In this document: one piece after another, positions 1 through 64,000 of the stretch
How positions within the stretch are numbered: position 1 is the stretch's first letter
Layout of the letters: the number at the start of each line of letters is the position of its first letter
Assembly (NCBI GenBank): GCA_945869475.1
Contig: CAMBOV010000002.1
Coordinates: forward strand, 62,001-126,000
Source: Singulisphaera sp. GP187
Lineage (GTDB): Bacteria > Planctomycetota > Phycisphaerae > Phycisphaerales > SM1A02
Reading direction: 5' to 3'
DNA: 64,000 nt
Position numbers and translations under genes: made by a program
The notes under the pieces: model-generated
Database searches by the model: none
What the model saw: only the letters and a program-made list of their open reading frames with translations
Told to the model about the DNA's origin: nothing

Positions 1-674
1 ATCCGCTTCTCGGGCTGAAGTCGGCACGAGCAGAGTGCCGTGGGCAGCGATGGATCGTGAAAGAGTTGTGTGCGCAGCGTCTGCACGCTCTCTGCATCGA
101 CGGCCGCGCGCTGCTTCTCTTGCTCCGCCAGGTCGAGCGAGTTACCGATGACGTGCAATTTCTCGGGGGGCCATCCAGTATCCATCGCGAATTGCTTCGC
201 CCACCGACCATAGAACATGTGCGCATGCGGGATGGCGTTGAGCGCGCGGCGGGCGAGCCCTTTCATTCCCGATGGAGCGGCGATGTATCCGTGCCCCCAG
301 AAGAGAACACGCTTTCCCATCAGTCGTGCAAGGATCGAACCAATCCACGTGCAAGGCCAATGCGGCCCTGGGTGAAAGACGATCGTGTCGAAGCGTCGAT
401 CCCATGCGATGCGCAGTGCACCCCACTGCCACATGTATCTGCCAAAAATCTTCCGCGTCGGGGCGAGAATGAAACGGACGTTGTCGGAAAGTGTCGCGGC
501 CTTGATGCCAGTGCGAAAGTCGTGGTCGTCGCCGACGAATATGAAATCTGCATGCACGCTGCGAGCGAGCGCCTCAACGATTGCTGCACGGTAGTGCGGA
601 AAAAAGTGATAGACCACTGCGACCTGTGGACGCGCTCTCGACGATTGCGAAGTTTCGTCGAAACGCCAACTCAC
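1..674 (-). CDS. Glycosyltransferase, 3' end outside window
   Basis: The minus-strand frame stays open from a GTG at 674-672 to the window edge, about 224 residues. The protein begins VSWRFDETS and continues with VAVVYHFFPHYRAAIVEAL, a typical opening of group-1 (GT4-like) glycosyltransferases. Later segments include FWGHGYIAAPSG and LHVIGNSLD, also typical of that N-terminal Rossmann domain. The C-terminal donor-binding half is missing because the window ends. The GTG overlaps the TGA of the upstream flippase gene as GTGA, so the two are probably translationally coupled. Its place in a polysaccharide cluster suggests it adds one sugar to a lipid-linked repeat unit; donor and acceptor are unknown. 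Confidence 0.75.
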   Translation of the reverse strand, partial: MSWRFDETSQSSRARPQVAVVYHFFPHYRAAIVEALARSVHADFIFVGDDHDFRTGIKAATLSDNVRFILAPTRKIFGRYMWQWGALRIAWDRRFDTIVFHPGPHWPCTWIGSILARLMGKRVLFWGHGYIAAPSGMKGLARRALNAIPHAHMFYGRWAKQFAMDTGWPPEKLHVIGNSLDLAEQEKQRAAVDAESVQTLRTQLFHDPSLPTALCSCRLQPEKR

Positions 675-2230
675 TCTCGAGAGACTACTCGAGTGATGAC
701 CTGCTTAACGAATGGGACAAGTTCTCGGTAGGCCGTTGGCTGACTGAATCGGGTGAGCCAGAACGCAACCACGAATCCCAGCGGAGCCACCGCGAACAGC
801 GTGACCAACATCCCCACGATGTCAAATCGAGAGAGCATATTCCAAGCGCCCCATACAGCGAGCGCGACCGGCAGTGCGGTCATCCATGGCGCAAACATCA
901 CTGCCAGCGACGACCACAAAGTTCCCCCGACCCGTCGCACGCAGAGCCAGAGCGCGATGGGAAGGCTCATTCCCCACAGAACTGCAGCGCAGAGTGCGAC
1001 TCCGATCGCTCCGTGATGGCTCGCGGCGAAAATGTAGGCGCAGGCTGAAATCGCAAACTGCGTTGACTGCCAGATGAAGTAGGTGCCGAATCTCCCTTGC
1101 GCGCGCATGAGCGCCATCGTTGGAGCCGTCGCGAAGTAGAACCCCTCCAAGATGCTCAGCACGGCGAAAATGGTGATCGCACCATTCCACTTTGCCGGAA
1201 ACACAAGCGTAAAGAGCGGCTCAGCAACGGCGGCTTGCAGGAGGCAGACTGGAACGGCGACTGCGCCAATGACGCGCACGACCCGCAGGAATCCATCCGC
1301 TTGACGAGTCGCGCTTGCGCCGAGGCGAACAAAGATCGGCTGCAACACCGTGCCGAGTTGAGCGGCGATCAGTCCGTTGGCCTGCGCAGAGAGCATGAAC
1401 GCAAATGCGTAGAGGCCAGTCTGTTCTTGCGACGCGAAGTAACCCAACACAAGCGCGGGCAGCAGCACAAGCACGTTATGCACGTACTGCGCGCTCGCGG
1501 CCAGCACAAACTGGCGGATAACGCTCTTGCGGATTCGCGCGTGATGCCACGACGACGGTCGTGCGACGAGCGGTTGCGCGTGGGCGACTTCAGCGCGTTG
1601 CTTCGACCGATACCAGAGCGCCTTGGCAAACATCGCGACGACCTGCGGCAACACGAGCGAGAGTGCGCTGCAACCCGAGAAGGCCATGACAACAGTTACG
1701 AGCGTCGCGACAAGTTGGGTCGATCCATCGATGATCGCAATCGTGCGATAGTGAAAGTTGACGCGCAGTCGTGAGAGTGCGACAGTGGCGATGCCATCAC
1801 CGATCGGTCGCAGCGAGACGACCCAGACGAGTCCGATGAGAATCGCCGTGGGAAACTTGTCGAAGACGATCCCGATCACCGGAGCCGCGAGTGCGATCAA
1901 GAGTGTCGTCGCGACTGCGACGGTCACAGCCAGTCGAGCGGCGATCGGTGCGATCAATTCGAATCGTTTGCGGTGTGTGACCAGGACATCACCGACGGTC
2001 ATCGGAGGCAAGATCACAAGAAAGATGCCCACGGCGAGGGTCAACGATGCCAATCCGAATTCGTCGGGAGTGAGTCGCAAGGCGACGACCCACATCGCAC
2101 CGATCGTTGCGATTTTGTTGATGATCGCCTGCGCGCTTGTCCACGTCGTGCCGCGCGCCGCGGTCGAAGCGAGTCCTTGCTCGGGTGCCGATGCGCCCGC
2201 GGAGGACGCGCTGGGCACGTCGTCGTTCAT
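671..2230 (-). CDS. Polysaccharide flippase (Wzx/MATE-like)
   Basis: This 519-residue polytopic membrane protein has about 12-14 hydrophobic segments and resembles oligosaccharide flippases that move lipid-linked repeat units across the inner membrane. The early segment TWTSAQAIINKIATIG followed by LRLTPDEFGLASLTLAVGI is typical of the family. I chose the ATG at 2230, reading MNDDVPSASS, because it overlaps the stop of the asparagine synthase gene as ATGA; the longer frame upstream is a shadow inside that gene. The gene sits between the amidotransferase and a glycosyltransferase in one minus-strand operon. The exported substrate is not predictable. Confidence 0.85.
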   Translation of the reverse strand: MNDDVPSASSAGASAPEQGLASTAARGTTWTSAQAIINKIATIGAMWVVALRLTPDEFGLASLTLAVGIFLVILPPMTVGDVLVTHRKRFELIAPIAARLAVTVAVATTLLIALAAPVIGIVFDKFPTAILIGLVWVVSLRPIGDGIATVALSRLRVNFHYRTIAIIDGSTQLVATLVTVVMAFSGCSALSLVLPQVVAMFAKALWYRSKQRAEVAHAQPLVARPSSWHHARIRKSVIRQFVLAASAQYVHNVLVLLPALVLGYFASQEQTGLYAFAFMLSAQANGLIAAQLGTVLQPIFVRLGASATRQADGFLRVVRVIGAVAVPVCLLQAAVAEPLFTLVFPAKWNGAITIFAVLSILEGFYFATAPTMALMRAQGRFGTYFIWQSTQFAISACAYIFAASHHGAIGVALCAAVLWGMSLPIALWLCVRRVGGTLWSSLAVMFAPWMTALPVALAVWGAWNMLSRFDIVGMLVTLFAVAPLGFVVAFWLTRFSQPTAYRELVPFVKQVITRVVSRE

Positions 2231-4167
2231 AAGGAGAGGCGAACCCTTGGCGCATTCATCGCGGCGCGGGCCATCCCCTGCGCCCAACATTCGAGCACGA
2301 GCATGTGGATGAGCAATGGAACGGGTCGGCCGAGCCAATCGGTCGTCCGTCGTACATCGTCATACGCGCCGCGACGAAGAATTCCTGCGCGCACGAGTTC
2401 ACCGTTTCGCAGGTCGCCGATGTGGCGAGCGAAGATCGCTTCGTACCACCGCCGCCAAGGCGGCGAGAAGCCACGCTTCGATCGCTCGAAAACGAACTGT
2501 GGCACGATGTCTTTCGACGCCTCGCGCAACCACGTCTTGGGAGCGAGATGATGATCGGGTCGCGCCTTGCGAAGTCCGATCACGGTCTCAATGAGTCGAT
2601 AGTCAACCAGCGGCAGTCGGCTCTCGACACTTGTCGCCATACTGAGTCGATCGCCCTGCGCGATGCCGTTGACCGACATGTATGTTTCGCTCACGAGCTT
2701 TGTCAACGAGATGTCTGTTCGTGGATAGAACTGCTCGCCTCGAAAAATTGCTGTTGGATCTGTCTTCTTCGCCTCATCCCAACACTCGAGAATCACTGGC
2801 GCCATCGCATCTGCGAACCGCCACGTGTTGTGCGGATCCCAGCAGGGCAACTGGTGACGGTGTCCGTGCTTGTCTTGCGACCAATTCTGGCAACCTTTCA
2901 CTAGACCCGCCCCTTGTTCAAGCCAATCGATCGCGCCTGTCCAACTGATTGGTGGCCGTGAGATGTTGAGATAACTCGTCAACCCGACCTCACCCTTCAA
3001 GAGTTTCTCGCGTCGCTCGCAGCGAATCGCAGCGTCGCGCAGCCACTTGTACCCCCAGAATAATTCGTCGCCGCCGTGGCCCATGAGCATGACCGGAACG
3101 CCATGCTCTCGTGCCATCTGCATCACAGCGAAATAACTCGCACCCGAAAGGTCAGCTGTTGGATCGTCGCGCTTGAAACAGATGTCGGCGAAACTCTCGA
3201 CTGCATCGCGCGTACTCATCTGGCGCACGTGCATCTTGATTCCGACTTTGTCAGCGAATTCTTTGGCAAGACCCGTTTCGTCTTGCCATGCTCCGCCCTC
3301 ATATCCGATCGAGAACGCAGTCACCTTCTCGTGCAACTCGCGCTGCGCCATGATCGCGATCAGACTTGAATCAACACCTCCAGAGAGTGCGATTCCAACG
3401 GGCACATCCGCTCGGACCACGATCTTCGATAGGTCTTCGAGGGCGGCGCGAATGGTCGGACCTGGCTCTGCATCAATCGCAGGCGCATCTTCCATGCGCC
3501 ACCAGCACCGCTGCGTCACCGACCACTGGTCGAGGTTGATCTCGATGAGATGGCCGCCGAGCAGTTTTTCGACTCCACGCACGCAGGTCCAGGGTTCGGG
3601 CACGAACCCGTAGTGCATGTACAGATTGACACCGCCGGGGTCAATCTCGAACGGCACGCTGCCCGACCCCACAAGCGCGCGCATCTCGCTCGCGAAGACA
3701 AGCCGACTGCCCTTCCAGGAGAGATAGAGCGGCTTTTCGCCGATGCGATCGCGTGCGATCAGCACACGACGGTTCGTGCGATCGAGCAGTGCGAACGCGA
3801 ACATTCCACGCAAATGCTTGACGCAATCTGATCCATATTCCTCGTAGAGATGAATGATCGTCTCGCTATCGCTGTTGGTCGCAAAGCGATGACCACGTGA
3901 TTCGAGTTCTTTGCGCAACTCAACAAAGTTGTAGATCTCACCATTGGCGACAAGCGCGATCGACTTGTCTTCATTGAAGAGGGGTTGCCATCCACCCTTC
4001 AGATCGATGATCGCAAGGCGGCGCATTCCGAGCGCCACGTTTGGTGCATCGACAAAGCCTTCACCATCAGGTCCGCGGTGCACGAGCGCCGCAGCGAGAT
4101 GACGCATGAGTTCGTGGTCGCCATCACGAAGTCCATCTTTTGAGATGATGCCGAATATTCCGCACAT
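2227..4167 (-). CDS. asnB: Asparagine synthase (glutamine-hydrolysing)-like amidotransferase
   Basis: The 646-residue protein begins MCGIFGIIS, so Cys2 is available as the N-terminal nucleophile of the class II glutamine amidotransferase domain. The synthetase domain carries the PP-loop ALSGGVDSS and the segment MGHGGDELFWGY. Length and domain order match AsnB enzymes. In polysaccharide clusters such proteins often amidate a sugar acid or sugar-linked residue rather than making free asparagine. Its neighbours (ligase 3 bp upstream, flippase overlapping by 4 bp) favour that role here, but this is inference. It acts in the cytoplasm and uses glutamine and ATP. Confidence 0.92.
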   Translation of the reverse strand: MCGIFGIISKDGLRDGDHELMRHLAAALVHRGPDGEGFVDAPNVALGMRRLAIIDLKGGWQPLFNEDKSIALVANGEIYNFVELRKELESRGHRFATNSDSETIIHLYEEYGSDCVKHLRGMFAFALLDRTNRRVLIARDRIGEKPLYLSWKGSRLVFASEMRALVGSGSVPFEIDPGGVNLYMHYGFVPEPWTCVRGVEKLLGGHLIEINLDQWSVTQRCWWRMEDAPAIDAEPGPTIRAALEDLSKIVVRADVPVGIALSGGVDSSLIAIMAQRELHEKVTAFSIGYEGGAWQDETGLAKEFADKVGIKMHVRQMSTRDAVESFADICFKRDDPTADLSGASYFAVMQMAREHGVPVMLMGHGGDELFWGYKWLRDAAIRCERREKLLKGEVGLTSYLNISRPPISWTGAIDWLEQGAGLVKGCQNWSQDKHGHRHQLPCWDPHNTWRFADAMAPVILECWDEAKKTDPTAIFRGEQFYPRTDISLTKLVSETYMSVNGIAQGDRLSMATSVESRLPLVDYRLIETVIGLRKARPDHHLAPKTWLREASKDIVPQFVFERSKRGFSPPWRRWYEAIFARHIGDLRNGELVRAGILRRGAYDDVRRTTDWLGRPVPLLIHMLVLECWAQGMARAAMNAPRVRLSL

Positions 4168-4170
4168 GAG

Positions 4171-5511
4171 TTAGTGGGCTTCTTCGCTTCTCACACCTTC
4201 GACTTGTGTTTCGGTTTCCTCGCCGGCGAGCATCGATTGATCATAGTCCGACTCTTCTGTTCGCCTGCGAAGGCGCGCGATCACGACCACGAGAAAGAAG
4301 AATGTCATTGCCGCCCAGAGGTACCCCTGCTTGTTGACGAGAAGCACTTGATAGGTGAGGAACGCGAAGATCACTGAGAGTGATGTGCGCGCGATCGAAT
4401 CGTCTGCGAATCGACGAAAGAGCCAGATCGCGTCCTTCATCGTGACGATCATTATGATGCTGAACAGTATGAAGATCGGAATGCCGAGCTCTGCAACGAT
4501 GTCGACGAACATCACGTGCGAGTAAGGTTCTGATCCCGCCTTTGTGATCGATGTGAAGGCGTTGAAGCCGAGACCCGCAACCCACGCGCTGGGGTTTCGC
4601 AGGAACGCGCCGAGCAAATCAAGCACGTTTTCGACGCGAACCTCAGAGCCACCCGCGAGCGTGCCCACATCCCAACGGCGCATTTCGGAGGCGCCCAGAA
4701 TGAGCGACGCGACGTATAGAACGGATGGCACAAGCACGATTGCACCCGCGACGGTCCAGAGGAATCCCATGATGTTCTTCACTCGAACCGAGATGGGATA
4801 GAAGACGATCGCGATGAGCAGTGCGAAAATGATCTGCCCGCGAGAACCCGACTGCAACGCCAAAATTGCACCGAGAAAGAATCCGGCGATTCGCAAGAGA
4901 TTGGTGAAGACTGATCCCGCGCCGACACGAAAGAGCGCCGAAAGAAGCAGGAGATTCCCCCCGAGTTCTCCCATCGTGAGCGGGTTCGTCCGAGCGAGCG
5001 CGCTCAGGTTGAGGCCCAGTCGACCAGACCAAAATGTGAACTTCGGATTTGTGATGATCAGGATCACAACAGCGAGCGCATAGAACAGAAACACGCGCAA
5101 GAACTTCGTCACCGACTCGATGTCATCAATCAACAGCGGCGCAACCAAGACGAAGAGCACGAGGTACGGAAGACCATTCGTGATGAGTGGCAGCCCCGTG
5201 CTGACGGATGGGCTCCACAGCATCGTCACTCCAGACCAGGCGAAGATCACCATCGTGCCGATCCAGATGAACGAGAGATAGCCCAGAAAGGGACGATCCT
5301 GTCTGGCGATCGCGCGAAGCGTGCCTAGGCCAACAGCCACGGCGGTAATCACGTTGGCCAGCGGAAGGATGTTGAGAAAGATCGGCGACGATGCCTGCAG
5401 CGCCTGCTCGAGTGTGTACATCACCACGATGAGCGCAAGCCCCCACGCGGGACTGAACAACGCCATCAGACAGCCAATTGCGAATGTGCCAACGGTAAGA
5501 ACTTCAAACAC
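4171..5511 (-). CDS. O-antigen ligase/polymerase-like membrane protein
   Basis: This 446-residue protein has about 11-12 hydrophobic helices and a larger polar loop in the C-terminal half (around residues 265-330, including GFNAFTSITKAGSEPYSHVMFVDIVAELG). That layout, and a His/Glu-containing loop before the last helices, match the Wzy/WaaL O-antigen ligase superfamily, which joins or transfers polysaccharide at the periplasmic face. The start is GTG at 5511. It lies 9 bp from the upstream gene and 3 bp from asnB, so it is in the same operon. Sequence alone does not separate polymerase from ligase. Confidence 0.85.
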   Translation of the reverse strand: MFEVLTVGTFAIGCLMALFSPAWGLALIVVMYTLEQALQASSPIFLNILPLANVITAVAVGLGTLRAIARQDRPFLGYLSFIWIGTMVIFAWSGVTMLWSPSVSTGLPLITNGLPYLVLFVLVAPLLIDDIESVTKFLRVFLFYALAVVILIITNPKFTFWSGRLGLNLSALARTNPLTMGELGGNLLLLSALFRVGAGSVFTNLLRIAGFFLGAILALQSGSRGQIIFALLIAIVFYPISVRVKNIMGFLWTVAGAIVLVPSVLYVASLILGASEMRRWDVGTLAGGSEVRVENVLDLLGAFLRNPSAWVAGLGFNAFTSITKAGSEPYSHVMFVDIVAELGIPIFILFSIIMIVTMKDAIWLFRRFADDSIARTSLSVIFAFLTYQVLLVNKQGYLWAAMTFFFLVVVIARLRRRTEESDYDQSMLAGEETETQVEGVRSEEAH

Positions 5512-5520
5512 GCGATGACC

Positions 5521-6603
5521 TCATGGCGACGGCGCTTTCGACTGCGCGAGCCGAATCCACCGGATCGAATCGAGGATCGTGTTGGAGCACTTTCGCACGA
5601 GCGTCGCACGCACGAGTGGATCGTTCCAATCGCGCGGAGTTTGGCTGTCGAGATACTCCGTCACAAATGCCGCGCGCCAAACGCGCGTGCCGAACGCGTC
5701 GTCTGGTTGAATGTCGATCGCGTCCGCGTTGATCGCGACCTTGATGAAGTACGAGATGCCGCTCCAGTTCGCGACGCCGCTTGCCCCTGCCGCAATGGCT
5801 GGCTCGACTTGATCTTCGATGAATTGCACTTGGGGCACGGTCGTGCCAGCTTTGGCGACCCCGTGGGGTTGCCAGAATGGACTGATCGTCGGAATCACAC
5901 GCTTTCCTTCGGCAAGAATCTTCGCGATTCCAACGGTTGATGACCGCCATGCACGCCCACCCTCGCGGACTGCGTCTGGCGTTGTTGGGTCAACAATTGT
6001 TGGATCGTAGACCGGATAAATACTCGGACTCACCCAATCCTCTTCAGCGATAATCGGAGCGTAGATCTTGAAGACCCGTTCGAGCATCGCCTTCTTCACC
6101 TCGGTGGTCGCCGTCGTCCAGGTCTTGCCGTCGAGCCAGTAAGGCAAGTAGGGCGTGCCATAGTAGGTCCACTTGATGTTTGGATATCGCGACTTCACTG
6201 CGCGAAGCGTCGACACCATTGATTGCACGGTCGCTTGGTACTTCGGCGAATCGATCCCAGCCTGCAGATTGGCGGTGAATGGTTCTTCGAAGTCGAGCAT
6301 TCCCCACGTTGATGCTTGACCGGCGATCTTTGTCGCAATCTCCTTAAGAACGGCCTCGGTGTCGATCACCCCAGTGCGCGCCGCTTGCGGATCGCACGAC
6401 TGATAGATGATCAGGTAGGGCTGAGCGTCGAGTGCCTCAGCGCGTCGCTCGATCGTCCGGTCGGGGATTTCGTCGTAGAGCACCGTGAGAGTCGGACGGG
6501 CTGCCGCGGCCGGTTGAACGACTGGAACGGTTGGCGCGACGGATTGCTGCGCAGTGGCGAACAGCGCCGCAGCACTCAGAGCAATGACCGATCCCAAGAT
6601 CAC
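5521..6603 (-). CDS. Secreted TIM-barrel-like protein, possible glycoside hydrolase
   Basis: The 360-residue protein has an N-terminal signal peptide ([18 protein letters not shown]). The segments [10 protein letters not shown] and [13 protein letters not shown] recall hyaluronidase-type barrels (GH56-like), in which an acidic pair follows a strand and a W-Y-Y-G strand comes later. Later aromatic stretches such as [11 protein letters not shown] and [14 protein letters not shown] fit the last barrel strands. The start is GTG overlapping the gmd stop as GTGA, so it is coupled to gmd. I infer a periplasmic or secreted enzyme that trims or modifies the polysaccharide made by the cluster. The family assignment is tentative. 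Confidence 0.6.
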
Positions 6604-7649
6604 TGATCGTGCCCAACCCCAGCAGGCAATCTGTGACCGGCATCTCGCAGAGTCTTCTCACGGCTTGCGAGTTCGAGGTCATTCTCCACCATCATTGCAG
6701 CGAGCGATTCAACTGAGCAGGTCGCTTGCCACTTCAGCTGTTGCTTCGCCTTCGAAGCATCGCCGAGCAACAACTCGACCTCTGCCGGACGCAGATATCG
6801 CGCGTCCATTTCGATGAAGTCTTTGCTCTCGAGGCCAACGTGCGCAAAAGCGAGATCGCAGAACTGGCGCACGGTGATCCCCTTGCCAGTCGCGATGACG
6901 TAGTCATCCGCCGTAGGCTGCTGCAGCATCCGCCACATCGCTTCGACGTATTCGCCCGCAAATCCCCAATCGCGCGATGCGTCCATGTTTCCCAGATAGA
7001 GCTTGCTCTGCAGGCCGAGTTTGATACGCCCAACGGCTCGTGTGATTTTTCGCGTGACAAAGGTTTCGCCGCGACGGGGGCTCTCATGATTAAAGAGGAT
7101 CCCACAACTCGCATGCATTCCATAACTCTCGCGGTAGTTCACTGTGATCCAATGACCCATCACCTTGGCGCAGCCGTAGGGAGAGCGCGGATAGAAGGGT
7201 GTTGACTCGCGTTGCGGAACCTCTTGCACCTTGCCGAACATTTCGCTCGAACTTGCTTGGTAGAAACGCACTGCCTTTCCCGTGATTTCTTGGGAGGCGC
7301 GCACTGCTTCGAGCAGACGAATCGTGCCGATCGCGACGGTGTCTGCGGTGTAGACGGGCTGATCGAAACTTACGCGCACATGGCTTTGCGCTCCGAGGTT
7401 GTAGACCTCATCGGGGGCGATCTTGGAGATCAGATTCAGCAGTCCATTGGCATCACAGAGATCGCCATAGTGCAACTTGAGTCGGACACCAGCCTCATGC
7501 GGATCACGATAGATATGGTCAAGGCGCTCCGTGTTAAACGTTGAACTTCTTCGGATGACGCCGTGCACTTCGTAACCCTTCGAGAGCAGCAGTTCTGCGA
7601 GATAGCTGCCGTCTTGTCCTGTGATTCCGGTAATGATTGCTTTCTTCAT
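6600..7649 (-). CDS. gmd: GDP-mannose 4,6-dehydratase
   Basis: This 349-residue short-chain dehydratase/epimerase converts GDP-D-mannose to GDP-4-keto-6-deoxymannose, the first step to GDP-L-fucose. It begins [19 protein letters not shown], containing the NAD(P)-binding glycine motif. It also has the family segments [15 protein letters not shown] and SSSEMFG, and the catalytic Tyr/Lys in [13 protein letters not shown] chose ATG at 7649 because AAGGAA lies just upstream on the minus strand and homologues start here; upstream frame residues are non-coding. It is the first gene of the minus-strand polysaccharide operon and is divergent from fcl, which completes the same pathway. Confidence 0.96.
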
Positions 7650-7666
7650 GTGTGTTCCTTGACGAC

Positions 7667-7685
7667 GGAGAATAGACAATTCTCC
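7667..7685. promoter_or_regulatory. Inverted repeat in gmd leader, candidate operator
   Basis: A perfect 7-bp inverted repeat (GGAGAAT, 5-nt loop, ATTCTCC) lies between the divergent gmd and fcl genes, 18 bp upstream of the gmd ATG. It could be an operator or an RNA hairpin in the leader. No function is shown. Confidence 0.35.
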
Positions 7686-7716
7686 TCTCTTCTTGTTCAG
7701 TGAGAACGAATTCCGA

Positions 7717-7722
7717 TACCTT
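7717..7722 (+). promoter_or_regulatory. -10-like box TACCTT for fcl
   Basis: A TAnnnT hexamer lies 8 nt before the ATG of fcl. Transcription from it would begin at or next to the start codon, giving a leaderless mRNA. No Shine-Dalgarno site is visible. Confidence 0.45.
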
Positions 7723-7730
7723 TGAGTTCT

Positions 7731-8687
7731 ATGCCGACATCGAACTCGAAGACTCCTCTTGCCGGCGCACGCATCGTGGTCACAGGCGGCGCAGGCTTTC
7801 TTGGCCGGGTCGTCGTTGAGAAATTGCGAGCACGCGGGGCGCGCGAGGTTCTCGTGCCTCGGCGGAGCGCCTTTGACTTGACGCGCGAGGGGGATGTCGC
7901 GGCGATGTACGAGGCGATGAAGCCTGACATCGTCTTTCACCTTGCGGCCGAAGTCGGCGGAATCGGCGCAAACATGGCCAATCCGGGGCGGTACTTCTTC
8001 GCGAACATGGCGATGGCGCTGCACCTGATTGAAGAGGCTCGCAAGCGCGCGCTTGGAAAGTTTGTGCAGGTTGGAACGATTTGCGCCTATCCAAAGATGA
8101 CACCGGTGCCTTTTCGTGAGGCAGACCTTTGGGATGGCTATCCCGAAGAGACCAACGCTCCGTATGGCATTGCGAAGAAGGCCGCGATGGTGATGCTCGA
8201 TGCGTACAACCGGCAGTACGGTCTGAAGTCGACCTACCTCTTGCCCGTCAATCTCTACGGACCGGGCGACAACTTCGACACCAACACGTCGCATGTCATC
8301 CCGGCGCTGGTTCGAAAGTGCGTTGAAGCGGTCGACGCGGGTGCGCCAACGATCGACTGTTGGGGGACGGGTTCAGCGAGTCGAGAGTTTCTCTACGTCG
8401 ACGATGCCGCTGAGGGCGTCATCCGCGCCGCTGAGGTGCTCGACACACCCGAGCCGATCAACCTCGGCACTGGACGCGAGATCACGATTCGCGATCTTGT
8501 CGCCCTCGTCGCGAAGCTCTGTGGTTTCACAGGAGAGATTCGCTGGGATGCATCAAAGCCCGATGGTCAGCCGCGACGATGTCTCGATGTCTCGCGCGCT
8601 GATGCACTGCTCGACTGGCGCGCACACGTCGGATTCGAAGATGGTCTTCGCAAGACCATTGAGTGGTATCGCACGAGTTCACGGTAG
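7731..8687 (+). CDS. fcl: GDP-L-fucose synthase
   Basis: This 318-residue epimerase/reductase converts GDP-4-keto-6-deoxymannose to GDP-L-fucose using NADPH. Near the N-terminus is the cofactor motif [10 protein letters not shown]. The segment [18 protein letters not shown] is characteristic of the family, the catalytic Tyr-Lys pair is in APYGIAKKA, and [12 protein letters not shown] lies near the substrate site. I start at ATG 7731 (MPTSNSKTP); a TTG nine bases upstream is possible but lies just downstream of the -10-like box. It is divergent from gmd and overlaps the convergent ATPase gene by 9 bp at its 3' end. Confidence 0.95.
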
Positions 8688-9290
8688 CCGATCGGTTTTC
8701 ACCCGCTCGATTGCTGCTGTCAACTGATCGAATCGCTGTTGCCCAGAGCCGACCAGTTCGACGAGATGCGGTTGACTCTCGCGGGGCATCACTCCATACC
8801 GCCCTTCACGGTAAATCTGTTTGAAGATCGCATCGACGTCGTCGCGATATTCGTGGTCGATGGGGCGAATTCCATCCGCCTCCATTTCGACAGGCCACTC
8901 ATCGCACTGAGGGATGAACGCCAGAAGGTCGAGATGATCGAGCGACTCTCTCACCGCTGGGATCATCCACTCGACAAACGCGTCGTTGATATCCGTGGTT
9001 CCCTTATTGGCGGTGTACTGCGAGTACGCGAGATAGTCGATGGGTGCCCGGTCGAAGATCACATCATCGGTGAAGTTGGCGTAGCGATGAATGCGGCTGA
9101 TGTTGTAATAGAGCTGGATGCCATTGTGTAGTTTCGTAGATGCCTCACGAAAGAGGATCTCGTAGGGACCGTACAGACCCAACGCTCGGTAGGGTTCTTC
9201 TTCACGCTTGAAGCTCGGGCAGCGGGCGATCCAATCATTGACGACTGTTGACTTTCCCAGCGAATGGGAACCAGAGACTGCAATGCGCAT
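8679..9290 (-). CDS. NadR-like P-loop ATPase/kinase
   Basis: The 203-residue protein begins [16 protein letters not shown], whose GSHSLGKST is a Walker A loop. It continues with [12 protein letters not shown], a DRxPxD-type motif seen in the AAA_28/NadR kinase-like family of small P-loop nucleotide kinases. The substrate cannot be named. I chose the ATG at 9290 because it precedes the first beta strand directly; the upstream frame is basic and looks non-coding. A TAGACT box lies 10 nt upstream, and an 8-bp inverted repeat brackets the start codon. The 3' end overlaps fcl by 9 bp. Confidence 0.75.
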
Positions 9291-9305
9291 TATGAAATGC
9301 AGTCT
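9275..9305. promoter_or_regulatory. Inverted repeat bracketing the ATPase start codon
   Basis: AGACTGCA at 9275-9282 pairs with TGCAGTCT at 9298-9305 around a 15-nt loop. On the minus strand the ATG (9290-9288) lies in the loop, and the upstream arm overlaps the -10-like box. It could be an operator at the promoter; if the RNA starts further upstream it could mask the start codon. Confidence 0.3.
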
Positions 9306-9306
9306 A
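9301..9306 (-). promoter_or_regulatory. -10-like box TAGACT for the NadR-like gene
   Basis: A TAnnnT hexamer on the minus strand lies 10 nt before the ATG at 9290. A start of transcription at about +7 would leave only a few leader bases. Confidence 0.35.
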
Positions 9307-9470
9307 GGGTGACGTCGAACAAACTCATGGCGGGCGATCGCAGAGGGCTTTGGTCTTTCTTGTTGATGGTCGCGCTCACAACTCGTCTGCGACGGTCGCA
9401 CCGACGATTCGATTTTTGGGATGGATCGATGCGCGAATCGCGATCCACGAATTCTCGCACTTGATCTCTC

Positions 9471-11030
9471 TCAGTCCCAATCGGCGAGAACGACCGCGAG
9501 ATCGACTCCGTCGACGATGCCGTCATCGTTCACGTCTGCTGCCGGGTTGTTCGTTCCCCATCCAGCGAGAACTGCTGCGAGATCTGCGCCGTTCACAATG
9601 CCGTCACCATTCGCATCGCCAGGTGAGGATGGATTTCCGCCGACCGATGCATCATCTCCAACGCGTTGCGCCGCGATGTCGGTGGCTCCGGTGGCGCCCG
9701 TTGGCCATGCAAAGACAGACGCATTCGCCTGACGCATATTGACCATCATGCCCTTGTCTGAGGCACCATCAACGCGAGCGGCGAGCGCCCACTGCGCAAC
9801 TCCATCTGCACTGACACGCTGCGAATAGACCGAGTCTTGGCCGAATGCGCTCGAGGTCTGCCAGGCGAACGTCGCGCCGCCGCTGCCAGCGGTCGCTGCT
9901 GTGAAATCTGTTGAGTACTGCGTCGCGATGGGCGAAACAGAAAGCCCCGACTCTCCCCAAAGTCGAGCGCCTGATCCGCTCAGCGCGAATGCCTGCACAG
10001 AGACTCCGTAATTCGAAGTGCTTGGCGTGCGTTCGGCCCAGACTGCGTAAATGCGATTGGCCGCTGCATCAACTGCCATGCGCGGCGAGACTCGTTCGAG
10101 TGTTGTCGTTGATGCGACTGTCGCGCCGCTTGCGCCGAACTTCGCGACGCCCTGCATGTCGAGAAACTGGACTGAAACTTGCAGCGGGCTCGACGTGTAC
10201 CAACAGAAGGCATAGCCAACGCCTGGAATCGCTTGGCAGGCGGGATAGTTTCCAATCTGCAGTGAACCCGTCGAGAAGACCGTTGCTGGAGTCGTGCTCG
10301 CCGCGGTCCATCCCAAGACACCTGCGGGTGAAACGCGCCAGGCCTTGAGAGTCTTCGCGCCGGTGAATCCAACTTGTCGAACGCACGAGAGCATCACGCC
10401 ACCCGTTGCATCGGCGGCGGGCCAAAGGTCTGCATTTGTTGTTTGAGCTGTGCCATCTTGGATCGCAACTGGAGTTGCCCAGATCGCTACGCCAGTGAGC
10501 GGATTGAGCCGCTGCAGTTTGCTTGCGGTTCCTTCGTACCACGAGACATAGATTGATCCGTCGAAGGAGTCTTCTCGCACCTTTGGATTGGCGACGTAGA
10601 CGCCGGACGTTCCAAGCGTCGAGGTCCAGAGAATCGTTCCAGTCGCATCCACCAGTGAGGCGCTGATGCGATCGACGCCAGTGCGATCATCGTTGTAGGC
10701 AACAGCGAACTTACCGCCGCTCACGGCTGACGAGTAGTAGTCAACGGTCGATGAAAATCCTCGGTCGGCGACGAGCACGCCGTTGGGTCCCCAGGTTGGC
10801 AATCCACTCGCGTCGTAGTGATTCACTCGCACGTCGTATCCGCCTGTGGCGTTGTCGAACCACGACATGAAAAAATCGCCGTTGCTGCCAGCGGACATCT
10901 TGGGTTGCACTTGATCGTTTGTGCCACTGGCAAGCACCGATGGACCCACTGGCGACCAGGCGACCGACGAGATAAGCACGGTGACTGCGATAGTCGAGAC
11001 GAAAGCGACAGCAATTCGAGACTTCTTCAT
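9471..11030 (-). CDS. Secreted protein with C-terminal dockerin-like repeats
   Basis: The 519-residue protein begins MKKSRIAVAFVSTIAVTVL, a Sec signal peptide. The body holds repeated beta-rich units with segments such as GDFFMSWFDNATGGYDVRV, which suggests a propeller-like fold in a surface or secreted protein. The C-terminus carries two EF-hand-like dockerin type I repeats (DANGDGIVNGADLAAVLAGW and DVNDDGIVDGVDLAVVLADW), a tail seen in many Phycisphaerae exported proteins. I start at ATG 11030 because the much longer upstream frame is arginine/serine-rich and non-coding in character; the bases before the ATG are GGGGGG. The binding partner is unknown and no cohesin was seen here. Confidence 0.85.
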   Translation of the reverse strand: MKKSRIAVAFVSTIAVTVLISSVAWSPVGPSVLASGTNDQVQPKMSAGSNGDFFMSWFDNATGGYDVRVNHYDASGLPTWGPNGVLVADRGFSSTVDYYSSAVSGGKFAVAYNDDRTGVDRISASLVDATGTILWTSTLGTSGVYVANPKVREDSFDGSIYVSWYEGTASKLQRLNPLTGVAIWATPVAIQDGTAQTTNADLWPAADATGGVMLSCVRQVGFTGAKTLKAWRVSPAGVLGWTAASTTPATVFSTGSLQIGNYPACQAIPGVGYAFCWYTSSPLQVSVQFLDMQGVAKFGASGATVASTTTLERVSPRMAVDAAANRIYAVWAERTPSTSNYGVSVQAFALSGSGARLWGESGLSVSPIATQYSTDFTAATAGSGGATFAWQTSSAFGQDSVYSQRVSADGVAQWALAARVDGASDKGMMVNMRQANASVFAWPTGATGATDIAAQRVGDDASVGGNPSSPGDANGDGIVNGADLAAVLAGWGTNNPAADVNDDGIVDGVDLAVVLADWD

Positions 11031-11100
11031 CCCCCCAGTATGGCGCGAGCAGAGCAAAATGGAAACAGAATTTCGAAATATGGCAAAAGATTCGTTGAGT

Positions 11101-11439
11101 TCAGTCGAAGAGACCGGGGTCGATCGGGGCTTTCGGCGCGACGATTGATTCGCTCTGCAACGAGATGCGTGACACAGGACCAGTGAACGCCTCATAATCT
11201 TCATTTGGATTCTCGCCAATCCACCTGACAAACCCCTCGATTTCGGATGAAATTGCGCTCTCGCGCCAGGTTTCGCCAAAGACGGTTCGAATTCCAAGCC
11301 AGAGATGGGCGTATGCATTTCGTTTGGCGAGTGCACCGTGCGGATGCAGCAGCGGCTGAATCTTCGCGCCCAGCTGCGCGACCTGCGCACGAATGATCGC
11401 GATCTCATCGGGGTGCATCGGCGCACGGTACAGCTGCAT
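11101..11439 (-). CDS. Small hypothetical protein
   Basis: I do not recognise this 112-residue protein. It begins MQLYRAPMHPDEIAIIRAQV, has no signal peptide or membrane helix, and contains HLWLGIRTVFGETWRESA followed by an acidic segment. Composition and predicted helices look protein-like rather than like a shadow. An alternative start lies 7 residues in (MHPDEIA). It is divergent from the PVC-type gene, with 51 bp between start codons. It could be cytoplasmic; nothing in the sequence shows a role. Confidence 0.55.
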   Translation of the reverse strand: MQLYRAPMHPDEIAIIRAQVAQLGAKIQPLLHPHGALAKRNAYAHLWLGIRTVFGETWRESAISSEIEGFVRWIGENPNEDYEAFTGPVSRISLQSESIVAPKAPIDPGLFD

Positions 11440-11442
11440 CGG

Positions 11443-11466
11443 GCGCGAGAGCGCGAGAGCGCGAGA
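11443..11466. repeat. Three tandem copies of GCGCGAGA
   Basis: Three exact 8-bp units lie in the 51-bp spacer between the divergent hypothetical gene and the PVC-type gene. They may be simple slippage or a binding-site array. Confidence 0.7.
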
Positions 11467-11477
11467 GCGACCGCGTC

Positions 11478-11483
11478 TACCCT
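11478..11483 (+). promoter_or_regulatory. -10-like box TACCCT for the PVC-type gene
   Basis: A TAnnnT hexamer ends 7 nt before the ATG at 11491. It fits a leaderless start and supports this start over the longer upstream frame. Confidence 0.45.
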
Positions 11484-11490
11484 GACTTGC

Positions 11491-14400
11491 ATGCTCGTTT
11501 CACATTTGCTCAGCAGCTTTCTCGCCGCACACTGCATCGCGCAGTCACCGCCGGCCGCTGCCATCAAGGTGCTGGTTCCAGATGGATTTCGCGTCGAACT
11601 CTTCGCGCGCGAACCACTGGTCGCTGATCCTGTGGCATTCGACATCGATTCACGAGGACGCATCTTTGTCGCAGAGAGTCACCGACAAGAGCGCGGCGTC
11701 GAAGACAACCGATCGAGCCCATTCTGGTTGCTCGATGATCTCGCGGCGCAGACGGTGAGCGATCGCTTGGCCTACTACGAGAAGTGGAAAGAGAAACGCA
11801 AGAATGGGATGGCCTACTACAGCGAGTTTGTCGATCGCGTGCGCATGGTCGAAGACACGGATGGTGATGGAGTCGGCGACAAAGTCACTGCATTTTCGCC
11901 TGACTTTCGCGACGCGCTTGATGGCACTGGCGCAGGAGTGCTCGTCGATGGCGACAGTGTGCTCTACACGTGCATCCCGCATCTCTGGAGAATGCGCGAT
12001 GGCAACGGTGATGGCATCAGTGAGAAACCCGAGTCGATGTTCGATGGCTTTGGAGTACGCACTGCACTACGAGGTCACGACATGCACGGGCTGATCATCG
12101 GGATGGATGGACTCCTCTACTGGTCGATCGGCGACCGCGGCTATCACGTGACGACGCGCGAGGGCGAGGTGCTCGCGGATGCGAAGTCTGGCGCGGTCTT
12201 TCGCTGTCGCCCCGATGGAACTGGGCTCGAGGTGTTTGCAACGGGACTGCGCAATCCACAAGAACTCGCGTTCAATGAGTTCGGCGATCTCTTTACCGGC
12301 GACAACAACTCTGATGGCGGTGACAAGGCGCGGTTCGTCTTCGTGATGCACTCTGGCGAGACTGGTTGGGACATGAATTACCAAACCCTCGACGGAACGA
12401 ATCAGCGAGGGCCGTGGAATCAAGAGGGCATCTGGCACCTTCGACCGAGTGATGAACGCGACCGTCCTGCGTGGGTGCTTCCGCCGCTTGCGCACGTTGG
12501 CAGTGGTCCGTCTGGGCTGGCGTACGCGCCCGGCACGATGCTTCCACCAGAATGGGATGGCCGCTTCTATCTGTGTGACTTTCTCGGAAGCGACAAGCAC
12601 AGCAACGTGCTCGCGATTCAAGCGTTGCGAAGTGGCGCGGGATATGAGGTCACCGAAGTCAAACCGTTTGCGCGCGAGGTGCTCGCGACGGATGTCGCGT
12701 TTGGTCCTGATGGTCGTGTCTACGTGAGTGACTGGGGAGGCGGTTGGTATTCAAAAGATGCCGGCGAGATTTATGCGGTGTGGAGCGCACCTGAGCGCGA
12801 CGCTGCGGTCAGCGTGCAGACGCGTGCACTTCTCGCAGAAGGCTTCGCGCAGCGACCCATCGATGAACTTGTCGCACTGCTCGCCCACCCCGACATGCGC
12901 GTTCGACGCGGATCGCACTTCGCACTTGCTTCGATGGGTGGCGCATCGACGCTGCAATTGCTCGCAGTCGCACAAGGTGGCGAACCGACCGACGACGATG
13001 GTGCACTGCGTCGACTCGCGCAGATTCACGCGATCTGGGCGCTCGGCATGCAGGCGCGGGGAGTGCGCTGTGAGGTTGTGACGACCATTGATCCACTCGC
13101 TCCGCTGCTCTCGCTGCTCGAATGTGAGGACGCCGAGATTCGCGCGCAAGTTGCACGAACGCTCGGCGAGGCGAACTACCAACCCGCCGCTGCGCAATTA
13201 ACTCAGCACATCTTCGATGAAGACCTGCGCGTGCGAGCTGCATGCGCAATCGGAGTTGGCCAACTCAAGGTGCCCGATGCCGTCGCCGCGATCGTGGCTG
13301 CTCTCTTCGAGAATAATGAGAAGGATGCCTTTCTTCGCCACGCACTGGTGATGGGACTCGCCCGTTGCGCGGACGCCGCGAAACTCGCAGAACTCTCGGC
13401 CGATCCATCGAGCAGTGTGCGACTCGGCGTGTTGCTCGCGATGCGCACACAGAGAGATGTCGCGATCGCCCGCTTTCTCTTTGATCCAGATTTTCGCATT
13501 GCAACTGAGGCTGCGCGCGCGATCTGGGATCTGCCCATTGCACCCGCATTTCCCGCCCTCGCTGAAGCAGCCGGTCGAATCGCCATGCTCGCAACGAGTG
13601 ATGAGGCGAGCGTAAGCCTCGTCACGTTCACGCGCGAACTCTGGAAGAATCACGAGCTCGATTCGTCGCAAGCTCTTGAAACAACCACGATTTTCGATCA
13701 GCCGCCAGACGAAACTTCGCACGTGAGTGAAACGGCTGGATTTTCAGCGCACGGCAATAAATACCTGCAGCGACTGCGCGGGGAGATCCATCCACCAGTC
13801 GATGGCGAGTATCAATTCTTCTTGACGAGTGATGACCACAGCACGCTCACGATCACGCCCTCGGGATCGCCCACATCAACGGTCGTGATCGCGCGCATCG
13901 ATGGATACAGTGACCCCGAGGGATGGGAGTCGCAAGCCTCGCAGATCTCTGCGCCAATCAGCCTTCGCGCAGGCACGACCTACACGCTTGAAGCGCGACA
14001 TGCGCAGGGTGGCGGTGGCAATCATCTCGCCATTGGATGGAAGTTGCCCGGCGGACAACTCGAACGACCCATTGGACGGCGCCCCGTCGACATCAACGTC
14101 GCCGCCTTCGCACGACGAACGATCGCCGCGAATCTCGCGCTTGGCATCAGTGGCGGATCAGCCATCGCACGGATCGCGGCGAATAGCACGCTGCCCACAG
14201 TGATTCGTCTCGAGGCGATCGCGGCACTAAGCGCGTACCTCGCACCTGGAGTGCGCGACCGCGTGCATGGACATGTCAACCACGCCACAATTGCGCCACG
14301 CGACAGCGAGAGTTTTCGTCGCGCAATGGCGCTTGCGTTGCCATCCCTCGCCCGCGACAGCGAAAGCAGCGTGCGCGCCACGGCGATGCAACTCGCGACG

Positions 14401-15153
14401 AGTGCTGGCATCGCGCTCGATCAACGCGCAAATCTCGAGTGCGTAGTCGACGAAACACGCGCGAGCGAAGAGCGCACTGCGGCGCTTGCTCAACTTGCTG
14501 CGGCGAATGATGGCGCATTCGACAAGGCACTCGAGGCTGCGCTGACCTCGAACTCTGCAGAACTTCGCATCGCCGCGCGTGAACACTTGTCGCGGCGCGA
14601 TCCTGCGAGGGCTCTTGAGAAGGCGGTCGAGGCACTTCGCACCGGCAGTGAGCGCGAACAACAAGCTGCGATTCGTTTGTGTGCACTGCTCGCGAAGAGT
14701 TCAGAGGCGGCGGTGGCGACGACTGCTGGCGTGGCGCTCAGTGCGCTGCGCGTGCAATACTCAAATGGATCGCTCTCCCCCGCTCTCGCGCTTGATCTCG
14801 TTGAGGCGACGGACGCCACGACCATCCCGTCCGCCGGTAGCTCAACCAACACACTTGCGCCGTTGCTGCTCGCAGGTGGCGACGCGCCGATCGGTCGCGA
14901 TCTCGTGATGTACCACTCGGGTGCGACGTGTTTGCGCTGTCACATCATTAGTGGAGTCGGCGGCCATGCCGGTCCCGCGCTCGACGGCGTTGGCACGCGC
15001 CTGACGACGCGCGCACTGCTCGAGTCGCTCGTCGAACCAGGCGCGACGATCGCGGCAGGCTTTGGCGCCGTCACTGCGATGCCTCCGATGAGTCCACTTC
15101 TCACGAAGCGTGAGATGCGCGACGTGATCGCGTACTTGGCGTCACTTCACTAG
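11491..15153 (+). CDS. PVC-type dehydrogenase/HEAT/PA14/cytochrome c protein
   Basis: This is a 1220-residue secreted protein typical of planctomycetes. After a signal peptide (MLVSHLLSSFLAAHCIAQ) comes a glucose/sorbosone-dehydrogenase-like beta-propeller beginning VPDGFRVELFAREPLVADP. HEAT-like helical repeats follow around residues 450-730, then a PA14-like module (PPVDGEYQFFLTSDDHSTL). More HEAT-like repeats lead to a C-terminal haem site, CLRCH near residue 1147, with a following Met in MPPMSP. Such proteins are thought to oxidise sugars or polysaccharides outside the cytoplasm and pass electrons to a cytochrome. The 3' end overlaps the convergent flippase gene by 12 bp. Confidence 0.9.
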   Translation: MLVSHLLSSFLAAHCIAQSPPAAAIKVLVPDGFRVELFAREPLVADPVAFDIDSRGRIFVAESHRQERGVEDNRSSPFWLLDDLAAQTVSDRLAYYEKWKEKRKNGMAYYSEFVDRVRMVEDTDGDGVGDKVTAFSPDFRDALDGTGAGVLVDGDSVLYTCIPHLWRMRDGNGDGISEKPESMFDGFGVRTALRGHDMHGLIIGMDGLLYWSIGDRGYHVTTREGEVLADAKSGAVFRCRPDGTGLEVFATGLRNPQELAFNEFGDLFTGDNNSDGGDKARFVFVMHSGETGWDMNYQTLDGTNQRGPWNQEGIWHLRPSDERDRPAWVLPPLAHVGSGPSGLAYAPGTMLPPEWDGRFYLCDFLGSDKHSNVLAIQALRSGAGYEVTEVKPFAREVLATDVAFGPDGRVYVSDWGGGWYSKDAGEIYAVWSAPERDAAVSVQTRALLAEGFAQRPIDELVALLAHPDMRVRRGSHFALASMGGASTLQLLAVAQGGEPTDDDGALRRLAQIHAIWALGMQARGVRCEVVTTIDPLAPLLSLLECEDAEIRAQVARTLGEANYQPAAAQLTQHIFDEDLRVRAACAIGVGQLKVPDAVAAIVAALFENNEKDAFLRHALVMGLARCADAAKLAELSADPSSSVRLGVLLAMRTQRDVAIARFLFDPDFRIATEAARAIWDLPIAPAFPALAEAAGRIAMLATSDEASVSLVTFTRELWKNHELDSSQALETTTIFDQPPDETSHVSETAGFSAHGNKYLQRLRGEIHPPVDGEYQFFLTSDDHSTLTITPSGSPTSTVVIARIDGYSDPEGWESQASQISAPISLRAGTTYTLEARHAQGGGGNHLAIGWKLPGGQLERPIGRRPVDINVAAFARRTIAANLALGISGGSAIARIAANSTLPTVIRLEAIAALSAYLAPGVRDRVHGHVNHATIAPRDSESFRRAMALALPSLARDSESSVRATAMQLATSAGIALDQRANLECVVDETRASEERTAALAQLAAANDGAFDKALEAALTSNSAELRIAAREHLSRRDPARALEKAVEALRTGSEREQQAAIRLCALLAKSSEAAVATTAGVALSALRVQYSNGSLSPALALDLVEATDATTIPSAGSSTNTLAPLLLAGGDAPIGRDLVMYHSGATCLRCHIISGVGGHAGPALDGVGTRLTTRALLESLVEPGATIAAGFGAVTAMPPMSPLLTKREMRDVIAYLASLH

Positions 15154-16449
15154 CCAGACGCGCCGCATCGCAGCGACCTGAAAGGCGATGTACATCGCGG
15201 TCAGTGAGATCGAGTACGCATAGGTGACCTCGAGTGAGGTGCCGACGTGCGCGGCGACTGCCATCGCGAGAAGCGCGAGTGTGGTGCCAACGGCCGCGAT
15301 TGTGATCGTCAGCCTGTGTGCGCCGTGATATTGAAGAATCGATGGAGCGAATCCAAGCAGTGTGTTGATGCAGTTGCCAATCGCGAGCGTGACCAGCATC
15401 GGATACGCCGCCCGATACTGCTCGCCAAAGAGTGCGAGCAGATCGTGACCGAAGAGCACGATGATGGCGAAAAAGGCGCCACAGACGACGATCATGAATC
15501 GACCGCGCGATCTCAGAAGCATCCGCTCATTATGTGCATCGCCTCGAGCGATCAACCGCGCGAGCTGAGGTCCGTAGATGCGCATCGTCGCAGTCTGCGC
15601 GATGATGACGAAGCCCGCGACCTGCATCGCCGCCGCCACCATTCCAACCCCCACTCGGTCGCCCCGCACAACTTCGAGCACAACGATCGCTCCCTGTGTG
15701 AAGATCGTCATGATGAGGCTGAACCCCAAGTAGCCGACACCTTGTGTAAGCCAATCCTTGGATGCGTACAGGCTCGTCGCTCGCAACGCCAACGTGGGCA
15801 GGCGGCGAAGCACGATCACGATCATCACGACGAGCGCAGCAACCCACGCTAATCCATACATGTTGATCACCTCGCGCAGCGTTGGTGTTGAGTCGAAGAG
15901 CGCAGACGCGGCAACGGCACCCGCCGCACTCGCGGGCAGGAGAATCCTGTAGACAACCGTCGAACCCATCCATGATCCAAGGGCAGTTGCGACTTCGATT
16001 GCGAACAAAAAGAGCGCCATTGCTGGCACGAACCAGAGCATGTGCGCGAGCGCGTCGAGACTCACGTCATGCGCCCGCACGCTGTCGTAGATCACAAATG
16101 CGCCAACGGCGGCGCAGGCTCCCACACAAACGCTGATGGTGACTCCAAAAACAATGTACCCCTTGGTCATGCTTTGACTCTTAAGGTCGACGTACTCGGG
16201 CAAGAGGCGCAGCGCGCACTTCTCGAGTCCAAGCGTGGCAATCGTGCAGATGATCGCGACCATCGAGACTGCAGCACTGAATGCGCCGTAATCGGTTGCC
16301 GACAAGATGCGAGCACCGATGATATTGAGCACACAGTTCAGTGCGTACCCAGCCACAGCAGCGACGACGACGACTTCGCTGGCGTGGGCGGTCACTACGT
16401 GAGCGCTCGGCACATTCCGAGCGTCGGGATGGTCGTGCCACATTGCCAT
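15142..16449 (-). CDS. Polysaccharide flippase-like membrane protein
   Basis: A 435-residue protein with about 12 hydrophobic helices. The opening GYALNCVLNIIGARILSATD followed by YGAFSAAVSMVAI matches oligosaccharide flippases (MVF/MATE-like). It probably exports a lipid-linked glycan, which is inferred from family only. The start is the first of two closely spaced ATGs, MAMWHD; the second ATG is also possible. It lies 3 bp from the lipoprotein gene, so both are likely co-transcribed with the FG-GAP gene. The 3' end overlaps the PVC-type gene antisense by 12 bp. Confidence 0.8.
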   Translation of the reverse strand: MAMWHDHPDARNVPSAHVVTAHASEVVVVAAVAGYALNCVLNIIGARILSATDYGAFSAAVSMVAIICTIATLGLEKCALRLLPEYVDLKSQSMTKGYIVFGVTISVCVGACAAVGAFVIYDSVRAHDVSLDALAHMLWFVPAMALFLFAIEVATALGSWMGSTVVYRILLPASAAGAVAASALFDSTPTLREVINMYGLAWVAALVVMIVIVLRRLPTLALRATSLYASKDWLTQGVGYLGFSLIMTIFTQGAIVVLEVVRGDRVGVGMVAAAMQVAGFVIIAQTATMRIYGPQLARLIARGDAHNERMLLRSRGRFMIVVCGAFFAIIVLFGHDLLALFGEQYRAAYPMLVTLAIGNCINTLLGFAPSILQYHGAHRLTITIAAVGTTLALLAMAVAAHVGTSLEVTYAYSISLTAMYIAFQVAAMRRVWLVK

Positions 16450-16452
16450 CGA

Positions 16453-17301
16453 TCAGTTTCGACCGAGCGTCATGGTGAGCGCTGGTCCATTCTGCTTGAC
16501 CGCCTCAATGTCTGTGCCAAGTTGAAAGAAGAGCGACTCAGAACTCTCGAACCATCCTGTTCCCTGCAGAAATTGCGTCGCATTCTTCTCCCAGCACACG
16601 GCAACGTCGAGGTGTCCCATCGCATCGATCTTTCCGTCGAGCGAGCCGTGGCGGGCAGCCGATGTGTTTCCATCGGACCATCCATCGTCGATGATCGCTC
16701 CACGCAACTCACCCGTCGATGAGATGGTCGCGGTGCCCAAGCCACTGTTTCCGTCGGCGGTGAAGAAGTTGATGCGCCACGATCCGACATACTGACCAAG
16801 CGCGTCGAATGGTGTGGTCGCTGGCTTTCCATACGGAGGCGATGCCGCAACGCCCTGTTCGTGCAACGCGAGCGCGATGCTGCCGCCCTTTGCGAAGTTG
16901 CCATCTGGACCGTACGGCCGAATCGTCAGGCCCATCGATCCAAAGCTCGGCGCTGTTGCGACCCCCTCGAACTTTTCAGTCTGGCCGGTGCTCCACTCGA
17001 TCGAAATCTGCGCGGTGCCTGCGGCGATCGATCCAGTCATCGCTCCGGTTCGACCGACTCCATGCGCGGCCTTCCACACTGAATCTACGAGTGATCCGGT
17101 GATCGCGCCGTCGGCGGCGACGGTCACGCGCGCTTGGCCTCCACTGGTCTGATCTTGTGCTGTAAAACTGCCCGACCAACGACCGATCGTCGATGTGCTT
17201 TCACCCGCGACTGCACTCGGTTGTTTTGGAGCAGTGTTGCACGCGGTCAACAACGAAGCGGCGGCGCACGTGACGATGCACGAGATGAAGTGGATGGACA
17301 T
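16453..17301 (-). CDS. Lipoprotein of unknown function
   Basis: The 282-residue protein begins MSIHFISCIVTCAAASLLTA and the next residue is Cys, so LLTAC is a lipobox and the mature protein should be lipid-anchored. The rest is glycine/threonine-rich and appears to contain two related halves. Each runs from an RWSGSF or SWRINF strand through G-x-A-x-V strands to a W-containing strand (ISIEWSTG and DVAVCWEK), which suggests a duplicated beta-barrel domain. I do not recognise the family. I start at ATG 17301; the longer upstream frame is the shadow of the neighbouring dockerin gene, which ends 10 bp upstream. Confidence 0.7.
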   Translation of the reverse strand: MSIHFISCIVTCAAASLLTACNTAPKQPSAVAGESTSTIGRWSGSFTAQDQTSGGQARVTVAADGAITGSLVDSVWKAAHGVGRTGAMTGSIAAGTAQISIEWSTGQTEKFEGVATAPSFGSMGLTIRPYGPDGNFAKGGSIALALHEQGVAASPPYGKPATTPFDALGQYVGSWRINFFTADGNSGLGTATISSTGELRGAIIDDGWSDGNTSAARHGSLDGKIDAMGHLDVAVCWEKNATQFLQGTGWFESSESLFFQLGTDIEAVKQNGPALTMTLGRN

Positions 17302-17311
17302 GCCGCCGAAG

Positions 17312-19003
17312 TTACAGTCCAAACGCGGCGAGCACGGCGGCGAGATCGGCGCCGTCGACGAATCCATTGCCATCCACATCACCGATTGGATTGCTTGTGC
17401 CAAATGCAGCGAGAACAGTGGCGAGGTCTGCGCCGTCAACGTGTCCATCGCCATTAAGATCGGCTGGATGTGGCGGCGTGCCAGGTTCAGTAAAAGTCTT
17501 CGTCGGACCATCGCCCGAATTTCCAAACGAGTCAACCGAGCGAACCGAGTAACTCACGAGTGAGCCCACTGGCTGCGACGGCATGACGCCGCGCCAGAGT
17601 CCGTTGCCCGTGAGTCGCATCGCGACTGACTCGGTCATTGCACTGGTCGTGCCATATCGAAGAGTGACACTGCGGGGATGGAATCCCATGTGGCTCGTGT
17701 AGGCATCGCTCAACTCAACGCGCACGGGGTGCGTTTCGCCGATGACGGTCGCGACGATCTGCTCAGTACGAACGGTCACGGGTGCGCGAGTGTCGATCGC
17801 GCCGTTGTTCATATAGATGCGGTTCTGGAATGCGCCACTCTCGCCTTGGCCGGTGACGATGTCATATCGGCCATCGCCGTCGAAGTCTGCGACCTTGACG
17901 TCGAGTGACGAGTCGGTTGATGCAGTGATGACACTCGCGACTTGCGTGAACGCGCCGGTGCCGCCGTTTCGATAAATGCGCTTCGATCCGCCGAGCACTG
18001 CGATGACGAGATCGAGATCGCCGTCATTGTCCATGTCGAAGAACTTGCTGTCGTTGTCGTCAACCGATGGATTGGGTGCGATCGAGGTCGAGATGTTTGT
18101 CCAGGACGTTCCGAGGCCGTTTGCATTTCGCGCGAGCAGTTCTTGATTCGTGGTTCCAGCGTTTGTGCCGATGAGATCGAGATCGCCGTCACCATCGATG
18201 TCGCCCGCGTCGTATGCGTAGGCGGTCGCGTCGTTTGGAAAGTTGCCGCCTGCCGCGAAGGCGCCCACGCCGTTGTTGAGCCAGAGCCGACTCTGATTCG
18301 GAGTCGAGGCGCGTGTGCCGATGAAGAGATCGAGATCGAAGTCGCCGTCGGCGTCGAAGAAGAGCACGTCCATCTGTTCAGAAATGTTGCCCACGGGCAA
18401 GCTCGCAGCGACGTAAGTGAACCGTCCTGTGCTGTCGTTGATGTAGAGGCGAGGCTGTCCAGTACCGAAGCGGCTCGATGCGCCAGAGTTGCAGAGTGCG
18501 ATGTCGAGATCGCCGTCACCATCGACGTCGCCAAAGGTCGCGCGCGCGGTTGATGTGTTCGCCGTTGGAAGGCGAGTCGTCGTCTCGTTGGCGAAAGTGC
18601 CCGCGCCATTGTTCATCAGCAACAGCATCTGTCGGTTGTAGTCCTGCGCGAGAAGAAGATCGAGGTCGCCGTCGCCATCGACGTCGCCGAATTCAGCGCT
18701 GCGAAAACATCCCGTGATGCCGGCGACGCGTGCATCGGTGAGATCTGCGAAAACTCCTGCGCCGTTGTTGACATAGATGCGTGGCTTGAGCAAGGTGCCC
18801 AGCGACGAATAGCCCTGACCGTTGGCGAAGCACATGTCGAGATCGCCGTCACCATCGATGTCACCTACGCCGATTTGGTTGGTGTACTCAGCTTGCACCG
18901 GAAAGCGCGTCGAGGTTTGATCGACGAACTGAATCTGTGCGTGAGCGCTCAGTGCGCAGGCGAGTGAAAGACAAGCCACGATCGTGAGGGTCGGGATGCG
19001 CAT
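17312..19003 (-). CDS. Secreted FG-GAP/VCBS repeat protein with dockerin-like tail
   Basis: The 563-residue protein begins MRIPTLTIVACLSLACALSA, a signal peptide. At least eight calcium-binding FG-GAP/VCBS repeats follow, each with a core like GDVDGDGDLDLLLAQD or GDIDGDGDLDLIGTN, predicting a seven- or eight-bladed propeller. The C-terminus has two dockerin-like repeats ending GADLAAVLAAFG, like the product at 9471-11030. I chose ATG 19003 over the ATG 11 codons upstream because it starts directly at the signal peptide. Likely extracellular or surface-attached; the ligand is unknown. It heads the unit continuing to the lipoprotein and flippase. Confidence 0.88.
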   Translation of the reverse strand: MRIPTLTIVACLSLACALSAHAQIQFVDQTSTRFPVQAEYTNQIGVGDIDGDGDLDMCFANGQGYSSLGTLLKPRIYVNNGAGVFADLTDARVAGITGCFRSAEFGDVDGDGDLDLLLAQDYNRQMLLLMNNGAGTFANETTTRLPTANTSTARATFGDVDGDGDLDIALCNSGASSRFGTGQPRLYINDSTGRFTYVAASLPVGNISEQMDVLFFDADGDFDLDLFIGTRASTPNQSRLWLNNGVGAFAAGGNFPNDATAYAYDAGDIDGDGDLDLIGTNAGTTNQELLARNANGLGTSWTNISTSIAPNPSVDDNDSKFFDMDNDGDLDLVIAVLGGSKRIYRNGGTGAFTQVASVITASTDSSLDVKVADFDGDGRYDIVTGQGESGAFQNRIYMNNGAIDTRAPVTVRTEQIVATVIGETHPVRVELSDAYTSHMGFHPRSVTLRYGTTSAMTESVAMRLTGNGLWRGVMPSQPVGSLVSYSVRSVDSFGNSGDGPTKTFTEPGTPPHPADLNGDGHVDGADLATVLAAFGTSNPIGDVDGNGFVDGADLAAVLAAFGL

Positions 19004-19074
19004 TGGATGACCGAAAACTACTGCCAATGGCGACAAAATCGACTGGGATCCAAAAGAAACACGCGATTCACCCC

Positions 19075-19902
19075 TTATCGGCGGCGGCGGGCTTTGGCGA
19101 AGTGACGCGATGCTGCAGGAGCGATCTTTTCGAGGGTGTCGGTGCCTGCTGCGGCGTTTTGCGCGTGCGCATTGAGTTGGGTGATCCGCTCGCGGGTTCG
19201 CTGAACTCCCACAACCCCCCCACCTTGCAGGTAGGCACTCGCAACGGCGTTGGCTTCTGAAAACAACCCGTCGAGGGTAATCGTGTTGGTCGTGGTGTCG
19301 ACTGAGATGCCACAGATGCCAAGGTCGCTGAGCAGCGAAACGACCGCGTCGATTCGCTCATCGTCGAGGGCGACTCCGCTGGCGACCATCGAAGCGAGGG
19401 CGCGGGTCGTGGTGATGTGGATCGGCTCGTTCAACCGTCGCATGTCGACCACCGCTTGCATCGCCGGTTCAAGTTTCTCGCGCGGCAGAATCTTGACCTC
19501 ACGACGAGTGCCGTTGAGCGAGAAGGTTCGAAGCGAAACGTTTGAGAGGGACGCGGCCATCGCGCGCCCTGTCGCAATGTTTCCAGCGGAATATGGATCA
19601 GAAGTGTCGCGCGCACGCTCTTCTTCGCTCGTCACTTTGTCGACCGATCCTCCGCCACTGCCGGGGTTGGCCGTCATCGCGCGCACCCCCATTTCGTGCA
19701 GCAACCAGAGACACGCCTGCATTGGTGGATCCGTCGCTGGGAGCGGTTTGGCGAGTCCGTGTGCGAGCACTCCACCGAGCGAGGCAAGCAACCCTTGTTT
19801 CGCAGCGAGCATCGGCACGAGTGTGTTTGCGAGCGCACCAAGCGTCTCTTGATTCTGCACTGTCAGTTCGATTCGCTGTCCGTTCAGAATAATGGATGCC
19901 AT
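19075..19902 (-). CDS. Hypothetical cytoplasmic protein
   Basis: I do not recognise this 275-residue protein. It begins MASIILNGQRIELTVQNQET, has no signal peptide or membrane helix, and ends in a basic tail (RHFAKARRRR). The middle has helical segments such as MQAVVDMRRLNEPIHITTT and a region ending VDTTTNTITLDGLFSEANAV. A TACTCT box lies 6 nt before the ATG, so a leaderless transcript is likely. It is followed by the FG-GAP gene but separated by 71 bp. Confidence 0.65.
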   Translation of the reverse strand: MASIILNGQRIELTVQNQETLGALANTLVPMLAAKQGLLASLGGVLAHGLAKPLPATDPPMQACLWLLHEMGVRAMTANPGSGGGSVDKVTSEEERARDTSDPYSAGNIATGRAMAASLSNVSLRTFSLNGTRREVKILPREKLEPAMQAVVDMRRLNEPIHITTTRALASMVASGVALDDERIDAVVSLLSDLGICGISVDTTTNTITLDGLFSEANAVASAYLQGGGVVGVQRTRERITQLNAHAQNAAAGTDTLEKIAPAASRHFAKARRRR

Positions 19903-19908
19903 AACGTG

Positions 19909-19914
19909 AGAGTA
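19909..19914 (-). promoter_or_regulatory. -10-like box TACTCT for the 19075-19902 gene
   Basis: The hexamer on the minus strand lies exactly 6 nt before the ATG at 19902. No Shine-Dalgarno sequence is visible. Confidence 0.45.
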
Positions 19915-19939
19915 GCGAAAGGTTCGCTGAGAGTGACGA

Positions 19940-21349
19940 TCAGTGGGGGCTCACCTTTGGCTCGCCGGTGGCTGGTATACCAACCACGTCAACGGCGATC
20001 ACACTGCTCACGCTGTCGGGAGCGATCACGGGAATTGAGATCGACCATCCATCGCCGAGGCGAGTCGCGCTCGAGACGAAACTTGTTGCACCGAGCATGC
20101 GCACCGCCACGATTTCGTTTTTCAGTGCGGGAATGACGAGTGAGTTGGTTGCGCCGTCGGCAGAAATCGGCCACTCGAAGACGTGCAGGTAGAGCCGCGT
20201 GCGCCCTTCTGCAAGACGCTTCTGTGTGCAACGACCAAACGGCGGCGCGGTGAAGGGGCTCGCAGCTGTTCCGTAGATCGCCTCACCGTTGGTTTCCATC
20301 CAGGTGCCGATGCGCGCGAGCCGTTCGATCGACGCAGCTGGAATTCGACCATCGGGTTGGGGTCCAACATTCAGCAAGAAGTTGCCGCCCTTGCTCGCGA
20401 TATCGCACAGCATCTGAATCATCGTCTCCGCGCTCTTCCAGTTCGTGTCGGACTGCTTCCAACCCCACGTGTCATTCATCGTCATGCAGGTTTCCCAGTC
20501 GCTCCCCGCGATGCCAGTCGCAGGAATCTCCTGCTCAGGTGTGCCGTAGTCGCCAGCCCATTCTCCTTCGCCGTTGAGTCCGGCCATCCCATTGCGACCC
20601 TTGTCGACGCGATTGTTGATGATGATGTCAGGGTCGAGAGAACGCACGTACTTCGCGAGATCGAGACCGCGCTCATGCGTCCAGGTGGATTCCCATTCGC
20701 CGTCGAACCAGAGAATGCCGATCTTTCCATATCGACCCGAGAGAAGTTCTTTCAGCTGCTCCTTCATGTATCCGACATACCGATCGAAGTCTGCATCTTC
20801 AGGATTGCGCGCATCACACTCGCGCTTGGGCAGATAGTCGCCGTGCGTCCAATCCATGATCGAGTGATAGAAGCAAAGTTGGATGCCGCCGCGCGCGCAC
20901 GCATCCGCGAGTTCTTTCAAGATGTCGCGCTTGAATGGCGTGGCCGTGACGTCGAATGATGAGACGCGCGAATCCCACAGTGCAAATCCATCGTGGTGTT
21001 TGGTTGTGATGACGATGTATTTCTGCCCCGCCATCTTTGCGATGCGCACCCATTCATCGCCGTCGAATTCGACTGGATTGAACTGCGCCTGCAGTGGCAT
21101 GTAGTCGAGGGGCGCAATGCGCCCTGTTTGCAGAATCCACTCGCCTGCTCCGCTGACTTCGGCTCCCTTCCACTGACCGCCGGGGATCGCATACAGCCCC
21201 CAGTGAATGAACATTCCAAAACGCGCCTCGCGAAACCATCCCATACGTCGATCGAGATCTTGCTGCTTTGCGGTTGGTTGCGGTGGCACCGCCTGCAGTG
21301 CAAGGCTCGCGACGGTCACGAGAGAGAGAGCGCAGTGAGCGATGATCAT
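19940..21349 (-). CDS. Secreted alpha-L-fucosidase (GH29)
   Basis: The 469-residue enzyme begins MIIAHCALSLVTVASLALQA, a signal peptide. It has strong GH29 motifs: ARFGMFIHWGLYAIPGG, YIVITTKHHDGFALWDS, and GILWFDGEWE, in which the Asp is the expected nucleophile. It hydrolyses terminal alpha-L-fucose from glycans in the periplasm or outside the cell. The start at 21349 gives a signal peptide; the longer frame overlaps the thioredoxin gene, whose stop is 4 bp away. The same organism makes GDP-fucose (gmd and fcl at 6.6-8.7 kb), so it may use environmental fucosylated polymers or remodel its own. Confidence 0.93.
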   Translation of the reverse strand: MIIAHCALSLVTVASLALQAVPPQPTAKQQDLDRRMGWFREARFGMFIHWGLYAIPGGQWKGAEVSGAGEWILQTGRIAPLDYMPLQAQFNPVEFDGDEWVRIAKMAGQKYIVITTKHHDGFALWDSRVSSFDVTATPFKRDILKELADACARGGIQLCFYHSIMDWTHGDYLPKRECDARNPEDADFDRYVGYMKEQLKELLSGRYGKIGILWFDGEWESTWTHERGLDLAKYVRSLDPDIIINNRVDKGRNGMAGLNGEGEWAGDYGTPEQEIPATGIAGSDWETCMTMNDTWGWKQSDTNWKSAETMIQMLCDIASKGGNFLLNVGPQPDGRIPAASIERLARIGTWMETNGEAIYGTAASPFTAPPFGRCTQKRLAEGRTRLYLHVFEWPISADGATNSLVIPALKNEIVAVRMLGATSFVSSATRLGDGWSISIPVIAPDSVSSVIAVDVVGIPATGEPKVSPH

Positions 21350-21353
21350 CCCG

Positions 21354-21920
21354 TCAGCGTACTGCGGGCGAATCAGCCGCGCGAAAAGCAGCGGTGAGTT
21401 GCGCGAGATCGTGCGAGCCCACAAGCATGGTTGAAAGTGTTCCGTCGCGACGAATCACAAAGATCGTTGGGATCACTTGCACCGAGTTGAATGGCTTCTT
21501 CATGCGAGGAGGCGATGCGACCATCGGGTAGTTCACAGGACTCGCCGCGAGGTACTTCGTGACCGTCGCTGCTGGTTCGCTCGAGATTCCCACGACGACC
21601 ACATCATCTGGAAAGGCGTTCACGAGGCTGATGAGGTTTGGGATCACCTTTCGACAGGGAGCGCACCACGTCGCCCAGAAGTCGAGAAAGACCACCTTTC
21701 CAGCAAGTTTTTCGGGTGAAATCTCACGACCATCGAGCGCGACGAGGTCGTAACTCAGTCGCGAAGAGTCGCTCGCGCCGGGGGTCACACCTGATGTCGC
21801 ATCCTCTGGTGACGATTGTTCAGCCAGCCATGCGCCGACTGCGAAACCCGCGATGAGAATCGACAGGCCGATGATGGCCACGCGCGAGGTACGGCCCGAT
21901 CGAACTGACTGCTGCTGCAT
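21354..21920 (-). CDS. TlpA/ResA-like membrane-anchored thioredoxin
   Basis: The 188-residue protein has an N-terminal signal anchor (VAIIGLSILIAGFAVGAWLA) and a periplasmic thioredoxin fold with the redox motif WCAPC inside VVFLDFWATWCAPCRKVIPN. A cis-Pro loop is visible at VIPTIFVIRRDG. Proteins of this type reduce or exchange disulfides in exported proteins or in cytochrome c assembly, which could serve the haem protein at 11491-15153; that link is only inference. It is 4 bp upstream of the fucosidase gene in the same direction and divergent from the MFS gene. Confidence 0.9.
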   Translation of the reverse strand: MQQQSVRSGRTSRVAIIGLSILIAGFAVGAWLAEQSSPEDATSGVTPGASDSSRLSYDLVALDGREISPEKLAGKVVFLDFWATWCAPCRKVIPNLISLVNAFPDDVVVVGISSEPAATVTKYLAASPVNYPMVASPPRMKKPFNSVQVIPTIFVIRRDGTLSTMLVGSHDLAQLTAAFRAADSPAVR

Positions 21921-21928
21921 GCGCGTCT

Positions 21929-21934
21929 TATACT
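21929..21934 (+). promoter_or_regulatory. -10-like box TATACT for the MFS gene
   Basis: The hexamer lies 3 nt before the first ATG and 6 nt before the second. The usual 6-nt spacing of a leaderless start favours the second ATG at 21941. It sits in a 17-20-bp gap shared with the divergent thioredoxin gene. Confidence 0.45.
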
Positions 21935-21940
21935 CGCATG

Positions 21941-23328
21941 ATGAACGTCGCGAGCGAATCCGCTGGTTCGAATCGACGCTGGCTCACACTCGTGGCGATG
22001 ACCGGATCGCTCTCGATGATCATGCTCGACTCGACGATCATCGGCGTTGCGCTGCCCCACATTCAATCGTCCCTCGAGATGGATGCCACCACGCGCGCGT
22101 GGTCGGTGAATGGATACCTCGTCGCTCTCGCCTCGTGGGTCGCACTCGGTGGACGACTCGGCGACCGCATCGGTCGCGTCGCTGCCTTCCGCATCGGCAT
22201 GATCGGATTCGTTGCCGCATCGGTCGCTTGTGCGCTCGCGCCGACAGGATGGGCTTTCGTCGCCGCGCGCGTTGCGCAAGGGCTCTTCGCAGCGACGATG
22301 CAACCGGCGAGCGCGGCGATCGTCATCGACAGTTTTCCCGCGCAACAGCGTGGGCGCGCGATGGCAACGTATGCAGGTATCTCGCTGCTCTTTCTCGCGG
22401 GGGGTCCACTGATCGGCGGCGCACTCGTCGAATATGCCTCGTGGCAATGGTGTTTCTGGCTCAACATTCCAATTTCGATTCTCTCACTCTCGCTCACGGT
22501 TGCACTTCGACTGCGCGTTGCGCGCGGCGCGGCACGGCGCACCGATTGGCTCTCTGCACTCTTGCTCTGCTGCGGCATCCCAACGTTGATTGTCGGACTG
22601 CAAGAGATCGGGCTTCGTGGGATTCACACGGCAGAGTCTGTTCTGCCAACACTGATGGGCGCAGTCATGCTCACGGTTTTTGTGTGCCGTCAACTTTGTT
22701 TGAGCGAACCACTCATCGACCTGCGACTGCTGCGCGACCGCGGGCTCTTGGGCGATGCGCTCGTGCTCTTCCTCTTGCAAGCGATCAACGTCGGTCAAGC
22801 CATCTATGGATCGATGTTCCTGCAGACGGTGCTCGACTTCACTCCACTGCAAGCGGGGCTCGGCTCGCTGCCGCTGCTCGTGCCAGTCTTGATCGTCGTG
22901 CACTTTGCTGGACGGCTCTACGACAAACGCGGCCCGCGTCTTCCGCTGCTCATCGGACTCTCCTTTGCAACGCTCGGCGCCATTATTGAAGCCGCGGGTG
23001 TCTACCTTCTGAGTTACCCGACGCTCGCCGTCGGGATGTTTTTTTTCGGCACAGGATGCGGCTTCGCGATGAGTCCAGCAAATGCTGATGCGCTCGGGCG
23101 GGTTTCGCCGCAGCAGCGCGGTGAAGCGAGCGGTATCGTGCAAACGATGCGGCAGGTTGGTGCGACCACCGGCGTCGCAGCGATGGTGATTGCGATGCAT
23201 CTCATCCCCGAAAACCCTTCTGAGAGTGGTGAACTCTCACCGATGGCATTCGCTCTTGGATTCAGCGTGCACATCGTGCTCGCGGCAACCGCCCTCATCT
23301 GCGGCTGGTTTTTGATTCACCCCGCGGT

Positions 23329-23353
<25 letters not shown>
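21941..23353 (+). CDS. MFS efflux transporter, DHA2 (EmrB/QacA) type
   Basis: The 470-residue protein has about 14 transmembrane helices. It carries the antiporter segment MLDSTIIGVALPHIQSSL and the loop GRLGDRIGR (motif A) typical of DHA2 drug/proton antiporters. It probably exports small lipophilic compounds using the proton gradient. I chose the second of two ATGs (MNVASESAGS) because the TATACT box is only 3 nt from the first. No TetR-like regulator or membrane-fusion protein is adjacent. The last 25 bp overlap the convergent ABC ATPase gene. Confidence 0.88.
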
Positions 23354-24411
<1,058 letters not shown>

Positions 24412-24417
24412 AGAAGA

Positions 24418-24423
24418 AGGATA
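24418..24423 (-). promoter_or_regulatory. -10-like box TATCCT for the ABC ATPase gene
   Basis: On the minus strand the hexamer lies 6 nt before the GTG at 24411. It shares the 38-bp divergent gap with the TACACT box of the DciA-like gene. Confidence 0.4.
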
Positions 24424-24433
24424 GCGGTCGCTT

Positions 24434-24439
24434 TACACT
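24434..24439 (+). promoter_or_regulatory. -10-like box TACACT for the DciA-like gene
   Basis: The hexamer lies 10 nt before the ATG at 24450, leaving little or no leader. Confidence 0.4.
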
Positions 24440-24449
24440 GTCTGCGCGC

Positions 24450-24821
24450 ATGAGTGAACGGCTCGATCATCTTCGTGATCTTCAGAAATGGCGCGGGATG
24501 GCTGCGGGTGGTCGTCGCACGGCGATCCCAACCGATTCGATTCGAAGTGAGATCTCACGTTTCAAGGGCGAGATCGAGCGTCGCAGCGCGCGCTTTGGAA
24601 ACGCAGCCGAGGTGTGGGCGCGGCTGATTCCAGAGCAGGTGCGATCGGATACTCGACTCGCAGGACTCTCTGGCGGAGTGCTCACGGTCGTCACAGGTTC
24701 GGCCGCGACGAGCTACACACTCGATCGACTCTTGCGCGGCGGCATCGACCATCAGATTCTCATCGCGACCAACGGCAAGATTATCCGTGTGAAGCTGCGC
24801 GTTGGAAAAGTCGAGGGCTGA
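24450..24821 (+). CDS. DUF721/DciA-like protein
   Basis: The 123-residue protein resembles the DUF721/DciA family. A helical N-terminus leads to VWARLIPEQVRSDTRLAGLS, then GGVLTVVTGSAATSYTLDRL and a C-terminal IIRVKLRVG strand. Family members include the DciA loader of the replicative helicase DnaB in bacteria that lack DnaC. I start at ATG 24450 (MSERLDHLRD), since the upstream part of the frame overlaps the divergent promoter region. ParB lies 34 kb away. The helicase-loading role is inferred from family membership only. Confidence 0.7.
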   Translation: MSERLDHLRDLQKWRGMAAGGRRTAIPTDSIRSEISRFKGEIERRSARFGNAAEVWARLIPEQVRSDTRLAGLSGGVLTVVTGSAATSYTLDRLLRGGIDHQILIATNGKIIRVKLRVGKVEG

Positions 24822-24850
24822 GCGCGCGGGTTGCGCCCGCCGTGCCAGAC

Positions 24851-25243
24851 TCACAGCGCCTGCGCTCGAAAGTTCTCAGGCAACGCGCACACCTTGCCCG
24901 CGCGATCAATGCACGCGAGCGTTGTCTCGCCGACCACAAGTTCGTGACCGCCACGCATGAGTCGGTAGGAGTGTTCAAGTTTCACGTGTCCGACGTCAAC
25001 GAGTGTTGTCTCGAGTGCGAGCAACTCGTCGTAGCGCGCCGGACTTCGGTAGCGCACCGTGAGCCGCGTGACCGCGAGAAAGCATCCTGCCGCTTCAAAG
25101 GCTGCGTATGTTGTGCCGCTCTGCCGCAGCAATTCGGTGCGTCCCATCTCAAACCAGATGGGATAGACCGTGTGATGCACGACACCCATTGGGTCACACT
25201 CGCAGTAACGAGCGCGCACTTCGATTGTGTGACATTGCGGCAT
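24851..25243 (-). CDS. Acyl-CoA thioesterase, YbgC/4HBT type
   Basis: The 130-residue hotdog-fold protein has the signature YCECDPMGVVHHTVYPIWFE, in which the Asp is the expected catalytic residue, followed by GRTELLRQSG. It hydrolyses acyl-CoA thioesters in the cytoplasm; substrate range cannot be read from sequence. A Shine-Dalgarno-like AAAGGG lies 3-4 nt before the ATG. It is not tightly linked to the neighbouring mnmE gene (44 bp) but could be co-transcribed. Confidence 0.9.
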   Translation of the reverse strand: MPQCHTIEVRARYCECDPMGVVHHTVYPIWFEMGRTELLRQSGTTYAAFEAAGCFLAVTRLTVRYRSPARYDELLALETTLVDVGHVKLEHSYRLMRGGHELVVGETTLACIDRAGKVCALPENFRAQAL

Positions 25244-25287
25244 AGCCCTTTCTTATAGCGCACTTCGCGCATGCGATGTGACACGCT

Positions 25288-26724
25288 TCACTTACCGATA
25301 CAGAATCGCGCGAAGAGCGCGCCAAGAACATCGTCTGCCGTGCGGTGCCCAGCGACGACTCCAAGCGCATCGAGAGCTTCACGCAAATCAGTCGCGATCA
25401 ACTCAGCAGGCTCGGCAGCGCGACGACCCGAGTCGATGCAGAGTTGCGCAGTGACCCGCGCGCGCGCCATCGCGGTCATCGCCTGCGCAATCGCTGCGCG
25501 GTGGCGCGCGAGCAAGACCGGTGCCTCGCGCGCTCCGCCGATCCATCCACTCGCATCGATGTACTGCGTTAGCGCCTCACGAAGATCGTCGATGCCCTCG
25601 CCTGTGATCGCGCTCGTCACGGTGCCACCGAGTGCGACCGCATGCGCGCGACCTGTGGCATCTGCACGGTCGGCCTTCGTCCAGACGGTGATCATGCGCG
25701 CACTATCCACTGGATGCGCTTGCGCACGCACCGGCACACAGTGCAATTGAAGGGTCGCCGCCGCAAGCGCGTGATATGCGACCTCTTGCATCTGCTGCGC
25801 GAGAGCATGCTGCGCCTCTTCGATTCCAGGCAGATCCATCAGAAGCACTTCGCGACCTCGGTGCAGTTTCAATGGTTCGACAATCGCGTCGCGAGTCGAT
25901 CCTGCGTGTGCGGATGCGACGACGCGCACGCGGCCGAGAAGTGCATTGAAAAGACTCGACTTTCCCGCGTTCGTATCGCCTCGCAGTGCGATCACTGGCA
26001 GTGACTGCAGTGACTCTTCTGGGGTTGTGCCATCGAGGAGTGCATCGAGGGTCTTCTGCAAGAGCTCGAGCGTCGCGCATAATTCTGCTGCGGTGATCGC
26101 CACGACATCTTCTTGATCACTGAAGTCGATACCCGCCTCGACGAGCGCGAGTGCTCCGGTGAGTTCTTCAGCCGCTGCTGCCGCGACAATCCCAACGTGT
26201 CCTGTACGCAATGTTCGTGCAGCGGCGAGTTGCGCGTCAGACTCGGCGCTGATCGAAAGGGCGATCGCCTCGGCGTCATCCATCGCCAGTCGACCATTGA
26301 GATAGGCGCGCGCACTGAATTCGCCTGCGATGGCTCGTCGCGCGCTCGCCTGTGCGGGCGACTGTGCACTCGCCTGCGCGATCGACCCAGCGCAGAGTGC
26401 ATCAACGAGTGCGGTGAGCAGCGCGGGTTGACCCGCAACGAGAAACTCAACGGTGTCCTGACCCGTAAAACTCTGCGGACCAACCATCACCAGCGCGAGT
26501 GTTGGCAGTTCGATTGCGACGTGTGCCACAACCACACGCACACGTAGTGATTGAATGCTTCGGTTGCCGATGAGCTCACCCCGCGCAAGACGCGCGCGCA
26601 CGATTGCGAAGGCATCATCACCGGTGATTCGCACGATGCCACGCGCGGCAAAGCCGGGCGGCGACGAGATCGCGACGATCGCATCCGTTGAGGTTGCGAC
26701 ACTCTCCCACTGCATCTCGTTCAC
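25288..26724 (-). CDS. mnmE: tRNA modification GTPase MnmE
   Basis: The 478-residue protein has the MnmE layout. The N-terminal tetrahydrofolate-binding domain contains GRIVRIT-like ARGIVRITGD and FTGQDTVEF. The GTPase domain follows with G1 GDTNAGKSS, G3 DLPG and G4 TKAD. It ends in FARFCIGK, the universal C-terminal CxGK. With MnmG it installs the 5-carboxymethylaminomethyl group on wobble uridine of several tRNAs. The start is GTG at 26724, overlapping the yidC stop as GTGA, and yidC-mnmE adjacency is conserved in many bacteria. MnmG is not in the window. Confidence 0.95.
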   Translation of the reverse strand: MNEMQWESVATSTDAIVAISSPPGFAARGIVRITGDDAFAIVRARLARGELIGNRSIQSLRVRVVVAHVAIELPTLALVMVGPQSFTGQDTVEFLVAGQPALLTALVDALCAGSIAQASAQSPAQASARRAIAGEFSARAYLNGRLAMDDAEAIALSISAESDAQLAAARTLRTGHVGIVAAAAAEELTGALALVEAGIDFSDQEDVVAITAAELCATLELLQKTLDALLDGTTPEESLQSLPVIALRGDTNAGKSSLFNALLGRVRVVASAHAGSTRDAIVEPLKLHRGREVLLMDLPGIEEAQHALAQQMQEVAYHALAAATLQLHCVPVRAQAHPVDSARMITVWTKADRADATGRAHAVALGGTVTSAITGEGIDDLREALTQYIDASGWIGGAREAPVLLARHRAAIAQAMTAMARARVTAQLCIDSGRRAAEPAELIATDLREALDALGVVAGHRTADDVLGALFARFCIGK

Positions 26725-28985
26725 CCGCGATCTTTGAACGACTTGCTGCTCTTCCGTTTCTCTTGTGCGCGGTCCATCGCCTTGGCGTACAGGCGACCGA
26801 TCGCATCACGTGTCTTCGATGGCTTGGCGGCGACCACGGGAGCCTTCGCCGCCTCTTCGATGTGCCGACGCACCATCTTGCTCTCCCAGATTCCAACGAG
26901 CGTCGACGTCATGATGTACAGCGTCAGACCCGATGGCGCGGCGTAGAGCATGATCGGGAACATGACGACCGTCATGACACGCATCATCTTCTGTTGCTGC
27001 TCTTGCTCCGCGCTCATCTTGGTCGATGGCGGCGGCGCCATGTACTTCTGTTGCACATAGAACACCGCACCCATCAACAATGGAAGCACGTTGATGCTGT
27101 TCAGCGTGAAGATGTAGAGATTGATCGAGACTGGTAGTGGAATGAATCGATCCTGCGCGCTGAGATCGCCCAGAAACTCCCATCCGCCGAAGAGTTGAAA
27201 GAGCCCGAAGAACGCTGGCTGTTGTCGCAATTCGAAGGCGAGGTAGAGCACGGCATACAGCGCCATCCAGATGGGCATCTGCAAGAACGTTGGCAAGAGT
27301 CCGCCGACGCATCCAAGGGGATTGACGCCCTTCTCTTTATAGAGACGCATCTGCTCCTGCTGCATGCGCTTTGGATCGTCGCCATAGCGCGCCTTCAGTG
27401 CCTCGAGCTCTGGCTTCATCTCGGAGAGCCCGCGCGTGACTTGCTGCATCTGAATCTGCGACTTCTTACTGATGGGATGCAGAATCAGTCGCACCACGAG
27501 CACGAGCACGATGATCGCGATTCCCCAATCGAAGACGAGATAGTCGTGCAAGAAATCAAGAAAGATCACCATCAGATTCGCGAGCCACGCAAAGGTGCAC
27601 CACGAACAACATCCGCCCATCGAATAGACGATGAGTCCCGACATCTCGAGCAGGCTGTAGGGAGCATCGTTTGCAAGAACCGAGTGCTTGAGCGGACCCG
27701 CGAAGACACCCATTGAAAAATCGGCTGATTGACCTGCGGCAACTTCGCGCGGCGGCGAGTGCAACTCGATAAAGAGCGTCGCTTCGAGAGTCGCATCCTG
27801 CGCACTTGGATCGCCCAGCGATGCACGAATGAGCGCGACTGAGTCTGCGAGAGACTTGCTCGGCGCACTGCCCGCCGGAGTGCCGGTCGCTGCTGACATC
27901 GGCGCGTGCACGGCAAGTGCGAAATAACGATTGGTCGTGCCGAACCAACTCAGGCGTTGGTCCTGCGCCTTCTGCTCAACGCTCGGCCAAACATCAAACT
28001 TTCCTGCGGTCACATTCTTGACGACCTCGGCTCGTTCAAGCATCGCATCGTGGGTGATGACGGATGACTGCGCTGGATCGCGCCGCTCACTCATGAGATA
28101 ACCGAACTGCAGACGACGGATATCCATCATCTCGTTGGCGCGCGCTGTGAGATCGCTCGGTCCATACTGCACGAGCCGCACGGTGCGAGCAACGCTTGAA
28201 AGGTTGTCGACCGTTTGGTTGAGCACGATGTCGTACCCCGCTCCTTCAGTCGGTCGAACCGTGTACGTGCGGCGAATACGAAGCACGGGCGTGCCCGCTT
28301 CGTCGGTGAGGGTCGTCTCGAATGTGCCGACCGCGAGTTCTGACCAGACCCTTCCAAAGAGCGATGTGACTTGCCCATCGACGTCGATCGAGTGTGCAGC
28401 CAAGATCGGCACGGCGAAGCGCGCGAGTGTGCCGACTTCATTCAATGCGTACCGCTGAGTCGCGGCTGGCAGTGGAGGCACGATCGGAGCGTTTGCCGCG
28501 ACTGCCCGAGCGTGACGAAGTGCCGCTTGTCGATCGACCGCATTCATCCAGAACTCACTGAAGACGATGCGCGAGATTCCAGCGCCTGATGGCGCGAACT
28601 CGATCGCAAACCGATCCGTTGATGGATCGAGCGATCCAAGAACCGCTGGAGTGGTGATCGGCGCACCCGATAAACGCGCGATCAGTTTCGACGCGGGAGG
28701 AACGACTGTCGGCGCAAGTGCTGAGAGTGCTGGCGTTGCAGCCACTGCCGCAACTGGAGCAACTGCCGTAACTGGAGCAACTGGCGTTGCAGGTGTCGCC
28801 GCCACAGGCGCGGCTTGTGGCGCAGGTGTCGTTGTCGTCGCAGGTGTCGCCTGCGTCGCCGCAGTCGAAAAGTCGCTCCTTCGCCTGGGGCCCTTCCCTT
28901 GCCCGTAAAAGACAACAAGCACGATGCCGATGGCGAAAGACACCACTGCAACTGTGAGTAAAAACCGCTTCGTACCTTTGTTCAT
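26721..28985 (-). CDS. yidC: Membrane protein insertase YidC
   Basis: The 754-residue protein begins MNKGTKRFLLTVAVVSFAIG, the first membrane helix. An Ala/Pro/Val/Thr-rich linker (residues about 40-80) and a large periplasmic domain follow, then the conserved insertase core with WGIAIIVLVLVVRLILHPIS and QQEQMRLYKEKGVNPLGC. It inserts and folds inner-membrane proteins alone or with SecYEG. I start at ATG 28985 because the frame upstream lies over the phosphoesterase 3' region. It is coupled to mnmE by a 4-bp overlap. The usual upstream rpmH-rnpA pair is absent. Confidence 0.96.
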   Translation of the reverse strand: MNKGTKRFLLTVAVVSFAIGIVLVVFYGQGKGPRRRSDFSTAATQATPATTTTPAPQAAPVAATPATPVAPVTAVAPVAAVAATPALSALAPTVVPPASKLIARLSGAPITTPAVLGSLDPSTDRFAIEFAPSGAGISRIVFSEFWMNAVDRQAALRHARAVAANAPIVPPLPAATQRYALNEVGTLARFAVPILAAHSIDVDGQVTSLFGRVWSELAVGTFETTLTDEAGTPVLRIRRTYTVRPTEGAGYDIVLNQTVDNLSSVARTVRLVQYGPSDLTARANEMMDIRRLQFGYLMSERRDPAQSSVITHDAMLERAEVVKNVTAGKFDVWPSVEQKAQDQRLSWFGTTNRYFALAVHAPMSAATGTPAGSAPSKSLADSVALIRASLGDPSAQDATLEATLFIELHSPPREVAAGQSADFSMGVFAGPLKHSVLANDAPYSLLEMSGLIVYSMGGCCSWCTFAWLANLMVIFLDFLHDYLVFDWGIAIIVLVLVVRLILHPISKKSQIQMQQVTRGLSEMKPELEALKARYGDDPKRMQQEQMRLYKEKGVNPLGCVGGLLPTFLQMPIWMALYAVLYLAFELRQQPAFFGLFQLFGGWEFLGDLSAQDRFIPLPVSINLYIFTLNSINVLPLLMGAVFYVQQKYMAPPPSTKMSAEQEQQQKMMRVMTVVMFPIMLYAAPSGLTLYIMTSTLVGIWESKMVRRHIEEAAKAPVVAAKPSKTRDAIGRLYAKAMDRAQEKRKSSKSFKDRG

Positions 28986-29016
28986 TTCGCGTTTCACGTG
29001 TGACCTCGAAGAAAAA

Positions 29017-29829
29017 TCAGCGGCCTTCGAGCAGTCGCTCGCCAAGCCAGTTATTGAGATCATCGATCGCCGCGATCTTTGCGACCGTTCGTTCGATGTC
29101 GTAGTCCAAACGCAAGAACTGAACCGACTGTGGTTCGAAGTTCTCGCCCGTTTCAAGAATTGCGTACGAAGCGCGCGGATCAAGATCGCGCGGCTGTCCA
29201 ACCGATCCAGGATTCACAATGACTGGATCCTGATCTGAAAATGTGTACATCCCGTCAGCCATCTCAGCCGCTGGAAGAAAATCAGGATCATCGGTGAACA
29301 CCCCAGGAACGTGCGTGTGACCAACCAAGCACACCCGCGAGGGCTTCATCCGCGCAAAGATGTCGCGCAGCTTCTTGCTCGCGTTGAGAGGGTCCTCAGG
29401 AAAGATGTATTCATTGATCGGACGGCGCGGCGATCCATGCACGCATAGAAATGGACCAAACTGCACGCGAACACGAAGTTGTCCCAAGAAATCCCAGCGG
29501 CGCACCGCCTCGTCGCGGTCATAGCTCGCGTCCGCATTGCCATTGGCGTGCTTGGGCGGCTCAAGCTGTCGGCGAGTCCAGTAGGCGGCAGCCTCGGCTG
29601 ACGCGTTGAAGTTCGTCGGCTCATACAGCACGCCGAAATCGTGGTTGCCCATCAAGCTCCACTCGCAGCGTGTGGCAACGAGATCGACGCATTCCTTTGG
29701 ATCGGGCCCATAGCCCACGATGTCACCAAGCGAGAGAATGCGATCAACGCCACGACGATCGATATCCGCCAGCACGGTCTCGAGTGCCGAGAGATTCGAG
29801 TGGATGTCGCTGATGAGTGCCGTTCGCAT
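29017..29829 (-). CDS. Calcineurin-like metallophosphoesterase
   Basis: The 270-residue protein carries all metal-binding motifs of the family: DIHSN near the N-terminus, GDIVGYGPDP, GNHD, and GHTHVPG, followed by NPGSVGQPRD. It resembles YfcE/PrpE-like phosphoesterases that act on phosphodiesters or phosphoproteins in the cytoplasm; the true substrate is unknown. A GGGAAA sequence lies about 4 nt before the ATG. It is divergent from lpdA and 31 bp upstream of yidC in the same direction. Confidence 0.9.
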   Translation of the reverse strand: MRTALISDIHSNLSALETVLADIDRRGVDRILSLGDIVGYGPDPKECVDLVATRCEWSLMGNHDFGVLYEPTNFNASAEAAAYWTRRQLEPPKHANGNADASYDRDEAVRRWDFLGQLRVRVQFGPFLCVHGSPRRPINEYIFPEDPLNASKKLRDIFARMKPSRVCLVGHTHVPGVFTDDPDFLPAAEMADGMYTFSDQDPVIVNPGSVGQPRDLDPRASYAILETGENFEPQSVQFLRLDYDIERTVAKIAAIDDLNNWLGERLLEGR

Positions 29830-29888
29830 GATTTTCCCACGACTGAATGTGGTTTGGCGATACTAGCAAACCGTGCGTGAGAGATCGC

Positions 29889-29894
29889 TAGAAT
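29889..29894 (+). promoter_or_regulatory. -10-like box TAGAAT for lpdA
   Basis: The hexamer lies 10 nt before the ATG at 29905. The intervening bases are C/T-rich and contain no ribosome-binding site. Confidence 0.4.
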
Positions 29895-29904
29895 CCCTCC
29901 CCCT

Positions 29905-31401
29905 ATGGCAGACAACACGCACTACGACCTCATCGTGATCGGCAGCGGACCTGGTGGCTACGTCGGCGCGATTCGCGCTGCGCAGATGGGACTCAAAGTC
30001 TGCTGCATCGAGCGCGACAAATTGGGCGGTGTCTGCTTGAACTGGGGATGCATCCCAACGAAGGCGCTGCTGCACAATGCAGAGCTTTATATGGAAGCGA
30101 TTCGCCACGGTTCGAAGTGGGGAATTGAAATCGCCCCTGAGCATGTGAAAATTGATTGGAGCAAAGTCATTGGACGCAGCCGCGCGATTACCGGCACGCT
30201 GAATTCCGGCATCGGCTTTCTCTTCAAGAAGAACAAAATCGATCACCTCATCGGTCATGCCAAGATCGTCGCCGGAAAGACCGCAGCTGGTCCATGCAAA
30301 GTTGAAGTGCGCACCGCCAATGGAACCTATTACAAGGGTGGTGGCGAGGGCAACGCGCAGATCATCACGGCCGATCGCGTGCTCATTGCAACGGGTGCCG
30401 CTCCAAAGCAACTTCCATTCGCGCCGTGCAATGGCACGACGATCATCTCGAGTTCTGAGGCGATGACACTTGCGACGCGACCAGCGTCGATGCTCATCAT
30501 CGGCTCGGGAGCGATCGGCATGGAATTCGCCTACTTCTACAACGCGTTCGGCACGAAAGTCACGGTCGTCGAAATGGTCGATCGCATTCTTCCCATTGAA
30601 GATGATGATGTTTCAGCGGCGGCACTGAAGACTTTCACAGCGCAGGGCATTTCTTTTCGCATCGGCACGAGCGTGAAAGCGATCGAGAAGAGTGGCGCGG
30701 GCGCGAAGGTCACGCTCTACGACGTGAAAGATCCAACCAAGACCGACACGGCTGAAGTCGAAGTTGTTCTCGTCGCTGTGGGCGTCGCTGCGCGATTCGA
30801 TGGTCTCTTCGATGCGTCGCTTGGAATTCGCATCTGCGATGCGGGTCCTGCGAAGGGACACATCTGGACCGACTACCGCGACACCGCGGAACCCTCTTAT
30901 CAAACGAGCGTTGCGGGTATCTACGCGATCGGTGATGTCGTTGGGCCGCCATGGCTCGCACATGTCGCGAGCGAAGAAGCGGTCGCGTGCGTCGAGCGCA
31001 TGAAGGGACACCACACACTCGGCGTCGACTATGGGTCGATTCCAGGATGCACCTATTGCAATCCCCAGATTGCATCGATCGGCATCACCGAGCGCGAAGC
31101 GAAGGCAAAGGGTCTGAAGTACAAGGTCGGCAAGTACTCGCTGAAGGGACACGGCAAGGCAATCGCAGTCGGTGCAACGGATGGCCTCGTGAAGATCATC
31201 ACGAGCGATCCGTATGGAGAGATTCTCGGCGCGCACATCTTTGGAGAGGATGCGAGCGAGTTAATCGGCGAACTCGGACTGGCAAAGCGACTCGAAGCGA
31301 CAGCCGAAGACATCATCTCGACCGTGCACGCCCACCCGACGATGCACGAGGCGATTCATGAGGCGGCGCTCGCGACTGAGGGTCGCGTGATTCACGGGTA
31401 A
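29905..31401 (+). CDS. lpdA: Dihydrolipoyl dehydrogenase
   Basis: The 498-residue flavoprotein starts with the FAD motif GSGPGGYVGAIRAAQMG. The redox-active disulfide is in GGVCLNWGCIP, the NAD-binding motif is IIGSGAIGMEF, and HAHPTMHEAIHE carries the C-terminal catalytic His-Glu of the partner subunit. It reoxidises dihydrolipoamide in the pyruvate and 2-oxoglutarate dehydrogenase or glycine cleavage complexes. No E1 or E2 gene is nearby. Three hairpins follow the stop codon. Confidence 0.96.
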   Translation: MADNTHYDLIVIGSGPGGYVGAIRAAQMGLKVCCIERDKLGGVCLNWGCIPTKALLHNAELYMEAIRHGSKWGIEIAPEHVKIDWSKVIGRSRAITGTLNSGIGFLFKKNKIDHLIGHAKIVAGKTAAGPCKVEVRTANGTYYKGGGEGNAQIITADRVLIATGAAPKQLPFAPCNGTTIISSSEAMTLATRPASMLIIGSGAIGMEFAYFYNAFGTKVTVVEMVDRILPIEDDDVSAAALKTFTAQGISFRIGTSVKAIEKSGAGAKVTLYDVKDPTKTDTAEVEVVLVAVGVAARFDGLFDASLGIRICDAGPAKGHIWTDYRDTAEPSYQTSVAGIYAIGDVVGPPWLAHVASEEAVACVERMKGHHTLGVDYGSIPGCTYCNPQIASIGITEREAKAKGLKYKVGKYSLKGHGKAIAVGATDGLVKIITSDPYGEILGAHIFGEDASELIGELGLAKRLEATAEDIISTVHAHPTMHEAIHEAALATEGRVIHG

Positions 31402-31423
31402 TCAAAGAGGATCAAACTCAAAC

Positions 31424-31455
31424 GCTCCCCGCACGAACGGTTTCGTGCGGGGAGC
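31424..31455 (+). terminator. Strong hairpin after lpdA
   Basis: A perfect 14-bp stem (GCTCCCCGCACGAA and its complement) with a 4-nt loop starts 22 bp after the lpdA stop. The bases after it (ATCATTG) are a poor U-tract, so it may be a bidirectional or processing hairpin rather than a classical terminator. Confidence 0.6.
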
Positions 31456-31463
31456 ATCATTGT

Positions 31464-31494
31464 CCGCGGTGGCACTGGCAGTGACACACCGCGG
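31464..31494. repeat. Second hairpin, 8-bp arms
   Basis: CCGCGGTG and CACCGCGG flank a 15-nt loop between the lpdA hairpin and the terminator at 31502. Function is unknown; it may protect a 3' end. Confidence 0.5.
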
Positions 31495-31501
31495 AATCGA
31501 T

Positions 31502-31532
31502 CCCGTGCGAGAAGTCGCGCGGGTTATTTTTT
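31502..31532 (+). terminator. Rho-independent terminator of lpdA
   Basis: A 9-bp stem (CCCGTGCGA, GAAG loop, TCGCGCGGG with one T-G pair) is followed directly by TTATTTTTT on the plus strand. The U-tract overlaps the last codons and stop of the convergent small gene at 31524-31784. Confidence 0.65.
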
Positions 31533-31784
31533 CACTTGCTTCAACTGCCAGTCGCGATACGTGCGGCGAATGACCTGCTCCTGCACCGTGTGCATCCAGA
31601 GATCGCCGTATGTCGCTGCCATGAAACTCTCAAATGCTGGCGGGTAGGCGTGCGATCCCGTTCCTGGTACACGCCAGCGAGGCGGAATACTCGATGCGCT
31701 AGGAACATCGACCCAGAGCGCGGCCACCAACAAGCACGTGCCCAACGCGATCCAACGATTCATCTGTGAATTGAACGATTTCAT
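31524..31784 (-). CDS. Small secreted peptide downstream of HTH-TPR regulator
   Basis: The 86-residue product begins MKSFNSQMNRWIALGTCLLV and has a hydrophobic core ending near VPSASS, a likely Sec signal peptide with a cleavage site. The remainder is about 54 residues, rich in aromatic and basic residues, ending WQLKQVKK. AAAGGAGT lies 5-6 nt before the ATG, a very good ribosome-binding site that decides the start. It begins 19 bp after the regulator gene's stop, so it is surely co-transcribed. I do not recognise the family. A role as the exported signal or target of the regulator is inference. Confidence 0.65.
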   Translation of the reverse strand: MKSFNSQMNRWIALGTCLLVAALWVDVPSASSIPPRWRVPGTGSHAYPPAFESFMAATYGDLWMHTVQEQVIRRTYRDWQLKQVKK

Positions 31785-31803
31785 CAATGACTCCTTTCGC
31801 CAA

Positions 31804-33057
31804 TCAGGCTGTGTGAAGGGACCGGGCGTTTTCAAGAATTCTCCATCCCGTTTCTCGGAAGGATGGAAAGCGACCCATCGTTCCGGCAACCGTTCGAATG
31901 TCCTCGTCGTCGAGCAACCAATCGGTCGAGTATCCGAGCGACTCGTTCATGCGTTGTCGCCGCAGGTGTTCAAACGTAAAGGCGCGCTCGCGCATCGACC
32001 AGTTGTCCGTGCGCTCGGCAATCTCGGCAGCCTTGTTCGAGAAGATCGCCATAAATCGGTGTAGCTCTGCACCGCTCAGCCCGCGCAGTGCAACGTTGCA
32101 TCCGAAGACTGCGCACCATCCATAACTCTCGAGCCAATCACCTGGTGGATAGGCCGCGACGTCGATGACCTGCTCGAGTCCGAGCGAGAGCGTTTCAGCA
32201 GCCTTTAATGGATCGATTAACCCAAGCGCAGCGTCACACTCAATAATCGCGCCGGCGCAGGTGTTCGAGACTGCCGCGTACGACGGGTCATCGAACTCTT
32301 CGCTGAGCGATGTGTAGGCCTTTGCCGCGAGTTCAAGATCGACACGCGCACACTCGGCGTGTTCGTTTGCGCTGAGTGGATCCGACTCGACCATCCGCCT
32401 TTGCGATTGGCCGCGCACATAGTGACCAAAGGCATGTACGACTCGTTCGGCACGCGATTCGGGTTGGCGTGAATGAAAGCGCGCGACAAGACCCTCGGCA
32501 ACCGCGCTTGATTCGACGAGATGCCAGAGCGTGTAGTGCGCGTTCGCGAGATTGACTTCAAGCATCACACGTACGTGCGTTGGAACCCCTGGCTCACCGA
32601 GTCCACGCTGAAGTGCAGCGAGTGCTTTCGTGTAACGACCGAGGCCGTCGTACGCGCCCGCGAGTCGATTCGCAGCAGTTGCACGCTCTCCGCCCGTTTG
32701 AGCGGCGAGCAGCAGTGCACGCGCAAGTTCGGTCATGCGTCGATAGTCACCCGCGCGATGCGCTTCGATCGCTTCGCGGTCGAGCACTGCAAATCCGCGA
32801 GCGGCGGTCTCTTCGACTTTTACATACTCCTCAGCCTCATCTTTCCAGATGCCCTCGGCCACATCGCCGATATCCCAATCGAGCGCATCGGCGAGCCCAA
32901 CAACAAGATCAAGTTTTGGATTCCCACTCTCTGGCACGACCTTTGAAGGCTCGCGTCCGAGTGCTTGTGCCGTCTGCACCTTCGTCCACTTTCGATAGAT
33001 GCGGGCGAGGTCAACGAATTGGCTGAGTCGATCACGTCGATTCGAATCTTCGAGCAT
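31804..33057 (-). CDS. HTH-TPR transcriptional regulator (RRNPP-like architecture)
   Basis: The 417-residue protein begins MLEDSNRRDRLSQFVDLARI. A helix-turn-helix-like region spans about residues 15-65 (TKVQTAQALGREPSKVV, then LDLVVGLADALDWDIGDVA). The rest is all-helical with repeats resembling TPRs, for example AANRLAGAYDGLGRYTKAL. This N-terminal HTH plus TPR layout resembles peptide-sensing regulators such as PlcR, NprR and Rgg, though direct homology is not shown. I chose ATG 33057 because the upstream frame is arginine-rich and non-coding in character; no clear ribosome-binding site was seen. It is followed by the small secreted-peptide gene. Confidence 0.6.
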   Translation of the reverse strand: MLEDSNRRDRLSQFVDLARIYRKWTKVQTAQALGREPSKVVPESGNPKLDLVVGLADALDWDIGDVAEGIWKDEAEEYVKVEETAARGFAVLDREAIEAHRAGDYRRMTELARALLLAAQTGGERATAANRLAGAYDGLGRYTKALAALQRGLGEPGVPTHVRVMLEVNLANAHYTLWHLVESSAVAEGLVARFHSRQPESRAERVVHAFGHYVRGQSQRRMVESDPLSANEHAECARVDLELAAKAYTSLSEEFDDPSYAAVSNTCAGAIIECDAALGLIDPLKAAETLSLGLEQVIDVAAYPPGDWLESYGWCAVFGCNVALRGLSGAELHRFMAIFSNKAAEIAERTDNWSMRERAFTFEHLRRQRMNESLGYSTDWLLDDEDIRTVAGTMGRFPSFRETGWRILENARSLHTA

Positions 33058-33491
33058 GAGTCCCACTTTCTGACGGACACCGGGTCCGAATCCGCTGCCA
33101 ATGCACGGACTAATGGCAGTGATGAATCGCTTCTTACAGCAGCCGATTGAATCTCGTTGTTGGGCGAGAGAGGCAGGTCGAAGCAGATGCCTCGTAGCGC
33201 GCGCAACGCTCGCTGACAGTGAGCGGTGCCGACGGCGATTTTGGGTTGACCGCCTGTGAAGTCGCCGAGAATTGTTGGTTTGTCGATGGCGACTTCGGGT
33301 TCGCAATCGAAGGACTGTCACTCGACGAAGCGATCGCAGCGCTTGCGGACGGCTCTGTCACTGCGCTGTCTCGACCACCAAATCCTACAGTGTCGTTGCG
33401 ATCAATCGTTATCGTTGTGACTGGGTCGTCGAGCCCTTTTCGGCTGCGCGTCTTCAAGGAACTGGATCGCTCGCAGAGTCCGCGGGGTCTT
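33058..33491. other. 434-bp region between the regulator and gmk
   Basis: No independent gene is certain here. It holds an inverted repeat at 33095-33119 and a near-repeat of about 20 bp at 33228-33247 and 33282-33301. A plus-strand frame beginning GTG 33219 reads without a stop into gmk and has some coding-like character; see the finding on this frame. Confidence 0.5.
33095..33119. promoter_or_regulatory. Inverted repeat upstream of the HTH-TPR regulator
   Basis: CTGCCA and TGGCAG arms flank 13 bp, ending 38 bp upstream of the regulator ATG on the minus strand. It is a candidate autoregulatory operator; short arms mean it could be chance. Confidence 0.25.
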
Positions 33492-33497
33492 TACACT
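33492..33497 (+). promoter_or_regulatory. -10-like box TACACT for gmk
   Basis: The hexamer lies exactly 6 nt before ATG 33504, which argues that gmk begins there and not at the upstream in-frame GTG. Confidence 0.45.
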
Positions 33498-33503
33498 TGG
33501 TGG

Positions 33504-34121
33504 ATGGCTGCGCCAAACATGAGTGACACGAATGGCATGAGTGGATTGCTCTTGGTTCTCGCGGGACCATCTGGCGTCGGCAAGACGTCCATCGTGCACG
33601 CACTTCTCAAAAAATTTGGTGGATTTTTCAGCGTCTCGGCGACCACGCGGGCAGCGGGTCCTGGTGAGGTCGACGGACGCGATTACAACTTCATCAGCGA
33701 GGATGCATTCAAGACGTTGATCGACTCGAAGAGTTTTCTTGAGCACGCCGAGGTTTTCGGCAAGTCGTGGTACGGAACTCCACGTGCGCCCGTCGAGGCT
33801 GCGGTCGCGCGCGGACAACTCGCAGTTCTCGACATCGATGTGCAAGGAGCCGAGTTGGTGAAGGCGCAGTGGCCACAGATGTACGGGGTCTTCGTGCTTC
33901 CGCCGAGCGAGGCAGAACTCCTTCACCGATTACGCGCACGCGGACGCGAAGACGAAGCGACCATTCAGCGCAGGTTCGCCGCGAGCACGCGCGAGATCGC
34001 GCGCGCGCGCGTGGGAAATGTCTTCGATGAGTTCATTGTCAACGATGATCTCGCACGCGCGACGGATGCGATTTGCGCATTGGTTGCATCGAGGATGGGT
34101 GCAGCGGCGCAGCGTTCGTGA
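33504..34121 (+). CDS. gmk: Guanylate kinase
   Basis: The 205-residue enzyme phosphorylates GMP to GDP with ATP. It has the P-loop LAGPSGVGKTS, the GMP-binding segment SVSATTRAAGPGEVDGRDYN and YGTPRAPVE. The lid region follows (RLRARGREDEATIQRRF). Length at this start equals the usual family length, and the TACACT box 6 nt upstream supports it; later ATGs at 33519 and 33537 are possible. An in-frame extension back to 33219 is discussed separately. It is convergent with tmk, another nucleotide kinase, 23 bp away. Confidence 0.93.
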   Translation: MAAPNMSDTNGMSGLLLVLAGPSGVGKTSIVHALLKKFGGFFSVSATTRAAGPGEVDGRDYNFISEDAFKTLIDSKSFLEHAEVFGKSWYGTPRAPVEAAVARGQLAVLDIDVQGAELVKAQWPQMYGVFVLPPSEAELLHRLRARGREDEATIQRRFAASTREIARARVGNVFDEFIVNDDLARATDAICALVASRMGAAAQRS

Positions 34122-34144
34122 CTGGGTCGGCGGCGGGGCGGCGC

Positions 34145-34804
34145 TCACCCCCGCGACAATCGTTGCTGCATCCCGCGACGAAGCGTTTCAAAAACAGCAT
34201 CAGGCGCTGCAGTCGAGTCGACCACGAGATAACGATCGGGTTGCGCGCGCGCTTGTTCGAGGTATCCCTCGCGCACACGCTTGTGATAGCTCGCGTCCTT
34301 CTGCTCGATGCGATCAAGTGCGCGCGTCATGCGCGACTGCGCCGTCGTCCAGTCGACGTCGAGGATCACAACGAGATCAGGCCACCGCCCGCCGATGGCG
34401 ATGTCGCCAACCGCCATGATGTCGCTCACCGAGACTCCACCAGCGCTGCCTTGATAGGCAAGCGTCGATGAGATGAACCGGTCCGCTAAGACGAATGCTC
34501 CGCGGTCGAGCGCAGGAATGATGCGCTCTTCAACAAGTTGCGCGCGACTCGCCATGTACAAGAGCATCTCGCATCGCGTCACCATTTCACAATTGGCTGG
34601 ATCGAGCAAGACCTCGCGAATCTTTTCTCCAATCGATGTGCCGCCGGGCTCGCGAACCTCGACCGTCTCAATCGACGCATCCCGCGCGGCCTTCGCGAGC
34701 GAGCGCAGTTGGGTGCTTTTGCCGCTGCCATCGGGTCCGTCGAAGACGACGAATTTTCCTGGAAGCAGCGATGTCCAATTCGGCGCCATCGTGATCGCAC
34801 TCAT
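34145..34804 (-). CDS. tmk: Thymidylate kinase
   Basis: The 219-residue enzyme converts dTMP to dTDP. It has the P-loop FDGPDGSGKSTQ, the substrate-binding segment REPGGTSIGEKIRE, the DR motif in VLADRFISSTLAYQGS, and a final helix typical of the family. The start ATG overlaps the stop of the upstream YggS gene as ATGA. A second ATG four codons later (MAPNWTS) is possible. Confidence 0.95.
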   Translation of the reverse strand: MSAITMAPNWTSLLPGKFVVFDGPDGSGKSTQLRSLAKAARDASIETVEVREPGGTSIGEKIREVLLDPANCEMVTRCEMLLYMASRAQLVEERIIPALDRGAFVLADRFISSTLAYQGSAGGVSVSDIMAVGDIAIGGRWPDLVVILDVDWTTAQSRMTRALDRIEQKDASYHKRVREGYLEQARAQPDRYLVVDSTAAPDAVFETLRRGMQQRLSRG

Positions 34805-35616
34805 GAAGGGGCCGACTCTGGCGCAGACTCTGGTTGTCCCGCGCCGATGACTGCGCTTCCGACGCGCACGATATTCGCACCCGCGGCGATCGCATCTTCG
34901 AAGTCGCCGCTCATTCCCATCGAAAGCAGGTCGAAGGTCTTTCCGGCGATGCCCGTCTGTCGTACGTCGCAGAAAAGTTCGTAGCCGCGGTCGAAGGTTT
35001 TGCGCGCGTCACCGACTGCTCCTTCGAGTGGCGCCATGCACATCAGTCCGCGCACCCGCAGATTGACCATTGTGTCGAGCTGTTGCACGACATGACGCAC
35101 CGCCGCACCTGTGATGCCGTGCTTCGAAATCTCACCCGAGACATTGACCTCGAGCAAGACATCGATTGGTTGCTCGCGACGCGCCGCTTGCACATGAATC
35201 TCTTCGGCAAGACGCAAACTGTCAACGGAGTGAATCAGTCGCGCCAACTCAACGGCTTTGCGCACCTTATTGCGTTGGATCGATCCAATCATGTGCCAGC
35301 GCACGAGCGGTGTCTGCGCGCGCATCTCACGCAGTCGAACGAGGTGCTCTTCGATCTGCGCCGCGCGTTGCGTCAACTGCTGTACACGGCCCTCGCCGAA
35401 ATCTTGATGACCAAACGAGATGAGCTCGCGAATCTGTTCGGGCGTCGCGGTCTTTGTCACGACCACCAGCATGATGTGCTCGGGCTTGCGACCCGCGGCA
35501 ATCGCGGCAATCGCGATGCGCTGCTTCACTGCGTCGTAGCGTTCTTTGAGGGTGCCTTCGGTGGGGTCATTCATCGTGTCATCCTTGAGTTCGCTGGCGT
35601 CGACCGCTTCCTGCAT
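34801..35616 (-). CDS. PLP homeostasis protein, YggS/PLPBP family
   Basis: The 271-residue protein matches the YggS alanine-racemase-like barrel. The PLP lysine is in LVVVTKTATPEQI, followed by GHQDFGEGRVQQL and WHMIGSIQRNK, and the C-terminal phosphate-binding region is LLSMGMSGDFEDAIAAGANI. It buffers free pyridoxal phosphate and affects amino- and keto-acid balance. I chose ATG 35616 (MQEAVDASE) because AGGAGA lies about 7 nt upstream; a start seven codons earlier is less likely. It overlaps tmk by 4 bp and is divergent from gpmI. Confidence 0.93.
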   Translation of the reverse strand: MQEAVDASELKDDTMNDPTEGTLKERYDAVKQRIAIAAIAAGRKPEHIMLVVVTKTATPEQIRELISFGHQDFGEGRVQQLTQRAAQIEEHLVRLREMRAQTPLVRWHMIGSIQRNKVRKAVELARLIHSVDSLRLAEEIHVQAARREQPIDVLLEVNVSGEISKHGITGAAVRHVVQQLDTMVNLRVRGLMCMAPLEGAVGDARKTFDRGYELFCDVRQTGIAGKTFDLLSMGMSGDFEDAIAAGANIVRVGSAVIGAGQPESAPESAPS

Positions 35617-35660
35617 CGTCTGTTCTCCTGTTGCCAAGGGTAGCGAAAAGCGCGATCGCC

Positions 35661-35666
35661 TATTCT
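35661..35666 (+). promoter_or_regulatory. -10-like box TATTCT for gpmI
   Basis: The hexamer lies 7 nt before the GTG at 35674; only AAAAAGT separates them. This is one of the clearest leaderless arrangements in the window. Confidence 0.5.
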
Positions 35667-35673
35667 AAAAAGT

Positions 35674-37284
35674 GTGAAGCCGAGACTCATCAACACGCCG
35701 TGCGTCCTGATCGTGCGCGATGGATGGGGTCGAAACCCGCATCCTTCGCATGACGCATTCAATGCGGTCGCGTGCGCACACACGCCAGTCGACGAGCGAC
35801 TCACCGCGAGCTCTCCGAGCGTGTTGATCAAGACGAGCGGTGAGGATGTCGGCCTGCCCATCGGTGCTGACGGTCCCGTGATGGGAAATTCTGAAGTCGG
35901 TCACCAGAACATCGGTGCGGGTCGAATCGTCGACCAAGAACTCATGCGCATCACGCGGGCAATTCGCTCTGGTGCGTTCGCGGCCAACTCGACGCTTCGT
36001 GAGGCATTCGCGCGCGCGAAAAGTCGCGGTCGCAAAGTGCACATCATGGGACTCGTCAGCACCGGTCAAGTGCACAGCGACCTCTCGCACCTCATCGCGA
36101 TTCTCGAGCTCGCGCACTCGATGAGCTTTCCATCGGATCGGCTCTTCGTGCATGCCTTCACTGATGGGCGCGATTGCTCGCCTCGCTCGGCTCCCGCATT
36201 CATCGCAACACTCGAAGCGGCGCTCGCCATCAATGGTGGTCGAATCGCAACACTCATCGGGCGATTCTTCGCGATGGACCGCGACACTCGATGGGATCGC
36301 GTCTCGCAAGCGTGGGAGTGTTTGCTCGGACGCTCTGCGCTCACGGCGCCATCCGCGGCGGCTGCGATCGCGGCGCACGACGCCGCGCCACAATCTGCAT
36401 CACAGACGAGTGAAGAGTTCATCCCTCCAACGCGCATCCGAGGAGTCGACGGAGCGATCGAGGATGGCGACAGCGTGATTTTCTTCAACTACCGGGGCGA
36501 TCGACCACGCGAAATCACCAAGGCATTCGTCTACGACGAACTCCCCTTTCGCGCCCTCGCGCGAGGAGCCTTCGATCGAGGCGCAGTGCCTCACGACCTC
36601 TACTTCTGCACGATGGCGCAGTACGAAGAGGGACTTCCGGTGCATGTCATCTTCGAGCGTCCACCGAAGATGGCTGACATTCTTGGAAGTTGGCTCGCGG
36701 ACCACTCGATCACACAGTTTCGTTGCGCTGAGACTGAGAAGTATCCGCACGTCACTTTTTTCTTCAACGACTACCGCGAGCCTCCATTCACGGGAGAGAC
36801 GCGGTCGATCATCGCGAGTCGACGCGATGTCGCGACGTATGACCTCGCGCCTGAGATGAGCGCGGCCGGCGTGCGCGACTCAGTGCTCGCGCGCATCGCC
36901 TCGCCCGAGTGCGAAGATGTCATCATCGTCAACTTCGCCAACACAGATATGGTCGGGCACACCGGCAACCTGCCCGCTGCAATCGTTGCCGTCGAATGCG
37001 TCGACCGATGCGTTGGCGCGATCGTCGATGCCGTCCTCGCGCGCGGCGGTTCGCTGATCGTTACTGCGGACCACGGCAACGTCGAGCAGATGCGCGATCC
37101 AATCACTGGATTGCCGCACACCGCGCACACGAACTACGACGTGCCGCTTTTCGTCGTCGGCAGCGCATTCGAGGGCAGAACGCTTCGAACCGGTGGACGG
37201 CTCGGCGACATCGCGCCGACGATGCTCGAGATGATCGGGCTTGCGCAACCGGCGGCGATGACCGGTCGTTCGTTGTTGCTCTGA
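35674..37284 (+). CDS. gpmI: 2,3-bisphosphoglycerate-independent phosphoglycerate mutase
   Basis: The 536-residue enzyme interconverts 3- and 2-phosphoglycerate using two metal ions and a phosphoserine intermediate. Diagnostic segments are VLIVRDGWGRNP near the start, PVMGNSEVGHQNIGAGRIV with the catalytic Ser, HAFTDGRDCSPRSAP, NFANTDMVGHTG, and TADHGNVEQM. Length is slightly above the usual 510-515. The start is GTG, close behind TATTCT. The next gene begins 24 bp later but has its own -10-like box. Confidence 0.95.
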   Translation: MKPRLINTPCVLIVRDGWGRNPHPSHDAFNAVACAHTPVDERLTASSPSVLIKTSGEDVGLPIGADGPVMGNSEVGHQNIGAGRIVDQELMRITRAIRSGAFAANSTLREAFARAKSRGRKVHIMGLVSTGQVHSDLSHLIAILELAHSMSFPSDRLFVHAFTDGRDCSPRSAPAFIATLEAALAINGGRIATLIGRFFAMDRDTRWDRVSQAWECLLGRSALTAPSAAAAIAAHDAAPQSASQTSEEFIPPTRIRGVDGAIEDGDSVIFFNYRGDRPREITKAFVYDELPFRALARGAFDRGAVPHDLYFCTMAQYEEGLPVHVIFERPPKMADILGSWLADHSITQFRCAETEKYPHVTFFFNDYREPPFTGETRSIIASRRDVATYDLAPEMSAAGVRDSVLARIASPECEDVIIVNFANTDMVGHTGNLPAAIVAVECVDRCVGAIVDAVLARGGSLIVTADHGNVEQMRDPITGLPHTAHTNYDVPLFVVGSAFEGRTLRTGGRLGDIAPTMLEMIGLAQPAAMTGRSLLL

Positions 37285-37294
37285 CGCACGTTCC

Positions 37295-37300
37295 TACACT
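37295..37300 (+). promoter_or_regulatory. -10-like box TACACT for the 37309-37896 gene
   Basis: The hexamer lies 8 nt before the ATG at 37309, in the 24-bp gap after gpmI. Confidence 0.45.
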
Positions 37301-37308
37301 CTCACCCT

Positions 37309-37896
37309 ATGCCAAAAACACCTGGAGTCTTCTGTCTCGAGGCGGACTGGTGTGGGCTGGTGCATCCAATGTCGATGCGACCAGTGCTCGAACTCATGAA
37401 GAGCAGCGACGCGCGGGTTCCGTATGTCTTGCGCGATGTCGCGACGCGGGCGGAGATCGAGTTCTATTTGCGTCGGTGGTTTCAAACCCGCTACAAGCAA
37501 TTTGACCTGCTCTGGTTTGCGATCCACTCGCGGCCCGCTGAGTTGCTGCCCGGCGACATGCGCGTTCCCTTCGAACGCATTTCGCTCGATGATCTCGAAA
37601 CACTGCTCGCCGGACGCTGTCGCGGGCGCATCATTCATTTTTCAGGATGCCGTTTCTTAAAGGTTCCACACGCGCGACTCACCCAGTTTCTCAAACGCAC
37701 CGGCGCACTCTGTATCAGTGGATTCACCGGCGAAGTGCCCTGGCTCGAGGCGACGATCTTCGAAACCTATTGGCTGACGATGCTTCACTACGAAAAACGT
37801 AACACCACGGGCGTCAAAGCGGCCCTAAAACTCATGCGCCGCGAGCAACAACCCCTCTGCCGCAAGTTTGGATTCGTCGCGCGCGTGCGTTCTTAA
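37309..37896 (+). CDS. DUF6642-like protein of unknown function
   Basis: The 195-residue protein begins MPKTPGVFCLEADWCGLVHP. It contains RDVATRAEIEFYLRRWF, then FDLLWFAIHSRP, RIIHFSGCRFLKVP and TGALCISGFTGEVPWLE. This pattern, with His at the end of one strand and Cys at the end of the next, resembles a family I remember as DUF6642; the His/Cys pair also recalls a caspase-like dyad, which is speculation. It is cytoplasmic, with no signal or membrane helix. It sits between gpmI and der. Confidence 0.6.
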   Translation: MPKTPGVFCLEADWCGLVHPMSMRPVLELMKSSDARVPYVLRDVATRAEIEFYLRRWFQTRYKQFDLLWFAIHSRPAELLPGDMRVPFERISLDDLETLLAGRCRGRIIHFSGCRFLKVPHARLTQFLKRTGALCISGFTGEVPWLEATIFETYWLTMLHYEKRNTTGVKAALKLMRREQQPLCRKFGFVARVRS

Positions 37897-37910
37897 CCGC
37901 GCTTGGCGAC

Positions 37911-37916
37911 TATGCT
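37911..37916 (+). promoter_or_regulatory. -10-like box TATGCT for der
   Basis: The hexamer lies 11 nt before the ATG at 37928, at the long end of the spacing range seen here. Confidence 0.35.
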
Positions 37917-37927
37917 TGAGCGCCTCC

Positions 37928-39349
37928 ATGCTTCCAGTGATCGCTATCGTCGGACGCCCAAATGTGGGCAAATCGAGTCTCTTCAACCGCATCGCGGGTG
38001 AGCGCATTTCAATCGTTGACCCCACACCTGGCGTCACGCGCGATCGCATCTCAACGGTGATCACCATCCCTCCTCCAGGCGAGGCCGCCGAAGACGCCCT
38101 GCCCCGCGTCGCCGAACTCTGTGACACAGGCGGATTCGGCATCTACACCGCTGAGGGCAAGCGATTCGATGACGCAGGCAAAGACCTCTCGTTGCTCGCT
38201 CCCGACATCGAGCAGCAGATTCTCGCTGCAATCGAAGGCGCGGCGATTGTGCTCTTCACCGTCGACGCGCAATCAGGAATCACGGCACTCGATGAACGCA
38301 TCGCACAATTGCTGCGACGCGGTGGAAAGACTGAACGCATCATGCAGGTCGCCAACAAGGTCGACGGCCCCTCGTGGGAAGTGCACGCGGTTGAAGCGTC
38401 GGCACTCGGCTTTGGCGATACCTACGGCGTCTCGACGAAATCTGGCATGGGAATGCGCACTCTCATCGAAGCGATTTGGGAGCGACTTGGGTCGCGTCCA
38501 CAAGAAACGGTCGTCTCGCCCGAGATGAAAGTTGCGATTGTTGGGCGGCGCAACGCAGGCAAGAGCAGTCTCGTGAATGCGCTCGCAGGTGCGCCGCGCG
38601 TCATTGTCAGTGAGATCGCTGGAACGACCCGCGATTCGGTCGACGTGCGCTTCGAATCCGAAGGTCGCACCTTTATCGCGATCGACACCGCGGGTATTCG
38701 CAAGCGCAAGTCGTGGGCGGACGATGTCGAGTTTTACTCACACAACCGCACCGAAGTGGCGATTCGCCGAGCCGATGTCGCGCTCTTGCTGCTCGATGCA
38801 ACCGAGCCTGTTTCGCAGGTCGAAAAGCAACTTGCGGGCAATCTCATCGATGCCTTCAAACCTACTGTGATCGTCGTGAACAAGTGGGACCTCGTCGCCG
38901 TCGGTCGCACAACCTCGGACTACTTGGAATATCTCACGCAAGAACTTCCGATGCTCAACTTTGCTCCCATTGTCTTCGTGAGCGCGAAGAAGGGTGACAA
39001 CATCAACGACGCGATCACGATGGCATTTAACTTGCACACCCAAGCGAGTCACCGCGAGACAACGGGCAAACTCAACACACTCGTGCAAACGATTCTCACG
39101 GGGCGCGGTCCATCATCGCGTCTTGGAACTCTCGCCAAGATTTACTACATCTCGCAGATCGAAACGAATCCTCCAACGATCGCGATGGTCGTCAATAAGC
39201 CAGCGCTCTTCGAAGGCTCGTACGAGCGCTATCTGCTCAATCGACTGCGTGAAGAAGTGCCCTACTCCGAAGTACCAATCAAGCTGATCTTCAGCGAACG
39301 CAAGCGCGATCCAGATGACATGCATCAGCGGCGCGCGGCGCGAAAGTAA
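37928..39349 (+). CDS. der: Ribosome assembly GTPase Der (EngA)
   Basis: The 473-residue protein has two tandem GTPase domains: the first begins IAIVGRPNVGKSSLFNR, the second VAIVGRRNAGKSSLVNA. G4 motifs are NKVD and NKWD. The C-terminal KH-like domain follows. Der acts in maturation of the large ribosomal subunit. I start at ATG 37928, which begins directly at the first beta strand. The PSP1 gene follows after 5 bp, then lepB and the EamA gene, so this may be a four-gene operon. Confidence 0.95.
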   Translation: MLPVIAIVGRPNVGKSSLFNRIAGERISIVDPTPGVTRDRISTVITIPPPGEAAEDALPRVAELCDTGGFGIYTAEGKRFDDAGKDLSLLAPDIEQQILAAIEGAAIVLFTVDAQSGITALDERIAQLLRRGGKTERIMQVANKVDGPSWEVHAVEASALGFGDTYGVSTKSGMGMRTLIEAIWERLGSRPQETVVSPEMKVAIVGRRNAGKSSLVNALAGAPRVIVSEIAGTTRDSVDVRFESEGRTFIAIDTAGIRKRKSWADDVEFYSHNRTEVAIRRADVALLLLDATEPVSQVEKQLAGNLIDAFKPTVIVVNKWDLVAVGRTTSDYLEYLTQELPMLNFAPIVFVSAKKGDNINDAITMAFNLHTQASHRETTGKLNTLVQTILTGRGPSSRLGTLAKIYYISQIETNPPTIAMVVNKPALFEGSYERYLLNRLREEVPYSEVPIKLIFSERKRDPDDMHQRRAARK

Positions 39350-39354
39350 CTCTC

Positions 39355-40371
39355 ATGTCGATCCATCCACTTCCAATCTTTGAGCGGGATGGCGACTCGA
39401 GTTTTCGCTCGCTCGAGACCGACGCAGAGATCTACGCGAAGCTGAAGGCTCCAACATCGATCGTCGTGCGCGGCGGTCGAATGAAGTGGGTCGCCGAGTT
39501 GCCCTATGAAGGAACGGCCAAGCCTGGATGCGGCACCAAGCTGGTTGCGCACACGCATCGAGGCACTGAGATTGTGGAGATGCTCACGACGGCCTGCTCG
39601 AACTCCGGATGCTCCAAGAGCGTCTCGCGACAAGAGATGCTCGAGTACATCGAGAATTCTGGTGGAAAGGACTATCCCTTTCACAACGAGGGACGCATCG
39701 ACCGCATCGCGACCGCCGGCGACCTTGCACAGTGGAATGGCGTGCAGTCTGAGGCTGCTGCACTGGGCCCATCGGTGAAGGAGATGCTGCAATCGAGCGG
39801 TCTTGCGATGAAGTTTGTCGCGGTCGAACCACTCTTTGGCCGTGAGATGCTCACGATCTATTACCTCAGCGAAGAGCGTGTTGATTTTCGCGACTTGCTC
39901 AAGACGCTCGCGTCACGATTCAAGGCGCGCATCGAACTTCGCCAAGTCGGAGCGCGCGACGAGGCGCGATTGGTCGCCGACTATGAAAAGTGCGGACAAC
40001 ACTGTTGCTGCAAGAATTTTCTCAAGGTGCTCAAGCCGATTTCGATGAAGAGCGCCAAACTGCAGAAGGCGACGCTCGATCCAATGAAAATTAGTGGTCG
40101 ATGCGGTCGACTTATGTGTTGCCTGCGATATGAAGATGAGACCTACGAGTCGCTCGCGAAACGTGTGCCAAAGGCGAAGTCGCGCGTGCAGACTCCTGAT
40201 GGCGCCGGCACGGTGATCGAGGCGCGCATCCTGGTGCAACTCGTGCTCGTGCGACTCGACGGCAACAAGGGTGAGTTCGCCTTTCCGGTCGAAGATGTCA
40301 CGGTGATTCCTCGCGTCGACGAGCCGCCCACAGACGCGAAGCAACCGCCCACCGACAAACCTTCGCTGTAG
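39355..40371 (+). CDS. PSP1/RicT-like iron-sulfur protein
   Basis: The 338-residue protein has a PSP1 C-terminal domain like Bacillus RicT (YaaT). Cysteines are clustered in YEKCGQHCCCKNFL and GRCGRLMCCLRYE, a pattern that binds an Fe-S cluster in the Ric complex. A proline/lysine tail follows. In Bacillus the Ric complex affects RNA processing by RNase Y, and the role here is inferred. The N-terminal part has an additional Cys group (TTACSNSGCSKSV). It starts 5 bp after der. Confidence 0.88.
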   Translation: MSIHPLPIFERDGDSSFRSLETDAEIYAKLKAPTSIVVRGGRMKWVAELPYEGTAKPGCGTKLVAHTHRGTEIVEMLTTACSNSGCSKSVSRQEMLEYIENSGGKDYPFHNEGRIDRIATAGDLAQWNGVQSEAAALGPSVKEMLQSSGLAMKFVAVEPLFGREMLTIYYLSEERVDFRDLLKTLASRFKARIELRQVGARDEARLVADYEKCGQHCCCKNFLKVLKPISMKSAKLQKATLDPMKISGRCGRLMCCLRYEDETYESLAKRVPKAKSRVQTPDGAGTVIEARILVQLVLVRLDGNKGEFAFPVEDVTVIPRVDEPPTDAKQPPTDKPSL

Positions 40372-40383
40372 GATTCGCCGCCA

Positions 40384-41997
40384 ATGAACGCCTCCAGCGC
40401 GCATCAATCTGCGCCACAATCCACGAGTGGTGTGATCGACACCTTGCAGTCACTCATCGTTGCGTTCGTGTTCGCAATGGCCTTTCGCGGATTCATCCTC
40501 GAAGGATTTGTGATTCCAACTGGATCGATGGCGCCGACACTGATGGGAGCGCACGTGCGCGTGCGGAGTCCTGCAACGGGATATGAATATGCCGCCGACA
40601 GCGCCGAGGTGCTCGAAGTACAGCGTCGTCAATTGCGCGGTGAGCGACCGATCTTTGATCCGATGTTGAGTCGGCAGTCTCCGGTGCTCTCCGTTCCAAA
40701 CGATGTGCTCGCGGGTGAGATTCGTATGGGCGACCGTGTGCTTGTGCTGAAGTATCTCGAACCATTCACTGCGCCAAAGCGATGGGACGTCGTCGTCTTC
40801 AAGAATCCAATCGATCCTGTCGGTGATGCGGTCTATTACATCAAGCGGTTGGTTGGCATGCCCAACGAGACGTTGCTTGTCAGCGATGGCGACATCTTCA
40901 CAGGACCCCTCACCGCGACTGCCGATGATCTTCGCATCGAACGCAAGCCGCAGTACATCCAACGCGCCGTCTGGCAACCCGTGTATGACAGCGACTATCA
41001 ACCCGTCGACATCGCGCGTCTCGAGACGGCGATGCGACAACGCTGGGCGGGATCGCCGTGGAAGGCGAGTGATGGATGGGATGTGCGCGGCGATCGCGCG
41101 TGGAGTTGGCCAAAGCCATCTCCCGCATCGCTGACGTGGTCGAACGACATTCTCTCGCTCGATGACTGGAATAGCTACAACGTCTATCGACGAGATATTC
41201 CGCTCTTTCCAACAGCCGATCTCAGCATCGCGGCGGCGATTGATGCGGCTGACACAGAAGCCTTTCGCACAGAACTCACGATGACGGCGCGTGGACTTCT
41301 CTATCACTTCGCAATCGCCTCTGGGCAGATTCGTCTTTCGATCGAAAGCGCAGAATCGCACGCGCCCGTTGCGAGCGCAGCGTTCGACGTTGAACTTCCA
41401 ACGGGCGCTCCATTCTTGCTCGAGTTCTGGCACGTTGATCAAGAAATGTCGGTCTACATCGATGGATCGCGCGTCGCGCGGCTCGACTATGACCTCGGCG
41501 GTCCAGTCAAGCGCCTGCTTGCCTCGCACTTCGGACGAACGCTCGAACAAGTACTCGCCAATCCAATAGGTCAGCGACCAACACCGACGGCACTGCACTG
41601 GACCTTTGACGGATCACCCTTCACATTGCGCAAGATCGAAGTGAAGCGCGACCTCTACTACCGACCGGACTATCTCAGCGCGAACAACCAATTCGCTTCG
41701 AATGGTCCCGCGATCATTGGGCTTGCATTCGCCACCGACCCCACTCGCCTCTCTCGCGTGAACAGTGGTGAGTACGTCATGTTTGGCGACAACAGCGGCG
41801 CGAGCAAAGACTCGAGACTCTGGGGACGACCCCATCCACTGGTCACACGCGAACTCGGCAACGACAGCCCATTCATCGTTCCTCGCGAGATGGTGATCGG
41901 CAAGGCATGGTCGGTGTACTTCCCAGCTCCGATGGCGATGAGCGCCGGCGGTCGCGCATTCATCCCAGACTTCGGCCGACTGAGATTCATCCGCTGA
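40384..41997 (+). CDS. lepB: Signal peptidase I with a large lectin-like insertion
   Basis: The 537-residue protein has one N-terminal membrane helix (residues about 20-38). The catalytic Ser48 is in VIPTGSMAPTL, the catalytic Lys near residue 155 is in YYIKRLVGMP, and the last conserved box is YVMFGDNSGASKDSRLWG near residue 462. Between the Lys and that box lie about 300 residues where many bacterial enzymes have fewer than 100. The insertion ends in jelly-roll-like strands such as LLEFWHVDQEMSVYIDGSR. It cleaves signal peptides on the outer face of the membrane. It lies 12 bp after the PSP1 gene and its stop overlaps the EamA ATG by one base. Confidence 0.9.
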   Translation: MNASSAHQSAPQSTSGVIDTLQSLIVAFVFAMAFRGFILEGFVIPTGSMAPTLMGAHVRVRSPATGYEYAADSAEVLEVQRRQLRGERPIFDPMLSRQSPVLSVPNDVLAGEIRMGDRVLVLKYLEPFTAPKRWDVVVFKNPIDPVGDAVYYIKRLVGMPNETLLVSDGDIFTGPLTATADDLRIERKPQYIQRAVWQPVYDSDYQPVDIARLETAMRQRWAGSPWKASDGWDVRGDRAWSWPKPSPASLTWSNDILSLDDWNSYNVYRRDIPLFPTADLSIAAAIDAADTEAFRTELTMTARGLLYHFAIASGQIRLSIESAESHAPVASAAFDVELPTGAPFLLEFWHVDQEMSVYIDGSRVARLDYDLGGPVKRLLASHFGRTLEQVLANPIGQRPTPTALHWTFDGSPFTLRKIEVKRDLYYRPDYLSANNQFASNGPAIIGLAFATDPTRLSRVNSGEYVMFGDNSGASKDSRLWGRPHPLVTRELGNDSPFIVPREMVIGKAWSVYFPAPMAMSAGGRAFIPDFGRLRFIR

Positions 41998-42929
41998 TGA
42001 GTGACGCAATCGCTGCGACGCGCCCGCGCTTCTCGGTGGGCGTTGCTGATGCGATCTTGCTGCTGTGTGCCATCCTGTGGGGAATCGGATTTGTCTCACA
42101 GCGCATCGCAACACAACAGATGGGCGATACTCCGTTCACGTATAACGCGGCGCGATTTCTCATCGGTGGAGCACTGCTGCTGCCCTTCGTGATTCGCAAA
42201 GAGTCGGCGCGCACACGTGCGACACTCATCGGTGGCATCGCGGCGTCGATCGCGCTCTTGACTGCCGCCTCACTGCAGCAGAAGGCGATGGCAACAGTCA
42301 CTGCAGGTACGGCCGGATTCATCACGGGCACCTACGTCTTGTGGGTTCCAATTCTGGGATTACTCATTGGACAGCGCATCTCACAGCGCGTCTGGACTGG
42401 CGTCGCAATGACGCTCGCGGGACTCTGGTTTCTCTTGATGCGCGACCGCGTCGAGTTTCAATCGGGCGATCTCTATTTGTTGGGATGCGCCGTCGCGTGG
42501 GCCTTTCACGTACATGTGATTGGATGGGCCGTTCGCGCGGGCGATCCACTTGGAATCGCCGTCGTGCAGTTCGCAGTGACTGGGGCGCTCTCTGCGCTCG
42601 TCGCACTCGCAGTCGAGCCCGTCTCGATCGAAATGCTCTGTGCAGGATGGGGGCCGATCGTTTTCTCTGCGATCTTCGCGATTGCGATCGCATTCACGCT
42701 GCAGACACTCGCGCAGACATCGACACAACCCTCACACGCCGCAGTGATCTTGTCGCTCGAATCGCTCTTCGCTGAACTCTCTGGATCGCTCTGGATGCAC
42801 GAATCCTTTCAACCGCGGCAGTGGATCGGAGCGCTCTTGATGCTTGCTGGAGCGCTCGTCGCAACGGTCACTGGATTCCGCCGGCCCCCTCGCGAATCGG
42901 TTCGCCCGCAGCGACCGGCAGCGGGTTGA
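41997..42929 (+). CDS. EamA/DMT-superfamily transporter
   Basis: The 310-residue protein has ten hydrophobic helices in two EamA repeats. The first repeat opens with ADAILLLCAILWGIGFVSQR and the second with GDLYLLGCAVAWAFHVHVIG. Such proteins export amino acids, nucleotide sugars or other metabolites; the substrate is unknown. ATG 41997 shares one base with the lepB TGA, so it is coupled to lepB. The last 62 bp overlap the convergent gene at 42868-43713. Confidence 0.9.
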   Translation: MSDAIAATRPRFSVGVADAILLLCAILWGIGFVSQRIATQQMGDTPFTYNAARFLIGGALLLPFVIRKESARTRATLIGGIAASIALLTAASLQQKAMATVTAGTAGFITGTYVLWVPILGLLIGQRISQRVWTGVAMTLAGLWFLLMRDRVEFQSGDLYLLGCAVAWAFHVHVIGWAVRAGDPLGIAVVQFAVTGALSALVALAVEPVSIEMLCAGWGPIVFSAIFAIAIAFTLQTLAQTSTQPSHAAVILSLESLFAELSGSLWMHESFQPRQWIGALLMLAGALVATVTGFRRPPRESVRPQRPAAG

Positions 42930-43713
42930 TTCCAAACTTCTTCTCGATCATGACTCGCTCGAGTCGTTTGTAAGCGGCGAATCCACTTGGCCAGACGGCG
43001 ATCTCTGCGCGAAACGATTCGGGTGGCTTTCCGCCGAAGAACTGTCCGATCACCAATCGTGCCGATGCATCCTCGGTGATTGGGATGCCCGTGCCGATGG
43101 GTTCTGCGATCTCTTGCCCTTTGCCCTTGAGAACAGCGAGACTCACGCGACCATCGGCACAAAGCAGCAGGATGGCTTTGCGACTGTCGGCTCGCAACCG
43201 CGCAACGCGCACGAACTGCACCGACGTTTGTTGTTGCTTGCGCGCATCGTCGAGCTTCGCCAACTGCGTGTTGAGATTGTTGAGCTGCTCATTCGCCGCC
43301 ATCAGCGCGAGTGCGCTCGATGACAAACGCGCGCGGGCGGCTTTCTCTGCGATCACCTCTGCGAGCTTCTTCGTTCGCATCGTCTCGAGCGCCCCAAGGG
43401 ACTCCTTCCACCGACGGATAATTTCTGGATCGCCCGACGGAGGCATTGCGCAGAGCGCTGCGATCACTGTCGAGAGCTTCTCTTCGATCTTGATCGTCTC
43501 TGCTTCAAGCGTCGCAAGTTCTGCAGTCATCACGGCTGGGGTCACGGTCTTCTCTGTTCCATCTGGACTCTTCGTGAAAACAACCAGACAGAGCAAGATG
43601 AACATGATCACACCGAGCGCGTTGCAGAGCGCATCGAGAAAGAGTTCGAAGGCGTCGGTTGTCGCCGCTCCCTTTCGTCGGCGCCGGCGACGGCTTCTGC
43701 GGCGAAGACTCAT
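42868..43713 (-). CDS. ExbD/MotB-like single-helix protein with basic N-terminus
   Basis: The 281-residue protein starts with a very basic patch (MSLRRRSRRRRRRKGAA). One membrane helix follows, FLDALCNALGVIMFILLCLV, with Asp27 at its cytoplasmic end, where ExbD, TolR and MotB keep their ion-carrying Asp. An extended coiled coil (residues about 60-160) and a small C-terminal domain follow. I infer the second rod subunit of the ExbB-type channel at 44547-45419. The start overlaps the stop of the neighbouring rod gene as ATGA. The 3' end overlaps the EamA gene by 62 bp, so the two transcripts are antisense there. Confidence 0.7.
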   Translation of the reverse strand: MSLRRRSRRRRRRKGAATTDAFELFLDALCNALGVIMFILLCLVVFTKSPDGTEKTVTPAVMTAELATLEAETIKIEEKLSTVIAALCAMPPSGDPEIIRRWKESLGALETMRTKKLAEVIAEKAARARLSSSALALMAANEQLNNLNTQLAKLDDARKQQQTSVQFVRVARLRADSRKAILLLCADGRVSLAVLKGKGQEIAEPIGTGIPITEDASARLVIGQFFGGKPPESFRAEIAVWPSGFAAYKRLERVMIEKKFGINPLPVAAGEPIREGAGGIQ

Positions 43714-44528
43714 GGCCGTGCCTCGGAAGGCAGATCGAAGAACCCGCCGTCGTGTGTATCCCAGAGTTGCCATCCAACTTGGTAGCCCTGCCCTCGCACG
43801 AGGTCGCGCAAAGCATTGGACGGCGTCACTCCATCGTCGCGCACGATCAACAGCACGTACCAGCCACTGCTCGGATGCGCCTTGAGAAGTGCACCAATAG
43901 CCTCGCGCGCCGCGACCTCATCGCCGCTAGTAGTGGCAAGCGTCGCGACGAGTTTCGGCGTTCCTTGTGCGTCGAGTTCACCGACACGTGTCGCTGTCGG
44001 TGTGATCTCAATGAGCAGCGGACTCAACTGCTCGCGCTCGCCCGTTTGATACTGAACACGCGCGCGAAGTGACTTTTCAGCGAGATCGGTCTTGATCGCT
44101 CGCACCTTCTCGTTGCCGCGCTCGATCTCTCGCTGCTTCAAGAGTGTTTGGTCTTCTTGTCGCTGCGCATCACCACTCGCAGCCTCACGCGACCTCTCGA
44201 TTGCGATGAGCCCCTCTCGCTCCTTCGCGATCAGCTTCTCGAGCCGCTCGAGCTGATCCGAGGTCACCTGCGGACGCGCCTTCGCATCCGCGAGCGCGGC
44301 GGTCGCCTCTTCAAGTGCCTTGCGCGTCTCTTCGGCGCGCGCACGTGCTCCGTCGAGATCTTTACGCAACTGCTCTGACTGCCCTGGAACGCGCGCACTC
44401 GATGGAACATTGCTAAGCGGATCAAGCGCGAGAATCAAGCAGACCAGAATCATGATGCCAGTGACACACGCCATGATGTCCTGAAACGAAAAGAAGGACA
44501 TTGGCGAGACTTGATCGTGCTTCGACAT
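43710..44528 (-). CDS. ExbD/MotB-like single-helix coiled-coil protein
   Basis: The 272-residue protein begins MSKHDQVSPMSFFSFQDIMA, continuing into a helix CVTGIMILVCLILAL. Asp17 is placed like the ion-carrying Asp of MotB and ExbD. A long charged coiled coil runs over residues about 48-140, then a small alpha/beta domain with GWYVLLIVRDDGVTPS. It is 18 bp downstream of the ExbB-like gene and overlaps the other rod gene by 4 bp. I infer it forms a hetero-rod with that protein inside the ExbB-like ring. Confidence 0.75.
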   Translation of the reverse strand: MSKHDQVSPMSFFSFQDIMACVTGIMILVCLILALDPLSNVPSSARVPGQSEQLRKDLDGARARAEETRKALEEATAALADAKARPQVTSDQLERLEKLIAKEREGLIAIERSREAASGDAQRQEDQTLLKQREIERGNEKVRAIKTDLAEKSLRARVQYQTGEREQLSPLLIEITPTATRVGELDAQGTPKLVATLATTSGDEVAAREAIGALLKAHPSSGWYVLLIVRDDGVTPSNALRDLVRGQGYQVGWQLWDTHDGGFFDLPSEARP

Positions 44529-44546
44529 GGTCGGCGACTCGTGCGA

Positions 44547-45419
44547 TTACCAGTTGGTCAACTTCAAACGACTCACGATGTGGTCGTTGCAATATTGCGT
44601 GCAGTCATCCAAGAGATCTTCTTCCATCTTGTAGACGTAGGTGGTCAAGAGTTGCACCCCCACTGCGGCGACGAGCGCCACGAGCGTTGTGTTGAATGCT
44701 GTGGCCAGTCCACCGACGACGGGCGCAAGCTTTTCGCGGATCGATCCGCCACCTGCGGAGGCGCCTGTTGCAACCTCGCCACCTGAGATCACATCGGTGA
44801 AGTTTCCGATGGCGATGCCGAGTCCAAGAACAGTGCCGATGAAGCCGAGCACTGGGATCGTCCAGATGAGCGCGCGAATGGCGGTGTACGAAGAGTCGAT
44901 CGTGCTCGAGTCACTATCGGCTTGTGCGTCGAGCACCGCTCCGACATCGCGCACCTCTCCGATGTTGCCGAGATTCGAGAGTGCCATCGAGACGCGATTG
45001 AAGAGTAGAAAATCTCGAGGACGGCTGACCCGTTGCTTGATGCGCTGCAAGATTTCGCCCGAGGTTCCAGGCGAGAGCACGAAGTCGCCGCGGCGTGGAA
45101 AGATGTCGACGAGGTCGAGCGCCCGCCGCTGCACGCGAATCTTGAAGAGCTTCGCGACCAGAATGCACAGACACCACCAGGTAAAGAGGATGCAGAACCA
45201 GTTCGTTTGCCATCCTGTTGCAATGATCTGCTCGAAGTAACTGCCCTGAAATGGAATCAGTGCGAGCCACGACAAGATGCTCAGCGCCAAGGCGATCGCG
45301 AACCAAAATGGACCGTGTGTTCGTGTGTAACGACCGGTGGCAAATCCGATCATGCATTCGATGTCGCCATCGCGTGCGTCCATCGGAGTCGTGCGTGTTG
45401 CGTCGTTCGTTGTTGTCAT
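44547..45419 (-). CDS. MotA/TolQ/ExbB proton-channel family protein
   Basis: The 290-residue protein has four hydrophobic segments: two near the N-terminus (FWFAIALALSILSWLALIPF and NWFCILFTWWCLCILVA) and the paired conserved helices. The third is ALIWTIPVLGFIGTVLGLGI and the fourth GGLATAFNTTLVALVAAVGV. This P-x-x-G-x-x-G-T-V-x-G pattern defines the MotA/TolQ/ExbB family, whose rings use the ion gradient to drive rotation of ExbD- or MotB-type rods. The ATG overlaps the upstream gene's stop as ATGA. Two candidate rod genes lie immediately downstream. Confidence 0.92.
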   Translation of the reverse strand: MTTTNDATRTTPMDARDGDIECMIGFATGRYTRTHGPFWFAIALALSILSWLALIPFQGSYFEQIIATGWQTNWFCILFTWWCLCILVAKLFKIRVQRRALDLVDIFPRRGDFVLSPGTSGEILQRIKQRVSRPRDFLLFNRVSMALSNLGNIGEVRDVGAVLDAQADSDSSTIDSSYTAIRALIWTIPVLGFIGTVLGLGIAIGNFTDVISGGEVATGASAGGGSIREKLAPVVGGLATAFNTTLVALVAAVGVQLLTTYVYKMEEDLLDDCTQYCNDHIVSRLKLTNW

Positions 45420-46537
45420 GGGGTCGAGTCCTGTGGTGTGTGCGCCTGCTGATCAGGTGCGGGATGGGTTGACGGTTGGATGAACCGAAGTTCACAGTAG
45501 GAAACGTACGCGCAGATCGACGCGAGTGCTGTGATCGAGAGTGCGCGCACTGCTTCGAAGAGTGCCATGCGTGGCGCTCCCATGATGTATGCGGTGATGG
45601 CTTCGGCAAGCACTGCGAGCACGACTGCGACGAGTGTCACCATCGCGAGCCAGAGGATGGCGGTGCGCTTTGGCACTTCGCCGGCGGCGAAAACCGCGCC
45701 GACCGAGCAGGTCACCGCTGCGACGACAACGAAGAACCAGGTCACCAGAAATGGCACGCCCTTCAAAACGACTCCAACGATCGCGATGAGCAGCGCGGCC
45801 ATCGACAGAGAGAGGCCGATTGCCGTCTCGCCCAACGTGATCGCTGGGTGCTGCATGCGAAAAGCGATCGTTGATCGACCAAAGAGAGTCGCGTCGAGCA
45901 ATCGCACGGCGCAGAACGCGAGCACGAGCAGAGTGGCTGCCAGAAATCCAGTTCCCGCACCCGACCAGAGTGCGACAGCGGCGATGAGCACCGCGAGTGA
46001 TCCGAAGACAAGTCCACTGATTGCGCGCACCCTTCCCTTCGACAGTGTGCTCATGCCGAGCGCGGTCGCAGCGATGAGCAGCATCACGAGCCAGAGCACA
46101 CCGAGCAGGGCGCCGCGCCATCCAAAGCCATCGACAAGTTGCATGAGATCCCATGCGCGAAGTGTTGCTGTTGAATCGCGCACTGTCGGCAAAAGTGCCG
46201 CGACGGCGATCACGATCCACGCGGGCACAAGAATCCACTCCGCGCGCACCATGGCGATTCCTGGCAGTTGAATCAACAATGGCTCGCCCTCGTCGTCGGG
46301 ATATTCGACCATGAATCGACGCTCGAGTGGCGCGACACTGAGAAGCTCACTACAGACGCTGCCGTCGCTGCGAAAAATATCGCTCGCTTTCGATGCGACG
46401 CACCACTGCGTTCGATCACGCGAGACCATGTGCAGGCGGGTGAGTGCACCGCGCGTCGCTCGCAGTCGCACCTCACTGAGCGAGAGTGGTCCCTCAGTGC
46501 GCGTGCCGAGTCGAATCCAGTACGTCGGTTCGCTCAC
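45416..46537 (-). CDS. Polytopic membrane protein with N-terminal GYF-like domain
   Basis: The 373-residue protein starts with a GYF_2-like domain (YWIRLGTRTEGPLSLSEVRL, later RTQWCVASKASDIF), a small peptide-binding module. About eight to nine membrane helices follow from residue 100 on. The start is GTG at 46537, abutting the TAA of the upstream coiled-coil gene with no gap. Planctomycetes often place GYF_2 domains on membrane proteins. It is probably the membrane scaffold linking the GTPase/GAP1 proteins to the channel subunits, which is inference from context. Confidence 0.7.
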   Translation of the reverse strand: MSEPTYWIRLGTRTEGPLSLSEVRLRATRGALTRLHMVSRDRTQWCVASKASDIFRSDGSVCSELLSVAPLERRFMVEYPDDEGEPLLIQLPGIAMVRAEWILVPAWIVIAVAALLPTVRDSTATLRAWDLMQLVDGFGWRGALLGVLWLVMLLIAATALGMSTLSKGRVRAISGLVFGSLAVLIAAVALWSGAGTGFLAATLLVLAFCAVRLLDATLFGRSTIAFRMQHPAITLGETAIGLSLSMAALLIAIVGVVLKGVPFLVTWFFVVVAAVTCSVGAVFAAGEVPKRTAILWLAMVTLVAVVLAVLAEAITAYIMGAPRMALFEAVRALSITALASICAYVSYCELRFIQPSTHPAPDQQAHTPQDSTP

Positions 46538-49465
46538 TTATTTCTCGGTGGTGAGTGGCGCGGGGCCATCGATCCATGATCCCGCGAAGATGACACTGCC
46601 GCTCGGCAGTGATCGTGCGACAGTGTTGTAGCGAGGCGATCCATCAGCCTGCACCGAACCAACCTCGACGACACGTGCAGGCAAAGTGCTCGGTGCTGCA
46701 ACGGCGTACAACTTCTCGCCCGTCTTGAGCTTCATGCGACCAGCGAAGAGCACAACCGTTGAACTCGACGTTCGATCGAGAATGCCAACGCATCGCAATC
46801 GGCTCGCGAGCCACCGCGTGACCGTCGACGTCTGAGCAGATTGCGCCTTCACCCAATCAGCAAGCGGCAGCGCGCTCACAAGTAACTCTTGGATGCGCTT
46901 GTAGTCAACCCGTTTCGTTGGATTCCCAGGCGCGAGCCAATCGATCCCTTCGAGATCTTCTTCATCAAAGAAGGTGATCGCGCGGTCGATTCCCTTGGTG
47001 TGTTGTGGCAGGCCGGCGCGCATCTCGCCGAACAATCCTTTGATGAGATAGGCACGGGCGACTGGATCGACGGTCGCATCGTCTCGGATCATCTTGACCA
47101 CCTCGAGCGCACCCTCAGGAGTTGTCGTCGCATTGGTTCCGCGAATCAGCGGTAGCAACCGCGTGCGCAACTTCGTCTGCGGGCTCTCACCTTCACTCTT
47201 GATTCGCTTGCGCTCAATGCGAACTGGACCCTTCTTCTCATCCTTCCAACTCGTCACGACGGTGTAGACGTCGACGTTTGGCGTGGAGGTCGGCTTTGGA
47301 AGATCTCCTGGAGAGAAGTAATACCGTTCGCCTGAGTCGAGCTCGATCATGTTCATCGTCATCGGAGTCCAACTACTCAGAATGTTGTTGAGCCAGCTGG
47401 CCCATCCCTTGCTGTCAGCCAACAACGCGCTGTACACCCCAATCGCCGGAGCCAAGATGCTCGCGCGATACTTCGACTGAAAGCGTTCGAGGCCGAGTCG
47501 AATCTCATCGCGGTCTTGGGCGAGCGGAGGGAATGGAACCTTTGCGAGTGTGGGAGCGAGTGCGAGCCACGCAAGCACCGGACGCCACGCCGTCGCTTGA
47601 CTCGCCGCCTCTCGAAAGTCAGCGGCATAGGCAGAGTCGGGATGTGCATCGGCGAACTCTGCGAGCAGCACCTCAAGGCGATCTGGATCGCTCGACGCTG
47701 CGACGAGCGTCGCGAGGCTCGTCGCTTCTGTCGCCTCCTTGATCGCACGCGCGGACTCATGGGCCGCGAGTTCGCGTGATCCTCTGAGCCGTGCCCTTTG
47801 CACCTCGAATGCGGCGCGCGCCTCTTTTCCGATCGAACTCGACGATCCGATGTTCGCGGCAAGAATCTCGACTCGTTCGAGTGCTGCACCTGACTCTTCG
47901 CTCAGCGGCGCCATCGACGAGAGTGCGTCGATCTGCGCCGCCAGGCTCTTGACCTGCGTCAAGAAAGCGTTGTCGCGAGCCTGTTGTGTGCGAACATCGG
48001 CGGCCTCACGGGCGTCACGCCACGCGTGCACCCGCTCTCGGTGCGCATCGGTGCGCGCCAACTGCGCCGCGACTTCGATCGATGCTGCTTGGGCATTCGA
48101 GACCGTTGCGTCTCCCGCGGCCGCAAACGCCGAGTCAAATCGCGCGTCTTGCTCGATGTCGTTCTGCTGCGCCTGCGCGAGACGCGACTGTGCTTCGAGC
48201 ACGCGAGCATCTTGGGCGAATCCATCCACTGCGGCCTGTGATTGCGCGAGAAGCCGAGCACACTCGCCGTCATCACGACGATCGACGGCGGCCGCGAAGG
48301 CTTCGACGAACTGCGTTTGTCTCTGCGCCGCAAGCATGTCAAGTGTGAGCCAGATTGCAGTCGCGAGCACCGCCGCGATCGCTGCGCCACCACCAACAAA
48401 CTTCATCGTGCGTGCCACGCGAACGCGCGTCGAATGTTCATCAACGCGACGCTGCGCAAGTTCACGCAGTTCGTCTGGAACCCCGCCAGGCATGCGCTCC
48501 GCTTGCACAAGTCGCGCCTGAATGTCATCGGCCGACGAATTGCCATCGATCGCGACTCGCTCGAGTCCATCCATCTGCGAACGGGTCTCGTGTGCGAGTT
48601 GCATTTCGCTTTCGCGAGTGACCATCCACTCAACGATCGGTCGAACCATCTCGGATGGCTGCTGCGGCAACGTCATCCCACCTCGCGCGGCGATTACGCA
48701 GAGGCCATCCCACTCTTGTAAGTTCTCACGCACGCCATTGAAGGACTCGGCCATGTGGTTCGCGTGCATCTCCTGCGCCAGCGCCACGGCGCGCTCTGCC
48801 GCCTGCGCGGCCTGCGCAGACCAGAGTTCTTTCTCGCATCGATCGGCTGATTGTTGTGCTTCGCGTCGCACCCATTCTTCGAGCCGAAGTGTGTCGACGA
48901 TCTCTTGAGCCTCCTCGAGTCGCTCATGCTTGATCGCCAACGCGAAGGTCGACTTCAGTTCGCGAATCGAATCGACTTCGAATTGATCGATGTCATCCTT
49001 CCACATTGGATTGGTTGCATCTCGCTTGGCAATCAAGCGAAGAGTGCGCAATCGCTGATGGGATGGAGCCAGGGCGAGATTCTGCTGACGATAGATCGCA
49101 TGGAGTTGCTCGAATCGATCTGCGAGGAGTGCGTTGAGCGCCTCCTGTAATTCGGCAACCGTTTCTTCTGAGATTCGCGCCGGAACGGTCAATTGATTTG
49201 CCTTGCAGAACTCTCGCCACTTCGCTGCCGCAGGTGTGACGAAAAGCGTTGCGGTTTCGATGAGTGGTGGCCGCGCCTCTGCGATCGAGCGCACTTCCAT
49301 GCGCAGTCCACGACGAGCGCACTCGGTCGCCTGACTCAGCCGCCCGCGAAGTTCGCTTGTGACCTCTGCGTACTGCATCGAAATCTGCTCGACCGCACTG
49401 CGTTCGGTGATTCCGTGTTCGAGGACGCGCTCAGCTCGTTCAATGACTTCTCGTGGGCGTGGCAT
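46538..49465 (-). CDS. Large coiled-coil protein with one membrane helix
   Basis: I do not recognise this 975-residue protein. The N-terminal 350 residues are Ala/Glu/Arg-rich helices likely to form coiled coils in the cytoplasm. One membrane segment (FVGGGAAIAAVLATAIWLTL, about residues 355-378) follows. Outside lies another long helical region and a C-terminal beta-rich domain containing ELDSGERYYFSPGDLPK. It ends directly before the GYF-like gene. Size and topology suggest a structural or lever component across the envelope, analogous to tail proteins of other ExbB-driven machines, but no homology is claimed. Confidence 0.7.
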   Translation of the reverse strand: MPRPREVIERAERVLEHGITERSAVEQISMQYAEVTSELRGRLSQATECARRGLRMEVRSIAEARPPLIETATLFVTPAAAKWREFCKANQLTVPARISEETVAELQEALNALLADRFEQLHAIYRQQNLALAPSHQRLRTLRLIAKRDATNPMWKDDIDQFEVDSIRELKSTFALAIKHERLEEAQEIVDTLRLEEWVRREAQQSADRCEKELWSAQAAQAAERAVALAQEMHANHMAESFNGVRENLQEWDGLCVIAARGGMTLPQQPSEMVRPIVEWMVTRESEMQLAHETRSQMDGLERVAIDGNSSADDIQARLVQAERMPGGVPDELRELAQRRVDEHSTRVRVARTMKFVGGGAAIAAVLATAIWLTLDMLAAQRQTQFVEAFAAAVDRRDDGECARLLAQSQAAVDGFAQDARVLEAQSRLAQAQQNDIEQDARFDSAFAAAGDATVSNAQAASIEVAAQLARTDAHRERVHAWRDAREAADVRTQQARDNAFLTQVKSLAAQIDALSSMAPLSEESGAALERVEILAANIGSSSSIGKEARAAFEVQRARLRGSRELAAHESARAIKEATEATSLATLVAASSDPDRLEVLLAEFADAHPDSAYAADFREAASQATAWRPVLAWLALAPTLAKVPFPPLAQDRDEIRLGLERFQSKYRASILAPAIGVYSALLADSKGWASWLNNILSSWTPMTMNMIELDSGERYYFSPGDLPKPTSTPNVDVYTVVTSWKDEKKGPVRIERKRIKSEGESPQTKLRTRLLPLIRGTNATTTPEGALEVVKMIRDDATVDPVARAYLIKGLFGEMRAGLPQHTKGIDRAITFFDEEDLEGIDWLAPGNPTKRVDYKRIQELLVSALPLADWVKAQSAQTSTVTRWLASRLRCVGILDRTSSSTVVLFAGRMKLKTGEKLYAVAAPSTLPARVVEVGSVQADGSPRYNTVARSLPSGSVIFAGSWIDGPAPLTTEK

Positions 49466-49468
49466 GGT

Positions 49469-50422
49469 TTAGTTTCCTATTATTGTTGTCACGATTGCGT
49501 AGACACGGCCACTTGCCGTATCTGTTGCTCGAATGCGCAACACTGCTGTGAGTGTGGGAAGTCGCTCTGACTCGACCTGTTCTTTGAGCGCCGCGATCTT
49601 GAGTGTGGTCGCCGCATTTTCTTGTTCGAGAATTCGGCGCTGGGCGTCTGGAAGTGACGGGGCCAGTTTCTTGTTCTCGACCAATTGCGTGGTGAGTTCA
49701 CGCATCTCGAGCAGTCGTGGAGAGCGCTGCATCACGGTGCATTTTCCCCCCGCAAGCATGACTACGAATGCGTGGCCGTCGAGTGTGCCTGTGGCTCCGC
49801 CTGCCTCTGCACTCGTGGTGATCCACGTCGCTCCAGAGATTCGCTCGACTGTGACAATGGCGTCCGCGGCAACAGTCGTGGTCTCAACGGATCCCAAGAG
49901 GATCCCATCTGTCTGCATCGTGACCGAGAGTGCGAGTTCACTCGGTGGTGGGCAGAGCACAAGGACTCGTCCATCAGTGAGCGTCGCGACGAACGCGCTC
50001 GACGAAAAGTAGTTGCGAAGTTGTTTCATGCCACCGCCCACATCGACCGCCGGAAAAGTGTTCCATGTCCACGTGAGGAGTGCGCCATCCCATGAGAACT
50101 TCCCCGCTTCGACCGGTTTCTTACCAGTGTTTCGTTTCATTCGCAGCACGAGTGCCTTGTCGACTGCATCGAACGAAAAATTCTCGCCCGCTGGAAGTGA
50201 TGGATATGCGGCGATCGACGCAATCTCTCCAGGCAGCGTTCCACACGCCACCGAAGCCGAGGTGACTTGTTTGAAACCATCAACGACGACGGTGAAGACC
50301 CTCGCTGGAACGACGTGCATAATCGGCGGCGCCGTCTCGTCGCCAGTGATCGCGCTCGCAGGCGCGCAGAGCATGAGCAGACTCGACCACCATGCCGCGC
50401 GCGAGAATCCAGCGGCACTCAT
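49469..50422 (-). CDS. Secreted protein related to the GAP1 extracytoplasmic region
   Basis: The 317-residue protein begins with a signal peptide (FSRAAWWSSLLMLCAPASAI). It contains beta-rich segments LLTWTWNTFPAVDV and FVATLTDGRVLVLCPPP, then an amphipathic C-terminal helix region and a last strand TLTAVLRIRATDTASGR. The pattern of a W-containing strand, a charged helix and A-x-L-x-D-G strand also occurs in the extracytoplasmic half of the adjacent GAP1-like protein, so the two may be paralogous. The ATG overlaps the GAP1 gene stop as ATGA. Function unknown; probably a periplasmic partner. Confidence 0.7.
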   Translation of the reverse strand: MSAAGFSRAAWWSSLLMLCAPASAITGDETAPPIMHVVPARVFTVVVDGFKQVTSASVACGTLPGEIASIAAYPSLPAGENFSFDAVDKALVLRMKRNTGKKPVEAGKFSWDGALLTWTWNTFPAVDVGGGMKQLRNYFSSSAFVATLTDGRVLVLCPPPSELALSVTMQTDGILLGSVETTTVAADAIVTVERISGATWITTSAEAGGATGTLDGHAFVVMLAGGKCTVMQRSPRLLEMRELTTQLVENKKLAPSLPDAQRRILEQENAATTLKIAALKEQVESERLPTLTAVLRIRATDTASGRVYAIVTTIIGN

Positions 50423-52713
50423 GGAGTGATCCCCTTCAACTCTTCAAACTTCAGTTGGCGAATTGTCAGGCGAACTGGAACGCCTTGTGTGGTGGCGATG
50501 AGCGCTTCCCATTGATCGAGCGTGCGCATGTTCGCCTTCGCGTTGACAAACGCGGTGCGTGCGGCGACGAGTGATTCTTTGGTGGCGAGCGCTTCTGTCT
50601 TTGCGTTGACGAGCCTCTCGGCTGCGCCTGTCGACTTGTCGGTGAGTGCTGTTGTGACTGTCGCTTGTGCATCCTGCGATCGCGCCTGCGCACGTTCGAC
50701 GATCTCTTTCAGAGCCACTGGATCATTCGCTGCGTTCACCTGAAACGTCATGTGGCACTTCGATGCCTTTCGCACAAGTGTGAGCGTGCCCACGTCGACG
50801 AGCCCGCCACGTGCCTTCACTTCAACCGCGACAGCGCGACTCGTCTGCGACGCGGAATCCCAGCCAATCCACTCATTTCCGTTTAGTGAATACTGCCAGG
50901 GAGCACTTGCCACTGCGATCGTGGTGACTGCTGCCGCATCACTAACAACTGTGGTGGGGATCTTCTTCCATGTGAACCAGAGGCTCGTTCCATCGGCGAG
51001 CTCTGCGACGAGTGGCACCTGCTCGAGCGCGGCGACTGCATCCGCGTGAAGTTTGGGATGGCGCCGCACCACCGCGCCTTGAGCGCACCAACTGAACTGC
51101 GCTTGTGATCCATCGACGGTGATCGTTGCGAGCGTTTGAACCACACCACTTGCGTCTTTGCGCGCGAAGGCGCCACTCTCTGGAAACTCAAACTCGCCGA
51201 CGACCCGCTCTGGAGCCGCCACCCACCCGAATGAGATCACCTGCGCCTGACCGTCGGCTCCGCCGATCGAGAATGTGCCTCTGCCATTCCACGACTCATC
51301 GTTCTGTTTGTTCGGACTGGGAATCTCCATCATCTTCCACTCACTCACGCGCGTAGGCATCGTTGATTGCTGCACGCTCGGCGAAATCTGGCCGACTCCG
51401 ATGCGCTCCGTCGGTGGTGGCGCATCTGTCGGCTGCTCAAGAGTTGGTTGTGGGTCGGGCTCAACTCGCGCACTTGGCACTGGATCAGCGGCGACTTCAA
51501 CATCAGCCGAAGCCGCAACCTCCACATCGCGCTTCATGGGCAGAAGTGCTGGACCTTCAATCGTGGGTTTCGTTGGCGCGACAACAGCCGGCACTTGTGA
51601 CTGTGTTTGCGCTGGTGTTTGCGCTGGTGTTTGCGCTGGTGTTCCCACCGAGTTCGCGCGCAGTGACCACCAATAGAGACCTGCAGCGCACGCGATGAGC
51701 GCAACGACAATCCATGCGCCCACCAACACTCTTCGAACGACCTTGCGAACCTCTTCCTCGCGATCGGTGACGTACTCCACGCCGAAGACGACGGTTGGCT
51801 CTTCGACTTGTTTCTCTTTGAGTGGCGGAGGTCGCTTTGGAGTCGCGACGGCAACCCCATGTGTCGTCGCGCGCGCACGCGTGCCACCACCGCTCGAGTC
51901 CCCACCCCCGCTCTCTCGCTCAACCTCACCATGTCGCGCGCGATCGATAAATGTTCCACTCTGTGTGCAGGGATGGCGCGCACAGAGATCGACGACCGTG
52001 CCACTACTTGCGCGCGCTGCGACAGCCGCTTCGGTGCCGTCGAGACAGAAACGCCATGCGCATCGCACACCCGCCATCGGTTGCATGAAATAGGTCGTGA
52101 ATGTCACGCGCCAGCGCCAATGTGTTGGGAGCAGCGCGAGCGCCTCACTCACAAGTTCGAGTACTGGCGCACCAGCGGGATAGATGATCGAGCATGACTT
52201 CGATGGATCGATCATCACAACGTTTGCGATGACCCCCGCCCATCCAGCGTCGCCGCAGACTCCTTCCCATGTCGAGCAACGCTGCGCCGCTGGCAGTGTC
52301 GCGCATGGAAGCGCGCGCTCAGTGTCGATCAATCGAGGTTCGCCATCCCATGCCCGGGCCATCACTCCTGGCTGCGCGAGAATCCACGCGGGCCCCGTGT
52401 TACTCAATTCATCTTCGCGAAGCAGGAGGTGGTGCGCAAACTTGTTGTTGCGCAGTGTGTGATCGGGTCTCGCAGCGCCGACCGCAGAGAGCACATGACG
52501 CTCGACGCCACCAGCATCGACGATCCAGTGCGACCAAGCGGTGGGAGAGTCTTCGATCGACATGCCATCGTGAGGCGGCCGGTATCCAGAGAGTGCTTCG
52601 AGTCGCGGCACGAAGGGCGTTGGAAATCCGCGCGTCATCGCTACGGTGCAGAATCCGCTTGTTTGCGGTTTCAGACCCCGTGGTGCCGATGTATAGAACA
52701 GTTCAAGTGCCAT
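50419..52713 (-). CDS. GTPase-associated protein 1 (GAP1)-like membrane protein
   Basis: The 764-residue protein opens MALELFYTSAPRGLKPQTSG and continues FCTVAMTRGFPTPFVPRLEA. It has the block NNKFAHHLLLREDELSNTGP (residues about 67-87), which I recognise as the N-terminal domain of GTPase-associated protein 1 (GAP1-N2). One membrane helix lies at about 325-348 (LVGAWIVVALIACAAGLYWW), then a Pro/Gln/Thr-rich linker with tandem AQTP units and an extracytoplasmic beta/coiled-coil region. I start at ATG 52713, where family members begin; it overlaps the GTPase gene by 11 bp. It should couple the GTPase to parts outside the membrane. Confidence 0.8.
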   Translation of the reverse strand: MALELFYTSAPRGLKPQTSGFCTVAMTRGFPTPFVPRLEALSGYRPPHDGMSIEDSPTAWSHWIVDAGGVERHVLSAVGAARPDHTLRNNKFAHHLLLREDELSNTGPAWILAQPGVMARAWDGEPRLIDTERALPCATLPAAQRCSTWEGVCGDAGWAGVIANVVMIDPSKSCSIIYPAGAPVLELVSEALALLPTHWRWRVTFTTYFMQPMAGVRCAWRFCLDGTEAAVAARASSGTVVDLCARHPCTQSGTFIDRARHGEVERESGGGDSSGGGTRARATTHGVAVATPKRPPPLKEKQVEEPTVVFGVEYVTDREEEVRKVVRRVLVGAWIVVALIACAAGLYWWSLRANSVGTPAQTPAQTPAQTQSQVPAVVAPTKPTIEGPALLPMKRDVEVAASADVEVAADPVPSARVEPDPQPTLEQPTDAPPPTERIGVGQISPSVQQSTMPTRVSEWKMMEIPSPNKQNDESWNGRGTFSIGGADGQAQVISFGWVAAPERVVGEFEFPESGAFARKDASGVVQTLATITVDGSQAQFSWCAQGAVVRRHPKLHADAVAALEQVPLVAELADGTSLWFTWKKIPTTVVSDAAAVTTIAVASAPWQYSLNGNEWIGWDSASQTSRAVAVEVKARGGLVDVGTLTLVRKASKCHMTFQVNAANDPVALKEIVERAQARSQDAQATVTTALTDKSTGAAERLVNAKTEALATKESLVAARTAFVNAKANMRTLDQWEALIATTQGVPVRLTIRQLKFEELKGITP
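51601..51646. repeat. Tandem 12-bp coding repeat in the GAP1-like gene
   Basis: Three to four copies of GCTGGTGTTTGC encode a PAQT-type repeat (read on the minus strand) in the linker just outside the membrane helix. Copy number may vary between strains. Confidence 0.85.
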
Positions 52714-54004
52714 CGGCGATTGGCGTTTGAGAGGTATCGGCGTTTGGATCACGGGTCGATCCGACGACTTTGCCCCACCGCGAGAATTCATAGATGAACG
52801 GCACGGTCACCCACCACGGATCGATCTGGGATGCCCTCATCTTCAACATACCGCTCGCATTTTCAATTTGTGGCGAGACGCCTGTCGCACTCACTGGCAC
52901 ATACAGCACCCGAAGTGCCGTATCGCGCACAGCGGAGACAAACTCGGGGACGATCTCTGCCAGTAGTGCTTCGAGTCGATCGCTCACCCGTTCAACGCGC
53001 AATTTGTCGACGACTCCCAAGACTCCACCATCGTCGCGCTCATCAATCGCGTAGGGATCGGTGCGGATGTTCTCTCCTGGCAACAAGCTTGCCCAAATGT
53101 CACTCTTGGTGACGACGATGGTCAGCGGCTGGCGCAGTTTTTCGTCGGCGGGCATTCCTGAATGCAGTCGCACGCGCGACGCCATCTCAAGCAACACGAT
53201 GTCTTGACGAAATGCGCGCGCCAACTGTCCGAGTTGCGGATCGGTACTTCGCCCACGCAACCGCGCACGAAAGCGCGCATCTTGCGTTGGGTCAAAGACG
53301 AAGAGAAGATTCTTCGAACGGGCAAGATGCTGTGTTGTTGGAGAGAGCGGACTCTCGGACCCAGGCAAGAAATGCTCTCCCGCGTTGTCATAGAGACAGA
53401 GAACCTCGGTCAACTTCGTCGCGCCGCGCGCGTTGACATGTTGCGCCGTCGGTCGAATCGTGAAGAGGTAGGGCTGGGGAAGATTCGTCGCCTGACCCGG
53501 CTCGAGCTGCACTGTGTCGTAGGCCGATCCCTCAAGTTGGGTCTTCTCTAGAAAGACCAATTTCTCTGGATCATCCTGCAAGAAGAGTTGTTGCTCGTTC
53601 GACGTCAACACACGATTCGAGACTGGATCGGCGTCTGAAAATGCGAGCGCGAAGGTCTTGCCGAGTCGCTGTCGCAACTGCCACGCGCACGAGGTAAGAA
53701 AATAGCTCTTGCCGCTGCTGGGAGTTCCGACGATCGAGAGAATGCGTGTTGGGTGTTCGAGCAGCACATTGGCGATGCCCAAGTGGCAACGGGGGCAAGC
53801 GAGACTCTGGCAGGTTGATCCACGCTCATCAATAGCGGCCCCTGCAGTAGTGAACCGCGATGGAAGAAACCGCAGTGGATCATCCGCCGAAAGCACTGGA
53901 TCGCCGCGCAAATCGGGGTGGGTTGCGATCCAGAGCACATCCTCGACGGAAAACTTGTTCCAGCAATGCGGGCACTGCAACTTCGAGAGTAGTTTGCGAC
54001 GCAA
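52703..54004 (-). CDS. Zinc-ribbon TRAFAC-like GTPase partnered with GAP1
   Basis: The 433-residue protein has an N-terminal zinc ribbon (Cys11 and Cys14 in CPHC, Cys70 and Cys73 in CPRC). A GTPase domain follows with G1 GTPSSGKS (93-100), G3 DNAG (206-209), G4 TKSD (299-302) and a late SAT segment likely to be G5. The architecture resembles the Double-GTPase-type proteins found beside GAP1. The start is TTG at 54004 with GGAGG 4 nt upstream. It is the first gene of the nine-kb unit and overlaps the GAP1-like gene. It acts in the cytoplasm, perhaps at the membrane. Confidence 0.82.
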   Translation of the reverse strand: MRRKLLSKLQCPHCWNKFSVEDVLWIATHPDLRGDPVLSADDPLRFLPSRFTTAGAAIDERGSTCQSLACPRCHLGIANVLLEHPTRILSIVGTPSSGKSYFLTSCAWQLRQRLGKTFALAFSDADPVSNRVLTSNEQQLFLQDDPEKLVFLEKTQLEGSAYDTVQLEPGQATNLPQPYLFTIRPTAQHVNARGATKLTEVLCLYDNAGEHFLPGSESPLSPTTQHLARSKNLLFVFDPTQDARFRARLRGRSTDPQLGQLARAFRQDIVLLEMASRVRLHSGMPADEKLRQPLTIVVTKSDIWASLLPGENIRTDPYAIDERDDGGVLGVVDKLRVERVSDRLEALLAEIVPEFVSAVRDTALRVLYVPVSATGVSPQIENASGMLKMRASQIDPWWVTVPFIYEFSRWGKVVGSTRDPNADTSQTPIADGT

Positions 54005-54096
54005 CGAACCTCCGAATCGGGTTTTGGCGGTGCGTGAGAATCAGAGTTGAACCCACGACCGTAGTAGTACGAGCAGAACCGCTGAAATGCTAACCG
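54005..54096. promoter_or_regulatory. Divergent promoter region of the GTPase and VWA genes
   Basis: The 92-bp gap must hold the promoters for the GTPase operon (minus) and the VWA gene (plus). I see no clear -10/-35 pair. GGAGG on the minus strand (54009-54013) serves the TTG start. Confidence 0.35.
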
Positions 54097-55170
54097 ATGC
54101 CGAGTGAACAACCACATTTCGACGCGACGACTGAGTCACCGATCGAGCCACCACTCGACTCGCCAATCGAGCCTTCGCGACCCATTCCAAAGTCGTATCG
54201 GACCAAGGGTCTGCCGTCGATCACCTTCATCTTGGCGCTCTTGCTCTTTTTCGCATGGTGGGCTGAATCTGATCTCTTGAGTGAAGAGCCCTCGGAAGAT
54301 GAAAAGTCCGGCCCCGCGTTCGTCGGAGGTGGTGGACCGCCCGGCGGGTCAGATGGTGCGGGAGGTGGCCCAGGGGCTGGAACCACCGGCACAGAGACTG
54401 CACTCGAATCGCCCGACCCCGATGGCAAACCGCTCGGAGATGCGAATACTGATCTCAGCCAAGCCTCGCCCACCGTCAGCGGAAACGACGCCGATGAGAC
54501 GACGCGGGTGCTGCCTCGCATCGGCTTTACTCCACCCGATGAACCGCCGGTGAAAGCGCCAATTGTTGCGCCCGTGCTCGTGGCTGCGGCTGGCAAAGGC
54601 AAGGGAGGCAAGTCTGGGGTGATGGGTGGATCTGGAACCTCGTTCATGGGTGTCGAGACCTCGGCAGAGCGCGTCGTCTACATCCTCGATTTCTCAGGGA
54701 GCATGTTTGGAGCGCGTAGTAATCCCAAGGTCGATCACGTGCTTCTCGAACTCAAGAAGAGTGTGAATCGACTGCCTTCGGGTCACACGTTCTATGTGAT
54801 CTTTTTTGACGATCAAGAGTTAGCGATGCCGACTCCTTCGATGGTCCCGGCAAACAATTCAAACAAAAAAACCTATTTTCGATGGGCAGATACTGAATCG
54901 GTCGGCGTTTCAGCCCGCGGCGGTACAGATCCCAGCGGCGCGCTCGCCCTCGCGTTATCGACACTCAAACCCGACGCGATCTACCTGCTGACCGACGGGG
55001 GCTTTGATCCGACCAAGTCTTTCGCAGCGATCACCAAGTTCAATCCGGGTCACGAGGTTGAGATCAACACCGTGGGTTTTCACGACAAGGGTGGCGAGTC
55101 GGTCTTGCGGCAGATCGCACTTGAGAACCACGGTGAGTATATGTACATCCCTCCGCCGCAGAATCCCTGA
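54097..55170 (+). CDS. VWA-domain membrane protein
   Basis: The 357-residue protein has one membrane helix near residues 42-57 (ITFILALLLFFAWW). A Gly/Pro/Thr-rich linker (about residues 70-185) leads to a von Willebrand A domain with an intact MIDAS: DFSGSM near residue 200, GGTDPSG for the Thr, and LTDGGF for the second Asp. It should bind a divalent metal and a protein ligand outside the cytoplasm. It is divergent from the GTPase gene with a 92-bp gap, so it is likely part of the same locus. It is convergent with xylA, 21 bp away. Confidence 0.85.
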   Translation: MPSEQPHFDATTESPIEPPLDSPIEPSRPIPKSYRTKGLPSITFILALLLFFAWWAESDLLSEEPSEDEKSGPAFVGGGGPPGGSDGAGGGPGAGTTGTETALESPDPDGKPLGDANTDLSQASPTVSGNDADETTRVLPRIGFTPPDEPPVKAPIVAPVLVAAAGKGKGGKSGVMGGSGTSFMGVETSAERVVYILDFSGSMFGARSNPKVDHVLLELKKSVNRLPSGHTFYVIFFDDQELAMPTPSMVPANNSNKKTYFRWADTESVGVSARGGTDPSGALALALSTLKPDAIYLLTDGGFDPTKSFAAITKFNPGHEVEINTVGFHDKGGESVLRQIALENHGEYMYIPPPQNP

Positions 55171-55191
55171 CGCGACGTTTTGAGAGTGAGA

Positions 55192-56535
55192 TCACCGCTC
55201 GGTTGCGAAAAGGATTTCGTTCACGATCGACTCGAGCAGTTCTTGGCGACCAGAGGGGGACACAAGAGTTGAGAGTTTGGTCGCCTCGTGCGCGCATTGT
55301 GCAAGGGTGAATTGCCCGCTGCGGATTTTTTCTCCCATGGGAGAGTTCCACGAGGCGTAGCGCTCGCGAATGAATTCGTGCAACCGTCCATCGGCTCGAA
55401 TGCGTGCGGCGGCTTTGAGGCCGATCGCGAAGGCATCCATTCCTGCTGCATGTGAATAGAAGAGGTCAATCGGTTCGAAACTCGCTCTGCGTCGCTTCGC
55501 GTCGAAGTTTAATCCGCCCTGCGTGAGTCCACCCATGTTCAGCACCGCGAGCATGATCTGCGTCGTCAGCATGACATCGGTGGGAAAGCGATCGGTATCC
55601 CAACCGAGACCTGTCGTTCCCATGTTCGCGTCTATTGATCCCAAGGCTCCTGCCGCGGTCGCGACGGCGAGTTCGTGTTCCATCGAATGACCAGCGAGCG
55701 TCGCGTGATTCGTTTCAATATTGAGTTTGAACTTTCCAAAAAGCCCAAACTCGCGTAGGAAATTCAGCGTTGCTTCGCTGTCGCTGTCGTACTGGTGCGT
55801 CGTGGGCTCGTGTGGCTTTGGCTCGATGAGCAGCACTCCACGAAATCCGATCGACTGTGCGTGATCTGCGGCGAGGTGCAAGAATCGCGCCATCTGATCG
55901 CGCTCGCGTGCGAGGTCGGTGTTGAGGAGTGTGTCATAACCCTCGCGCCCTCCCCAGAAAACATATCCCTCGCCGCCGAGTGTGTGCGTGACTTCAAGCG
56001 CTTTACGCACCTGCGCCGTCGCATGAAGAAAGACATCGACGCAGGGACTCGTCGCAGCACCATGCATATAGCGCGGATGTGAAAAGAGATTCGCTGTGCC
56101 CCACAAGAGTCGACGCCCTGATGACCGCTGCAACTGTTCCACGTGCGCAACGATCGTGTCAAGGTTGCGCTCAGAGTGCGCGATGCTCTGGCCTTCTGGT
56201 GCAAGATCGCGGTCATGAAAACACCAACGATCGATCTGACACTTGGTCAAGAACTCGAAGAAAGCATCGGCACGCTGCTGCGCGTTGGCGATCGAATCGG
56301 TTCCGTCATCCCATGGAGTCTGCGCAGTCGCCCCTCCAAATGGATCGCCAAGCCCATTACGCATCGTGTGCCAATAGCACGCAGCGAATCGCAGTTGATC
56401 TCGCATCGAACGACTCTCGACAAGTTCGCTCGGGTTGTAGTGACGAAACGTTGGACGGCACTTCGCGTCACGAGATGCAGCGCGCGTCGATTCAAACTGT
56501 AACTGCGTGATGCCAGGAAAGTGCTCGAGTGCCAT
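55192..56535 (-). CDS. xylA: Xylose isomerase
   Basis: The 447-residue enzyme interconverts D-xylose and D-xylulose (and glucose/fructose). It has the catalytic His in CFHDRDLAPEG, the metal-site segment LLIEPKPHEPTTHQYD, and NIETNHATLAGHSMEHELA, all typical of class II isomerases of about 440 residues. I start at ATG 56535 with AAAGAGG 6 nt upstream. The first 44 bp overlap the 3' end of the upstream membrane-protein gene. No xylulokinase is in the window. Confidence 0.96.
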   Translation of the reverse strand: MALEHFPGITQLQFESTRAASRDAKCRPTFRHYNPSELVESRSMRDQLRFAACYWHTMRNGLGDPFGGATAQTPWDDGTDSIANAQQRADAFFEFLTKCQIDRWCFHDRDLAPEGQSIAHSERNLDTIVAHVEQLQRSSGRRLLWGTANLFSHPRYMHGAATSPCVDVFLHATAQVRKALEVTHTLGGEGYVFWGGREGYDTLLNTDLARERDQMARFLHLAADHAQSIGFRGVLLIEPKPHEPTTHQYDSDSEATLNFLREFGLFGKFKLNIETNHATLAGHSMEHELAVATAAGALGSIDANMGTTGLGWDTDRFPTDVMLTTQIMLAVLNMGGLTQGGLNFDAKRRRASFEPIDLFYSHAAGMDAFAIGLKAAARIRADGRLHEFIRERYASWNSPMGEKIRSGQFTLAQCAHEATKLSTLVSPSGRQELLESIVNEILFATER

Positions 56536-57415
56536 CCATACCTCTTTCTGTGATCGAAGTGTATGAAGCCGATGTCTCTTCAACCTCTTCGAGTGCATCG
56601 GTGAAGTTCACCGAGCCTCCGACGGCGCACGCGCAGATCACCGCGATGATCACAACGACAACGGTCGCAACTCGCGGCGAGCGAAACGCTGGTGCGAAGG
56701 CGAGCAGGAGTGGAGTGGCCCAGACCAGCAGATAGATCTGTGTGCTGACGGCTTCCTGCGCGTGATAGGCGCAGCCATACAAAGCCATCGTGCCAGAGAG
56801 TGTCATCGACGCGACACAGAAGGATGCGCCAGCCGAGAAACCGCGACCGAGATATGCGAGCAGTGCGGCGAGCGCGCAGATCGATGCGAGTGAAGCGGCG
56901 ACCGATGCGACTTTGAGCGATCCGGCGCTGAACAGCAGAAGCGTGAGCGAGCCACATGAGAGTGCGAGTGCCAGTGGCATTCGCACAGGCTCGCGCGATG
57001 CGCAAGTTGTGAGAAGAAACGCTGCGACGACTGCCACGAGTGTTGCAACGAGACGCGCAGGAAGCGTTTCGTATCCGGGAAAGCGCAGGATGACGAGACT
57101 CAGTGCGACTGCGGTGAGCAGGATCGCTCGGTGTCGAGAACGATGCGAGAGGCTTGCGGCGGTTCCGGTGGTGCCGCCAATTCCGATGATGAGCGCGCTC
57201 GCCGCGATCCACTCCCACTTCTGTCCGAGGTACAGAACCGTACGCCCTTCAACCATGATGAGTGAAAGAAGCACGACAAGTGCGCACGCGAGCGGTCCAG
57301 TCCACGCGTCCACGCGTCGGCCAGCGTCAGCGCTCCACGGCAGTCGCGGCGCAAGCAAGATCGCTGTGCCGCTCGCAACGGGTAAGACAACCGAGTCGAG
57401 CACGATCTCAATCAT
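56492..57415 (-). CDS. Polytopic membrane protein of unknown function
   Basis: I do not recognise this 307-residue protein. It has about nine hydrophobic helices with short loops, starts MIEIVLDSVVLPVASGTAIL and ends in a soluble tail of about 30 residues. Many helices are Ala/Leu-rich without conserved charged motifs. It lies between YceI and xylA on the minus strand and overlaps xylA by 44 bp, so the xylA ribosome-binding site lies inside it. A role in sugar transport is possible but unsupported. Confidence 0.65.
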   Translation of the reverse strand: MIEIVLDSVVLPVASGTAILLAPRLPWSADAGRRVDAWTGPLACALVVLLSLIMVEGRTVLYLGQKWEWIAASALIIGIGGTTGTAASLSHRSRHRAILLTAVALSLVILRFPGYETLPARLVATLVAVVAAFLLTTCASREPVRMPLALALSCGSLTLLLFSAGSLKVASVAASLASICALAALLAYLGRGFSAGASFCVASMTLSGTMALYGCAYHAQEAVSTQIYLLVWATPLLLAFAPAFRSPRVATVVVVIIAVICACAVGGSVNFTDALEEVEETSASYTSITERGMDGTRALSWHHAVTV

Positions 57416-57445
57416 GTGGATTCACGTTGGATCATGCTGAGTCAT

Positions 57446-57503
57446 GCTGCGTCGTGCTGCGTCACTCTTTTCGTGCTGCGTCGTGCTGCGTCACTCTTTT
57501 CGC
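57446..57503. repeat. Two direct copies of a 29-bp unit built from 10-bp motifs
   Basis: Copies at 57446-57474 and 57475-57503 differ at one base. Each contains two GTGCTGCGTC-like decamers, and more degenerate decamers lie at 57431-57445. They lie between the membrane-protein gene start and the YceI gene end; the second copy includes the YceI stop. Confidence 0.85.
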
Positions 57504-58168
57504 GCTGGAACAGTGCTCTTGTCAACGCACTCGAGCGAGACAATCACGCGTGTTTCGTCACCGATGGCGCCCTGCTCGACTCCGTAGCTCACTCCATAGT
57601 CGCTTCGCTTGATTTCGAAGGTCGCTTCGAAACCCGCGCGTGAGACTCCGCCCATCAATGAGATTGGCGAGCATTCAACCGGAACAGTGACTGACTTGGT
57701 GACGCCATGCATCGTCAGGTCGCCCGCGACATCGAATCGTCCCCCGCCGAGCGACTTCGCGCTTGAGCTGACGAACGTCATCGTTGGAAATTCGACGGTG
57801 TTAAAAAAATCTGGACTTTTCAAATGCGAGTCGAGCTTCTTGTTCCCGCTGTCGACGCTTGCAGTCTGAATAGTGACGTTGAGCGTGAGCGATGTGTCTG
57901 GCACATACTGTGCCGTTCCAGAGATGTCGTTGAACCGTCCCCAGAATTTGCCGGCACCCATGTGGGCGACGCGAAAGAGCGACATTGAATGGGTGTCATC
58001 GACGGTGAAGGTTCCAGCAGCCGAAGGCAGTGCAGCGGGCACGGGCTTGGCGTCCTGTCGCGCGGTGAATGCGAGTGCGACGGCGACACATCCAATGAGA
58101 ACGAAAAGGCGTGCGGTCGACGTGATGGATGAGCGCAGTGTGCGGGTGTTCGAAGGTTTGGGTGACAT
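57491..58168 (-). CDS. YceI-family secreted lipocalin-like protein
   Basis: The 225-residue protein has a signal anchor or peptide (LFVLIGCVAVALAFTA). The YceI fold follows, with TVDDTHSMSLFRVAHMGAG, then VDSGNKKLDSHLKSPDFFN and a DLTMHGVTKSVTVPV strand. YceI proteins bind isoprenoid or lipid molecules in the periplasm; the ligand is unknown. GAGGAA lies about 5 nt before the ATG at 58168. It is first in the unit leading to the membrane-protein gene and xylA. The 3' end overlaps the 29-bp repeats. Confidence 0.92.
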   Translation of the reverse strand: MSPKPSNTRTLRSSITSTARLFVLIGCVAVALAFTARQDAKPVPAALPSAAGTFTVDDTHSMSLFRVAHMGAGKFWGRFNDISGTAQYVPDTSLTLNVTIQTASVDSGNKKLDSHLKSPDFFNTVEFPTMTFVSSSAKSLGGGRFDVAGDLTMHGVTKSVTVPVECSPISLMGGVSRAGFEATFEIKRSDYGVSYGVEQGAIGDETRVIVSLECVDKSTVPARKE

Positions 58169-58252
58169 CGGGGTTCCTCGTGGCTGAGTGTGCGTCTCGC
58201 GAACTCGAGTGATCGCGGCGACCCGTCAGACTAGAAGAGAATCCATGCTCGC

Positions 58253-58317
58253 GCGAGTGACTGCGCGCGTGGACGCGAGTGACTGCGCGCATGGACGCGA
58301 ATGACTGCGCGCCGGAC
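58253..58317. repeat. Three tandem 21-22-bp repeats
   Basis: Units at 58253-58274, 58275-58296 and 58297-58317 share GCGAGTGACTGCGCGC with one or two differences. They lie upstream of the YceI gene. Too few and too tightly joined for a CRISPR array. Confidence 0.85.
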
Positions 58318-58474
58318 GAGTCGTCAGTCGCAAGACTCGTCGGACCAACTCGACATCGAAGCTCCGCTGACGCACCAGTGCGGCGTGAGTCGATCGGTTC
58401 TGCGAAGTTCGAGCAATTCGCACGCCCAAGCGCCGAGCGAGAGTTGTGCCTGCCGCACAAGCTTTGAAAGGTGA

Positions 58475-58583
58475 CCCCCCACTGCTTCTGATGCGTCGAG
58501 AGTTCTTGTCGCGCTCGTGGCTCGAGCAACTCTGGACGCGGTGAACTTTGGGAGTGACCGTTTCTGCAGGAAGGTCAGGGGGG
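58475..58583. ncRNA. Possible structured RNA or long palindrome
   Basis: GCGTC plus AGAGTT (58493-58504) pair with AACTCT plus GACGC (58528-58539), and CCCCCC (58475-58480) can pair with GGGGGG (58578-58583) outside that. The strand is unknown and no known RNA family was recognised. Confidence 0.2.
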
Positions 58584-58741
58584 TTCGGCTTTGGGTTGTT
58601 GGTTGCATAAGAGTGAGCGCCTCTGCGCACACCACCCATCGCACCGATCAAGGAGCGACTTCAAGCAAGTGTTTTATTTCTCAGGTTGAGAAGATGCACA
58701 GCGGCCGCAGGGCGGAAGGAATGGCTGAAACAGATTGAAAA

Positions 58742-58759
58742 CGGACATAGTCTCGTCCG
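58742..58759 (-). terminator. Probable rho-independent terminator of parB
   Basis: On the minus strand a CGGAC/GTCCG hairpin with an 8-nt loop lies 23 bp after the parB stop and is followed directly by TTTT. Confidence 0.5.
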
Positions 58760-58782
58760 ATAAGTGCAAACTGCGTGAACAC

Positions 58783-59871
58783 TCAATCTTTCAAGCTGTT
58801 CGAGTCGAAGCCAAGGCGTTGAAGGATCCCATCAAACTGGTCGAGCGAGTAGTAAGAGACTGAGAGCACACCAGTGCCGGCCTTGCGCCCCTGCTTGATC
58901 TGCACTTTCGATCCGATGAACTGGCCGAGGCGTCGCTCGAGATCTGCAACTTGGGCCGAGCCCTTGCGAGATGGTTGAGTGACCGGTGGCGTGGTAAGTC
59001 CGCTCGCCGACTTGATCCGTTGAACCTCGCGCTCGACCTGGCGAACCGACCATTCATCGTGCAGTGCCTTCTCTGCAATCGCCCTTCTCGCCTGGACATT
59101 TTCGATCGCCAGAAGTGCCTTCGCATGACCTTGCGAGAGCCGGCCTTCGCGAACGCATCCAGAAGTAAATGGATCGAGCTCGATGAGTCGCAGCAGATTC
59201 GCAACGGAGGCGCGATCGATCCCAACCCTTTCTGCAGCTTGCTGTTGGGTCCATGAAAAGTCTGTTATCAGTCGTTTTAGAGCCACGGCACGCTCAAGTG
59301 GGTTCAAATCCTCTCTCTGAACGTTCTCAATGAGCGCCAGCACCGCAGAGGCTGCTTCATCCGCTTGCACCGTGATCGTCGGAATCTTGCTCCTGCCAAG
59401 CTTCTCGAAGGCACGGAGTCGGCGCTCGCCGGCGACGAGTTCGTAGGTCTTTCCTGCGACCGGTAGAGTCAGCTTTCGAACCACGATTGGCTGAATCAAG
59501 CCGTGTTGTGCAATCGAGTCTGCGAGTGTTGCAATCGCTCGTTCGTCGAACTTCTCACGGGGCTGCCTGACATTTCGCGCGATAAAGGAGAGGTCGAGCT
59601 CGAGGATGGCGGCTCCAGCCTGCGGTGCCGAACTCGCTGCACCGGGCGCAACTGTGTTTGCGATTGCCGCCGACGCACTACCAACAGCTCCCTCCTTCGG
59701 AGTGTTCCACGTGGAACGTTCCGCGCCGGTATGCACGGCAGGTGCCGCCGCTGGGATCAGGGAGCCGAGCCCTCGACCAAGCCGAGAGATCAGAGCAGGC
59801 TTGCTCGCAGAAGCGGGGGTGGCCGGAACCTGTTGGGTAATCGGCTGAGTTTCTCTCGTTTTCTGGGTCAT
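58783..59871 (-). CDS. parB: Chromosome partitioning protein ParB
   Basis: The 362-residue protein has a low-complexity N-terminal tail with GRGLGSLIP, then the ParB/Srx-like CTPase domain (NVRQPREKFDE, ELVAGERRLRAFEKLG). The HTH region is FSWTQQQAAERVGIDRASVA, and a C-terminal dimer domain follows. ParB binds parS, spreads as a CTP-dependent clamp and positions the origin region. I start at ATG 59871 (MTQKTRETQ), with AAAGGA 7 nt upstream. No ParA gene is adjacent, which is unusual. A parS-like palindrome lies inside this gene at 59704-59717. Confidence 0.95.
   Translation of the reverse strand: MTQKTRETQPITQQVPATPASASKPALISRLGRGLGSLIPAAAPAVHTGAERSTWNTPKEGAVGSASAAIANTVAPGAASSAPQAGAAILELDLSFIARNVRQPREKFDERAIATLADSIAQHGLIQPIVVRKLTLPVAGKTYELVAGERRLRAFEKLGRSKIPTITVQADEAASAVLALIENVQREDLNPLERAVALKRLITDFSWTQQQAAERVGIDRASVANLLRLIELDPFTSGCVREGRLSQGHAKALLAIENVQARRAIAEKALHDEWSVRQVEREVQRIKSASGLTTPPVTQPSRKGSAQVADLERRLGQFIGSKVQIKQGRKAGTGVLSVSYYSLDQFDGILQRLGFDSNSLKD
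59703..59718. promoter_or_regulatory. parS-like site inside parB
   Basis: TGTTCCACGTGGAACG contains a perfect 14-bp palindrome (GTTCCACGTGGAAC) close to the general parS consensus TGTTnCACGTGnAACA. A second 10-bp palindrome, GGAACGTTCC, overlaps it. Placement inside the ParB gene supports a true parS. Confidence 0.75.
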
Positions 59872-59988
59872 TTCGAATCCTTTCGTTGTTTTAAAGTAGA
59901 TCGCCTCATGAAAGGCGCTCGTGAGTATATCGACACAATAACAACGGTCCATTAGAAGTCTGCGTTTTATCGGACGCTACTCAATCGC

Positions 59989-59994
59989 TACCCT
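59989..59994 (+). promoter_or_regulatory. -10-like box TACCCT for the STAS gene
   Basis: The hexamer lies exactly 6 nt before the GTG at 60001, with only pyrimidines between, so the mRNA is probably leaderless. Confidence 0.45.
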
Positions 59995-60000
59995 TTCCCC

Positions 60001-60333
60001 GTGGCAGACGCGCAATCCATTCTTCTGACGAGTGTTGCCAATGACGTCCTGATTCTCACGGTGACGATTCCAACCATTGACGCCGATCATGCCATCGATT
60101 TGAAAGTTCAGTTTGCGCGCGCGCTCGAAAGTGCCCCAGCGAACGTGCGAGCGGTTCGGCTTGAAGTTTCTGAGGTCTTGGCGATGAGTAGTCGCGGTTT
60201 CGAAACACTGCTCCACCTGCACACCTCGTGTCGTGATCGGGGCATCCCACTGACGCTTTCAAAACTCACGCCGATTTTTCATAAACTGCTCGAACGCATG
60301 GGATTTCTGCGTCTCTTCACCGTCGACGCCTAA
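60001..60333 (+). CDS. STAS-domain anti-sigma-factor antagonist-like protein
   Basis: The 110-residue protein matches the STAS fold of SpoIIAA-type antagonists. The first strand is NDVLILTVTIPTID, the helix-preceding motif is VLAMSSRGFETLLHLH, and the last strand and helix follow RGIPLTLSKLTPIFHKLLER. In SpoIIAA the Ser of the DSxG motif is phosphorylated; here SSRG keeps Ser but not the Asp. It probably binds an anti-sigma factor or kinase not in the window. The start is GTG. Confidence 0.85.
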   Translation: MADAQSILLTSVANDVLILTVTIPTIDADHAIDLKVQFARALESAPANVRAVRLEVSEVLAMSSRGFETLLHLHTSCRDRGIPLTLSKLTPIFHKLLERMGFLRLFTVDA

Positions 60334-60357
60334 CTCCCTCGGCGACGCTGCGCGCGC

Positions 60358-61824
60358 TTAGACGACCTGCAAGACATCGCCAACCATCGGCATCTGAATG
60401 TCGGTGATGCCGTTTGCACGCAGCTCGGTCGCAAAGGCTTGTCGCGATTCTTCGGCGCCGTGCACGAGCGCGACTTGCCTGGTGACTCTTGGCATTCGCT
60501 TCACCCAGGTCAACAAGTCATCTGCGTCACCGTGACCCGAAATGCCTGCGAGACGATCGATCGTCGCGCGCACTTCGAGTTCGGCTCCGTTGATCTCGAC
60601 GCGAGTCGCTCCGTTGAGCAATCCATGGCCGAGCAATCCATCGAGTTGGTGTCCAGTGAACAGGATGCGCGTGGTTGGTTGCTCGATCGCAACCTGCACG
60701 TGTCGCAGAATCGGCCCCGCGTCACAGAAACCCGAGCCGGCCATGATCACGCACGCCGTTCGCACGCGATCAATCGACTCAGATTCTCGGCGCGACATCA
60801 GTGTGTGCAGTTCAGCGAAGTGAAGTGGATTCGATCCGCGAAGGCACGATCGACGCACGCTCTCTTCAAGCAGATGCGGATGACGCGCATACAGCTCACT
60901 CGCACGACATGCCATCGCTGAATCGAGATAGACCGGAAGTCCTGCGAGAACTCCTTCGCGCGAGGCGCGTGCGAAGAGTTGCAGCATCGTCTGCGCTCGT
61001 CCGAGTGCGAAGACTGGCGCGAGAATTCGTTGCCCCTTCGCCGATGCCTCTCGAAGAATGACGCAGAGCGCTTCGTATTGATCGACTTGTTTGAATCGCC
61101 TCGCACCGTTTGTTGATTCCATGATCACTAAGTCTTGCGCGCGGTCAGGCCATTGGTGCGGAGCGAGCAGGGGGTTTTCAATGGGACCGATGTCTCCAGA
61201 AAACAAGACGTGCGCAGGATCGCCGCCAGTCTCGCGCTGCACCCGCAATTCAATACTCGCGGCTCCAACAACATGCGAGGCGTGCAAGAAGCGCGCGTCG
61301 ACGCCATCGGCGATCGGTTCCCACTCCATGAATGGCACCGCACGAATCAAGCGCGCGACGCGCTCAGCATGTCGATGTGTAAAAAGAATTGGCGGCGGTT
61401 CACTTCGAATTGGAATCGCAGTCGCGAGATGCGCTGGCGCGAGCACGCGCGAAGATGGCGCGGTGCCCGCGCGTTTCTCCTGAATGCGAACTTGTTGCAG
61501 GGTCGCCGACGATGTCATCACGCGCGGCAAGAGTTCGGCGGTCGGCTCGGTGGTGAGCACCGGACCTTCATAGCCAAGCGCTGGCAACATTCCAAGGCGA
61601 CCGCAATGATCGATGTGTGCGTGGGTGACAAGCACCGCGTCAAGTTTCTCGAAATCCAGATTTGGCGCGCTGACGTTTCGCGTCTCCTGCTCTGGCGATC
61701 CCTGAAACATTCCAAAGTCGATGAGCAGTCGCGCGCGCGCTGTTGTGACCTCGTAGCACGATCCCGTGACTTCACCTGCGGCTCCATGCACGCGCACACT
61801 GACCGTCGCAACGCTGTCACTCAT
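60358..61824 (-). CDS. Metallo-beta-lactamase/beta-CASP ribonuclease-like protein
   Basis: The 488-residue protein has the MBL motif THAHIDHCGR, the later segment FLHASHVVGAASIELRV, and SGDIGPIENPL. A beta-CASP domain follows (YLDSAMACRASELY, then IMAGSGFCDAGPILRHV), and the C-terminal metal ligands lie at SGHGDADDL and ALVHGAEESR. This is the CPSF/YSH1-like group of RNA nucleases. I start at MSDSVATVS (61824); an ATG at 61848 would leave only 2 bp to the divergent gene and add 8 residues. It should act on RNA in the cytoplasm. Confidence 0.88.
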   Translation of the reverse strand: MSDSVATVSVRVHGAAGEVTGSCYEVTTARARLLIDFGMFQGSPEQETRNVSAPNLDFEKLDAVLVTHAHIDHCGRLGMLPALGYEGPVLTTEPTAELLPRVMTSSATLQQVRIQEKRAGTAPSSRVLAPAHLATAIPIRSEPPPILFTHRHAERVARLIRAVPFMEWEPIADGVDARFLHASHVVGAASIELRVQRETGGDPAHVLFSGDIGPIENPLLAPHQWPDRAQDLVIMESTNGARRFKQVDQYEALCVILREASAKGQRILAPVFALGRAQTMLQLFARASREGVLAGLPVYLDSAMACRASELYARHPHLLEESVRRSCLRGSNPLHFAELHTLMSRRESESIDRVRTACVIMAGSGFCDAGPILRHVQVAIEQPTTRILFTGHQLDGLLGHGLLNGATRVEINGAELEVRATIDRLAGISGHGDADDLLTWVKRMPRVTRQVALVHGAEESRQAFATELRANGITDIQMPMVGDVLQVV

Positions 61825-61835
61825 TTGAGCGTGTG

Positions 61836-61841
61836 TACCAT
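61836..61841 (+). promoter_or_regulatory. -10-like box TACCAT for the cupredoxin gene
   Basis: The hexamer lies 9 nt before the ATG at 61851, in the 26-bp gap between divergent start codons. Confidence 0.35.
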
Positions 61842-61850
61842 CGAACATCA

Positions 61851-62660
61851 ATGATTGTTGCGGTCTTTCTTTCGTTCGCGCTGACCACACAAAGCGCGAC
61901 TCCCGCGCCGTGCACCGGTATCGATACTCCAAGTGCGTCCACCGCTGAGCGACGCACAGCTCTCGATGCGTGTGCGACCGCGAGCGCAACCACTCCCATC
62001 GAGTTCTTGCTCAGCGAGATGTCGCGACTGACGATCTGCGATCGACGGGCGATGAACCTCGCAGACGTTGCGGCTGCGTGGAATCCGAAGGAGCTCGCGA
62101 GTGAAGCGGTCGTCACGAAGTTGCTCGCGATGGCGAGTGGGCAGGGGGGTGTGACGGCGGGCGCACAGATTGTCGCGGTGCGGGCCGTGCTCGCGATCCC
62201 AGCAGATTTGCTTCCCACGGGAACACTCCCGCCAACGCCGGTGGTGTTTGAGATCACGGCGGTGCCATCCAAGATGGCTTATGACCTCAAGGCGTTTTCG
62301 GTCGCCCCAGGGCAAGTCGTGCAGATCAATTTTCATAATCCAGACGCCCTTGAACACAACCTGCTCGTCGTTGCGCCTGGCGCGCTCGCCGAGATGGGGG
62401 TTGCAGGCGACCGAATGGGCACCTCACCAGATGGCAAACTCAAGGAATTCGTGCCATCCTCACCGAAAGTCTTGGCAGTCATGGGGATAGTCGAACCAGG
62501 AAAGTCGCAGACATTCTGGTTTATCGCCCCGCAGAAGCCTGGAACCTATCCATATGTCTGCACCTATCCCAGCCACTGGCGCACGATGAACGGCAAGATG
62601 AAGGTTGTGGCACCGCCGCAACCCGCGCAAACACCGCCGCAACCCGTTGCTGCTCCCTAG
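61851..62660 (+). CDS. Azurin/plastocyanin-like secreted copper protein
   Basis: The 269-residue protein begins MIVAVFLSFALTTQSATPAP, a signal peptide. A helical region of about 110 residues is followed by a cupredoxin domain (about 140-255). Type 1 copper ligands are visible: His in ALEHNLLVVAPG, then Cys, His and Met in VCTYPSHWRTMNGKM. The C-terminal tail is Pro/Gln-rich. It may carry electrons in the periplasm, for example from the haem protein class at 11491-15153, but that is inference. It overlaps the convergent GT2 gene by 4 bp. Confidence 0.9.
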   Translation: MIVAVFLSFALTTQSATPAPCTGIDTPSASTAERRTALDACATASATTPIEFLLSEMSRLTICDRRAMNLADVAAAWNPKELASEAVVTKLLAMASGQGGVTAGAQIVAVRAVLAIPADLLPTGTLPPTPVVFEITAVPSKMAYDLKAFSVAPGQVVQINFHNPDALEHNLLVVAPGALAEMGVAGDRMGTSPDGKLKEFVPSSPKVLAVMGIVEPGKSQTFWFIAPQKPGTYPYVCTYPSHWRTMNGKMKVVAPPQPAQTPPQPVAAP

Positions 62661-63610
62661 CTTCTGTCGAATCCAACCTTGGATCGAATGACGAATGGTT
62701 TACGGTCGGTGATGCCGTTGAGGGCATCCGAGAGCAGTTCGAGGGTCAGCCCGCTCGCAAGCAACAGAAGCGCACTCAAGAAGAACATGATCGCGAGCAG
62801 AAATGGCGGACGGGTTCCCAAGTCGATGCCAACAAAGAACTTATCCCACAAGAGAAACGGCATCAGCACACAATCAACCGCGAGCAGAGCGAAGGCGACG
62901 CGGCCGAAGAGATAAATCGGTCGGCTTCGAAAACTTCCCTCAAACCAGAGCAAGACGATGTCGAAGAGCACATCGAGGGTTCGGGTGATTCCATAATGGC
63001 TTGTGCCGGCGAACCGCGGTGGGGCAGTCACAAACACTTCGCCAACCCGTCCTCCACGAAGTGCAACAAGTGCGGGCAGCAGTCGGTGCTGACCCGAGCG
63101 CAACCGAAGCGAGCGCGCGAGATCGCCACGAACTGCCTTGAATCCCCCCATGTCACGCACCTCGCACCGCGAAACCCACCGCAGAAGGGCGTTGGCGATG
63201 AACGAAGGAAACCGGCGAAACAAGAGACTCTCCACTCGGTCTCGCCGACTGCCCGAGACGAGATCGAATCCATCTCCCATCGCCGAGATCAAGAGGTGAA
63301 TCTCTTCGGGTGGGTGCTGCAGATCTCCGTCCATGATGACAACGACCTCTCCAGTGCTCTCTTGCAATCCAGCAAGAAGTGCCCCACATTGACCGACATT
63401 GCGAGCAAGAAAGATGCAACGAAGGGTCGGCGCGCTCTGCACAAGCCGTTCGAGGATCGCCTCTGTCTGGTCAGTTGATCCATCAGAAACCACCACGATT
63501 TCATGTGTGTGACCCATCGCCCGCAGCGCAGCATCGGTTCGCCGAACAAACTCCTCAGCGCACGCAGCCTCGTTGTGCATTGGACAGACGATGCTGATAT
63601 GTGGAGCCAT
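62657..63610 (-). CDS. GT2 glycosyltransferase with C-terminal membrane helices
   Basis: The 317-residue enzyme starts with a GT-A domain: ISIVCPMHNEAACAEEFVRR, VVVSDGSTDQT and the metal-binding DxD in VIMDGDLQHPP. The C-terminal part has two membrane helices (about residues 228-255 and 262-290), as in dolichyl-phosphate-mannose-synthase-like or ArnC/GtrB enzymes. It likely transfers a sugar to a polyprenyl phosphate. TACTAT lies 9 nt before the ATG at 63610. It is divergent from the nucleotide-sugar dehydrogenase gene. Confidence 0.9.
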   Translation of the reverse strand: MAPHISIVCPMHNEAACAEEFVRRTDAALRAMGHTHEIVVVSDGSTDQTEAILERLVQSAPTLRCIFLARNVGQCGALLAGLQESTGEVVVIMDGDLQHPPEEIHLLISAMGDGFDLVSGSRRDRVESLLFRRFPSFIANALLRWVSRCEVRDMGGFKAVRGDLARSLRLRSGQHRLLPALVALRGGRVGEVFVTAPPRFAGTSHYGITRTLDVLFDIVLLWFEGSFRSRPIYLFGRVAFALLAVDCVLMPFLLWDKFFVGIDLGTRPPFLLAIMFFLSALLLLASGLTLELLSDALNGITDRKPFVIRSKVGFDRS

Positions 63611-63619
63611 GCATGAGGC

Positions 63620-63625
63620 ATAGTA
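63620..63625 (-). promoter_or_regulatory. -10-like box TACTAT for the GT2 gene
   Basis: On the minus strand the hexamer lies 9 nt before the ATG at 63610. Confidence 0.35.
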
Positions 63626-63654
63626 ATGAGGCGAATTGCCCCTTCACCCTGTGC

Positions 63655-63660
63655 TATTCT
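63655..63660 (+). promoter_or_regulatory. -10-like box TATTCT for the nucleotide-sugar dehydrogenase gene
   Basis: The hexamer lies 22 nt before the ATG at 63683, leaving a leader of about 15 nt, unlike the short-spaced examples elsewhere. Confidence 0.3.
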
Positions 63661-63682
63661 GCGAAACCCAAGAAATCGCACC

Positions 63683-64000
63683 ATGACGACTACTCCACAT
63701 TCTCCCGCCGTTGCTCCTTCTGCACCGAAGAGGCCGTCCACGATGAGCGCGACTGCTGCAACCCTTCTTCAACGAATCGAAAACAAGACTGCCACGATCG
63801 CGGTCGTTGGCTTGGGATACGTCGGGCTTCCGCTCGTGCGCGCGATTCGCGAGAGCGGCTATCCAGTCATCGGCTTCGACGTTGATCAGCGAAAGATCGA
63901 CGCCCTCAACAGTGGCACTCGGTACATCTTGCATCTCGGTGATGACTTCTTCAGCACGCTGAAAGCCGATGCGAACTTCACGCCGACATCTGACCCAAAA
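63683..64000 (+). CDS. Nucleotide-sugar dehydrogenase, 3' end outside window
   Basis: The first 106 residues are present. After a Pro/Ala/Thr-rich N-terminal tail comes the NAD-binding strand TIAVVGLGYVGLPLVRAI and GYPVIGFDVDQRKIDALNSG, matching the UDP-glucose/UDP-N-acetylmannosamine dehydrogenase family (WecC/TviB/WbpA-like). The enzyme oxidises a UDP- or GDP-sugar to the uronic acid, a building block for exopolysaccharide. ATG 63683 is the first start in frame; a later in-frame ATG (MSATAATLL) is closer to the fold and also possible. Which sugar is oxidised cannot be told from this part. Confidence 0.9.
   Translation, partial: MTTTPHSPAVAPSAPKRPSTMSATAATLLQRIENKTATIAVVGLGYVGLPLVRAIRESGYPVIGFDVDQRKIDALNSGTRYILHLGDDFFSTLKADANFTPTSDPK

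Follow-up and report, generated by a model that had tools for sequence, protein, structure and literature searches.

The locus between positions 42868 and 55170 of the window, which is the whole 64,000-nucleotide stretch of DNA analyzed here, probably encodes a trans-envelope engine that is switched by a GTPase and, in this case, powered by an ion motor of the 5:2 type whose two rods differ from each other, although we say so with some reserve. It comprises eight co-directional genes on the minus strand and a divergent VWA gene on the plus strand (Table 1). Both the locus and the VWA gene, 92 bp from the GTPase gene, had been pointed out in an earlier note and are real, while the nine genes in one direction claimed there are eight, the ninth being the divergent one. 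Spacing of the eight minus-strand genes is operon-like: from the GTPase to the rod 2 gene, the distances are -11, -4, 3, 0, -4, 18, and -4 bp in order, the last being the overlap of the two rod genes. GAP1 probably starts at the ATG at 52713 (764 aa) and rod 2 at the ATG at 43713 (281 aa); the longest open reading frame, which for rod 2 begins at 43773, probably overstates the start in both cases. An ion-motor-coupled envelope machine, as the locus was called in the earlier note, is a good reading, because the genes co-occur and the GAP1 and GTPase assignments survive profile searches. However, the ExbD identity of the rods is not shown and the VWA protein is a variable neighbor.

Table 1. Genes of the locus, with their positions in the window and remarks on the assignment.
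Product	Position	Strand	Remarks
Zn-ribbon TRAFAC-type GTPase, DO-GTPase2 family	52703..54004	-	433 aa, TTG start
GAP1, cytoplasmic GAP1-N2 + GAP1-M head, one TM helix, periplasmic part	50419..52713	-	Pfam
SEC317, predicted secreted protein, 317 aa	49469..50422	-	without Pfam match
CC, bitopic helical membrane protein, 975 aa	46538..49465	-	hydropathy and structure model
GYF-domain protein with polytopic membrane region	45416..46537	-	GYF_2, below cut-off
MotA/TolQ/ExbB-type channel subunit, 290 aa	44547..45419	-	Pfam MotA_ExbB
Rod 1, single-TM, N-terminal FQD motif, coiled coil, small C-terminal domain	43710..44528	-	
Rod 2, single-TM, invariant TM Asp, coiled coil, small C-terminal domain	42868..43713	-	
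VWA protein, membrane-anchored	54097..55170	+	VWA_3

The gene order recurs in the organism's own genus, in its family and in distant Planctomycetota, thus the grouping is more than chance. The earlier note had suggested that conservation of the whole set across Planctomycetota would speak for a system. Among 292 genomes of the phylum, 16 carry a close ExbB relative (at least 330 bits, the next hit having 230), 13 of these 16 also gave a GAP1-N2 match (one below the cut-off), and the order of the core is conserved. One contig from the other three genomes begins inside the CC gene and its upstream genes are therefore invisible. The remaining two, which belong to one genus, encode a CC-like protein and both rods along with the close ExbB, while neither GTPase nor GAP1 was found in the 20 kb retrieved. 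Of 19 genomes of the organism's genus, 11 gave no orthologous block; five of these possess a divergent type elsewhere and six neither by GAP1 search (some of the six are incomplete). In five genus genomes, the two outer neighbors sit near each other and the block is missing, a case of presence/absence, and the chromosomal neighbors of the orthologous loci are mostly the same. Type-2 loci of the genus keep ExbB and have a short GAP1 (344–346 aa); in one of them (L034), CC is present while ExbB and rod are absent on 6 kb.

The channel subunit of the motor is assigned by 29.1 bits to Pfam MotA_ExbB (cut-off 22.9), 93.6% in hhalign against the other four ExbB-type proteins of its own genome and the conserved TM Thr of such channels, T196, T244, and T245 being invariant in 22 of 22 members. 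The two rods are paralogues (hhalign 99%) and carry the TM Asp known from ion-driven 5:2 motors, with F15-Q16-D17 of rod 1 invariant in 22/22 and D27 of rod 2 (281-aa numbering) in 21/21. In the earlier note, both were described as ExbD/MotB-like. Position, topology and the invariant TM aspartate agree with this, and only in this sense does the term hold: hhalign gave at most 0.8% against six ExbD of the same genome and at most 2.4% against ten MotB, whereas ExbD against MotB, the control in the same test, reached 77–85%. Neither ExbD (PF02472) nor MotB appeared among the 25 Pfam families listed for the rods. No profile match thus places the rods in the ExbD/TolR or MotB families.

The GTPase assignment holds through the relatives. 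While the window protein itself stays just under the Pfam cut-off for DO-GTPase2 (24.1 vs. 27 bits), 18 of 20 aligned members match this family at E ≤ 0.1 (best 1.4e-10). C11, C14, C70, and C73 of the Zn ribbon, G98-K99, K300, and D302 are invariant in 20/20, as is D206-N-A-G209-E210, which corresponds to the TRAFAC feature of a conserved Glu by Walker B. GAP1, a name standing for GTPase-associated protein 1 and not for a GTPase-activating protein (PMC7159879), was rightly recognized in the earlier note, with 83.1 bits to GAP1-N2 and 47.8 bits to GAP1-M (cut-offs 24); the two domains match 21/21 and 18/21 GAP1 members, respectively (E ≤ 0.1). Its head is predicted to be longin/DENN-like, with middling fold scores (Z 8.2 down to 3.9). 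The structure model has a block-mean pLDDT of 83–97 over residues 1–260, and 10 of 50 rows of the VIA comparison fall on residues 1–270, all 10 being TagF or longin/DENN GTPase regulators: TagF (Z 8.2, 8% identity), entries of DENND1B, DENND1A, and DENND10 (Z 7.4, 6.9, and 6.5) and, lower, Lst4 and FLCN-FNIP2 (Z 4.2) and GATOR1 (Z 4.1/3.9). TagF was also the best Foldseek match, although none reached E ≤ 1e-3, and a sequence profile search against the PDB revealed no match. The periplasmic part, predicted to comprise an Ig-like region (residues 455–583, weak fold scores of Z 3.8–4.8) and a helical hairpin, is fast-evolving, as its identity to the nearest orthologues is 46/43% compared to 80/78% for the head. 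An FNIII-repeat protein, outside the two conserved components, is said to accompany GAP1-N2 (PMC7159879); none of the nine window proteins gave an FNIII Pfam match.

CC is the third constant component of the core beside GTPase and GAP1: 50 loci of the 80 best GTPase relatives extend 7 kb or more past the GTPase, and every one of them has CC. Its TM helix was located by hydropathy at residues 357–375, where the structure model (mean pLDDT 86.6) is of low confidence; residues 4–352 and 381–703 are modeled as helical and the remainder beyond as mixed helix/strand, and a fold comparison with the PDB gave nothing at E ≤ 1e-3. The other components are less constant. For SEC317, which has no Pfam match, orthologues were found in seven loci among the first 47 (E < 1e-6) and further relatives beyond, and no relation to the periplasmic part of GAP1 was found. 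The GYF assignment again holds through relatives, the window protein scoring 17 bits to GYF_2 (cut-off 25.8), while of five scanned proteins in the same slot four gave 71–92 bits (L071, L073, L077, L082) and one 17.8 (L024); no GYF match was found in L026–L028. The VWA protein (VWA_3 29 bits, cut-off 27) consists of a TM helix (38–56), a Gly/Pro-rich linker and a VWA domain with conserved MIDAS-type residues, D198, S200, S202, and D300 being invariant in 11/11. The earlier note had counted it in the system; it is a variable neighbor, its gene adjoining the block in L021–L023, L025, L030, and L031 and being displaced in L026–L029.

What follows CC differs between lineages. Counting those of the best 80 GTPase relatives that have CC and at least 2.5 kb beyond it, the 39 planctomycetotal loci comprise 24 in which CC is followed by ExbB, 5 with a fusion of GYF and a PilB/GspE-type ATPase (GYF-T2SSE), and none with both, while among 11 lentisphaeral loci PilM follows in 10 and ExbB in none. 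Neither ExbB nor the fusion was found in 10 of the 39: in two of these, ExbB and rods belong to a neighboring copy upstream, in seven no engine was identified, and L122 has a T2SSE frame directly after CC, while upstream of it lie two T2SSF proteins and a T2SSE protein that is FHA-like. Since T2SSE genes are common (11–19 per genome), this last case could be due to chance. The fusions score 317–325 bits for T2SSE alongside GYF_2 (four scanned), and the PilM proteins 57–84 bits for PilM_2 (three scanned). Loci with ExbB are scattered widely over the GTPase tree, while those with PilB cluster in a single group and those with PilM in another. CC has a median length of 972 aa with ExbB and 377 aa with PilB, where it ends at its TM helix; GAP1 length behaves likewise (836 vs. 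377 aa).

The set of GTPase, GAP1 and GYF was published in 2020 (Kaur et al., 2020, PMC7159879), and these DO-GTPase/GAP1-N2 systems share with the window locus the conserved Glu by Walker B, the N-terminal Zn ribbon, an adjoining GAP1-N2/GAP1-M partner, membrane association, GYF proteins fused to trypsin or a TM-rich region, and occurrence in planctomycetes. The window type adds the two-rod motor, CC as third constant component and the swapping of engines. The main text of PMC7159879 names no ion motor, longin, DENN, TagF, PilB, PilM, pilus or GspE, so the coupling to an ExbB-type motor, which had been put forward as undescribed, appears new with respect to that text, while the set of GTPase, GAP1 and GYF is not. 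The literature on the family, as far as covered, consists of proposals from sequence, with no experiment found therein. In Myxococcus, a small GTPase and a roadblock-domain regulator (MglA/MglB) likewise act on such a motor, that of the AglRQS-Glt gliding machinery with a single TolQ and two TolR proteins (PMC3169522). Type IV pili are stimulated by MglA as well as gliding (PMC9481161), and a VWA protein, CglB, is found at the surface (PMC13104615). However, AglQ/AglS match PF02472 in contrast to the window rods, which lack ExbD homology, and Pfam (E ≤ 0.1) gave neither MglA nor roadblock matches for the window proteins. The window system may work like MglA/MglB with AglRQS by analogy; homology was not supported by the tests run. 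Loci of the PVC group with TolQ, paired TolR-like, TPR, and TMH-VWA proteins resemble the window locus in having one TolQ-like gene, two different rods and a TM-anchored VWA protein with disordered linker (PMC12204202), but the window VWA helix 38–56 has no His of the SHLS motif, the rods fall outside the ExbD profile, and GTPase, GAP1, and CC are added. By eye, another locus of the same genome (L200) looks closer to this published kind. Zorya ZorAB has a 5:2-type ion motor with TM Asp (PMC11890865), as predicted here, while the window locus lacks the long ZorA tail, the peptidoglycan-binding rod domain and an effector, and has a GTPase in addition. Membership in Zorya was rejected, given an ExbB of 290 aa and, by Pfam and PADLOC, no ZorB peptidoglycan-binding domain, ZorC/D or ZorE.

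In the proposed engine, the GTPase would cycle on the cytoplasmic face, the GAP1 head setting its nucleotide state according to what the variable periplasmic part senses. The GTP state would then let CC (and the GYF protein) engage or release the engine. An ExbB pentamer around a rod 1–rod 2 heterodimer, contacts that we infer, would turn with ion flow, and the periplasmic parts of the rods might act on the periplasmic half of CC, SEC317 and the VWA protein, so that surface or wall-bound proteins would be moved or loaded. The cell would most likely use it to adhere to or move on surfaces or to deliver adhesive material, which is the least supported step; a use in defense is possible. Against the proposed engine stand the lack of ExbD and MotB profile matches of the rods, the middling fold scores of GAP1, the planctomycetotal loci with neither ExbB nor the fusion after CC, the type-2 loci, and the two genomes with motor genes and a CC-like protein where GTPase and GAP1 were not found in the 20 kb.

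A conflict system, in which variable envelope parts would detect a phage or other invader, upon which the GTPase switches and, as in Zorya, the motor acts as sensor or effector, appears unlikely to us. The earlier note had mentioned this idea, and it stands insofar as a role in conflict, with variable effectors and an association with the membrane, has been proposed for GAP1-N2 systems (PMC7159879). The fast-evolving periplasmic parts and the presence/absence of the block would fit, as would the match of 19 of 22 ExbB members to the ZorA model and of 9 of 22 first rods to the ZorB model (E ≤ 0.1; best for rod 1 6e-4), but the ZorA matches are not specific, because PADLOC comes without TolQ controls. 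Moreover, neither a long ZorA tail nor a peptidoglycan-binding domain, nuclease or helicase effector was found in the operon, the PADLOC scan gave nothing beyond weak motor and coiled-coil similarities, a search of 50,697 phage records and another 72,556 from plasmids gave no match to the GTPase, and the mostly constant chromosomal neighbors argue against it as well. We consider it quite improbable that the locus is a regulated machine for export or surface fibers, whose engine secretes or assembles an adhesive polymer by pilus-, T2SS- or TagF/T6SS-like logic, with VWA protein or SEC317 as cargo or cap. While the alternative engine genes belong to pilus and secretion families (T2SSE fused to GYF_2, PilM_2), L122 has T2SSE and T2SSF proteins beside the core, and TagF, the best Foldseek match of GAP1, is known from type VI secretion, this match has just 8% identity at Z 8.2. 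In addition, Pfam revealed no secretin, pilin or platform gene among the nine window proteins, nor any pilus-family match in three proteins beyond PilM (two of L159, one of L165). Very little speaks for an always running envelope-maintenance motor like Tol-Pal whose GTPase coordinates it with growth or division: the channel is of ExbB type and force transduction next to TolQ and a TolR-like pair has been suggested for VWA proteins of the PVC group (PMC12204202), but 11 of 19 genus genomes lack a detectable orthologous block, one ExbB gene combined with two ExbD genes occurs at two further loci of the same genome, and the SHLS His is missing. That unrelated envelope genes merely sit together is practically negligible, for although SEC317, GYF, and VWA vary among loci, the recurrence of the core order across the phylum contradicts it.

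Beyond the proposed GTPase-switched engine of the window, we tentatively raise the broader and rather doubtful possibility that GTPase, GAP1, and CC are a general bacterial controller of trans-envelope engines, with GAP1 as bacterial counterpart of otherwise eukaryotic longin-DENN regulators. One switch would have been plugged in evolution into a heterodimeric-rod ion motor, a PilB/GspE-type ATPase or a PilM platform, and CC would act as a mechanical clutch, losing its periplasmic half where a cytoplasmic ATPase is the engine. Once the core is linked to named engine parts (PilM, PilB-type ATPase, ExbB with two rods), the family has a concrete output and its mechanism can be tested. If true, only MglA in Myxococcus would, to our knowledge, precede it as a GTPase switch common to a gliding-type ion motor and pilus-type machinery. 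The ExbB type is testable because named isolates carry it, i.e., Rhodopirellula solitaria CA85 (L125) and Stieleria tagensis TO1_6 (L170). According to PMC3521125, longin domains can be traced to MglB-like roadblock proteins, and DENN and d-DENN have as yet not been seen apart from each other, both being known from the DENN module. If the head of GAP1 is truly longin/DENN-like, the family would thus bear on the origin of eukaryotic GTPase regulators.

The locus in the window is real and conserved. It consists of a core, made up of a GTPase, GTPase-associated protein 1 (GAP1) and the 975-aa bitopic helical membrane protein CC, and of an exchangeable engine part that follows CC, which makes it more interesting than first stated. 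The earlier note described nine genes in one direction, most of them overlapping by 4 bp or abutting. The tight packing was confirmed, with successive inter-gene distances of -11, -4, 3, 0, -4, 18 and -4 bp, but the run comprises eight minus-strand genes; the divergent position of the VWA gene was borne out by the coordinates. Neither a promoter nor a terminator was found in a scan of 53900-54200. At the other end, rod 2 and a convergent DMT-type transporter gene share 62 bp at their 3' ends (42868-42929).

Among the window proteins, GAP1-N2, GAP1-M, MotA_ExbB and VWA_3 were matched above their own Pfam cut-offs, while SEC317 (a predicted secreted protein of 317 aa), CC and both rods gave no meaningful Pfam match. 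The window GTPase reached 24.1 bits against DO-GTPase2, below the cut-off of 27 bits, and the GYF protein 17 bits against GYF_2 (cut-off 25.8). Both assignments nevertheless hold, because relatives match: DO-GTPase2 was found in 18 of 20 aligned GTPases (best E 1.4e-10), and among five GYF proteins that occupy this slot in other loci, four scored 71-92 bits (loci L071, L073, L077 and L082) and one 17.8 bits (L024), with 40 and 49 bits for two additional GYF genes in L073 and L140. The proposed GAP1 passed the profile search directly; the GTPase assignment is supported through its relatives. SEC317 as a copy of the GAP1 periplasmic part was ruled out (blastp E 1.4; hhalign 0.2%). For CC, a fold comparison with the PDB gave no match at E<=1e-3, and a sequence comparison only short, chance-like ones.

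Conservation of the full gene set across Planctomycetota was named as support for a system, and the order of the core genes is indeed conserved in the phylum. Of 292 phylum genomes, 29 contain GAP1-N2, all but one of these with a score over the cut-off, and the order GTPase-GAP1-CC-ExbB-rod-rod, mostly with GYF, recurs in 20-kb neighbourhoods of distant genomes, among them L071, L072, L073, L074, L076, L077 and L078; since the neighbourhood profiles were built iteratively on such loci themselves, weak coiled-coil matches were disregarded. The ExbB profile separates 16 of the 292 genomes (at least 330 bits) from a next tier starting at 230 bits. Thirteen of these 16 have a GAP1-N2 match, which lies below the cut-off in genome G289 and on a different contig in G259. 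The contig of G304 starts inside CC. In G088 and G172, from one genus, ExbB and both rods are accompanied by a protein resembling CC (4e-19, 5e-23), with no GTPase or GAP1 within the 20 kb examined. Five loci of the 172-230-bit tier (L237-L241) possess a longer ExbB, in ORFs of about 540-600 aa, with rod relatives (in L239 only the first rod was found). GTPase, GAP1 and CC were not found in them, the absence of the first two in L233-L241 being based on all ORFs of at least 90 aa and tblastn. These loci represent a planctomycetotal motor family of their own, with two rods.

An alignment scan with the GTPase gave 528 relatives, of which the best 80 were kept, from Planctomycetota and Lentisphaerota/Verrucomicrobiota; shares among them are biased, because they were picked by similarity to the window GTPase. 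Of 73 loci with room, 70 have GAP1 after the GTPase according to a script rule and 72 according to inspection; L120 and L157 were missed by the rule because their GAP1 ORF overlaps its start criterion, and L154 is without a GAP1 ORF. CC was present in all 50 loci with at least 7 kb. The GTPase of L111, a record titled Chitinophaga pinensis, hardly differs from those of Planctomycetota, and the record is probably a mislabelled assembled genome. In both L073 and L074, one GTPase stands between two GAP1 paralogues of full length, and an extra protein, with GYF_2 in L073, lies between ExbB and the rods.

Closer to the source genome (2.55 Mb, 32 contigs), a GAP1 match was obtained in 15 of 41 genomes, own genome counted. 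Among 19 genus genomes, eight comprise the orthologous locus (in part truncated at a contig end), five a divergent 'type 2' locus (GAP1 about 30% identical), six neither and none both. We do not press this exclusion, because its chance value of 0.04 ignores kinship and some genomes are incomplete. Gene order is identical in the orthologous loci and their outer neighbours mostly so; L026-L028 are without GYF, and the VWA gene adjoins the GTPase in L021-L023, L025, L030 and L031 and is displaced in L026-L029. Five genomes without the orthologous block have the outer neighbours close together: in G001 they are separated by 200 bp and converge, as they do in the window, and in G007, G011, G012 and G015 they are about 0.9 kb apart on one strand. 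All five contain a type-2 locus elsewhere. In L034, one of two such loci in G001, CC was seen, ExbB and rods were not. A mobile element was rejected, the GTPase having no match in phage or plasmid records.

The engine part was counted in 39 planctomycetotal and 11 lentisphaeral loci of the best 80, short-sequence loci having been dropped beforehand. After CC, the planctomycetotal loci with at least 2.5 kb encode ExbB in 24 cases, a fusion of GYF_2 with a PilB/GspE-type ATPase (T2SSE) in five, both in none and neither in ten. A PilM-like protein takes this place in 10 of the 11 lentisphaeral loci, and ExbB in none. The T2SSE fusions scanned (L070, L135, L137 and L148) scored 317-325 bits and three PilM proteins 57-84 bits; the remaining loci of both types were assigned by similarity to these.

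Locations of the gene block in the window and of alternative engine genes in compared loci
Feature	Location	Remark
Gene block of eight genes plus VWA gene	42868-55170	Eight on minus strand; VWA divergent, 92 bp upstream
GYF_2-PilB/GspE-type ATPase fusion directly after GTPase-GAP1-short CC	L137:13806-15695, L070:10259-12247	
Same GYF_2-PilB/GspE-type fusion position	L135, L148, L152, L153, L156	L153 ends at contig end
PilM-like protein directly after GTPase-GAP1-CC	L138, L143, L155, L159, L161	Lentisphaerota/Verrucomicrobiota
PilM-like protein directly after GTPase-GAP1-CC	L164, L165, L168, L175, L176	Lentisphaerota/Verrucomicrobiota

Three of the ten 'neither' loci deserve mention. In L162 and L163 the operon occurs as tandem copies: CC-GYF-ExbB-rod-rod and a second rod pair form the copy next to and upstream of the GTPase-GAP1-CC-GYF unit, so that ExbB and rods are found there. 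In L122 (L122:3758-18250), a T2SSE frame stands immediately 3' of CC, and a Tad-like set lies upstream of GTPase-GAP1-CC, made up of two T2SSF proteins and a T2SSE protein whose start is FHA-like; genes of the GYF and FHA-like kinds also directly precede its core. The remaining seven loci gave no identified engine. The search for T2SSE and T2SSF covered nine genomes with loci that have neither engine or are without PilM; these genes could be placed in the locus for L122 only, by coordinates and frame lengths, other contigs being partly unmatched. In L159, a protein after PilM gave a weak TonB-like proline-rich match below the cut-off. The own genome has PilM_2 matches at G000:C15:6365-7378 (81.8 bits) and G000:C24:18748-19347 (30.8 bits), a model that also matches in many control genomes.

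In a tree of 60 GTPases, built by a quick method with SH-aLRT support only and several long branches, ExbB rows are widely spread, PilB rows form one group (100) inside a set holding ExbB rows, and those with PilM likewise cluster together (99), adjoining the ExbB row L076. Seven engine changes in all are needed, versus 22.5 in shuffles. On the simplest reading, the ion motor would be the original engine, with two or more later replacements, a direction we infer on an unrooted tree.

Protein lengths vary with the engine. Loci with ExbB (n=24) have a median CC of 972 aa and GAP1 of 836 aa, those with PilB (n=6) 377 aa for both. Three aligned short CC proteins of the PilB type cover profile positions 2-369 of 977, ending at the TM helix. 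CC and GAP1 are thus without their periplasmic halves where the engine is a cytoplasmic ATPase. PilM loci (n=10) have a CC of 1020 aa and a GAP1 of 311 aa; a TM helix is present in two of these ten. However, type-2 loci combine ExbB with a short GAP1, and in some long-CC loci no ExbB was seen.

Regarding the ion motor, the ExbB/MotA-type channel proposed from the sequence was confirmed: besides its Pfam match, the window ExbB is homologous to the own genome's other ExbB-type proteins (hhalign 93.6%), and Thr 196, 244 and 245 are kept in 22 of 22 sequences. The only PDB matches of its profile were two TolQ (E 0.29). The two 'ExbD/MotB-like rods' stood in part. Both are single-TM proteins with one invariant Asp at the start of the helix (22/22 for rod 1, 21/21 for rod 2), but an identity as ExbD or MotB by profile was ruled out (hhalign at most 2.4%, against 77-85% for ExbD versus MotB in the same test). 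Rod 1 and rod 2 are paralogues (hhalign 99%), which together with the Asp suggests a heterodimeric pair; for AglQ/AglS, whether heterodimers form is itself not known (PMC9389320). Among the PDB matches listed (60 rows each), the rods hit mostly coiled coils and designed proteins. A flagellar motor is unlikely, because MotB_plug was not found in any of the 16 genus genomes searched; it was present in 10 of 10 genomes of the order's other families. Zorya was rejected as identity of the locus. A ZorB model was matched by 9 of 22 first rods (best E 6e-4), with coiled-coil families equal or better.

The GTPase retains G1, G3 with an extra Glu, G4-like residues and the four Zn-ribbon Cys, in agreement with the motifs first noticed. 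The best PDB sequence matches of its profile were designed ankyrin proteins, taken as chance, followed by weak ones to Der/EngA and Obg GTPases (E 0.1-0.6). One of 20 GTPases carries an FHA domain (Pfam E 3.9e-11), assigned to L078:4068-5987 by its N-terminal extension. The GAP1 model is confident across residues 1-265, and Foldseek placed TagF chains on top (probability 0.87-0.99, E 0.01-0.09). In the VIA structure comparison, 10 of 50 rows fall on residues 1-270: three are TagF (Z 8.2, 5.3 and 5.2; one titled PA0076) and seven are longin/DENN-type regulators of small GTPases, namely DENND1B, DENND1A and DENND10 (Z 7.4, 6.9 and 6.5, aligned ranges extending to 747-748), Lst4 and FLCN-FNIP2 (Z 4.2) and two GATOR1 entries (Z 4.1 and 3.9); families beyond these may also fit. 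Neither PDB sequences nor NCBIfam matched the GAP1 head. Taken one by one, the Z values are only middling and may be due to chance, yet the consistency of the matches suggests a meaningful resemblance, which gives reason to expect that GAP1, as putative regulator, controls the GTPase directly. Compared with the two nearest orthologues, identity is 89/87% for the GTPase, 80/78% for the GAP1 head and 46/43% for the GAP1 periplasmic part, a fast divergence that one would expect of a region exposed to changing surroundings.

The relevant literature found on DO-GTPase/GAP1-N2 systems consists of PMC7159879 and one paper on PSP systems. For planctomycetes, GTPase, GAP1 and GYF fused to trypsin or a TM-rich region are published (PMC7159879), and the GYF-trypsin type is also present in L071 and L140. 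The main text of that paper, figures and source data apart, names neither ExbB, TolQ, MotA or a proton channel nor longin, PilB or PilM; its figures may draw such genes. In the literature on planctomycete TolQ and GTPases, a coupling of this kind was not found. Published loci of the PVC group combine a TolQ-like gene, a pair of TolR-like genes, a TPR gene and a VWA transducer (PMC12204202). The window VWA protein differs in lacking the helix His: its hydrophobic helix 38-56 contains neither His nor Asp, so that both the published SHLS transducer and an Asp-bearing VWA rod were ruled out. Elsewhere in the own genome, L199 (G000:C16:28000-46000) and L200 (G000:C9:10000-28000) each hold one ExbB gene beside two ExbD genes. 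Judged by eye, L200 in addition encodes large proteins and a TM-anchored one with a His in its helix, and resembles the PVC transducer loci.

A use of the machine in defence is possible. We favour adhesion or movement, by analogy: among known systems, MglA/MglB comes nearest as a working analogue and acts on gliding as well as on type IV pili (PMC9481161), the gliding motor of Myxococcus comprises AglR and two TolR-type proteins (PMC3169522), and a surface VWA protein, CglB, is found there as well (PMC13104615).
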